From: Candidatus Hodarchaeota archaeon
Lineage (GTDB): Archaea; Asgardarchaeota; Heimdallarchaeia; Hodarchaeales; Hodarchaeaceae
Reading direction: 5' to 3'
Length of the DNA stretch: 35,742 nt
Assembly: GCA_016840035.1 (NCBI GenBank)
Contig: JAEOTC010000240.1
Location: forward strand, 1-35,742
Shown here: positions 1 through 35,742 of the stretch, piece after piece
How positions within the stretch are numbered: position 1 is the first letter of the stretch
How the letters are laid out: each line of letters opens with the position of its first letter
The notes under the pieces: model-generated
The model's database searches: none
The model's input: only the letters and a program-made list of their open reading frames with translations
Told to the model about the DNA's origin: nothing
Made by a program: the position numbers and the translations under genes

Positions 1-281
1 TGGGAAAAATTATGGAAATTGGCACTAAAACCATGTTTACCATGGAGAAATCAAAAGTTCATCCTTATACTAGTGCTTTAGGAGTAGCTGTTCCTATACC
101 CGATCCAAGTCTGGATAAAGATGTGATATTGCTTAAAGGTGATGTTCCAAGTCCAGCAAACCCCCCACCAGGATGCGTATTCCACACACGTTGTCCCGAA
201 GCCAGATCTATCTGTTCAGAAAAAGTACCAGTACTTGAGCAGAAAGAGAGTGGACATTCCATAGCTTGCCATTTTAGATAA
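1..281 (+). CDS. Oligopeptide ABC transporter ATPase, OppF/DppF type (C-terminal end only)
   Basis: The frame is open from the first base to the TAA at 279-281, so the gene begins before the window; only about the last 92 residues are visible. They match the C-terminal region of Opp/Dpp ATPases after the H-loop: a KIMEIG-type strand, HPYTSAL (the oligo_HPY signature), then a GCVFHTRCP...C...C pattern of four cysteines ending in a SIACHF strand. In the family this tail follows the nucleotide-binding domain and the cysteines can hold an iron-sulfur cluster. The same tail is seen in the ATPase ending at 4935. It would be the energising subunit on the cytoplasmic face for the permeases further downstream or for components left of the window. 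The ATP-binding motifs are outside the window and cannot be judged. Confidence 0.9.
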   Translation, partial: GKIMEIGTKTMFTMEKSKVHPYTSALGVAVPIPDPSLDKDVILLKGDVPSPANPPPGCVFHTRCPEARSICSEKVPVLEQKESGHSIACHFR

Positions 282-339
282 GAGTAGGTGTTTAGCGATC
301 TCAACCGAGAAAACTTCTAAGGAAAGTCTTGAGGAACAG

Positions 340-534
340 TTGGCTACTATCCCAACCAATCCTCACCAATTATCCCTTTTTAAAGAACCAACAGAAAATA
401 AGATTGCTGGAGTTCAATTAGAGAAGAAAGATTACCTAGCTCTGTTTATCGCCATGATGCAGACAATATTTCTTCCTATTCTTATTATAATGGGAGTATT
501 TGTGGTAATTGCAGTTTTTTTTGCCTTTCTGTAA
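340..534 (+). CDS. Small single-TM membrane protein after the ABC ATPase
   Basis: This is a 64-residue protein starting at TTG 340, with GAGG at 331-334 as a ribosome site 5 nt upstream. The same frame stays open further upstream, but I see no better start codon. Residues 1-30 are polar (NPHQLSLFKEP, then VQLEKKDYLAL). Residues 31-63 form one long hydrophobic segment (IAMMQTIFLPILI, then VFVVIAVFFAF) that ends at the stop codon, which suggests a tail-anchored or C-terminally embedded protein. It follows the ATPase by 58 nt on the same strand and is probably co-transcribed. I do not recognise a family. Similar small membrane proteins lie beside other ABC genes here (3235 and 6104), so an accessory role in the transporter is possible but is inference. 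Confidence 0.55.
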   Translation: MATIPTNPHQLSLFKEPTENKIAGVQLEKKDYLALFIAMMQTIFLPILIIMGVFVVIAVFFAFL

Positions 535-718
535 CTATCAACAGACTTCTTTATTTTCAAAATTTAATTCCTTTCTCTGAGTTCAAGAGTACCTGATTCA
601 GGGATTTAATAGGTTTTAGAATATAGCAATACTAATCAGATTTGATTAAAATTTTCTTTTGGGGGGTACATCGTTTCTGATTTATCGTTTTCAACAAAAT
701 CCCCCAACAATAGATTCT

Positions 719-734
719 AAAAAAAAAGAAAAAA
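719..734 (-). terminator. Poly-T terminator of the substrate-binding protein gene
   Basis: On the minus strand a run of 6 T, one C and 9 T lies 14-29 nt after the TAA of the binding-protein gene. Archaeal RNA polymerase terminates at such U-tracts without a hairpin. No stable stem precedes it. Confidence 0.6.
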
Positions 735-747
735 GAGAGAGGAAGAC

Positions 748-2871
748 TTAACGTCTTCGTTTGCGTGCATAGATTGCTGCAAAGGTAGCTGCAATAAAGA
801 TTGCGGCGAATTCGAAACCAGGTGTTCCATCATCGTCTTCAGTGGTGGTTTCTGGTTCTGTTCCCGTAGTAGTGGTGGTTGTAACCGGGTCACTGGTGAC
901 TGGTTCCATGTATTTGTCCAGGTACTGATAATTAGCACGAGAACTCATGGGGTTCAGTGAACCACTTTCTGCGAATCCTTGAATCCAGGAGCGAACGACG
1001 GTGAAGCGTTGGGCTTGATATGCATAAATGAATGCATAGTCTTTTGCTGCCATTTCTTCTAGATCGAAGTACATTAATTCTCTAGCAGTCGTGTTCTGCT
1101 CGATAGCAGCATCTTCGATGAGTTGGTTTACAGCAGAGTTGTTATAGTCGATACGGGGAGCATAGATACCGTAATCACCGTGGAGGAATGGAGCAGCATA
1201 GTTATCTGGGTCTGCATAATCGGGTGCCCATCCTAAGAAGAATATTGGGAGTTGTCTTCCGCGGACTGCACGTAGATAAGTAGGCCAGGCCATTTCTAAT
1301 ACGTTAACATTGATACCAATTCCCATGTCATTGATTGTGGTAGCTAATAAGAGAGAACCTTGTCTTCGTACCTCATTACCTTGGTTGAAACCAATGGTAA
1401 TATCACCGGTCCAGTTAACAGCTTCAAACAGAGCTTGGGCTGCATCAGGATCGAATTCTGGTAAGAATCCATCTTCGACTAATTGGTCGTGATGGCCGAA
1501 CATACCATTTGGAATAACACCTTCCATTCTCTCGGCAAAACCATTTGTTACAGCATCAATAAAGGTGTCGTAATCAAAGGCTAAAGTAAAGGCCTGACGG
1601 AATTTCAGGGCAGAGAAGGGATTATCGGCTGAAGCGGATCCGTATGCTGGATCATCCATCTTATCCCAGAGGGTATGATCATAAGCACTATCAGAAGCTT
1701 CACTGATGAATTGAGCTGGAAGAGTTTCATTCATGTTTAATCCGAAGAACATCACAGTGAATGTGGGTCCAATATATACATCAATATCATCTTCTAAGCT
1801 GGGGAGAACTTCACGTGTATCAACATCTACAATTTCACTGGCGTGGGTTGTAGGGACATATACGTTGTCTGCGTCTCCACCTTTGATATCTAAGATACGG
1901 GTAGCAACTTCGTTAACACTCTTGATCAAGATTTGGTCAGGGGAGTGTTCTGCAAAGTTTGCGGCATTCCACCAGCCATTATATTTGGTACATTCAATCA
2001 AAGTTCCAGGATCTAAATCTACAAGGCTGTAGGGTCCTGTACCGGCTTCGTGGTCAACTATCCAGTCGTGTGAGTTATCACTGTCTGCTGGAGAGCTTGG
2101 TACGACACCAGAAATTGCTAGATCATGGTCAACAGCAAGACCTAAGTAACCACGTAGATCTGCATCAGCAACACCTGGGAACCAGGCGTTAAGATCGAGC
2201 ATTCCAAATTGATCATCACCATCAGTGGTATAATCTGCGGGAGCATTTTCAGCAATTGCTTTTGGAGAAATTGCCGCACCTACCCTGTAAGCCATAGCGT
2301 AAAGGAAAGGAGTATATACTGTAGCAAGGTTGATTTGGAATAAGTATTCATCAAGAACTACGAAAGCTCCACCTGTAACGAAGGTTTCTGCCTCTGTAAG
2401 GTTTACATCATCCATACCCATAATTGCTGGACCACCAACAATTGCTTGTTGAATCATCCAAGCTGGACCCCAATGATCGTTCATGATGACCATTCTGTCC
2501 AATGAGTATTTCATAATGTAAGCATTGAAAGTGACTCCATCGTGGAAGGTGACACCCTCTCGTAGGGTGAAGTTATATTGCAAACCGTCTGCTGAGACAA
2601 CCCAGCTGGTAGCTAAAACACCCTCTAAATCTGTTGCTGAATTACCAACATAATCTACGAGTGTTTCATAAAAGAGTTCGTTAAGTCCTGAACCGAAGCT
2701 TTCGTAATCAGTAGCTGGATCAATTGCCTCTGGTGCACTTACTGTTTCTGCGATAAAGACCCCTGGATTTTTGAGCTGCATAACTGCTGCTGTGGCGGGG
2801 GAAACATTAGAAGAGAACACCAAAAGAAGGACAAAACCGAACAACAGTTTCATTTTTAATAAATTCTTCAT
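748..2871 (-). CDS. ABC transporter substrate-binding protein, family 5 (peptide/nickel type), with C-terminal sorting/anchor tail
   Basis: This 707-aa extracellular solute-binding protein captures peptides or other small ligands and hands them to DppB/DppC-type permeases. Residues 1-28 are a signal peptide (KMKLLFGFVLLLVF, then SPATAA). The SBP_bac_5 fold follows: LNELFYETLVDY, LATSWVVSADGLQYNFTLR with GVTFHDG, KFRQAFTLAFDYDTF, and FFLGWAPDYADPDNY. Near the end come a Thr-rich linker (VTTTTTTGTEPETTT, then EDDDG), the motif TPGFEF, a hydrophobic stretch and RKRRR. This matches archaeal PGF-CTERM-like and Heimdall-CTERM tails, which are processed by archaeosortase-like enzymes or serve as membrane anchors. 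The start is ATG 2871, with GAGGT about 9 nt upstream. The gene is transcribed opposite to the other transporter genes, so it has its own promoter. Substrate specificity cannot be read from the sequence. Confidence 0.93.
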   Translation of the reverse strand: MKNLLKMKLLFGFVLLLVFSSNVSPATAAVMQLKNPGVFIAETVSAPEAIDPATDYESFGSGLNELFYETLVDYVGNSATDLEGVLATSWVVSADGLQYNFTLREGVTFHDGVTFNAYIMKYSLDRMVIMNDHWGPAWMIQQAIVGGPAIMGMDDVNLTEAETFVTGGAFVVLDEYLFQINLATVYTPFLYAMAYRVGAAISPKAIAENAPADYTTDGDDQFGMLDLNAWFPGVADADLRGYLGLAVDHDLAISGVVPSSPADSDNSHDWIVDHEAGTGPYSLVDLDPGTLIECTKYNGWWNAANFAEHSPDQILIKSVNEVATRILDIKGGDADNVYVPTTHASEIVDVDTREVLPSLEDDIDVYIGPTFTVMFFGLNMNETLPAQFISEASDSAYDHTLWDKMDDPAYGSASADNPFSALKFRQAFTLAFDYDTFIDAVTNGFAERMEGVIPNGMFGHHDQLVEDGFLPEFDPDAAQALFEAVNWTGDITIGFNQGNEVRRQGSLLLATTINDMGIGINVNVLEMAWPTYLRAVRGRQLPIFFLGWAPDYADPDNYAAPFLHGDYGIYAPRIDYNNSAVNQLIEDAAIEQNTTARELMYFDLEEMAAKDYAFIYAYQAQRFTVVRSWIQGFAESGSLNPMSSRANYQYLDKYMEPVTSDPVTTTTTTGTEPETTTEDDDGTPGFEFAAIFIAATFAAIYARKRRR

Positions 2872-3234
2872 TTGTTTTTACCTCTAGTCCGTGTAAACAC
2901 GTCGGTGCTTTACAGATTCTCAAAATAAGCCCTAGTATGGACTTATAGGATAATCTATAACTTGTCAAGTTGAAGTAAATCATATTTTATGAGATTCCAT
3001 TGTTTAGTGTCATATTTAGAACAACAATACTCAATGTTTGAATCCTACAAAGCACAGACAAAACTTATCAGAATTGCTAATAAAACTTGTTTGTGGTGCA
3101 ATTCACAACAAAAAAAATAAGACGATTGGATAGAACCATTGGGGAAATTAATCCCTCTAGATCACATATTGAATTGCCCTTAACATATTGTATTTATAGT
3201 GTCTTTTTCGTTGGTCTAAACAAGGGATTAACCA
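2872..3234. promoter_or_regulatory. Divergent intergenic region (363 nt) with a short palindrome and a TATA-like box
   Basis: No gene is supported here. On the minus side the palindrome CGTGT-AA-ACACG lies at 2890-2901, about 20 nt upstream of the binding-protein ATG and just beyond its ribosome site; it could be an operator or a 5'-leader hairpin. On the plus side TATTTATAG at 3191-3199 sits about 36 nt before ATG 3235 and is a plausible TATA box for the small membrane protein. The rest is AT-rich without repeats that I can see. Confidence 0.35.
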
Positions 3235-3555
3235 ATGAATACCAAACAAGAAACTCAGAACTTTGTTGAGAGAATAAAACTATTTTATCATGATAATTAT
3301 AGAAACATTACTATTCGTTTACCAATTATTACAGGTGTATTATTAATATTACTTGCAATCGTTACTCTCTTGACGTACGGGGTTGAATTAGAGCGTTTAA
3401 ATTGGATAACAACATATTATTCAACTAATTATCCCCTTTATGATTATTTTAAGCAGTCTGCAGAATATTTATTGATGATAACAATTCTTTCGATTGGTAC
3501 TGCCATTATTTTATTTGTAATTGCATTTATATTTGATAAACGAGATACGTATTAG
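3235..3555 (+). CDS. Small two-TM membrane protein upstream of the ABC ATPase
   Basis: This 106-aa protein has a polar N-terminus of about 28 residues, a first hydrophobic segment near 29-47 (LPIITGVLLILLAIVTLL), a loop of about 28 residues rich in Tyr and Asn (YYSTNYPLYDYF), a second segment near 76-98 and a short charged tail FDKRDTY. The layout predicts a helical hairpin with both ends in the cytoplasm and a Tyr-rich outer loop. The start is ATG 3235. A TATA-like box lies about 40 nt upstream. I recognise no family. The topology resembles the 83-aa protein at 6104, and both precede ABC genes on the same strand, so a transporter accessory role is possible but unproven. Confidence 0.65.
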   Translation: MNTKQETQNFVERIKLFYHDNYRNITIRLPIITGVLLILLAIVTLLTYGVELERLNWITTYYSTNYPLYDYFKQSAEYLLMITILSIGTAIILFVIAFIFDKRDTY

Positions 3556-3771
3556 AAAGATTGATACTCCATAAGGTAATAAGAGTTTGCTTGAAAACTC
3601 AAATTTTTTCTTCAATAACATTTGACCACGATCTTTCTTTCTAAATAAGGCAAGGTCTAGTAACAACTAAATCTAAGAAACTCATTAAAAGATTAAAAGA
3701 TAGTAAAAATTTCACCATTCCGAAGCTTAATATAATCCAATTCGTTGCTTTCTGAGAAAAGCTGATTATTG

Positions 3772-4935
3772 ATGAAGCATTCATTTGAAGGAAATCCACT
3801 TTTAGAAATTAAAGATCTCAGATTTCATTTTAAATTTCATTCTTTTGAACGATCCAAGTATTTAGATCAAAAATTCATGGAATATCTTCAATATCGACCA
3901 TCATTTGACCCTAATCCTCTGGAAAAGAAGGCTCGCGAGGATTATTGGAATCTTGGGAGAGAACAAAGGATTGTTGATGGAGAGGATTATACATACCAAC
4001 AAGAAGAAATTCTTGTGAAAGCAGTTGATGGGCTAGATCTCATATTGCACGAAGGTGAGAGTATTAGTATCATAGGAGAAACAGGATCTGGGAAGTCCAG
4101 TTTACTATTTGCTATTATGAATTTTCACTTACCACATTTGTATCGCAAGGAAGGGAATATAAATTACATTCCTCGTGAGACAAAAACTCCAGTGAATTTA
4201 CTTCCTTTATCTGATCATCAAATGGAACAATATCGAGGCATTCATTTAGGTTTTGTTCCCCAGTTACCTAAAGAATCACTGAATCCTTGGTTAAAGATTG
4301 GTTTTCAAACAGGCGAGGTGCTTTTCGAGAAGTTATCTATTCGTCAGGAAAAAGTAAAAGAACGTGTCCTTGAATTTCTGGGAAAAGTGGTGTTACCCGA
4401 TCCCAAAGCAAATTACGATAAATTTGTGGATAAATTGAGTGGAGGAGAGGCTCAAAGAGTATGTATAGCCATGGCTTTACTGTCAGATCCAAGAATCCTT
4501 CTTGCTGATGAACCATTGTCAGCATTAGACTCAATAATTCAAGCGAATGTAATACACTTGCTATTAACATTAAAGAAAGAACTCAAATATTCGTATCTTT
4601 TCGCTACTCATAATATTGGAGCCGCAGGACAGCTTGGTGATAGTATTGCAGTGATGTATGGAGGTGAAGTTGTGGAAGTCAGTCCTAAAGAGAAGTTCTT
4701 TGATGAACCACTCCATCCCTACTCCCAAGGATTGCTTAAATCTGCACCATGGTATGCGATTAAACACGGTTTAGAGCTAGCAGAAATTCCAGGAGAACTC
4801 CCGAAACCTCATGAATGGCCTACTGGATGTAAATTTCATCCACGATGTCCGAAAGCGTTAGCTATGTGCCAAAAAAATAAACCACCGAGAACACAAGAAA
4901 ATGGATCATCTGTGGAGTGCTTCCTCTATTCCTAA
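3772..4935 (+). CDS. Oligopeptide ABC transporter ATPase, OppD/OppF type, with N-terminal insertion
   Basis: This ATP-hydrolysing subunit of a peptide-type ABC importer has 387 aa from ATG 3772 (TTG 3769 directly before is less likely). The Walker A GETGSGKS is at 102-109, the Q-loop VPQ at about 161-163, the signature LSGGEAQR at 221-228, Walker B ILLADEP at 241-247, and the H-loop THN at His279. All catalytic positions look intact. The C-terminal oligo_HPY region has HPYSQGLL and then GCKFHPRCPKALAMC plus a late Cys. This is the four-Cys tail also seen at the window start. Between the first strand (LLEIKDLRFHF) and the AVDGL strand lies an extra charged, Tyr-rich segment at about residues 23-79, roughly 40 residues longer than usual. 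The gene has its own upstream gap of 213 nt after the small membrane protein. The D or F role cannot be assigned from sequence alone. Confidence 0.93.
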   Translation: MKHSFEGNPLLEIKDLRFHFKFHSFERSKYLDQKFMEYLQYRPSFDPNPLEKKAREDYWNLGREQRIVDGEDYTYQQEEILVKAVDGLDLILHEGESISIIGETGSGKSSLLFAIMNFHLPHLYRKEGNINYIPRETKTPVNLLPLSDHQMEQYRGIHLGFVPQLPKESLNPWLKIGFQTGEVLFEKLSIRQEKVKERVLEFLGKVVLPDPKANYDKFVDKLSGGEAQRVCIAMALLSDPRILLADEPLSALDSIIQANVIHLLLTLKKELKYSYLFATHNIGAAGQLGDSIAVMYGGEVVEVSPKEKFFDEPLHPYSQGLLKSAPWYAIKHGLELAEIPGELPKPHEWPTGCKFHPRCPKALAMCQKNKPPRTQENGSSVECFLYS

Positions 4936-4988
4936 GATAAAATCTGAGGATTAAGAAAGAGAATTTCCCTCCCAAAAGATATAATTGG

Positions 4989-5717
4989 TCAAAGTTTACA
5001 GAATGTAAGTCTCATTTCTCGTACCCATTCTGCAAAGGTTTGATCCCCTTTCAGGATTTTTGAAATTGTGATCTGATATTCTTTACAGGCACTCTCTGTG
5101 GGAATGAAAATTAGTTTATTTTCCAAATCAGGGGTAGGTTGCATTCGAATCATGGGTGCTTCAAGCTTGGAGGCAGAGTCCGCACAAGCAAGTTCCAAGG
5201 CAAGTAATTTGAGAAAATCTCGAACTGTGATATCGGGAAAACCATATTTTGTCATAGAGTCATGAGGTACTAAATTGAGGATAACCTGACTCCATTCATG
5301 GTACCAGTGATCTTCTAAATGCCAATAAAGGAAAAATTCCTTATGTTGTGCTCGATACTCCGAGAGAACTACTAAATATCTTATCATACATTCTCTAACT
5401 TTTCCCATTAAATCTAATCCAGATTTATCGTAAAGAGAACTTAATTTATTTCTCTCAACACTCAATGTAACCATTATCTTGATAATAGCCTCTAATTCAG
5501 CTTCACTTGAAATAGGAACGTACTTCGAAATTTTCTCCAGCCAAGTAATCATCTCGTTGATTTTTTCTTCAGAAGTATCAGTGATAGCAAGGTTCGAAAA
5601 AGAGTGCTTAACGTTCTCTCTCGAGATAATGCTAGCTAAGTCTTTCTTTTCAAGAAATTTATTCCGATTTTGGATAAGAGTTCGGACATTCCATTCTAAA
5701 TGACCTCTTTGCTCCAT
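4989..5717 (-). CDS. Hypothetical soluble, mostly helical protein
   Basis: This 242-aa protein is of no family I recognise. It starts at ATG 5717 with AGGAG about 10 nt upstream, which supports a real gene. There is no signal peptide or membrane segment. The composition is charged and helical, with notable aromatic/His clusters: EFFLYWHLEDHWYHEW near residues 127-142, and NLVPHDSM after it. No metal-binding or enzymatic motif is clear. It sits alone on the minus strand, convergent with the ABC ATPase (53 nt between the stops) and divergent from the permease operon. It could regulate the adjacent transport genes, but no DNA-binding helix-turn-helix is evident. Confidence 0.7.
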   Translation of the reverse strand: MEQRGHLEWNVRTLIQNRNKFLEKKDLASIISRENVKHSFSNLAITDTSEEKINEMITWLEKISKYVPISSEAELEAIIKIMVTLSVERNKLSSLYDKSGLDLMGKVRECMIRYLVVLSEYRAQHKEFFLYWHLEDHWYHEWSQVILNLVPHDSMTKYGFPDITVRDFLKLLALELACADSASKLEAPMIRMQPTPDLENKLIFIPTESACKEYQITISKILKGDQTFAEWVREMRLTFCKL

Positions 5718-6103
5718 ATACTTATTTCTCCTAGTATCTTAATTGTTGTCGCTAAGTTTAACTCAAGATTTTTATTAGTTATGGCCAATCTAAAAAACTT
5801 TTGACGTTGACAATATCATTAGATCTACTTTCTCTAAACCTATAAATTAATAGAGTTCAGAAAACCAAGAGGGTAAACGTTTGGATAACTTACTCTTTGA
5901 CATTGGAGCTTACAAATATTCTTAGAAATTTTCTCTCAGAAGAATCAAAATCAACTGAAAAAGACCACTAAAGTAAGCTTTGAACTTACTTAATCGATAT
6001 CCGATTCAATAGTTATATTGTGAATTGCCTAGATCCAAGTATTTAAGAATGGAGTCAGTATTAGGTTTCAAACCTCTAGATCAATTCAACTTAGGGACTA
6101 ATA
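5718..6103. promoter_or_regulatory. Divergent intergenic region (386 nt) with inverted repeat and TATA-like boxes
   Basis: I find no supported gene in this gap. A perfect inverted repeat AAGTAAG / CTTACTT with a 7-nt loop lies at 5971-5991. A TATA-like TATTTAAG is at 6040-6047, which would put transcription start near 6068, about 36 nt before the ATG of the permease operon. A second strong TATA-like box, TATAAATTAA at 5841-5850, has no obvious gene directly downstream; it could drive a long leader or a small RNA. The inverted repeat upstream of the box is a candidate operator for the transport operon. Confidence 0.4.
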
Positions 6104-6355
6104 ATGACAAAGAAAGATCTAGCTCAAATAAGTTTTATAGGTGTACTTCTATTTTCGAGTTTAATCATTTTTGAGATTGGATTAAGCTACCTTGAATATC
6201 CAGTAAGTTATCTTCGAAAGAATTATGTTGAAGGCCTTCAGAATTTAGAGAAATCACTAAATCTGTTTATCCTAGCTTTAGCTATCTTCATAGTAGGTGT
6301 AATCCTATCCTTCTGGGTGTATCTCTCGAAAAGAAGTCAAGCAAAAGATGAATAA
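6104..6355 (+). CDS. Small two-TM membrane protein heading the permease operon
   Basis: This 83-aa protein has a short basic N-terminus (MTKKDL), a TM at about 9-27 (ISFIGVLLFSSLIIFEIGL), an outer loop of about 25 residues with Tyr and Lys (YLEYPVSYLRKNYVEGL), a TM at about 52-74 (LFILALAIFIVGVILSF) and a basic tail (SKRSQAKDE). It is the first gene before three DppB-type permeases, 32 nt upstream of the first, and is probably co-transcribed with them. I know no family for it. The two-TM hairpin layout is shared with the 106-aa protein at 3235. It may assist permease assembly or stability; this is inference from position only. Confidence 0.65.
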   Translation: MTKKDLAQISFIGVLLFSSLIIFEIGLSYLEYPVSYLRKNYVEGLQNLEKSLNLFILALAIFIVGVILSFWVYLSKRSQAKDE

Positions 6356-6387
6356 GCTTTCAAAGAACCAAGAATAGCTACTACGGG

Positions 6388-7488
6388 ATGATACGAGTGA
6401 AATTTAGTGTCTTTCTAGGTAAAAGACTTATTTTTTTCCTTCCTGTGTTATTTGGTGTCTCGTTTCTATCTTGGCTCATCTCTGATATCAGTGGAGATCC
6501 GATTACAGCCTATGTTGGTGATCCTTTATTTATTACAGAAGAGGAATTTCAAGCTTTGGAACGAGAATACGGTCTTGATAAACCTTGGTTTGAACGGTTT
6601 CTAATTCATTTTAGTAAATTCATGCTGGGAGATTGGGGAACAACTGGTGGGATGTTAGGAGAGCAACCTGTTTTAGGTTTAATAGGGCATCTGTTTCCTG
6701 CGACTATAGAACTAGCAATATTTTCTATGATTATTGCCTTGCTAATTGGAATACCCCTTGGTATTGTTTCTGCAATGAAAAGAAATACCCGATTAGAAAC
6801 AATCGTGAGAGGATTATATCTGAGTGGGTACAGCATTCCTTTATTCGTCCTAGCGATGATTGTTTCCTATCTTTTATTCCAAGTGACTTTTGAAGTGGCT
6901 CTAAGCTTGAATGATCGGAGTTTGATTGGAAGCATTCCCTATAGTGGTAGGTACAATGAAAGATTATTTCGATATCCAAATTCAATCCTTTTCGGTGTCT
7001 TCTCGTCCACAGGAATCCTCCTAATTGATAGTATTCTCTCATTAAATTTCTTACTCTTTTTCGATGCCTTTTTTCGTATCTTATCTCCTGGAATTGTTGT
7101 GGCAATACCTCAAGTAGCAATTATTAGTCGAATGACTAGAATGGCCATGATAGAGACAATGAAAAGTGACTATATCCTATTAGCACGAGCTAAAGGATTG
7201 AAAGAAAGAACTATTATCTATAGACATGCTTTAAAGAATGCTATCATTCCCACATTGACTGTAAGTAGCATTATACTAGCCAATCTATTAACTGGTATCT
7301 TATTTGTAGAAATAGTATTTCATTGGCCAGGTCTTGGAACTTTTATTTATGTAGCAGTTAACAATGTGGATATGCCAGCAATCCAGGGTTTTATTATGAT
7401 AACTACTCTCGTATATATGAGTGTCAACTTTATTGTAGATTTAATTTATGGATATATTGATCCTCGAATCAGGGGAATTTTGTCATGA
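6388..7488 (+). CDS. ABC transporter permease, DppB/OppB type (copy 1 of 3)
   Basis: This 366-aa inner permease subunit has six predicted TM segments and forms half of the transmembrane channel. The N-terminal TM (LIFFLPVLFGVSFLSWL) is followed by the family motif SGDPITAYVG, then GLDKPWFERF, GDWGTT and PATIELAIFSM. The C-terminal BPD_transp_1 region has SRMTRMAMIETMKSDYILL, the EAA-type loop ARAKGLKERTIIYRHALKNA, then FHWPGLGTF and a YIDPRIRG end. These are all diagnostic of DppB. ATG 6388 is used. It is followed after 90 nt by a second and then a third paralogue. In the family a DppB normally pairs with one DppC; no DppC is present in the window. Many stretches are nearly identical with copies 2 and 3, indicating duplication. 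Confidence 0.95.
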   Translation: MIRVKFSVFLGKRLIFFLPVLFGVSFLSWLISDISGDPITAYVGDPLFITEEEFQALEREYGLDKPWFERFLIHFSKFMLGDWGTTGGMLGEQPVLGLIGHLFPATIELAIFSMIIALLIGIPLGIVSAMKRNTRLETIVRGLYLSGYSIPLFVLAMIVSYLLFQVTFEVALSLNDRSLIGSIPYSGRYNERLFRYPNSILFGVFSSTGILLIDSILSLNFLLFFDAFFRILSPGIVVAIPQVAIISRMTRMAMIETMKSDYILLARAKGLKERTIIYRHALKNAIIPTLTVSSIILANLLTGILFVEIVFHWPGLGTFIYVAVNNVDMPAIQGFIMITTLVYMSVNFIVDLIYGYIDPRIRGILS

Positions 7489-7578
7489 TCACTTATCAGA
7501 TAGTGGCAATCAACAATCATATTCTCTGTTTTAAAGAACTTAGGATTCTCAAACCGACAAACATATGGAAGACAGTGC

Positions 7579-8673
7579 ATGAACTTTAAAGGATTTGTAA
7601 TAAAAAGGTTGATTTTTTTAATACCAGTTTTTTTTGGTGTCTCATTCATATCGTGGTTTTTAGCCGATATTAGTGGAGATCCGATTACAGCTTATGTGGG
7701 CGATAATGCACTTATGATGCCTGAAGAGGACTTACGAGCGATAGAACGTGCACTTGGTCTCGATAAACCTTGGCTTGAGAGATATCTTGCTCATTTCTGG
7801 CGATTTATTACTGGCGATTGGGGAACAACAGGAACTCACTTCGGAGAGCAACCTGTTTTAGGTCTGATTCAACACCTTTTCCCGGCCTCGATAGAACTAG
7901 CCCTTTTTTCGATGATATTGGCACTAAGTATGGGCATTCCATTAGGAGTATTCTCTGCAACAAATAAAAATAAAGGTGTAGAAGGCTTGGTAAGAGGCAC
8001 TTACTTGAGTGGGTATAGTATTCCGCTATTTGTTCTCGCAATGCTGGTTTCGTATCTATTATTCCAATTTACATTCGAGCTATCAAATTTTGTTGGAGAT
8101 AAGAGTCTAATTGGTACACTTCCTTATCGAGATAGATTCACTACGCAAGTTTTCTATTACCCCGATCGAATATTATTTGGTCTTCTCCCTTCAACTGGTT
8201 TTCTATTGATTGATAGTTTATTATCTTTTAACTTCCTCCTGTTCCTTGATGGATTAGTCCATTTATTCTTTCCAGGATTGGTAGTTGCTATTCCACAGGT
8301 TGCATTGATTAGTCGAATGACTCGTATGTCAATGATAGAAACAATGAAAAGTGATTACATATTATTAGCAAGAGCTAAAGGATTAAAAAAGAGGACTATT
8401 CTCTATAAACACGCGTTACGGAATGCTATTTTGCCAACTTTAACAGTGGGTAGTCTAATATTAGCGAACTTGTTAGCTGGGATTATTTTTGTGGAAATGA
8501 TCTTTTATTGGCCAGGATTGGGAACTTTTCTTCTAGAAGCAATAAATCGTGTCGATACTCCTGCATTAACGGGATTTGTGATGATTACTACAATCATCTA
8601 CCTTACTACAAACTTTTTAGTAGATTTAATGTATGCTTTTGTAGATCCAAGAATGCGTGATGTCATTTCTTAA
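7579..8673 (+). CDS. ABC transporter permease, DppB/OppB type (copy 2 of 3)
   Basis: This 364-aa paralogue of the preceding gene has the same architecture: FVIKRLIFLIPVFFGVSF, SGDPITAYVG, GLDKPWLERYLAHFWRF, GDWGTTG, and LARAKGLKKRTILYKHALRN in the EAA loop, with FYWPGLGTF and FVDPRMRDVIS at the end. ATG 7579 gives an N-terminus matching the paralogues. The 90-nt spacer before it holds no gene. Its 3' end overlaps or abuts the third copy, so translation of the two is probably coupled. The loop after TM4 (SNFVGDKSLIGTLPYRDRF) differs most between copies, and such loops face outwards in DppB. Copies could therefore differ in receptor or substrate contact; this is inference. Confidence 0.95.
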   Translation: MNFKGFVIKRLIFLIPVFFGVSFISWFLADISGDPITAYVGDNALMMPEEDLRAIERALGLDKPWLERYLAHFWRFITGDWGTTGTHFGEQPVLGLIQHLFPASIELALFSMILALSMGIPLGVFSATNKNKGVEGLVRGTYLSGYSIPLFVLAMLVSYLLFQFTFELSNFVGDKSLIGTLPYRDRFTTQVFYYPDRILFGLLPSTGFLLIDSLLSFNFLLFLDGLVHLFFPGLVVAIPQVALISRMTRMSMIETMKSDYILLARAKGLKKRTILYKHALRNAILPTLTVGSLILANLLAGIIFVEMIFYWPGLGTFLLEAINRVDTPALTGFVMITTIIYLTTNFLVDLMYAFVDPRMRDVIS

Positions 8674-9787
8674 GCTTGGAAAAAAGGGAACTTCTTTGAA
8701 ATTCAGGGTTTTTTTGCTCAAAAGGCTGATTTTCTTAATCCCAGTATTCTTTGGTGTTTCATTCTTCTCTTGGCTATTATCCGACATCAGTGGCGATCCT
8801 ATCACAGCCTATATCGGTAATCCAATGATGATGACAGAGGAGGAAATTCAAGCTCTTGAAAGATCCCTTGGATTCGACAGACCTTGGCCTGAGCGTTATA
8901 TTGCCCATTTTTTACGGTTTATTTCTGGTGATTGGGGCACTACAGGTAGGTTTTTTGGTGAACAACCAGTTTTAAGTCTGATTCAACGTCATTTTCCTGC
9001 TTCTATAGAACTAGCGATTTTTTCCATGGCAATTGCAGTAAGTATTGGAATTCCATTAGGAATTTTTTCTGCAGTTAATAAAAATAAGAGTGTAGACACC
9101 TTAGTTCGAAGTGTATATCTAAGTGGATACAGTATTCCCCTATTCCTTATGGCTATGATCGTTTCATATCTGATATTTCAGTTTACATTCGAACTCGGAC
9201 TTTTCCTCAATGATAGAACCCTCATTGCCTCTCTCCCGTATCGAAGTCGATATAACACAGATATATTTCATTATCCCAATCGAATCGTGTTTGATCTTCT
9301 TCCATCGACGGGGATTCTATTGCTTGATAGCTTGCTTTCGTTTAATTTCATTCTTTTTCTGGACTCCTTATTCCATATCATTTCACCAGCATTCGTAGTT
9401 GCTACACCACAAATTGCCTTAATCAGCAGAATGACCCGAATGGCTATGATGTCCACACTGAAAAGTGACTATATTCTTTTAGCACGAGCTAAAGGTCTGA
9501 AAGAAAGAACTATCCTTTATAAACATGCATTAAGAAATGCAATTCTCCCAACTTTAACAGTAGGAAGTATTGTCTTAGCCAATTTGATGACAGGCATAAT
9601 TTTTGTTGAGATGGTTTTCGCTTGGCCTGGTCTAGGCACATTTCTTTACACCGCGATCTATCGGGTTGATCTCCCCGCGATTACTGGCTTTGTGATGATA
9701 ACCACATTGGTGTATCTTACCACAAACTTTCTTGTCGATTTAGCATATTCTTTGATCGATCCTCGGATGCGCGACACGATTTCATAA
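8660..9787 (+). CDS. ABC transporter permease, DppB/OppB type (copy 3 of 3)
   Basis: This is the third tandem DppB-type permease, 375 aa from ATG 8660, which overlaps the end of copy 2 by 14 nt. An in-frame TTG at 8696 preceded by AAGGGAA would start the protein at KFRVFLLKRL, exactly where the paralogues begin, and may be the true start. Motifs are LIFLIPVFFGVSFFSWLL, SGDPITAYIG, GDWGTTG, SRMTRMAMMSTLKSDYILL, ARAKGLKERTILYKHALRNA, FAWPGLGTF and LIDPRMRDTIS. MSTL replaces the IETM of the other copies just before the EAA loop. All six TM segments look intact, so this is not a decayed copy. It ends the operon; pyruvate kinase follows after 122 nt with its own promoter. Confidence 0.93.
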   Translation: MSFLKLGKKGTSLKFRVFLLKRLIFLIPVFFGVSFFSWLLSDISGDPITAYIGNPMMMTEEEIQALERSLGFDRPWPERYIAHFLRFISGDWGTTGRFFGEQPVLSLIQRHFPASIELAIFSMAIAVSIGIPLGIFSAVNKNKSVDTLVRSVYLSGYSIPLFLMAMIVSYLIFQFTFELGLFLNDRTLIASLPYRSRYNTDIFHYPNRIVFDLLPSTGILLLDSLLSFNFILFLDSLFHIISPAFVVATPQIALISRMTRMAMMSTLKSDYILLARAKGLKERTILYKHALRNAILPTLTVGSIVLANLMTGIIFVEMVFAWPGLGTFLYTAIYRVDLPAITGFVMITTLVYLTTNFLVDLAYSLIDPRMRDTIS

Positions 9788-9800
9788 CCGAATCAAGAAA

Positions 9801-9807
9801 TTATAAA
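9801..9807 (+). promoter_or_regulatory. TATA box candidate for pyruvate kinase
   Basis: TTATAAA lies shortly after the permease stop and about 103 nt before ATG 9910. A second, weaker TATA-like site (TTTGTATAG near 9838-9846) would give a leader of about 40 nt. No ribosome site is visible before the ATG, which fits a leaderless or weakly led archaeal mRNA. Confidence 0.35.
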
Positions 9808-9909
9808 GTGTTGATACCATCCAAATACGCAAACATATTTGTATAGTAAAACTCACCACCAGAATATCTCCAAGAAAAATAACCTTAACGATTCAGATGT
9901 GACATTTTT

Positions 9910-11355
9910 ATGGTAACCACAAAAATTGTAGCAACCATTGGGCCTGCTAGTGATAAAATTCTAATCTTGAAGGACATATTAAAGTATGTAGATGTTTGTC
10001 GACTTAATTTTAGTCATGGGGCCTATCCTGATCATTTAGAACGGTATGAAAGAATTAGATCGGTTTCCAAAGATGTAGCGGTACTGGTTGATTTATGTGG
10101 ACCCAAGATTCGTACAGGGGACGTTGAAAAGGGGACGATATTAGAAAATGGACAGGAATTCAGGATATCAGGGAAGATAGGACTTGAAGGCAACTCAAAA
10201 GTAGTCTCTACGAATTATCCTCCTCTAATAAAAGATGCTAAGGTCGGGAACCATCTAGCAATTGATGATGGACTGTTACAATTTCGTGTGAAAAAGAAAA
10301 ATGCTAAGAAAAATGAGTTAGTGTGTGAAGTTTTGAATGGTGGGGTATTAAAATCACGAAAGGGGATAAATGCCCCTGATGTTCCTCTATCGATCTATTT
10401 TCCAACGCAAAAAGATTTAGATGATATTAGATTTGTACTTCGCAAATTTGATCAACCTGCTGACTATTTGGCTGCATCATTTGTAAGAAGAAAGGAAGAT
10501 ATACTTGCAGTAAGGGAGAAACTCGATGAAGCAAACTCCAGTATCAATATTATAAGTAAAATCGAAAATCAAGATGGATTAAAAAATTTTGATGAAATTC
10601 TCGAACATTCAGACGGGATAATGGTAGCACGAGGTGATCTTGGAATTGAAATTCCCAGTGAAAAAGTTCCGATTGTTCAGAAAGAGATCATCGCTAAATG
10701 CAATAAGGCGTCTAAACCAGTAATTGTTGCTACTCAAATGCTAGAATCAATGACAATTAATCCAAGACCAACTAGAGCAGAAGTATCTGATGTATCGAAT
10801 GCTATAATGGATGGTGCAGATGCTGTGATGCTAAGTGGAGAAACTGCTGTAGGAAAATTTCCTGTGGAAACAGTGGGTTATATGGAGCGGATTATTGATG
10901 AAATAGGGGCGAACTTACATCTGATTTCAACAGAACCGTCTTGGACAACAGATTCTCCCAATATCCCGGAAGTTCTCGGAAGAGCTGTTCATATGATCAG
11001 TGATGCAAGTTCTTTAGGGATCAATGCAATCGTTACAAGCACTCGATCGGGTTCAACCACACGAATGATTGCCAAATGTCGTCCCGAGAAGAAAATTATC
11101 GCTGGAACTCCTTATGAAACTGTTAAACGGCAATTACAATTAGTTTGGGGTGTATATCCATTATGTGTCAAAGTTACTCCTTCATATGACGAACTGTTAT
11201 TTGAGATCGTTTTAGCTGCAACTGAACAGCAAATGCTTGATCCTAAGGATACAATTTTAGCAGTAGGAGGAAGTATGCTGGGATTTCCAAGTAAAACAAA
11301 TCAATTGCAAATCTTAAATGTTGAAGATGTTTTGCTTTTCGGTCAACAGCTATAA
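9910..11355 (+). CDS. pyk: Pyruvate kinase
   Basis: The enzyme converts phosphoenolpyruvate and ADP to pyruvate and ATP at the end of glycolysis, in the cytoplasm. The 481 aa are normal for the family. Motifs run in order: KIVATIGPAS near the start, RLNFSHG at about 31-37, DLCGPKIRTG at 61-70, then the B domain, SKIENQDGL carrying the catalytic Lys, GIMVARGDLGIEIP, the signature TQMLESMTINPRPTRAEVSD, and DGADAVMLSGETAVGKFP. The C-terminal allosteric domain includes STRSGSTTR. At residue 66 there is Lys where the rabbit muscle enzyme has Glu117. In the family this Lys marks enzymes that do not need K+. The preceding Cys63 replaces the common Lys of the GP loop. The gene stands between the transporter and a membrane protein gene with separate promoters, so it appears monocistronic. 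Confidence 0.97.
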   Translation: MVTTKIVATIGPASDKILILKDILKYVDVCRLNFSHGAYPDHLERYERIRSVSKDVAVLVDLCGPKIRTGDVEKGTILENGQEFRISGKIGLEGNSKVVSTNYPPLIKDAKVGNHLAIDDGLLQFRVKKKNAKKNELVCEVLNGGVLKSRKGINAPDVPLSIYFPTQKDLDDIRFVLRKFDQPADYLAASFVRRKEDILAVREKLDEANSSINIISKIENQDGLKNFDEILEHSDGIMVARGDLGIEIPSEKVPIVQKEIIAKCNKASKPVIVATQMLESMTINPRPTRAEVSDVSNAIMDGADAVMLSGETAVGKFPVETVGYMERIIDEIGANLHLISTEPSWTTDSPNIPEVLGRAVHMISDASSLGINAIVTSTRSGSTTRMIAKCRPEKKIIAGTPYETVKRQLQLVWGVYPLCVKVTPSYDELLFEIVLAATEQQMLDPKDTILAVGGSMLGFPSKTNQLQILNVEDVLLFGQQL

Positions 11356-11474
11356 GAGTTTCCAATCTCCTCCATTTCATTTTATTTAGGGAAGAATAAA
11401 TAAAGTAGAGTGATTTTAAAATATCCTCGTACGAAATTCCCTTCGGAGGAAGACACAATAGGAGAAGATTGCAA

Positions 11475-13211
11475 TTGAGTAGCTCTACCACCCAATCTGA
11501 AGAATCAATAATAACTAAAATTAAAGCCAATAGATTAGACCAAATCATTCAGATTCTTGAAATATCATTCATCTTTATGCTTTGTTATTCTATTATTACA
11601 CTAGTCGATGCCGCCTTTCTGGAATTAAACTTATATAATCCATTAAGTGACTTTCTGGGGGATGAAGGAGTAGGAAATCTAAATGGTGGGCATTTTGAGG
11701 AAATTGTGCGCGTAACCCTTATCTTTAATTTGTTATTATTTAGCATAAGCTTAATTTTTGGTTTGTGGATGCGACGGACCCGTGACGGATGGACATTCAA
11801 TCAATTGGGATACACATTAAAAACGCCCAATTACACTTTGGGTTCTCTTATTCGACGTGGATTACTCCTAGGGTTTATTGTAATCTTTGTGTGGTATACT
11901 CTGGTCACTCTTGTTCAATATCTAATAAATGGGGACTTAAATGAGGCAATTTTTATGCATCATTCGTTCCAAAGTAATGGGACGCTTTTAAACTCACATC
12001 AATTAGTTGCAGAGTATTATTTTGGATTTATTGAGATGGGCTTCATCTGGCCGTTATCAGCTGGTTTTTTCTTTTTCGCATATGTCCACAATTCATTGAA
12101 AGCTCGATTTCCTTTTGGAATTGCTAATTTACTGGCGACCTTCTTCTATGTAAGTTATCTTGCATTTTTTTTCATGATTGACAAGAGGGGGAAGTTAGAT
12201 AAAATAATTCCAGCAATGGAAAATCCTATGTTTTGGGCTATGCTTTTGAGTTTTGCAATTATGCTTTATATTTCTTTCAGTGCTTTTGCGGAAACAGGCT
12301 CTGTTGTACTTCCGTTTCTACTTAATTTTGTCTTGAATGTTGGATTAACATTATTTAAATCATTTAATTCACTCGTATTCATCTCCCAACCTGAATTAGC
12401 TCATATATGGATGATTATCCCGTATTTATTTATATTAACAATTATAGTCATTTGGTTCTTCCTTAAACCTGAGGATTTTTCTACACTAAAATTAGGAGTC
12501 AATCATCTTCGTGATATATTTCGAAAAAAATCTCGGGACGATGTTTCATTACGTGCAGCAGTCTACATCTTCGGGTTGTTCTTCATTCTGTCTTTTATTA
12601 TTCCAGGGTTCATTGAGTATGTGGTTTGGCAGAGAACACAACCAGTTCCGCTACCTTCAGAAGTAGTAAGTATAGTGTATGCAGTAACATATGCAGTAAT
12701 AGTTGCTTTAGCTATAATTGTGTTGACATATGAGCCTACGGAAGTTTACGATGTTCTCCTTGTCAAAATGCCTGATGGAATTCCGATTGCACACAGATTG
12801 AAGCTTTTCCAATCTGATGAGGTGTTAATATCAGGATTTTTTACTGCAATATCAAGTGTTTCAAAGGAGCTTGACGAGGATGAAAAAGCTGACCTTCGAT
12901 CAATAAAACGTGGAGACCGGGAAATCTTACTTGAAGATGGAGTCTTTACTCGGATCATCGCACTAGTCGACCGAGATCAATCCCGAATACGTCACCAAAT
13001 GCAAACAATCTTACGAAAATTTGAAAGTGCCAATGCCAATGCTTTAGCAAACTGGATTGGAAATCTTGATGCGATACCTGAATCGAAAGAATTTGTAAAA
13101 GAAATAGGTGGATTATCCATCAGATTTGATATACCGAATCAAACACGTCTGATAGGGGTATTAACCTTAATTCTAGCTCCTTTTATGATCGCTCTGATTG
13201 GTTTTCTATAA
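11475..13211 (+). CDS. Polytopic membrane protein with C-terminal longin/roadblock-like domain
   Basis: The protein has about 578 aa from TTG 11475, placed 9 nt after AGGAGA; TTG 11469 is too close to that site. About ten hydrophobic segments fill roughly residues 25-420. A soluble domain of about 120 residues follows (near 425-545): YDVLLVKMPDGIPIAHRL, DEVLISGFFTAISSVS, a charged linker, REILLEDGVFTRIIALVD, and RHQMQTILRKFE. The strand-helix pattern and the LISGF-TAI stretch resemble longin/roadblock-type domains that are frequent in Asgard archaea, where such folds bind small GTPases. A final TM (GVLTLILAPFMIALIGFL) closes the protein, so the domain sits between membrane segments, probably in the cytoplasm. 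No enzymatic motif is visible in the membrane part. Family assignment of the soluble domain is by pattern only and moderately sure. Confidence 0.7.
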   Translation: MSSSTTQSEESIITKIKANRLDQIIQILEISFIFMLCYSIITLVDAAFLELNLYNPLSDFLGDEGVGNLNGGHFEEIVRVTLIFNLLLFSISLIFGLWMRRTRDGWTFNQLGYTLKTPNYTLGSLIRRGLLLGFIVIFVWYTLVTLVQYLINGDLNEAIFMHHSFQSNGTLLNSHQLVAEYYFGFIEMGFIWPLSAGFFFFAYVHNSLKARFPFGIANLLATFFYVSYLAFFFMIDKRGKLDKIIPAMENPMFWAMLLSFAIMLYISFSAFAETGSVVLPFLLNFVLNVGLTLFKSFNSLVFISQPELAHIWMIIPYLFILTIIVIWFFLKPEDFSTLKLGVNHLRDIFRKKSRDDVSLRAAVYIFGLFFILSFIIPGFIEYVVWQRTQPVPLPSEVVSIVYAVTYAVIVALAIIVLTYEPTEVYDVLLVKMPDGIPIAHRLKLFQSDEVLISGFFTAISSVSKELDEDEKADLRSIKRGDREILLEDGVFTRIIALVDRDQSRIRHQMQTILRKFESANANALANWIGNLDAIPESKEFVKEIGGLSIRFDIPNQTRLIGVLTLILAPFMIALIGFL

Positions 13212-13224
13212 AGAAAATAGAATA

Positions 13225-13240
13225 GGAGGAAAACTCCTCC
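13225..13240. terminator. Hairpin between convergent genes (possible bidirectional terminator)
   Basis: GGAGGA and TCCTCC form a perfect 6-bp stem around an AAAC loop in the 31-nt gap between two convergent stops. It could terminate both transcripts. T-tracts are short, so this is moderately supported. Confidence 0.45.
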
Positions 13241-13242
13241 AC

Positions 13243-13905
13243 TTATCGATTTAATATTCTAACCCACTCATATACAGGCTGACAAAGTTTTTCAATGCGT
13301 TCTTTTTCCGCATTCATTGGAGAAGGAGTCCATTTTGGATCAGGCTCAAACCAAAAATCAATGATGTTTCCAACACGGTCTTCTTCTTTAGCAAATTTCA
13401 CAATAACAGGCATATTAGTTTCTGTATGCCAAGGTTGGTCGATTTTCAAGATATTTGCCACTGCTGTTTTACTTTCTCCAACGAGGACATAGGCAAGCAC
13501 AAAAGGTAGCTTCTTCAGTGCACTCTTCGCTGCAAAACCACAGATAGTAAAAGTATGAAGAATCCCCGTTAGAGGCATCTCAACCCAGTCAGTGATTTCC
13601 AATTTGCAATCAAGGTTCCAACAATTGACACGGGGAGGAAAAGTTACATCTCCACACTTCGGGCACTTCGTACCAAGCAGCTTTCCTTCCTTTAATGCTT
13701 TGGCATATGGACTTAGAGCACCTAGACGAAAAGTATACAACATATCATAGTAAATTTGTTGTTCCACCCATTCTGATTTGTCAGAACTAGTCCCAGTCCG
13801 ATAATTTTGCCAGACCCATCCTCTCTCGGGAATGAGTTTGCTGATTTTTTCCCATCCTTTCCAATTAAAATCCGTATTATTTGGTGTTGAATGAAGTTTT
13901 GCCAT
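13243..13905 (-). CDS. DUF35 Zn-ribbon/OB-fold acyl-CoA-binding partner of the thiolase-like protein
   Basis: The protein has 220 aa from ATG 13905, which has GAGGTG 6 nt upstream; longer starts would overlap the thiolase gene deeply. The rubredoxin-like zinc ribbon has Cys81, Cys84, Cys95 and Cys100 (CPKCG...FPPRVNC....C), the usual DUF35 pattern but with four rather than two residues in the second knuckle. An OB-fold domain follows (WVEMPLTGILHTFT, then FVLAYVLVGESKTAVANIL). DUF35 proteins bind the CoA tail and bridge or cap thiolase-fold enzymes, as in archaeal thiolase/HMG-CoA synthase complexes and in Ltp2-ChsH2 aldolases. The gene lies 10 nt after the thiolase-like gene on the same strand, so the two are surely an operon and probably one complex. 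Confidence 0.88.
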   Translation of the reverse strand: MAKLHSTPNNTDFNWKGWEKISKLIPERGWVWQNYRTGTSSDKSEWVEQQIYYDMLYTFRLGALSPYAKALKEGKLLGTKCPKCGDVTFPPRVNCWNLDCKLEITDWVEMPLTGILHTFTICGFAAKSALKKLPFVLAYVLVGESKTAVANILKIDQPWHTETNMPVIVKFAKEEDRVGNIIDFWFEPDPKWTPSPMNAEKERIEKLCQPVYEWVRILNR

Positions 13906-13915
13906 TTTTTGCACC

Positions 13916-15184
13916 TCACACTCTCTGTAATATGAAATTACTAATTGACGTCCCAGTACCGGCATGAGAATTGACCAAACCAACTTCAGCATCTTTAACC
14001 TCGTTTTCAGTACTCTTATGTTCTCGTGGTATTAATCCTGTAAGCTGATAGTAGCATTCTATTGCAGACATCAGACCTGTGGCCCCTACGGGGTGTCCAT
14101 ATCCAATTAATCCCCCACCAGGGTTGGTGGGAATTTCACCATCCATCATGGGCATTTTATCGTGAATGAATTGTTTTGGGGTTGTCGATTCACACCACCC
14201 TAGAGCATTGTAAATCTGGAATTCAGAAGTTGAAAAAGCATCATGAACCTCTGCTACATCAATTTGTTTGTGAGAGTCTTTCCAGTTAATACCTGCCATT
14301 TTATAGGCTACTTCAGCTGAATGACGACAAGCAGCAAACTCTCCAAGACCTGGATATCCCGCTCCATACCTCTCGGTCCAACCAGGAAACGCATATCGAT
14401 CACCTGCACGTATGGTGCAAGACGATAATCCAGCACCTGTTATTTCAACATAGTGATCAGGAGAGTATTGCTTTGCATACTTCTCATTACACACGAGAAT
14501 GGTAGCTGCACCTTCAGACATAAAACAACAATCCCATTTTTTCAAGGGATAAGAGATCAGCCGACTTTCCATGACATCGTCCACGGTTAATTTTTTCCCT
14601 ACCTTTCGGAAATGTTGAGCTTTCTCTCCTGTGGCCATGGCATTATTCTTGTTTTTTACTGCAATCTCTGCAAAATCTTCTTCTGTTAATCCATACTCTT
14701 CCATGAAGACACGGGCAAGACCAGCATAATAGTTGGTATAATTCGCCCCAAGCATCGCTTCATATCGAGTATCTGATGCAATAGCTATAAACTCAGAGCC
14801 TTTACTCTGAGAAACCGATCCCATCAATTCATAACCAATAACGGGAACTACATTTGCTAATCCTGCGCGAACCAAAGCATAAGCTGCATATAGAGCGCTT
14901 CCACCTGTGTTCCCACCATTATCAATTCTGAAGTGGGGGACGCCAACTAAACCAAGATGATCATGAAGAATCCAATAAGATGTCAATTGATGAGCAAAAT
15001 GAACACTAAAATGGCTGTAAACAACCATTCCATCCTCTCTCACGTCCTTTAAATGAAAATTAGGTACATCTTCATATAATTGACGAATTGTATTTGCTAC
15101 AAGCTCCTCAATCTGCAGATTTACTGGATAATCAAAAGGAGTAGTCGTTCCTCCTGCTATAAATACTTGTTGCTGTTCTACCAT
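13916..15184 (-). CDS. Thiolase-fold enzyme of the SCP-x/Ltp2 group lacking the nucleophilic Cys
   Basis: The protein has 422 aa with the SCP-x type thiolase layout. The active-site His motifs are present: AEVHDAFSTSEF, and NPGGGLIGYGHPVGATG near the C-terminus, followed by VNSHAGTGTS. The segment that carries the nucleophile in true thiolases (family form NNCATG or NACASG) here reads IDNGGNTGGSAL, with Gly91 at the Cys position; no other Cys is near. In the established family, Ltp2, which is also paired with a DUF35 protein, lacks this Cys and works as a retro-aldolase rather than a thiolase. An acyl-CoA aldolase or condensing role is therefore more likely than acetyl-CoA acetyltransferase. 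The downstream gene is the DUF35 partner. Ordinary automatic annotation would probably call it acetyl-CoA acetyltransferase. Confidence 0.88.
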   Translation of the reverse strand: MVEQQQVFIAGGTTTPFDYPVNLQIEELVANTIRQLYEDVPNFHLKDVREDGMVVYSHFSVHFAHQLTSYWILHDHLGLVGVPHFRIDNGGNTGGSALYAAYALVRAGLANVVPVIGYELMGSVSQSKGSEFIAIASDTRYEAMLGANYTNYYAGLARVFMEEYGLTEEDFAEIAVKNKNNAMATGEKAQHFRKVGKKLTVDDVMESRLISYPLKKWDCCFMSEGAATILVCNEKYAKQYSPDHYVEITGAGLSSCTIRAGDRYAFPGWTERYGAGYPGLGEFAACRHSAEVAYKMAGINWKDSHKQIDVAEVHDAFSTSEFQIYNALGWCESTTPKQFIHDKMPMMDGEIPTNPGGGLIGYGHPVGATGLMSAIECYYQLTGLIPREHKSTENEVKDAEVGLVNSHAGTGTSISNFILQRV

Positions 15185-15596
15185 AATATATCCTCTATAA
15201 ATCTCTTTCCAACACTATTCAAAACTTTATTTCGAGTTTTCATACGTAATTAAGAATTACTTTCCAATCAAAGAACGGATCTGTGATCGGTAGAAAACCA
15301 CATTTTTACAAGTGATACTCCTTAAAAAAACCTCCCTAAAGGTAATCATATCTTAAAGTAGGATGTGGTAAATTCGTTTTATACGGAATTTTAACGATTC
15401 CCACGACTAAGATTGAATTATTGCGTAGGAATGCTAATAGTTTTACTTGGTAAGAATGGTAAGATTGTTGGGAAAGAATCAATGCATTGAGATTTTTTAT
15501 CTGTGGAGATTCGAAATACTATTCCTTAAGAATAATACATTTGAGGAAGAAATTCTTTATCGAAGTCTATAAGATGACAACTGATACTCCTATAAA
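15185..15596. other. Intergenic region (412 nt), divergent, no gene recognised
   Basis: I see no convincing gene. The longest start-to-stop stretches are under 25 codons, including a 19-codon frame from ATG 15429 that I do not support. The region must hold promoters for the thiolase operon (minus) and the UbiA gene (plus). The only strong TATA-like box is TATAAAA at 15591-15597, at the UbiA start. Confidence 0.4.
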
Positions 15597-15597
15597 A
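15591..15597 (+). promoter_or_regulatory. TATA-like box at the UbiA start
   Basis: TATAAAA ends on the A of the first possible ATG (15597). If it is the true TATA box, transcription would start about 25 nt later, close to GTG 15618, giving a leaderless mRNA and a protein seven residues shorter. This favours GTG 15618 as the start. Confidence 0.35.
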
Positions 15598-16550
15598 TGA
15601 TTATTGGAGAGACGAATGTGAGTACAAGACAGTTTAGAGCAATATTCGATCTTTTAAGATTCACTCTGGGAATTTTAAGCAGTTTTGCTGTTCTCTCCGC
15701 TGGTTTCATAGTGTATGTGCTCGAGGGGAGTGTACCCGATTTTGTTAATTATTTTTTTAATAATGGTGTTTTAGAATGGCCAGGACTACTATTTGGACTA
15801 TTTGCCACCATGTTACTCACTTGGGGTAACCAATCAGTTAATGATCTATTTGATGTGGAAACTGATATTGCAAATCAACGATTCGATCGTCCATTAGCAA
15901 GAGGAGATCTTTCTAAAGATTTTGTCAAAGCTCTTACCTTCTTTATGTTTTCCAGTGCCGTAGTTATAATCGGTGTTTTGGTTTTAATATACGACATCAC
16001 TCCTGCACTGTTTATATTTACACTGATCTTTGTTGTAATTGGTGTTGGTTATAATTTTGGGGTTAAACAACTCGGTTTTATTGGTAATATCTGGGTATCA
16101 ATAGGGTATGTAGCACCATTATTTATCGGGTTTTTCTTACTAGATCCCAACAAAGAATTAACCATAATAGCCTGTATAATTATAATAAATTCGACCTTCT
16201 TTATGAGTGTAGGTAGGGAGGTTATCAAAGATATTCAAGATTATGAGGGGGACAAACAGCTGCAGTTGAATTCTTTAGCAGTAAAATTCGGGCCTAAAAC
16301 TGCGGGAATTGTTGCGACCATATTTTTTGCCATCACTGTGCTTTCCTCAATTGTTGCAGGATTCCTTGTATACAAAAATTTGGTTTTTTGGGTTCTTGAT
16401 GGAGTTTTTGTTCTTATCCTTGTATTAACAAGTTATACCGTATTCACAGAGAGTACTCAGGGTGGGAAAAAAGCAAGAAAGTATACACGGTGGTCATTGT
16501 GGGTAGCACTAGGTGCTTTCTTCTTCGGTGTTTTTTTCATCCCCACGTAA
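15597..16550 (+). CDS. UbiA-family prenyltransferase, probably digeranylgeranylglyceryl phosphate synthase
   Basis: This integral membrane enzyme moves a prenyl chain onto an acceptor; in archaea the main member makes the second ether bond of membrane lipids. Of its 317 aa, the first Asp-rich motif is NDLFDVETD (residues 82-90), followed by RFDRPLARG, and the second is REVIKDIQDYEGD (about 207-219), which then leads into LAVKFG. YNFGVKQLGFIGN (152-164) is typical of the archaeal lipid enzyme. About nine TM segments are predicted. The start is ATG 15597 or, more likely, GTG 15618, which has GGAGAG 6 nt upstream and a TATA box suited to it. A membrane protease gene follows after 16 nt, so the two are probably one transcript. 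Other UbiA acceptors (a quinone or haem type) cannot be excluded. Confidence 0.88.
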   Translation: MIIGETNVSTRQFRAIFDLLRFTLGILSSFAVLSAGFIVYVLEGSVPDFVNYFFNNGVLEWPGLLFGLFATMLLTWGNQSVNDLFDVETDIANQRFDRPLARGDLSKDFVKALTFFMFSSAVVIIGVLVLIYDITPALFIFTLIFVVIGVGYNFGVKQLGFIGNIWVSIGYVAPLFIGFFLLDPNKELTIIACIIIINSTFFMSVGREVIKDIQDYEGDKQLQLNSLAVKFGPKTAGIVATIFFAITVLSSIVAGFLVYKNLVFWVLDGVFVLILVLTSYTVFTESTQGGKKARKYTRWSLWVALGAFFFGVFFIPT

Positions 16551-16566
16551 CTAGAGGTGACGTTAA

Positions 16567-17934
16567 ATGGAATCTACAGTAGAAAAAACGACGAGTGAGA
16601 CAAAAATTTCTACAAAGGATATGCTGTATGTTTTTGCTGTTATCCTAATTCTTGTAGCATGTTTTGACCTTGTAGGAAATATAATTACGTTTGGAATTTT
16701 CTTTGGAATTTTTAATGATATAATCCAGGTAACAGAAGCAAATGAATCCATATTAAATTTATTCCTGAACTTAGGTGCTCAGATCGGGGCTATTGTTGGA
16801 TTCTCACTCCTTTATAAAGCTGGAAAAATCGAACCTGAAGAAAAAACTACCCCTCCAGGCCAACATCTCCTTACCACATATCTCTTACACGCAATGAACA
16901 TCTTTTTGCTATTTATTATCATTCTCCCTTTGGATAGCGTTTTAAAGGAACTAGGATTCACCACAGACTCACCTTACGATACAATTGCCCCCACAGCAGC
17001 AACTATCAATGATCCAGTATTCATAATACTATTCTTTAGCGTTTTGGCTATAGGAGCACCAATTTGGGAAGAATTAGTTTTTCGACGAACATTAATTCCA
17101 CTATTTGAAAGAAGGGGCATGGGTCAAACATGGGCGTTAGTTTTTTCAAGTTTAATCTTTTCTTTACAACATACTCCCACGGATCTCTATAATGGGTCAG
17201 CAGGTTTTGCAATCGAACATTTTTTCAGTACTTTTTTTGGTGGGTTACTTCTTGGCTTTCTATATTTAAGAACCCGGAATATTATCTGGCCAATACTATT
17301 TCATTCATTAACAAATAGTTTTGCCCTTCTAGGTGAATTTTCAGATATTAGCCTTCCAGGTGTGGGATATTCCGTTTTAAGTGGATTCATGATATATTGG
17401 ACACTTATTGCTCTCGGAGTTGGGGCTTTAGCTTCGGCATATTTCTTTATAAAGTTGCTTGGGTCTGGAAGAGATGAATTTAAACCGTTTTGGATTCATA
17501 TTTTGTCAGAAACGAAAACTCGATCTGTATCGTTATTAAAATTCGGTGGTTTCTTAATTATCTTTGTATTGATATCAGGTGTTGTTCCAATTTTCCTTGA
17601 TTTATTCGAAGAGGTATTGAATCCTGGAACGGAATCTGAATTGTTAACCTACCTCCTAATTCAAGGTCTCTTTTATGTAGTGTTCATTGCAGGATTATGT
17701 TTATTTGTTTTTAATATGAACCCTATTAGCAATCCGATTTTTGTTTCAAAATTTTTAGAAGCAGATTGGATAAAACCAGTTTTACGCCGACCAGATTTCG
17801 TTCCAACAGTACAAACTGCACAGACTGCAGGGAAAACTCAGTTCTGTATTTCATGTGGAAACGAAATTCTTCCAAGTGCGAAGTACTGTGCATTTTGTGG
17901 AGCTGATCTTAGTTTCTTAAAGAATGTAAGATAA
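16567..17934 (+). CDS. CPBP-family intramembrane metalloprotease with C-terminal zinc ribbon
   Basis: The protein has 455 aa from ATG 16567, with GAGGTG about 7 nt upstream. The Abi/CPBP (Rce1-like) core shows its three motifs: WEELVFRR (Glu168, Glu169, Arg173), FSLQH (His202) and HSLTN (His246, Asn250). These residues form the membrane-embedded active site in the family, whose members cleave prenylated CAAX proteins, bacteriocins or other membrane substrates. At least nine TM segments are predicted, with three or more after the core. The C-terminus is a soluble zinc ribbon, Cys427, Cys430, Cys441 and Cys444 (FCISCGNEI...YCAFCGADL), likely in the cytoplasm. It lies 16 nt after the UbiA gene. 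A link with prenyl chemistry is attractive but rests on neighbourhood only. Confidence 0.9.
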   Translation: MESTVEKTTSETKISTKDMLYVFAVILILVACFDLVGNIITFGIFFGIFNDIIQVTEANESILNLFLNLGAQIGAIVGFSLLYKAGKIEPEEKTTPPGQHLLTTYLLHAMNIFLLFIIILPLDSVLKELGFTTDSPYDTIAPTAATINDPVFIILFFSVLAIGAPIWEELVFRRTLIPLFERRGMGQTWALVFSSLIFSLQHTPTDLYNGSAGFAIEHFFSTFFGGLLLGFLYLRTRNIIWPILFHSLTNSFALLGEFSDISLPGVGYSVLSGFMIYWTLIALGVGALASAYFFIKLLGSGRDEFKPFWIHILSETKTRSVSLLKFGGFLIIFVLISGVVPIFLDLFEEVLNPGTESELLTYLLIQGLFYVVFIAGLCLFVFNMNPISNPIFVSKFLEADWIKPVLRRPDFVPTVQTAQTAGKTQFCISCGNEILPSAKYCAFCGADLSFLKNVR

Positions 17935-18037
17935 ATTTCAAAGGATTATCATAATAGACGTATCTCCAAGCTCTGATCCGCAATAGAGTTCAAGTCACGC
18001 TCAAAATCGATAAATTCGAGAAAGTAGGTATCAAACC

Positions 18038-19351
18038 ATGGAAATAAGTCAAAATTCAGGAATGAGAAACCGTTTTCTCCCTTTCAAGTATCCTGACTTC
18101 GGAAAACTCTTTTTAGGTCAATTTATTTCCAATATTGGTTCGCAATTTTCGTATATGGCACTCCAGTTCTTGATCTTTGATCTTACAGGGGATCTAGTTA
18201 TGATGGCTGTACTCGCAATTACCGAAGCTGTACCTATCATACTTATTGGTCCGTTCGCAGGAGTTCTCATTGATAGATATGATAGAAAGTATATCATGGC
18301 AATTGCAAATGGTTTCCAAGCAGTAGTAATTTTCTTAATTCCCCTCACGGCTATATATACTGGATCAACTCGTATTATAGCAATATTAGTTCTAGCTTTT
18401 CTGAATTCCGCATTTGCTCGATTCTTCTTTCCTGCAAGAGGAGCATCTATTCCAAGATTAATTGAGGATAAAGAGGATCTGTTTGGAGCGAACTCATTAA
18501 GTGCGGGGGCGTATCAAACATCCGCTTTAATTGGACCTATGTTGGCTGGAATAATAATAGGGATTTATGGTTATCAAATTCCCTTTATAATCGACAGCTT
18601 AACATTTATTTTCTCCTCTATTTGTATTTTGTCGATTTCGACCTCATTAAAGGTAACTTCACGATCTAAACAAAGTCCATTTCAGGATTTAGAGGAAGGT
18701 GCGAGGTTTATCAAGGGATTCTTACCCATCTTCTACCTTTTAATCATCTTTTCAGTTCTAATGTTTGCAGGTGGAGCGACCCTATTTCTAATAGTTCCTT
18801 TTCTAGAAATTGAATTTGGGTTAACATCTCGTGGCCCGAGAGAGTTTGTCTTTGGTTTATTTTCCGCATTATCAGCTACTGTAGGAATGCTGTTTGCAGT
18901 TTTTCTTTCAAGGAAAAAGCAATTACGAAGACCAATTACATTGATAACATACTCACTAGTTCTTGCTGGTATAATGCTCATTGGATTTGGCGCTTCAACT
19001 GCTCTTTGGATGCTAGCAATTGCGTGGATAGGTTTTGGGACAATAGAAGTCGCAGTAGGGATACCTTTACAAACAATTGCTCAAGAAACAGTCCCTGATG
19101 AACTTCGGGGAAAAGTATTTTCTTTCATCAATTTAGCAATTACTTTTTCCCAAATAATTGGGATGGGATTCGTTGGTCTATTAGCTGCCGGGCCTCTTGC
19201 ATTACGGGGGACTTTTACGGTAAGTGGTCTTTTCATGATCATTATTGCTTTTTTCGGATTCCTCTTCTTAAACCGAAAGGATCTAGAAGGTATCGCTACC
19301 CAAAAACGTGAGGAATTTCGTGCTAAACCACGAGAAGTTATGTCACAGTAG
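18038..19351 (+). CDS. MFS transporter, drug/siderophore exporter-like
   Basis: This 437-aa major facilitator has about twelve TM segments. The N-terminal half shows FGKLFLGQFISNIGSQFSYM and the loop 2-3 motif A, GVLIDRYDRKYIM, both typical of the MFS_3 / EntS / MefA-like exporters. The central loop (SRSKQSPFQDLEEGARFIKG) and the second half (QTIAQETVPDELRGKVFSF) also match that group, which exports macrolides, enterobactin or similar compounds. The start is ATG 18038 with GTAGGT about 7 nt upstream. The gene is 103 nt after the protease gene; it may share that transcript. Its last 14 nt overlap the end of the convergent helicase gene. The substrate is unknown. Confidence 0.9.
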   Translation: MEISQNSGMRNRFLPFKYPDFGKLFLGQFISNIGSQFSYMALQFLIFDLTGDLVMMAVLAITEAVPIILIGPFAGVLIDRYDRKYIMAIANGFQAVVIFLIPLTAIYTGSTRIIAILVLAFLNSAFARFFFPARGASIPRLIEDKEDLFGANSLSAGAYQTSALIGPMLAGIIIGIYGYQIPFIIDSLTFIFSSICILSISTSLKVTSRSKQSPFQDLEEGARFIKGFLPIFYLLIIFSVLMFAGGATLFLIVPFLEIEFGLTSRGPREFVFGLFSALSATVGMLFAVFLSRKKQLRRPITLITYSLVLAGIMLIGFGASTALWMLAIAWIGFGTIEVAVGIPLQTIAQETVPDELRGKVFSFINLAITFSQIIGMGFVGLLAAGPLALRGTFTVSGLFMIIIAFFGFLFLNRKDLEGIATQKREEFRAKPREVMSQ

Positions 19352-20894
19352 TGGCATTTGTTAATTTAGCATATTCCTTGACTTTTGCTTCTTCACTTGT
19401 TCCTTGAAGGACGAGGACATACTCTATACATCCTCTAGCGCGTTCTCGACGCTGGGTCATATCATCCAGATTACTAGTAATATCTAAATGGATAACTACG
19501 TCTGCCTCCTCTAAATTCAACCCTCGACCACCAACTGGTGTAAATATTAAAACATTCACATCTTCGGTGCGAAATTGGTCTAAGATTATATGGCGAGATT
19601 CTTCTTTAGTCTTCCCAGAGAGATATTTGACTCCTGGATACTGCAAAGTTTCCAATATCATCTTTAATTGTTCCCCCAGAGCTAAATATCGAGTGAACAA
19701 GAGTACTTTGGCCCCACGAATTATGTGCTCGTGAATAATATTAATTGCTTTCTCAACTTTAGGATGAATTAAACCCCGAGTGGTGGTTTCTTCTGGTTTA
19801 TCATATCTTGGTAAATCAACTCTGTAAGATATGATTTCTGAACTAACCTCACGCAGAGATTGGAAGACTTCTTGGTTCTCATCCTTCTTCGTATAACGGA
19901 GATATTCTCCTGGAGTGCTTTCCAGTAACAATAACCGAGCATGAGTTAATTTGAAGAGTAACGCAAATGCATTGATAAGCTGAATGCGGTCTTCATTGTT
20001 TTCTACTTTGTGTTTACCTAATCTAATTGGATACGATCTCTGTTCTCCTCGTAAGCGGTCTAAAGCTCCCCCATAGGATAATTTAACAATTTCAAGTCTA
20101 CTCAAATTAGGATCAAGAATTTCTTGAATGGTACCAACAGGTTTTGTAAGTAAATTAGAGATAGTTTGATCGTTATGGACATAATCCTCTCTCACAATGG
20201 GGTTAATTTGTGTGATAGTCTCATAGGGGGATAGATCTAAACGAGACATTTGATGAGCATCTTCTCCAAGGACTTGTACGATGAATTTTGCTTTATGTTG
20301 ATCTCGCGTACCGGACATGGCAAGGATAGGAAAATTATTCTTTTTACGTACTTGAAATAATTCTTGGAAGTATTTGGACAGACGAAAACCTGACATAGAA
20401 CGAGCTAAGAGATCAGTCGCTTCATCTACAATACATAATGAAACATTGGCAAAGATGTCAACCTTGAGTCTTGATTTGATTTGGAACCGATCATTCATCA
20501 AAGTTTGAATTGGGGAAAAGATTACCTGAGATGCTTGATACATCTTCATCTTTTGAGATAGATTTAGCCCTTTTCCACCCGTTTGAGGATTGAAAAGATA
20601 GCCCAGCTGGTCAACAAAGCCGAATTTTTTACCCATTTCAACTGCTTGACGACAGCGTAAACCTGCTGCTTCACGAGCGGAAGTAAAGATAAATTGTTTT
20701 CCTGGTTCAGCCATCTTTAGCTTTAGTAGCACTAGAAGAGCAATAATAGTTTTTCCAGTTCCATAAGGGTAGTTTAACAAGATGGACTTAGAATCTTGAT
20801 GAAGGGAGAGAATTTCTTGTACAGCTTGTAATTGATAGTCTCGTTTGTCAATTGTCAAGCCTTGAAGTAATTTATCCGTTATCTCCAGAACCAT
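19338..20894 (-). CDS. SF2 helicase/translocase, Hef/FANCM-like core
   Basis: This 518-aa protein is a DNA- or RNA-dependent ATPase. Domain 1 has a Q-like RDYQLQAV (18-25), Walker A YPYGTGKT (42-49), motif II VDEATD (DEAT at 157-160, in place of DEAH/DEAD) and motif III SGT (194-196). Domain 2 has VLLFTRYLALGEQL, YLSGKTKEESR, motif V TPVGGRGLNLEEADVVIHLD, and motif VI QRRERARG (481-488). The order and motif V resemble archaeal Hef and SNF2-like enzymes, but there is no ERCC4 nuclease domain. Residues about 210-360 form a helical insert of the kind seen in Hef/FANCM. All ATPase residues look intact. It is divergent from the DinB-like gene across a region with an inverted repeat. A role in DNA repair or remodelling is likely but unspecified. 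Confidence 0.85.
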   Translation of the reverse strand: MVLEITDKLLQGLTIDKRDYQLQAVQEILSLHQDSKSILLNYPYGTGKTIIALLVLLKLKMAEPGKQFIFTSAREAAGLRCRQAVEMGKKFGFVDQLGYLFNPQTGGKGLNLSQKMKMYQASQVIFSPIQTLMNDRFQIKSRLKVDIFANVSLCIVDEATDLLARSMSGFRLSKYFQELFQVRKKNNFPILAMSGTRDQHKAKFIVQVLGEDAHQMSRLDLSPYETITQINPIVREDYVHNDQTISNLLTKPVGTIQEILDPNLSRLEIVKLSYGGALDRLRGEQRSYPIRLGKHKVENNEDRIQLINAFALLFKLTHARLLLLESTPGEYLRYTKKDENQEVFQSLREVSSEIISYRVDLPRYDKPEETTTRGLIHPKVEKAINIIHEHIIRGAKVLLFTRYLALGEQLKMILETLQYPGVKYLSGKTKEESRHIILDQFRTEDVNVLIFTPVGGRGLNLEEADVVIHLDITSNLDDMTQRRERARGCIEYVLVLQGTSEEAKVKEYAKLTNATTVT

Positions 20895-20902
20895 TTAAGC
20901 TC

Positions 20903-20926
20903 AAGGGTGCTAGAGGAGTCACCCTT
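20903..20926. promoter_or_regulatory. Inverted repeat in the helicase/DinB-like divergent promoter
   Basis: AAGGGTG at 20903-20909 and CACCCTT at 20920-20926 form a perfect 7-bp inverted repeat with a 10-nt spacer. It begins 9 nt upstream of the helicase ATG and lies before the DinB-like start, so it could be an operator for both genes or a leader hairpin of the helicase mRNA. Confidence 0.45.
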
Positions 20927-20966
20927 AAAAGTACTTCAGTTATGTTCAAAGGTTGGATGGTTCACA

Positions 20967-21467
20967 ATGGAAGAACTAATTGCAGTACTGGAAAAACGTC
21001 GGAAAGGTATCGTCTATCTACTTAAAATGATACCCCTCGACATTTGGGATTGGAAACCTGGTTCTGGGATGAGAACAACGGCTGAATTAGCTAATCACTT
21101 GGCTTCAAGCCCACTAATGCTTCTAGAGTTATTTAAAGGAGACTTGAAAACCGGCGAGGAGTTTCAAGAACTTGAGAAACAAAACTTCCCTCTTAACGCG
21201 CAGGGATTAGTAAAACTGTATGACAAGGGTCTTCAAAAATTAGTCGCATATCTCAAAGAACATCTTGAAGAAGCACGAGAGAAGAATGTCAAATTCTTTT
21301 ACCAGGAAGAAAAAAGCTCATTATATCATGAGATATTCGAGGAGATCGGTCATGAATGGTTTCATTCAGGCCAATTATTCACCTATCTACGAATTAATAA
21401 TGTCTCGGTAGATATGGGAACTTATTACGGCTATAAAGATCCCGATGAAAGTATTCCCCCTAATTAG
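20967..21467 (+). CDS. DinB/YfiT-fold protein (putative metal-dependent enzyme)
   Basis: The protein has 166 aa from ATG 20967; a GTG at 20907 in the same frame would add 20 residues but would run through the inverted repeat and lie only 12 nt from the divergent helicase gene. The four-helix DinB fold is shown by IVYLLKMIPLDIWDWKPGSGMRTTAELANHL, here split as IPLDIWDWKP and MRTTAELANHLASS, and by GHEWFHSGQLFTYLR. The three His of the metal triad (ANHLA, and H and H of HEWFH) are all present. Family members act as thiol transferases or are damage-induced proteins of unknown activity. Its divergent partner is a helicase, which fits a stress or repair setting but does not prove it. Confidence 0.75.
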   Translation: MEELIAVLEKRRKGIVYLLKMIPLDIWDWKPGSGMRTTAELANHLASSPLMLLELFKGDLKTGEEFQELEKQNFPLNAQGLVKLYDKGLQKLVAYLKEHLEEAREKNVKFFYQEEKSSLYHEIFEEIGHEWFHSGQLFTYLRINNVSVDMGTYYGYKDPDESIPPN

Positions 21468-22329
21468 ATACTTTTTCATTAAAAGAAAGGGGAAAGACAA
21501 GGTTGAAAGTTGATTGTGTTAACCAACATCGTAGGTTGAAGTAGGCAGCAATATATTGGAAATATTGAATGAGCAGACGATAGCTTTGTAGTGAGGATAA
21601 ATAGTGATTAAAAGGAATGCAGAAACTTAATCTAGTTGAAACACTATTTAATTGTTCTAATTCAATCGTGACTGGTTCAGTTTCAAACCAAGTGAGTGTA
21701 GTGATGCAGAAATTTACTAAAAAGTGTTCATCACCATAAATGATTGGATTTGGTTCGAAGTAAGAATTACTATGTCCATTCCCTACTTGAATATGAAATC
21801 GTACGCGAGAAGGATTAGAGTATGAACCCCAACTTTTGGATAGAACACCTGATAAAGGTGAAGGTGTCAATGGAGGAGGAAAACTTAGTATTTGAATCAA
21901 ATCAGAAGCAATTAACGTACTTAGTTTCTGTCGAAGGGATGCAGTTTGTAATGTCTTGAAGAGATAGGGAAGCGAAGAACCAGATGTATCCTGTAATAAT
22001 CGTGTACCAAGTCCCATTATGAGGCTAGCGGTGCGTAATTCATGAACGAGATCTTCAATCCACGATTTTTGGAAGGATAATGGTGAAGATGACTTCTTAT
22101 GACAGGAATAAACGCTGTAGATCGAATGTGATTCCTCTAGAAGATTATAACCTACATCTTGAATTTTCAACTGGGAGAGACGGGGGGAAGACTGAGAAGG
22201 ATTAAGCCCACTGATCTCAGCAAATGACTGTGTAAAGTAAAGGATGGAATCATCATCTGCAATAATGTAGGGTTGAAATGGACTCGTGAAGACATTTTCC
22301 GTTGTTAAGTGCCGATGTGTCATGACCAT
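21460..22329 (-). CDS. Degenerate histidine-kinase-like protein (PAS-like, HisKA, broken HATPase)
   Basis: The protein has 289 aa. Residues 18-60 look like a short PAS-type sensor (PYIIADDDSILYFTQSFAEI). Residues 87-150 are a dimerisation/phosphoacceptor helix pair with the H-box LVHELRTAS (His96); Ala replaces the usual Pro after HELRT. The ATPase-like part has YGDEHFLVNFCITTL (198-212) at the N-box position and ends with FNLVFPL. The Asn of the N-box and the DxGxG and GxG boxes are missing, so ATP binding is unlikely. The coding part is also rich in Ser and Pro. It overlaps the convergent DinB-like stop by 8 nt. It is the last gene of a three-gene minus-strand operon. It might receive phosphate or dimerise with a real kinase, or sense without phosphotransfer. 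Confidence 0.7.
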   Translation of the reverse strand: MVMTHRHLTTENVFTSPFQPYIIADDDSILYFTQSFAEISGLNPSQSSPRLSQLKIQDVGYNLLEESHSIYSVYSCHKKSSSPLSFQKSWIEDLVHELRTASLIMGLGTRLLQDTSGSSLPYLFKTLQTASLRQKLSTLIASDLIQILSFPPPLTPSPLSGVLSKSWGSYSNPSRVRFHIQVGNGHSNSYFEPNPIIYGDEHFLVNFCITTLTWFETEPVTIELEQLNSVSTRLSFCIPFNHYLSSLQSYRLLIQYFQYIAAYFNLRCWLTQSTFNLVFPLSFNEKVSN

Positions 22330-22357
22330 TCCCAGATTCTTTAGATAATGTATATCA

Positions 22358-22681
22358 TTAAGTGATTTTGTCTTTCATTTCACAATCAATAACTTCTTCG
22401 TACCGTAGATCTTCATTTATTAGAAGAGGATTTGAATCGTAGATCTTCAAGAATCCAACCTTGTTTGTTTGCATTTCAAAATAGAATTGTGATTCGGTTA
22501 TTTCCCCAAGTGCATCTAAGAACGCTTGAACCTGAGGTAGAATACTCTCGTGACCTTGTGTGAATTTACAGACGATTTCTGACTCGTGTAGCTCAAAATC
22601 ACTAATAAATGTCAGAGGTAAAAGAACTGAAAGTAATCCGCGGTTTAGAGATGGATTCGACGAAATTACTGTCCCAGACAT
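22358..22681 (-). CDS. Hypothetical small soluble protein in the degenerate-kinase operon
   Basis: The protein has 107 aa from ATG 22681, which has GGAG 6 nt upstream; a GTG at 22723 in frame would add a Lys-rich segment but overlaps the upstream peptide gene. The sequence alternates strands and helices: RGLLSVLLPLTFISDFELHE, EIVCKFTQGH, QVQAFLDALGEIT, FYFEMQTNKVGFLKIYD. It has no signal or membrane segment. I do not recognise the family; a small alpha/beta sensor-like fold is possible. The degenerate kinase gene starts 28 nt downstream, so the two are probably co-expressed and may act together. Confidence 0.55.
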   Translation of the reverse strand: MSGTVISSNPSLNRGLLSVLLPLTFISDFELHESEIVCKFTQGHESILPQVQAFLDALGEITESQFYFEMQTNKVGFLKIYDSNPLLINEDLRYEEVIDCEMKDKIT

Positions 22682-22712
22682 TAAAATCTCCAAATTTTTT
22701 TTCAACTTTTTT

Positions 22713-22847
22713 TTAAGTTGCACCTGGAGGAGGGGGAGGAGGATTCAAAGTTGGATCGGCAATTCCGATAAAAACGGTTAATACCATTAGAAATGTCATA
22801 AGAATTAATGGTAATAATTTGTAAAAGTTAATCTTACTTGGTTTCAT
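22713..22847 (-). CDS. 44-aa membrane peptide with poly-Pro tail
   Basis: The frame runs from ATG 22847 to TAA 22713. The peptide starts MKPSKINFYK, has one hydrophobic segment (LLPLILMTFLMVLTVFIGI) and ends DPTLNPPPPPPGAT. This is a plausible signal-anchor or tail-exposed microprotein. It overlaps the possible upstream GTG start of the 107-aa gene and lies 31 nt before that gene's likely ATG, so it could be the first gene of that operon. No family is recognised. A chance frame cannot be excluded, but the ordered layout of basic start, one TM and Pro tail favours a real product. Confidence 0.45.
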   Translation of the reverse strand: MKPSKINFYKLLPLILMTFLMVLTVFIGIADPTLNPPPPPPGAT

Positions 22848-23013
22848 AATTTGCTTTCGGTTTCGAAGTTTTTGGAACATTTTTAGATCATCCGTTAGTT
22901 TATTTTTATTTTGGTTTTAGTATTTAGTTTATAGATAAAAAAATAGATAAGTTTAATGAAGGAGAAAAACTGCATGTATTAGTACTATCTTCGCTTTGAT
23001 TAATTCCGATTAT

Positions 23014-24483
23014 ATGGATAAATTAATGGTTGTGTTCATGTCCCTAGAGAATCTTGATGAATTGATTAGTTTAAAGGAAGAAGGAGAGTTTATTAAAGAT
23101 TTCTTGAATATCTGGGACATTATTCGTGCTATGATGAAATCTGAAGAACATAAATATAAAACATGGCGGAATTGGGGGAGTCTTGCTGAAAAATTACTCC
23201 ATGAAACTACTTTACCTTTCTATAAGAAATGGAAGCATTTGGAATACATTCACTATGTTGAATCATATATAATTAGTTATTCTTCGATTTTATTCCACAT
23301 GGATGGTATGAGTTTGTTGATACCAAGAAAACTCATTCTACATGAAGCCAATGTTGCCGAAGGGGAAGTATATGAACTTCTACAAACAGAACCTACCCTA
23401 TTGCAATTCAGGAAAGTCATTTCTCATTTAACAAGAGATTACAACTATGCCTTACGTAAAACAGATGTAAAAATCCTTCAGAAACTTTCTAATCCCCGTT
23501 TTTCGAAATCCTTGGATAAATTCCCAAAAATGCGTGAGTTAGCATATGGGACCCGTCAGGATGTTAGAACTGTATCGAGTAGACTGGATTTTTTAAACGA
23601 GAGTGAGATTCTTGGTATGTTCTATTCAGTTGATATGGGAAAAATCGGTTATCAAACAGCAATTTTTCTCCATGATATCAAAGTTCCAGAAATACCTGCA
23701 GAAGTCAGAGATTATGTATTTTACGATTTTCCTGCGCCTACTCTCCAAAAATATGTTGCTGTTGTTCAATATCCTTATACAGATTCCGAAATTATCTCAC
23801 ACCTTGAATCTTCGTTTCAAACCTCATCAGGAGCATTTACAATTGTCACAAAACAGTTTCGTAATTGGAATCTTGCGGGATTAACTCCTAAGCCGGAGGA
23901 GCGTTGGAAATTACGTCCCCCATTACTTCAACCTGGTGGTAGCTGGTTACGTGATTTGATTGTCGGGAATATTGGATTTGAATATAACCTGGATCCTGAG
24001 TATGATTATTATCAACTTTCTCTTCAAGAAGCAGAACTACTTGGTTATATTAGTCAATATTCAACCATGGATGATGCATCTCTAGAAAAACAGTTAAAAC
24101 GGTCTAGAAAGAGTATTAACGTAGATTGGAAAAATCTTCTTCGTAATGGAATCATAAACCGATTTCCAACATTCACTAACATTGGACTCGGTTCATGGGT
24201 TTATTTTTTCATCTCAAATATACCCAACAAAAGATTCCGAAGCTTACTCCAACATTTCAAGTTTTTTCCATTTACAAACGTTTTCTATAATGAAAAGAAA
24301 GGAACAATGGTGGGAATGGTTATCATTCCTTTAGAATGGACAAATTCACTCTTGTATCGTTTTGCCTCGATGTATAGTGAATTACTAGGCGTAGATATGA
24401 GCTATTATATCGGTCCAGACATTCTCGTGCGTTGGAGTACGAATATTCAGAAAACCTTCGATTGGAAACGATTTGAAAAATGA
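23014..24483 (+). CDS. Transcription regulator with two Lrp/AsnC-like winged-helix units
   Basis: The protein has 489 aa from ATG 23014; TTG 22996 in frame would add six residues. Numbers below count from TTG 22996. After about 140 helical residues comes a first winged-helix unit, about 158-210 (VKILQKLSNPRF, KMRELAYGTRQDVRTVSSRLDFL split here as RTVSSRLDFL and NESEILGMFY), followed by an alpha/beta segment like the ligand-binding part of Lrp proteins (YQTAIFLHDI, KYVAVVQYPY). A second unit at about 342-398 (LQEAELLGYISQY, SLEKQLKRSRKSINVDWKNL) is again followed by such a segment (SWVYFFISNI). The tandem design gives a pseudo-dimer. It is divergent from the microprotein/degenerate kinase operon and may control it. 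No target site is identified. Confidence 0.65.
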   Translation: MDKLMVVFMSLENLDELISLKEEGEFIKDFLNIWDIIRAMMKSEEHKYKTWRNWGSLAEKLLHETTLPFYKKWKHLEYIHYVESYIISYSSILFHMDGMSLLIPRKLILHEANVAEGEVYELLQTEPTLLQFRKVISHLTRDYNYALRKTDVKILQKLSNPRFSKSLDKFPKMRELAYGTRQDVRTVSSRLDFLNESEILGMFYSVDMGKIGYQTAIFLHDIKVPEIPAEVRDYVFYDFPAPTLQKYVAVVQYPYTDSEIISHLESSFQTSSGAFTIVTKQFRNWNLAGLTPKPEERWKLRPPLLQPGGSWLRDLIVGNIGFEYNLDPEYDYYQLSLQEAELLGYISQYSTMDDASLEKQLKRSRKSINVDWKNLLRNGIINRFPTFTNIGLGSWVYFFISNIPNKRFRSLLQHFKFFPFTNVFYNEKKGTMVGMVIIPLEWTNSLLYRFASMYSELLGVDMSYYIGPDILVRWSTNIQKTFDWKRFEK

Positions 24484-24495
24484 ATCGAGGGAAAA

Positions 24496-25251
24496 TTAGA
24501 ATAAGAGGGAGAGGCACGTTAATGCTCCTTCACATTTCTGAAATTCAGACATCTCAAGAGTGATCACTTCAAATCCTTCTTCGGTAAGCTGTTGATATGT
24601 ATGAGGATATCCTGAGGGAAGTAAGGTTACTTTGTTAATAGTTAAAGTATTAGTAGCATATTGTTCATCTGGTGTAATCACTATTTTCTTAAAAGAGTCA
24701 AGTACTGGGTGATTAGAGACTTTGTCATTAACAAGAACAGTATTCGAATGAAGAAACGTGACATGGCTTTTGAGGTGAATTATTGTATCATCAATTATCC
24801 TTTTCACCTCGAGTTTTAACCAATTTGAAAGTTGGTTTATTCCTTCGACATTTGTGCGTTGTGAAACTCCAGAAATTAGATAGTTTGGTAAGTGGACGAC
24901 ATCCCCTCCCTCAATCGTCCCTGGAGTATTGGTAGCTTTAATTTTCAAATATTCGGACAGAAATTCAGAGACTGTTTGTTCCTCCCCTCTTCTACTCTCT
25001 GCACCCATGCGTGAAATCAACGCTCGTTTTCCATGGATAATTGCTGTATCTTCAACAAAACAGCAATCTGGAAATCTATCTTCAGGTGAAAGCTTGAATA
25101 CTTCTAAGCCTAATTCGGATAGTATGTCGCAATAATATTTATGTTGTTGTTTTGCTTTCCGAGTGCTGACTGAAGAATGCATTGGGTGGGAAGAAATGCA
25201 TCTAGGAAAGGAATTACTCGGTTCACGAACAAGAGCACGCTTTATTTCCAA
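24496..25251 (-). CDS. Dimethylarginine dimethylaminohydrolase-type amidinohydrolase (DDAH family)
   Basis: The protein has 251 aa from TTG 25251. Diagnostic family motifs are FPDCCFVEDTAII (60-72), GTIEGGDVVHL (111-121), IIHLKSHVTFL with His159, and the C-terminal EGALTCLSLLF with the nucleophile Cys246. In the family these residues hydrolyse N-methylated arginine to citrulline and methylamine, or related guanidino substrates, via a covalent Cys intermediate; all are present. The closest established members are eukaryotic and bacterial DDAH. The natural substrate here may be methylarginine, arginine or another guanidine. It stands alone on the minus strand. A TATA-like sequence centred near 25280 lies 26-32 nt upstream of the start, so the mRNA may be leaderless. 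Confidence 0.9.
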   Translation of the reverse strand: MEIKRALVREPSNSFPRCISSHPMHSSVSTRKAKQQHKYYCDILSELGLEVFKLSPEDRFPDCCFVEDTAIIHGKRALISRMGAESRRGEEQTVSEFLSEYLKIKATNTPGTIEGGDVVHLPNYLISGVSQRTNVEGINQLSNWLKLEVKRIIDDTIIHLKSHVTFLHSNTVLVNDKVSNHPVLDSFKKIVITPDEQYATNTLTINKVTLLPSGYPHTYQQLTEEGFEVITLEMSEFQKCEGALTCLSLLF

Positions 25252-25276
25252 GGGATTGTCACCAGTAAATTACGAG

Positions 25277-25284
25277 TATAAAAA
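25277..25284. promoter_or_regulatory. TATA-like box usable in either direction
   Basis: TATAAAAA on the plus strand reads TTTTTATA on the minus strand. In the minus direction it lies 26-33 nt before the TTG of the DDAH gene, the expected place for a leaderless transcript. In the plus direction it could start a transcript near 25304 that covers the small frame at 25355. Confidence 0.4.
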
Positions 25285-25354
25285 GGATTGAAGGGATCTA
25301 GGGTGAACAGGAAATTTGGGGTGGTTAAAAGGAATATGATAGAAGTAATTCTGG

Positions 25355-25498
25355 ATGGATGGTTCAGTGAGTAACAAAATCTACCATATTACATTAAGTA
25401 ATAGATATGTCAGATTAATGTTACAAGAACATTGGAATAGTAACCGACGCAAATGGATGGATTATTTAGAATTTTTAGATGAGGAACGTTCAATCTAA
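25355..25498 (+). CDS. Possible 47-aa charged small protein
   Basis: The frame runs from ATG 25355 to TAA 25498 and encodes a charged, aromatic-rich peptide (NRYVRLMLQEHWNSNRRKW, then MDYLEFLDEERSI). It has no membrane segment. It is convergent with the flavoprotein gene, 6 nt between stops, and a TATA-like box at 25277 lies about 70 nt upstream. No good ribosome site is seen. The composition looks protein-like rather than random, but the evidence is limited. Confidence 0.3.
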   Translation: MDGSVSNKIYHITLSNRYVRLMLQEHWNSNRRKWMDYLEFLDEERSI

Positions 25499-25504
25499 GC
25501 ATTT

Positions 25505-26149
25505 CTATTTACGAAATAATTGTTTTCCCACTTTAGCCATCCGTCGACCAAGCGCTTCTGCATCGCGAATAGCAATTACGTCATTTTTTACATGACGGAA
25601 CTTTATTTTGACTTCTTCGTCTTTGGTCTCTTCATACATCATTGACCCCATGGGAAAGGGAGATGTGAACCAAGGATGGCCTGTACCTCCAACAATCAGC
25701 ATTCCGTGTGCCAAACCAAATGTAGTCAATTGAGAAATGACAGACTCTTGTCCTCCAACACGTAAGCCCGAAACAGTTAAAGCAGAAAATATTTTGCCTT
25801 CCCATAACTGCTTTGGCATTTTATTATCACGAGAACGATCGAAAAAATTCTTCAGAATCCCAGGAGGGCCAGCCCAGTAGGAAGGACTGGCAATAATCAG
25901 TCCATCATGTTCCTCGACAAGTTTTTCGATCTTTGAATAATCATCATTCTTATCAAGAGGACAAGGTTTGGTAGTACAAACTTCACATCCATTACAAATA
26001 TCAATTGAATAATCAGTAAGATTAATTACCGTTGTTTCAACTCCATGTTCCCTTGCACTTCGTAAAGCTACATCAAGCAAGAATTTAGAGTTTGTTTTTG
26101 TAGCAGGCTTTTTAGGGGAGCCATTTATCCCAAGTAATTTGAATGCCAT
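25505..26149 (-). CDS. Iron-sulfur flavoprotein (Isf/NADPH-dependent FMN reductase family)
   Basis: The protein has 214 aa from ATG 26149, with GGAG about 8 nt upstream; a TTG at 26164 would overlap that site. It has a flavodoxin-like fold: GINGSPKKPATKTN (7-20) as the FMN phosphate loop, then ASPSYWAGPPGILKNFFDR, and a later GGTGHPW. Cys52, Cys55, Cys58 and Cys63 form the compact motif CX2CX2CX4C that binds a [4Fe-4S] cluster in Isf proteins of methanogens and other anaerobes. The enzyme passes electrons between a ferredoxin-like donor and an acceptor such as O2 or peroxide; the partner here is unknown. It points to an anaerobic or microaerobic lifestyle. It is a single gene with 74 nt to the CARF regulator upstream. 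Confidence 0.9.
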   Translation of the reverse strand: MAFKLLGINGSPKKPATKTNSKFLLDVALRSAREHGVETTVINLTDYSIDICNGCEVCTTKPCPLDKNDDYSKIEKLVEEHDGLIIASPSYWAGPPGILKNFFDRSRDNKMPKQLWEGKIFSALTVSGLRVGGQESVISQLTTFGLAHGMLIVGGTGHPWFTSPFPMGSMMYEETKDEEVKIKFRHVKNDVIAIRDAEALGRRMAKVGKQLFRK

Positions 26150-26223
26150 TATTGGAATCTCCAAAATAGTTGAATCAGAAGTAGTTGGGGAGAATAATAA
26201 ATACTGAGTGATCTAAGTAGATA

Positions 26224-26853
26224 TTAACTTAATGCGTTTTTGACCAATTTTCCTTTTTCAGTAAGGAGAAAGAGCTTATTCTTTGTACTTCCTCTTGAAG
26301 TAACCAATCCTTCAGCAGTTAACTGTTTAAGGTAGCGTGATAAGAGACCACTGCTTCCTTTCTTATCTTCCTGCAGCTCTTTGTATTTGGTGGTTATTGC
26401 TTCTAGCTTTACTCCTTCCTCTGGAATTAAGAGTAATACTCGCTCCTCAGTTTTCGACAGTTTTTGATAAAGAACCATCTCCATTGGTTCTTTACGTTCC
26501 TTGTCAATAATATAAAATGATTTTATCTTTTCTTTCAGAATGGTCGCCGTACTATAGAACAATAATTGCCAACTGACCAACCCAGATGTAACATTTAGCA
26601 TAAGTTCATATTCTTTCGAGTGCAAATCATTAATTAAATTTTTTAAAAAGTCTACAATGTAGTATGAATCTCTTGGTTTTTCAATGATTTCTATTCGAAC
26701 TTCTATACCTTTAACCAGCTCTGTTATCTCATTTGCTTGCTCTAGATAATCTTCTGTAGTAATTAGAACTAATAAAGAGGTTGGATAACGAAATAATCCT
26801 AACTGGATCCATTCAGGGTTCCGACCCACTGTAGCAATCTGACAGATCTTCAT
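26224..26853 (-). CDS. CARF-domain winged-helix transcription regulator (Csa3/HFX_2341-like)
   Basis: The protein has 209 aa from ATG 26853. Residues 1-125 form a Rossmann-like CARF domain: ICQIATVGRNPEWIQLGL, SLLVLITTEDY, and the ligand motif LMLNVTSGLVSWQLLFYSTA with NVTSG at 87-91. Residues 132-209 form a winged helix (SKTEERVLLLIPEEGVKLEA, LLSRYLKQLTAEGLV, KNKLFLLTEKGKLVKNAL). Csa3-type proteins sense cyclic oligoadenylates and regulate CRISPR or stress genes; HFX_2341-type proteins carry the same layout outside CRISPR loci. No CRISPR array or cas gene is in the window. The gene is divergent from a transglutaminase-like gene across a 146-nt region with three copies of one palindrome, which suggests autoregulation and control of the block that follows. 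Confidence 0.8.
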   Translation of the reverse strand: MKICQIATVGRNPEWIQLGLFRYPTSLLVLITTEDYLEQANEITELVKGIEVRIEIIEKPRDSYYIVDFLKNLINDLHSKEYELMLNVTSGLVSWQLLFYSTATILKEKIKSFYIIDKERKEPMEMVLYQKLSKTEERVLLLIPEEGVKLEAITTKYKELQEDKKGSSGLLSRYLKQLTAEGLVTSRGSTKNKLFLLTEKGKLVKNALS

Positions 26854-26882
26854 GTGACTTCTGTTTCTCCTCTGTTTTCTGC

Positions 26883-26963
26883 ACTTAAAAAGTTAACGAT
26901 ATATGAAATCAAAAAATAATATACTTTTAAAGTAATGAAAAACTTTATAAGTAAATAGTTTAC
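26883..26963. promoter_or_regulatory. Three palindromic ACTT-N3-AAGT sites in the CARF regulator's divergent promoter
   Basis: The sites are at 26883-26893 (N3 = AAA), 26923-26933 (TTA) and 26942-26952 (TAT), with 40 and 19 bp between their starts, about four and two helical turns. The third overlaps a TATA-like TTTATAAG (26945-26952) that would serve the gene starting at 27000. A further palindrome, GTAAA-TAG-TTTAC, follows at 26951-26963. The most natural reader is the CARF winged-helix protein encoded on the left. Confidence 0.6.
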
Positions 26964-26999
26964 ATATTTAGTTAAGCAAGTGGGGGATGAGGAAACTGA

Positions 27000-27659
27000 T
27001 TGAAAAGTAGTAAAAAAATAATCGGAACAGTTATTGGAATTGGAATACTAATAATCATCATTGGGGGATGCATGAAACCATCGGAGTGGCCAGCTCAGGT
27101 AACTCACAAATTCGACCTCCCATCAACAATAGATCCTGATCATGTGCAAATTTCAGAATTGAATGCTGAGATTGAAAAATCATGGGCCGGAGTTCGCAAA
27201 TATCACAAAGGAGATCAAATGATGGAAGATGAAATTGATTTTATCGGAAGAGAAATTAAAGAACTAATTGAATATTGCCCAGATTTGGAAAATCCTAACT
27301 ATCAAGCTTTTGAACACTTTCCAACCGTATCACAGGTTCTGGAAACCAAGAAAGATGATTGTGATGGTAGAGCAATTGTTGCTTGCTCATTATTAATTCA
27401 TCGTGGATATGACAGCTACGTGATAATGAATGAACGTCATGCTTGGGTAATTACCTATTTAAATGATGGAAGCTTCGTTGAAATTTTAAAAAATCCTATT
27501 CCTGACGATGATCACAGCTGGTTATTACAATGGAATAATAACACTGTAAAGATAAATTTCACCCATCCAGTACCTTTAGTAATTGGTGTGTTGGTCTTAT
27601 TGGGAATCACTTCGACACGAGTGTTTTTACTGAAGAAAAACAAGCCATCAAATGCTTGA
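27000..27659 (+). CDS. Membrane-anchored transglutaminase-like protein
   Basis: The protein has 219 aa from TTG 27000, with GAGG about 7 nt upstream. The N-terminus is basic, followed by a hydrophobic stretch and a lipobox-like IIGGC at about 20-24, so it may be a lipoprotein or a signal-anchored protein. The core has the transglutaminase/cysteine-protease pattern: KDDCDGRAIVACSLLIHRGY with the candidate Cys, then NERHAWVITYLNDGSF with the candidate His. The third catalytic residue is not clear, as the usual Asp position holds other residues. A C-terminal TM (VPLVIGVLVLLGITSTRVFLL) ends with a basic tail, so the core probably lies outside the cell between two membrane contacts. It is followed after 118 nt by the Mrp/Roc/HEPN gene, and both may be under the operator cluster at 26883-26963. 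Confidence 0.7.
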   Translation: MKSSKKIIGTVIGIGILIIIIGGCMKPSEWPAQVTHKFDLPSTIDPDHVQISELNAEIEKSWAGVRKYHKGDQMMEDEIDFIGREIKELIEYCPDLENPNYQAFEHFPTVSQVLETKKDDCDGRAIVACSLLIHRGYDSYVIMNERHAWVITYLNDGSFVEILKNPIPDDDHSWLLQWNNNTVKINFTHPVPLVIGVLVLLGITSTRVFLLKKNKPSNA

Positions 27660-27683
27660 GAATTTCACTAATTCCATACAAGG

Positions 27684-27728
27684 TTTTTTTAAGAAGATTT
27701 ATCCTTCTCAAAGAAACCCAATTTTTTT
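27684..27728 (+). terminator. T-tracts between the transglutaminase-like and the Roc-HEPN genes
   Basis: Two runs of seven T (27684-27690 and 27722-27728) flank a weak stem AGAAG/CTTCT. They could terminate the upstream gene fully or partly, so the large gene downstream may have its own start of transcription. Confidence 0.4.
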
Positions 27729-27777
27729 AAGCAAACCCTATTCCTAAGCACAAAAAATAATGAAGGGGAATCGCAGA

Positions 27778-30468
27778 ATGAAATCATTAGCAATATTGAG
27801 TCATAAAGGTGGAGTTGGGAAAACAAGTATTGCCGTGAATATTGCTGTTTATCTAGCATCAAAAGGGAAACGAGTCTGTCTTATTGATAATGACTTCCAT
27901 GGGCCGTCTATTTATACGTTCTTCAAACCAAATGTCACCTGGATAAATGATTATTTACTTGCTGAAGGGAAACTAGAGGATTGTTTGCAAGAATTCTCCA
28001 GTCAGCTGAATTTAGCTGGAAAGTTGTATATTGGATTTGCAGATCCATCTCATACCTCTATTCAAGAAGTATTGCAGATGGATAAAGATACGTCAATTGG
28101 GATGCTAAGAAAATATGTTAAACTAAAAAATGAACTTCTAAAACCTCCTTATGAGATTGAGTATCTGATAGTAGATTGTTCACCTGGAGCAGTATTTAGT
28201 ACTATTAACGTAATGGTCGCTACAGATTCCAGTCTCTTTATAATTAAATTAAGTAATGCGGATATCCTAGGGACATCACAGATGATATCAGCTTTGCATG
28301 AGGAAATGAAAAGCAGAACTTTAGTCTTGGCTAATTTTATCCCAGAAGATTTTGTGCAAAACACGGAAAAAACAGACGAGAGTCAGAACTTTATCGAGAA
28401 GATTTTCACCAAAGATATCGGGGATAAAGTAGTCGACTTTCTTGGTTGGATCCCTCAGGATCAAACATTGCTGAATTATGAATTCGAACAGGCATTAAAA
28501 ACAATAAGAGGACAGGAATCATCCAGAGTAATATTTTCTGTTGATCAACCTGAACATATATTCTCACAGACGATAATCCAATTATTACCAGTCTTATTCA
28601 ATGAACCAGAGGCACTTCCCTCCGTTTCTCAGGATTTACCAGAATTATTGGTGAAACAACGCAGAGCTTTTGTTGTAGGTGAACCCCAGGTGGGAAAAAC
28701 TGCTTTGTTTCATGCTCTTACCTCAGGCAGAGTGCCAGAAAAACTTCAAAGTACTGCAGGGATTGATCGCTATACAATCTGGGAAGCACAAGAAGGAAAT
28801 GTGATTACAGGTATCAATTGGTGGGATTTTGCGGGACAATATGCATATCGTGATACCCATAAGTTATTTTTGACAGAGGATACACTCTATATTCTAGTCC
28901 TAAACCTACGAGAGTCAATTGAGAAAAATCATGCACTATATTGGTTACAGAGTATTCGTGAAAAGGCTCCCAAAGCCCCGATTCTACCCATATTAACTCA
29001 TTATGATGAGGTGGGCGATAATGTTCTGGGATTAGCTGCTTCAGATGATTGGCAAGAATTAATGGAATATATGACCACATATAAGACTTTGGAACCAATT
29101 AAAGTTTCTAATACAGAAGGAAAGAATATTACCAAGGTAGAACAATTAATTAAGCGGTCGATGAATGAATATCAAGGAGTACAGATTCCGAAATTATATT
29201 CCAAACTTAAAGAATACATCCAATCCTGTGAAGAGCGTATATTCTTAACATTAGAGCAAGTTAGGAAGGATGTAAAGCAACTACCCATCGAGAATGACAT
29301 CCAACTAGAACTATCGGATAGTAAACTCAACGAAATCCTCCTACAACTTTCCCATCAAGGCCATTTTCATATTGTAGAATTACCTTCTTCTCCATCAATT
29401 GTAATTTTTGATGTTGATCGTGTGACTAAAGCATTCTCTTTAATAATAGATCAGGCAAAACCGTTGAAGGGATTTGTAGAGGAAGTTGATGTTCTTGACA
29501 TCTGTGCAGATTACTTTTCTCGCGGAGAAAGACGTGAAGCGGCCCATATTATTGCGGATTTAATGGTTAAAACCGATATGGCGTTACCGATACCTACCAG
29601 TAGTTCTACAGGGAGGATCATATCTTCTTGGTTAATTCCCCATGCATCAGAGATTCTTACAGAGAAAACAGCTCGCAAAAATTATCCTTCCATATTTGTC
29701 CGTCCTGAAGAAGAGATAGGGAAAAGTTTAGCCTCATTCAACTTCGTACTGAATACCTTTGATGAAATTATTGAAGCCCGTGTTTTAGGACACCTTTTCA
29801 ATTATCTTCCGTATTCTGAAAAGAACCAAGTTTGGCGAGAACGATCAGAAGACAGTGAAAAAACATCCTTGCATGCATTTCTGTACGAGGATGATCGACC
29901 AATTGTACATTTCCACTCAGATTCATTACGACGAGGGAAAATACGACTGAAAGTAGTCATTACTGATGATATCTTAGAGAAGGGACTATTAGCATCCATC
30001 ATCTATGCGTTAAGTAAATATAAGATCTCATTCGAGATAGAAGAGACTATTTTCATCAAAACGCAGAAATTCAAGAATAAAGATGAAAATCTGCTAGACC
30101 GAATCGCACAACTAACGAATATTCCAGAAGAGTATATCCAGACAATCGAACAAGCTATCAAAATATCCTCTTCAGCTCCCTCAAGTGCCATCGTTACAGC
30201 GGTAACCGCGTTAGAAGGACTATTTGTGACCTATTATACAAAGAAGATTGCTGAACCTGAAGCAACAACGAAGTTTTGGGAAATTCTGAAAGCCCTTTAT
30301 GATGCAAATTATGTCCCACGAACAGTCAAAATCTGGGCGGATACTGTACGATTACATCGCAATAATTGTGCTCATAATATTAACCCAGTGAATACAAATG
30401 ACGTTAATATTGTGTTAGAAGAAATTTTATACGTTTTAGAGTGGTATAACACAGTTTCTACAAGTTAA
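27778..30468 (+). CDS. Mrp/MinD-like ATPase - Roc GTPase - COR - HEPN-like fusion protein
   Basis: The protein has 896 aa from ATG 27778, preceded by AAGGGG at a normal distance; ATG 27760 in frame is less likely. Residues 1-260 are a deviant-Walker-A ATPase: HKGGVGKTS (Lys10), LIDNDFHGPS (Asp37 and Asp39, an Mrp/NBP35-type motif), IVDCSPGA (Walker B). Residues about 295-460 are a Roc-type GTPase: GEPQVGKT (301-308), WDFAGQ (349-354), THYD (407-410) and VSNTEG (G5, near 444). About 460-700 fits COR: LLQLSHQGHFHIVELP with FDVDRVTKAF, then IIADLMVKTDMALPIP with SWLIPHASE. The C-terminus, about 780-896, is a helical HEPN-like domain with RNNCAH (Arg861, His866), the Rx4H ribonuclease pattern. 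All four nucleotide-binding motifs look intact. It overlaps the convergent stop by 4 nt. Function is inferred: a switch-controlled RNase or scaffold. Confidence 0.85.
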   Translation: MKSLAILSHKGGVGKTSIAVNIAVYLASKGKRVCLIDNDFHGPSIYTFFKPNVTWINDYLLAEGKLEDCLQEFSSQLNLAGKLYIGFADPSHTSIQEVLQMDKDTSIGMLRKYVKLKNELLKPPYEIEYLIVDCSPGAVFSTINVMVATDSSLFIIKLSNADILGTSQMISALHEEMKSRTLVLANFIPEDFVQNTEKTDESQNFIEKIFTKDIGDKVVDFLGWIPQDQTLLNYEFEQALKTIRGQESSRVIFSVDQPEHIFSQTIIQLLPVLFNEPEALPSVSQDLPELLVKQRRAFVVGEPQVGKTALFHALTSGRVPEKLQSTAGIDRYTIWEAQEGNVITGINWWDFAGQYAYRDTHKLFLTEDTLYILVLNLRESIEKNHALYWLQSIREKAPKAPILPILTHYDEVGDNVLGLAASDDWQELMEYMTTYKTLEPIKVSNTEGKNITKVEQLIKRSMNEYQGVQIPKLYSKLKEYIQSCEERIFLTLEQVRKDVKQLPIENDIQLELSDSKLNEILLQLSHQGHFHIVELPSSPSIVIFDVDRVTKAFSLIIDQAKPLKGFVEEVDVLDICADYFSRGERREAAHIIADLMVKTDMALPIPTSSSTGRIISSWLIPHASEILTEKTARKNYPSIFVRPEEEIGKSLASFNFVLNTFDEIIEARVLGHLFNYLPYSEKNQVWRERSEDSEKTSLHAFLYEDDRPIVHFHSDSLRRGKIRLKVVITDDILEKGLLASIIYALSKYKISFEIEETIFIKTQKFKNKDENLLDRIAQLTNIPEEYIQTIEQAIKISSSAPSSAIVTAVTALEGLFVTYYTKKIAEPEATTKFWEILKALYDANYVPRTVKIWADTVRLHRNNCAHNINPVNTNDVNIVLEEILYVLEWYNTVSTS

Positions 30469-31079
30469 GGATGTCCACTGTAGTATTTCTGGAATGCAGA
30501 CACCATTTCATTAAAAGGGAGATCAGAATAAACACCACGATCACTAAGATAATCTATGAATGGTCTACCTTTGGTATCTTTTGATTGAAACGTAGCATCA
30601 GTTGAACCATCAAAAGTACATACAGGAAAATCGTGTTTTTGACATAATTCGGTTTCAAAAGAGGGAGTTAGCTTGTACCAGTGATTATTTAGAGATACTT
30701 CGGCATACCCATGGAAATAGAAGATATTAGTACCCATTAATTTAACTAAATGATCGGGGCTCCTATGGTTGATGATATCCGCGAAATGTAATCTTGAAGG
30801 GAATCCACCTGCACGGTAGAGGGCTACAAGTAATATTGATTTAGGTATGCAGAATCCCTTCCCTCGCTGTAAAGTGACACTCGCTTTAAAATCATCAGGG
30901 CTTGAATACAGAGACATGTCAATTTTATATTTAATTTGATCACGTACAAAATTAAAGATAGAAATACTTAGATCGTTCACATTAACAGTTTCTGTTTTAA
31001 GATCAGTCACCTTTTGTAGAATAGCAGATGAATCACTATCAATGAAGGACGTTGGGGTCAGGTATTCACTGTTTGCCAT
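30465..31079 (-). CDS. Soluble transglutaminase-like protein
   Basis: The protein has 204 aa from ATG 31079; a longer start at 31202 would add an unlikely hydrophobic extension that overlaps the opposite gene. There is no signal peptide. The core is QRGKGFCIPKSILLVALYRA with Cys77, followed by GGFPSRLHFADI, FHGYAEVSL with His123, and WYKLTPSFE. This is the common prokaryotic transglutaminase-like arrangement in which TPS/TPT stands where Asp is found in the eukaryotic enzymes. Activity could be a peptide-bond or isopeptide reaction; the substrate is unknown. Two proteins of this fold flank the Mrp/Roc/HEPN gene, the other being membrane-anchored at 27000. Its 3' end overlaps that of the large gene by 4 nt. 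Confidence 0.75.
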   Translation of the reverse strand: MANSEYLTPTSFIDSDSSAILQKVTDLKTETVNVNDLSISIFNFVRDQIKYKIDMSLYSSPDDFKASVTLQRGKGFCIPKSILLVALYRAGGFPSRLHFADIINHRSPDHLVKLMGTNIFYFHGYAEVSLNNHWYKLTPSFETELCQKHDFPVCTFDGSTDATFQSKDTKGRPFIDYLSDRGVYSDLPFNEMVSAFQKYYSGHP

Positions 31080-31149
31080 TATACAAAAGAATTTGAAGTT
31101 AGAAATTAAATAGTTTACACTCTTGATCAAATTATGGGAAGTATCAAGG

Positions 31150-31527
31150 ATGAATGCAGACCAAAGTTTAGAAGAACAAAATAAGATAAAACAGGCAATC
31201 ATGAATTATTATCACGAGGGTCATGTGAAAGAAGATCCTAAGCTATATGAACAGATTTTACATGAGAAATGGAAGTTTTTTCTACATGGTGAAGATGGAC
31301 TGCTCCGAGTAGTAGACAAAAAGGAATATTATTCATGGTATAATCCTGATGAACCCGATCTGTCTTTAAAATGGAAAACAAAATTTAAGTACATAGATGT
31401 GACAGATTCGATAGGTTCAGCTAAAATCGTGATTGAAAATCAGAATATTCGTTATACCGATTACTTCAATCTCATGAAAATTGAAGGGATCTGGTGGATT
31501 GTTCACAAAATATCTATTGCTAGTTGA
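31150..31527 (+). CDS. NTF2-like protein (lumazine-binding-like)
   Basis: The protein has 125 aa from ATG 31150; a TTG at 31123 would add nine residues. It has an alpha+beta cone fold pattern: KIKQAIMNYYHEGHVKEDPKLYEQIL, given here as AIMNYYHEGHV and EQILHEKW, then SIGSAKIVIENQNIRYTDYF and LMKIEGIWWIVHKISI. This matches the SnoaL/NTF2-like 'putative lumazine-binding' group of small proteins, of which few have a known activity. Some bind a small ligand in the cone. It is divergent from the soluble transglutaminase-like gene, with 70 nt between the starts. No other partner is evident. Confidence 0.7.
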   Translation: MNADQSLEEQNKIKQAIMNYYHEGHVKEDPKLYEQILHEKWKFFLHGEDGLLRVVDKKEYYSWYNPDEPDLSLKWKTKFKYIDVTDSIGSAKIVIENQNIRYTDYFNLMKIEGIWWIVHKISIAS

Positions 31528-31819
31528 AAAACCAGATTTCTAGAATTTCAAATTTTAAAATGGCTATTCTATAAGCCCTAAAAAGAAAATGGAGATAAAA
31601 TAGAATCTAGGAGGTTGAGGGGACAGACAAAACGCACGCACTCTAACCACTCTTAACGTTCCACAAAATAAGAGTAATAATGCCTATCCCCATCATATAG
31701 GGCTAACACTTCCTCTTGGGAATTGTCCCTTTTAAGGTTGATTACCTTGGTAATATTTTTTACTTATAAAGTTAACGGTTAAAAAAATAAGTAAAACCTA
31801 TTAATAAATTGAAATCTGA
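31528..31819. other. Intergenic region (292 nt) with several inverted repeats, no gene
   Basis: No coding frame is supported here. Inverted repeats are ACTCTTA/TAAGAGT at 31649-31675, the short CCTAT/ATAGG at 31683-31701, and a perfect 10-bp pair TTTTACTTAT/ATAAGTAAAA at 31758-31767 and 31787-31796. The last contains ACTT-ATA-AAGT (31762-31772), the same palindrome type as the three sites at 26883-26952, and is followed by GTTAACG as in the first of them. It may be an operator, a terminator for the minus-strand remnant genes, or both. Confidence 0.45.
31758..31796. repeat. 10-bp inverted repeat containing a CARF-promoter-like palindrome
   Basis: The arms TTTTACTTAT and ATAAGTAAAA match perfectly with a 19-nt spacer. 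The left arm and the bases after it form ACTTATAAAGT, then TAACG, one mismatch from the 16 bases at 26883-26898. Confidence 0.5.
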
Positions 31820-32011
31820 TTAATTCCAATAGCAATAAGCGAAGGAAAATCCGCCATATCGACTGTTAGGAGGAAAAAAGTTCCGTAGATGAGTGGTAAA
31901 AGCATAAGTATTCATATATTGTGCAAGAGGAACCACAGGTAGCTCGTTATGTAATGCTGCATTCAGAGATCTACAACCGTTCATAAACTGGGGATCGTCA
32001 ATTTGTGTGCT
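31820..32011 (-). pseudogene. C-terminal remnant of a family 5 substrate-binding protein
   Basis: An open frame without a start ends at TAA 31820-31822. It encodes LHNELPVVPLAQYMNTYAF and then FFPPNSRYGGFSFAYCYW, the pattern of the last residues of peptide-type binding proteins. It directly follows the decayed DppB fragment on the same strand, so a deletion seems to have joined the two. No intact upstream part is present. Confidence 0.5.
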
Positions 32012-32524
32012 TTACAAGTTGATTACTTAGTTCCAATGATATTCGTTGTGATGACTCAAACCAGTGTAAGTTCAAAGAAAAGATGTTTTGAAGAATGTAG
32101 CCTAGCCAGAATGTAGGCATTGAAATACCTATGTAAGAGAATAGGGTTATGGCATAATCTATACAAGTTTGATGATAGTATGCAGAAATTATACCAAAAG
32201 GAATACCCATAAGTACCCTAGAATCAGTGCAATGGTAACTAGCTCCAATGTGGCTGGTAAAGTAAGACTGATTTGATCAATAACCGAACTTTTAAATCGT
32301 GTTGAGTATCCAAAGTCTTGTTCAAAGATTACTTTTTGAAGGTACTCTAAATATTGCGTAACAAGAGTTCCTATATCTACTGATGATTCGTTAGTGAAAC
32401 CACTAAAAATTAGAAATACAAGAAAACTTACTCCTAATAGTACTGGAATTGCCCTTAAGATTCGGAAAAAACAAAATTTTAAAAAATTCTCGACTTCTGA
32501 GGGCATTTCTAATGTATCAGTCAA
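31998..32524 (-). pseudogene. Frameshifted and truncated DppB-type permease
   Basis: The first frame (from ATG 32524) encodes FFRILRAIPVLLGVSFLVFL, then DFGYSTRFKSSVIDQISL and LPATLELVTIALILG. It goes out of frame near 32212-32218. The adjacent frame continues with LMGIPFGIISAYYH and SMPTFWLGYILQ. Joined, these read as the N-terminal half of DppB with one frameshift. The family GDP motif after TM1 is missing, and the EAA loop and last TM segments are absent. It differs clearly from the three intact permeases at 6.4-9.8 kb, so it comes from another transporter. Confidence 0.8.
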
Positions 32525-32645
32525 TGAATTTCACCTCTCAACAAGTGTTGGTTTTCGAGTTTGATTTATCTCAGAATCTAGTATTAATACTATTCGTACG
32601 GTAAGAATTTTCGTGAATCTAACAAATCTTCTTTTTCCTTAGTGC

Positions 32646-35600
32646 TTATCCAAACTGTTTTCTTAGAAATGCAGCTATACTGCCTCGAGTAAATAGGATT
32701 ACTAGTCCAATTGATCCCATTAATAATAATGAGAAAATAAGTGGCCCATACTGACTCAAGAGATCGTTTTGAGAATCATCTGTGGTTTCTGGGGGATTTA
32801 CCCACTCTAGTATATTTTTGAAGAAAATCAAGTTATCTTCCAAATGTAAGTACTCAAAAAGATTACAGGGAACGATTAACAATTTCATATTTCCTCTTAA
32901 AATGCTCATTAGTGAATATTGACGAGTATCATCCGCTGCCAATGAGATCAAGTGTTCTGAAAACGGAATCATTTGTTCCAGTCTTGGGAAAAACAACTGA
33001 CTCACATTTGATACTAACTGATGTGATGCGATGTTGGAAGTATTACCTTGGTATCTATATCTTGAGATGAAATCTACACCGTAGAAGTAAAGGTATTCAA
33101 GTAGGTGTGCTGATTGAACTGGCCCAAAAATGAGAACTGTTCCACCCGAGATCAAGTATTCAAATAATGCTTTTGTCTGGTTGATGGTCCAACTTCCACT
33201 ATATGGGTTTGTGACAATAACCATTTCTGCTCCCTGTATTGTCCAATTCTCATGTAAATCAATAATTTTTACAATGGAATATTCCGAATATAACTGGTAA
33301 AGTCCGATAATGGAATTTGTTTGGGAAGTGGAAATGAATACTATTGGTGATAAATCAACGATAATGATTTGTGTATCTTCTAATGTTGTTGAATCACTCA
33401 AATGAGCAATCACTTTTAGGACAAATTCACCTTCAACCAAATCTTCCAGAGCAAAATATTGATTAGTGGTTGTCCTAAGAAGAATATCATCGAGAAAGAC
33501 TTCATAATTTTCAAGCGTTTTATTGATTGGTATCAAGGAAAACCAACTCACGACATATTCAGAGGAGTCTACAATTGTTTTATCTCCACCATAGATGTGT
33601 AATCCTTCTTTTGGCCCAGTGGTCGCGAGCTCAAGAATATTTAATAGGAAATTACGACTACTGTTGCTATAAGTGTTAGTGAGACCCCCTGTCATAATGA
33701 GTATTGAACCTAAACTCTCCCTTATTGCACCAATTGGAGTTACGCCATCTGGTGCGTAGATTAACTCAGTAACACCATGTGTTGTGGTTAGATAATAATC
33801 AACATTATAAAAGGCCAGTTCACTTACCCCCTTAAGTAAGGGGTGAACATTCAAAAATCTATTAGTATAAAAGTCGTCATCTTCGGTGTATTCTACTGTT
33901 CCGAATCCGTATCCTGATAACCATTGTGCTAGTTCATTTTCAGGTCGAAATTGGGTTAGAACAACCCAACCACCTGAATTCACATAATCGCTAAGCGCTA
34001 TTAATTCATTTCCAGTCCAAGATCTCCCACTAGGACCAATGACAATTAAATCACATGATAAGAGAGATTCTAATGTTAAATATTCTGGTCGGTCAAGAAT
34101 CCTGATAAGATACCCATGATTCTGATAGATATATAGAATTTGATCTGGATAATATTCACCATGGGAGGTAATGACCCCTATCTGAATAAAATCTGTTGTA
34201 TACACTATTGTTTGGTTAATATAATTACCTGCTCTATCAGTTAACGAAAATTTTAACTTATATTCTCCACTCATCTCAAAGTGTATGTAGATCTGATTAG
34301 GATTATATATATCGATATATAATTGCTCCCATGTGGATGAAAGGGGTCTCTGTAAATACACTTTGGTTGATGATACCCCTGATAAATTATCAGTGATATT
34401 CCAGTAGATGTGACCATATGTGAATGTTATTGTTTCATTTTCAGCAGGAATCAGATCTGTTATTCGAGGAGGGGTAATATCGACTATGAGGTTCTTGGAG
34501 TCAGAGTAACTTGTTGAAGTGTTATCAATTAAGATAACAGTAATTTCATAGATTCCCTCTGTTAGATCAGTAAAATCGATATAAGTAGAGGAAGTGCTGG
34601 TGAAGAAGTCATCATTTACATAGATATCAAAATGATCAACTGTAGTATTTTCCAAATAGTAATTCCAAGAAACACGCTGAGTCAATGAATTTGTTATCAA
34701 CCCCGTATATTTTATTGAGACACCAGATGTTTGACTTTTCACTGCTAAATTAATTAAATTTTCGAGGAATAGTTGTCCCTCATATCGATTGAACATGTCA
34801 TAAGGATCGACATTTATAACAATGAGCGATCCCAACTCATCTATAAGGACACTTGTGGTATATTCTCCACTTTCAGTAGATATTAAAGGAATACTTCCTC
34901 CTTGATTTGTAAAGGAATAGTATGCATCATCGATATATAATGATGCAATACCATTGAAGAGTGGATGGGAAGATAGAAAATTCGTTGTAGTAAAATCACC
35001 CGGTCCTTGATCATTCCTAATTACCCCATAATTGATTTCAAGCCAATTATCTAACATCTCATTGTAGTTACCTCTATATACATACACTAGCCAGCCTCCA
35101 GAGTTAATATAACTCTCAAGTGCATCTAGTTCGACGCCACTCCATGTGTTACTTCCATATTCACCGATAAATACGACATCATATCTTTTTAATACTTCAA
35201 GGGTAAGGGATTCCTGAATATGTGAAACTGAATATCCTCGTTGATATTCATAGTAATCTCTGACACTCCATATTCCATCCTCACCATGAGTCTGAATAAT
35301 ACCAATACTAAAGTAATCAACATGGACACTTATGATATCATCTTTTCTATTTCCTACCCGATCCCACACACTTGTTTTAATTTGCCACTCACCTCTTTCA
35401 AAAAAGTTGATATAACACCAAGTAGTACCATATGGATCTGGATAGGGTTCAATAAATATCTCAATCCACGTATTATTCGACGGGGTGAGAACATATACCT
35501 TTTCTTGACGAACACCAGAAAAAGTATCTACTGAGTCCCAAACAAATTCGATTCGACTTGAATTTATTAACGATCCATTTACTAGATTACGAATAGATAT

Positions 35601-35742
35601 CGTTGGTGCAGTTAAATCTACAAATAAGGATTCACTATCAGTGTACATACTGGTTTCGTTATCATACAGGATCACAGTAAAATTATAGATTCCTTCTGTC
35701 AAACCCAATAACTGAAAGCTTGATTCATTGGTACTACCCACA
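32646..35742 (-). CDS. Large surface protein with repeated Ig-like and amidotransferase-like modules (N-terminus outside the window)
   Basis: At least 1031 residues are visible; the gene begins beyond the window. It consists of repeated units. Each has one or two Ig/FN3-like domains (SWNYYLENTTVDHFDIYV, DLTEGIYEITVILIDN, a DNLSGV or DTFSGV loop) and a Rossmann/glutamine-amidotransferase-like domain: IGIIQTHGEDGIWSV, YDVVFIGEYGSNTWSG, ALESYINSGGWLVYV. This core occurs three times (also GVITSHGEYYPDQ with SDYVNSGGWVVL, and a third with LFEYLISGGTVLIFG). The catalytic Cys of amidotransferases is not seen, so these modules are probably binding or structural. The C-terminus has a TM (YGPLIFSLLLMGSIGLVILF) and a basic tail RKQFG. 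The protein is probably on the cell surface, anchored at its C-terminus. Several N-glycosylation-type NxS/T sequons are present. Confidence 0.75.
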   Translation of the reverse strand, partial: VGSTNESSFQLLGLTEGIYNFTVILYDNETSMYTDSESLFVDLTAPTISIRNLVNGSLINSSRIEFVWDSVDTFSGVRQEKVYVLTPSNNTWIEIFIEPYPDPYGTTWCYINFFERGEWQIKTSVWDRVGNRKDDIISVHVDYFSIGIIQTHGEDGIWSVRDYYEYQRGYSVSHIQESLTLEVLKRYDVVFIGEYGSNTWSGVELDALESYINSGGWLVYVYRGNYNEMLDNWLEINYGVIRNDQGPGDFTTTNFLSSHPLFNGIASLYIDDAYYSFTNQGGSIPLISTESGEYTTSVLIDELGSLIVINVDPYDMFNRYEGQLFLENLINLAVKSQTSGVSIKYTGLITNSLTQRVSWNYYLENTTVDHFDIYVNDDFFTSTSSTYIDFTDLTEGIYEITVILIDNTSTSYSDSKNLIVDITPPRITDLIPAENETITFTYGHIYWNITDNLSGVSSTKVYLQRPLSSTWEQLYIDIYNPNQIYIHFEMSGEYKLKFSLTDRAGNYINQTIVYTTDFIQIGVITSHGEYYPDQILYIYQNHGYLIRILDRPEYLTLESLLSCDLIVIGPSGRSWTGNELIALSDYVNSGGWVVLTQFRPENELAQWLSGYGFGTVEYTEDDDFYTNRFLNVHPLLKGVSELAFYNVDYYLTTTHGVTELIYAPDGVTPIGAIRESLGSILIMTGGLTNTYSNSSRNFLLNILELATTGPKEGLHIYGGDKTIVDSSEYVVSWFSLIPINKTLENYEVFLDDILLRTTTNQYFALEDLVEGEFVLKVIAHLSDSTTLEDTQIIIVDLSPIVFISTSQTNSIIGLYQLYSEYSIVKIIDLHENWTIQGAEMVIVTNPYSGSWTINQTKALFEYLISGGTVLIFGPVQSAHLLEYLYFYGVDFISRYRYQGNTSNIASHQLVSNVSQLFFPRLEQMIPFSEHLISLAADDTRQYSLMSILRGNMKLLIVPCNLFEYLHLEDNLIFFKNILEWVNPPETTDDSQNDLLSQYGPLIFSLLLMGSIGLVILFTRGSIAAFLRKQFG

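Follow-up and report, generated by a model that had tools for sequence, protein, structure and literature searches.

Two palindromes of the form ACTT-N3-AAGT lie at the TATA-box positions of a divergent gene pair in a genome of the Hodarchaeales, one gene encoding a CARF-wHTH regulator and the other a transglutaminase-like lipoprotein. On balance, these two palindromes (sites 1 and 3) are probably operators that cover the TATA boxes and through which a local regulator would repress both genes; the CARF-wHTH protein itself is the likeliest candidate for this regulator. The window is the whole stretch of DNA that was analysed, 35,742 nucleotides of a Candidatus Hodarchaeota archaeon contig. Its features in and around the 146-nt intergenic region (26854-26999) are as follows.

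26224-26853, minus strand: CARF-wHTH regulator P0001, 209 aa (predicted), the probable binder
26883-26893, minus strand: site 1, read on this strand as ACTTTTTAAGT, an operator-like palindrome where the CARF gene's TATA box is expected
26892-26900: conserved block GTTAACGAT adjoining site 1, the two together forming ACTTAWAAAGTTAACG
26923-26933: site 2, ACTTTTAAAGT, seen in this genome only and not in the sister species
26942-26952, plus strand: site 3, ACTTTATAAGT, an operator-like palindrome on the putative TATA box of the transglutaminase-like gene
26951-26963: GTAAATAGTTTAC, a 5+5 palindrome overlapping site 3 on the start-codon side
26980-26990, plus strand: GGGGGATGAGG, the probable ribosome-binding region of the transglutaminase-like gene, assigned by sequence and conserved in the alignment
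27000-27659, plus strand: lipoprotein P0002, 219 aa, with a transglutaminase/CEP76-peptidase-like core, the probable target

Conservation of the palindromes

A pattern search of the intergenic region gives three copies of ACTTNNNAAGT, starting at 26883, 26923 and 26942 with spacings of 40 and 19, as in the original prediction. The last palindrome, which had been taken to end at 26963, stops at 26952; position 26963 is the end of GTAAATAGTTTAC, the exact form of which is absent from the aligned sister species. The evidence for conservation comes from two sister species (G002 and G004), both close, and in an alignment of the intergenic regions each of them retains sites 1 and 3. The start of site 1 is 40 nt from the CARF ATG in this genome (G000), G002 and G004 alike, and the site reads ACTTTTTAAGT in G002 and ACCTTATAAGT in G004. 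Eight of the nine columns of the adjoining GTTAACGAT block are identical in the three species, and the complete 16-mer ACTTAWAAAGTTAACG is also found at the orthologous position in G002. Site 3 begins 58 nt ahead of the TTG start codon in this genome and 58-59 nt ahead of the partner gene's start across the three species; it has the same sequence in G004 and reads ACCTTTTAAGT in G002. Its putative TATA box, TTTATAAG, is preceded by a BRE-like GAAAAAC. When read in the orientation of the genes, both promoters in each of the three species, six in all, fit the consensus ACYTTWTAAGT.

Site 2 behaves differently. Its position is occupied by ACTTTTTTAAGC in G002 and ACTATTTACTGC in G004, with 6 of 11 columns identical, and it is best read as a chance occurrence or as a weak accessory or species-specific site. 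Conservation upstream of orthologues, on which the original prediction had made its case depend, is thus found for sites 1 and 3, while the three-site operator that it proposed is unsupported because neither sister species has kept site 2. G007, the carrier farthest removed from this genome (62% protein identity), retains the gene pair and a nearly identical recognition helix, but its TATA-like sequence at this position is free of a palindrome and no site exceeds chance (best site P 0.40 in a PWM scan of the intergenic region). This absence counts against the operator reading, as does the 11-bp length of the sites, which is short for the operator of a wHTH dimer.

Relationship to the TATA boxes

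In promoter counts, TTTATAA boxes gather at about -36 and -56 in this genome, the two distances expected for near-leaderless and leadered transcripts. Since sites 1 and 3 stand at distances near these clusters, they appear, by position and sequence, to coincide with the TATA boxes of the two genes, an overlap that the earlier reading of the sites had overlooked. The same positions would be found if sites 1 and 3 were plain, well-formed TATA boxes that owe their palindromic form to the near-symmetry of an AT-rich TATA element, with site 2 due to chance, and the palindrome-free TATA-like sequence of G007 is in keeping with this explanation. It is unlikely, although still credible, and is opposed by the AC/GT flanks, which are common to both promoters and are kept in three species. 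GT follows TWWAA in only 15 of 352 TATA-like boxes (4%), the flanks of 13 TTTATAA promoter boxes are varied, and the whole motif ACYTTWTAAGT is present in 2 of 398 sampled promoters, both at this locus, and absent from the other 396. The few tRNA promoters seen are also without it. The motif is not a general promoter element or the general TATA box of this genome.

The promoter statistics refer to a 765-kb sample in which start codons were picked mechanically. Fixed patterns were counted because EM-based motif discovery, aimed at a general TATA model, returned the ribosome-binding site first and then only a weak A-then-T pattern. In total, ACYTTWTAAGT occurs 8 times in G000 (4.3 Mb), 7 times in G002, 22 times in G004 and 6 times in G007. 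The copies away from the locus are intragenic or distant from ORF starts, except one in G002; this single site is the only one of the other sites examined in the four genomes to fall within 25-75 nt before an ORF, in a tally that covers all but one of the G004 sites. A further point against the operator reading is that, with so AT-rich a genome, divergent promoters share matches at 10 of 11 positions fairly often (6 of 79 pairs). A conserved palindrome over BRE/TATA, the mark of a core-promoter repressor, is found in three species and was unseen in G007.

The CARF-wHTH regulator and its ligand

The identification of the divergent protein as a CARF protein with a winged helix is borne out by a match of P0001 to PADLOC CARF3 (E 1.1e-13) and by its predicted fold (AF2 model, pLDDT 82). 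In Foldseek comparisons, the N-terminal half resembles Cam1, Sis0811, Csm6 and Can2, and the C-terminal half resembles F-93, RosR, Sso10a-2 and MarR-type proteins; Pfam gives weak wHTH matches. The model has an N-terminal CARF Rossmann-like domain and a C-terminal winged helix, whose predicted recognition helix, GLLSRYLKQL, hardly varies among orthologues. The divergent regulator/lipoprotein pair is found in 4 of 12 genus genomes (G000, G002, G004 and G007), with regulator identities to G000 of 82% in G002, 67% in G004 and 62% in G007, and only distant relatives are found in the rest of the class. Named relatives of the regulator come from Hodarchaeota, Ca. Hodarchaeum or Heimdallarchaeota MAGs, which places the window in the Hodarchaeales. 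Against a curated cut-off of 60.2, the Csa3 model TIGR01884 gives three of the orthologues only 17.6 to 26.8 bits and does not match the fourth.

The only link between the sites and this protein is the adjacency of its gene. The sites could instead be operators of a different regulator whose gene lies elsewhere, or they could be used by the CARF-wHTH protein for activation, the role reported for Csa3a and MM_0565; together these alternatives are improbable. A local regulator is favoured because the motif is nearly confined to the locus, and a site on the TATA box itself suits repression better than activation.

Control by cyclic oligoadenylates, which had been proposed for this regulator, is not supported by the sequence comparisons. 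A search for the Cas10 palm2 domain found none in 12 genus genomes and was positive in 5 control genomes, and a search for Cas1 found none in the four carrier genomes; since the genus genomes are drafts of 70-96% completeness, these absences are not proof. In these drafts the regulator also lacks the CRISPR-Cas linkage of Csa3. In Csa3, cA4 binding has been reported for the positions Phe10, Phe14 and Arg98, which belong to the motifs G-F-(N/D), with Phe10 and Phe14, and small-small-G-hydrophobic-Arg98 (PMC8844856). The equivalents in the regulator are VGRNPEW and TSGLV; across four species Phe10 appears to be replaced by R, Phe14 by W and Arg98 by V or A. With neither Cas10 nor Cas1 found in these searches and these three residues replaced, the case for cyclic-oligoadenylate control is weakened, and the CARF pocket probably takes a ligand other than the cyclic oligoadenylates of type III CRISPR.

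The transglutaminase-like lipoprotein

P0002 matches the Pfam families CEPT76_peptidase (8.5e-4) and Transglut_core (0.12), both under the curated cut-off. A GGC lipobox and the motifs DDCDG and HAW are invariant in four species, and the C-terminus carries a hydrophobic segment. A scan of the genome contigs with P0002 gave no matches. Further along the window, on the plus strand, a single 902-aa protein (27760-30468) combines ParA/MinD-like ATPase, Roc/Ras-type GTPase and DUF4145 regions. The stretch 30465-31527 holds another transglutaminase-core gene along with a small gene that is SnoaL-like by eye, and this duo stays together in G011, where no CARF gene accompanies it.

Frequency of the palindromes and the distal copy

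The original estimate of about one ACTT-N3-AAGT site per window agrees with the computed expectation of 0.9, against which 6 are present, three of them outside the intergenic region at 2960, 6886 and 31762. The full-genome count that had been called for gives 81 sites in the 4.30-Mb draft; the site is therefore rare. In the 765-kb sample of the same genome, 13 of 24 sites fall within coding sequence. Dinucleotide shuffles of the 146 nt contain 0.017 sites on average, and none of 20,000 reaches at least three, in line with the claim that the triplet is far above chance. A looser and fairer test, which allows any 4-nt arm and spacers of 0-8, reaches three in 74 of 5,000 shuffles (1.5%). Among 287 intergenic regions sampled, three same-arm N3 palindromes occur in 2, this one with ACTT arms and another with TTTT arms. 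The ACTTN3AAGT triplet is unlikely to have arisen by chance.

Exact copies of the 16-mer ACTTAWAAAGTTAACG, which combines site 1 with its conserved flank, are present in the draft genome only at 26883 and 31762. The surroundings of the second copy contain the following features.

31608-31693, minus strand: candidate structured ncRNA of about 86 nt, with the stem GGGGATAGGC/GTCTGTCCCC
31762-31777: ACTTATAAAGTTAACG, a distal copy of site 1 plus flank, preceding the candidate ncRNA (minus strand)

The distal copy is placed about 70 nt before this conserved structured element, which is probably non-coding. One pair of the stem is altered on both sides. Copies of the element are found only at G001:C47:18109-18195 and G011:C68:13666-13751, where they are divergent from an aldolase-like gene (by eye); no CARF gene was found in either genome, and neither copy of the element has the site upstream. 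A covariance search of G002, G004 and G007 found no copies, and an Rfam search gave no family above threshold. As a single case, the copy at 31762 would look like a recently gained target. An apparently decayed ABC-transporter permease gene in several frames (by eye) lies at 31800-32524 on the minus strand. That the cluster is a chance product of AT-rich DNA, selected from many patterns, accords with the 1.5% of looser shuffles and the unconserved site 2, but is largely refuted by the retention of sites 1 and 3 in the sister species and by the unique 16-mer copy at 31762, and is very improbable.

Comparison with known systems

MM_0565 of Methanosarcina mazei is an archaeal CARF-wHTH regulator that binds over BRE and TATA in its own promoter and has some targets outside CRISPR (PMC7465815). 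It differs in that no motif has been defined for it, its gene is beside a type I-B locus and it is described as an activator (PMC7465815), whereas the present locus has a defined palindrome and a divergent target gene, and Cas1 and Cas10 were not found. Csa3a of Saccharolobus solfataricus is also a CARF-wHTH protein tied to promoter palindromes, but its CAPPa motif, TCCCN8GGGA, is G+C-rich and 18 bp long, lies 12 bp upstream of BRE and serves CRISPR leaders and adaptation genes (PMC8699464). Csa3 moreover binds cA4 through residues absent from the present regulator. YtrASa of Sulfolobus acidocaldarius, a local repressor with a very small regulon, acts on its own operon and a membrane-protein gene through a semi-palindromic site at the core promoter; it belongs to another protein family (GntR), and its site is over the transcription start, downstream of TATA (PMC6746942).

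The genes of two distant CARF-wHTH relatives, at L005 876-3149 (G017) and L007 453-2742 (G019), each form a divergent pair with a gene for a viperin-like radical SAM protein (PADLOC pVip, E 1.6e-78 and 1.4e-77) and are adjoined by a second CARF protein. Palindromes upstream of these relatives (CTTTTATTATAAAAG in L005) are similar by eye and were rejected as within chance (0.24 and 0.90). Viperin, CARF and Asgard were not found linked together in the literature searched.

Proposed mechanism and implications

Since a palindromic TATA element facing two ways adjoins the gene for a DNA-binding protein of the dimer type, we infer a local autorepressor that would compete with TBP/TFB. At each palindrome, the paired winged helices of a dimeric regulator, for which the CARF-wHTH protein is the likeliest candidate, would grip the DNA and exclude TBP/TFB from the TATA box. 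This exclusion would repress the regulator's own gene and that of the membrane-anchored transglutaminase-like protein. The affinity may change when the CARF pocket takes up its ligand, probably one other than a type III CRISPR cyclic oligoadenylate. A more tentative proposal, doubtful as a whole, is that the Hodarchaeales possess a CARF regulator that has departed from CRISPR, senses a ligand other than a cyclic oligoadenylate and controls the lipoprotein at the cell surface, itself and, in this species, the ncRNA (31608-31693) through a palindrome that covers TATA.

The operators of CARF-wHTH proteins have scarcely been defined so far, and none was found for Asgard archaea in the literature searched. 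The short palindrome and the paired promoters offer a direct handle on binding and sensing by a CRISPR-free CARF protein, and the palindrome pair is also a handle on repression at an Asgard TATA promoter.
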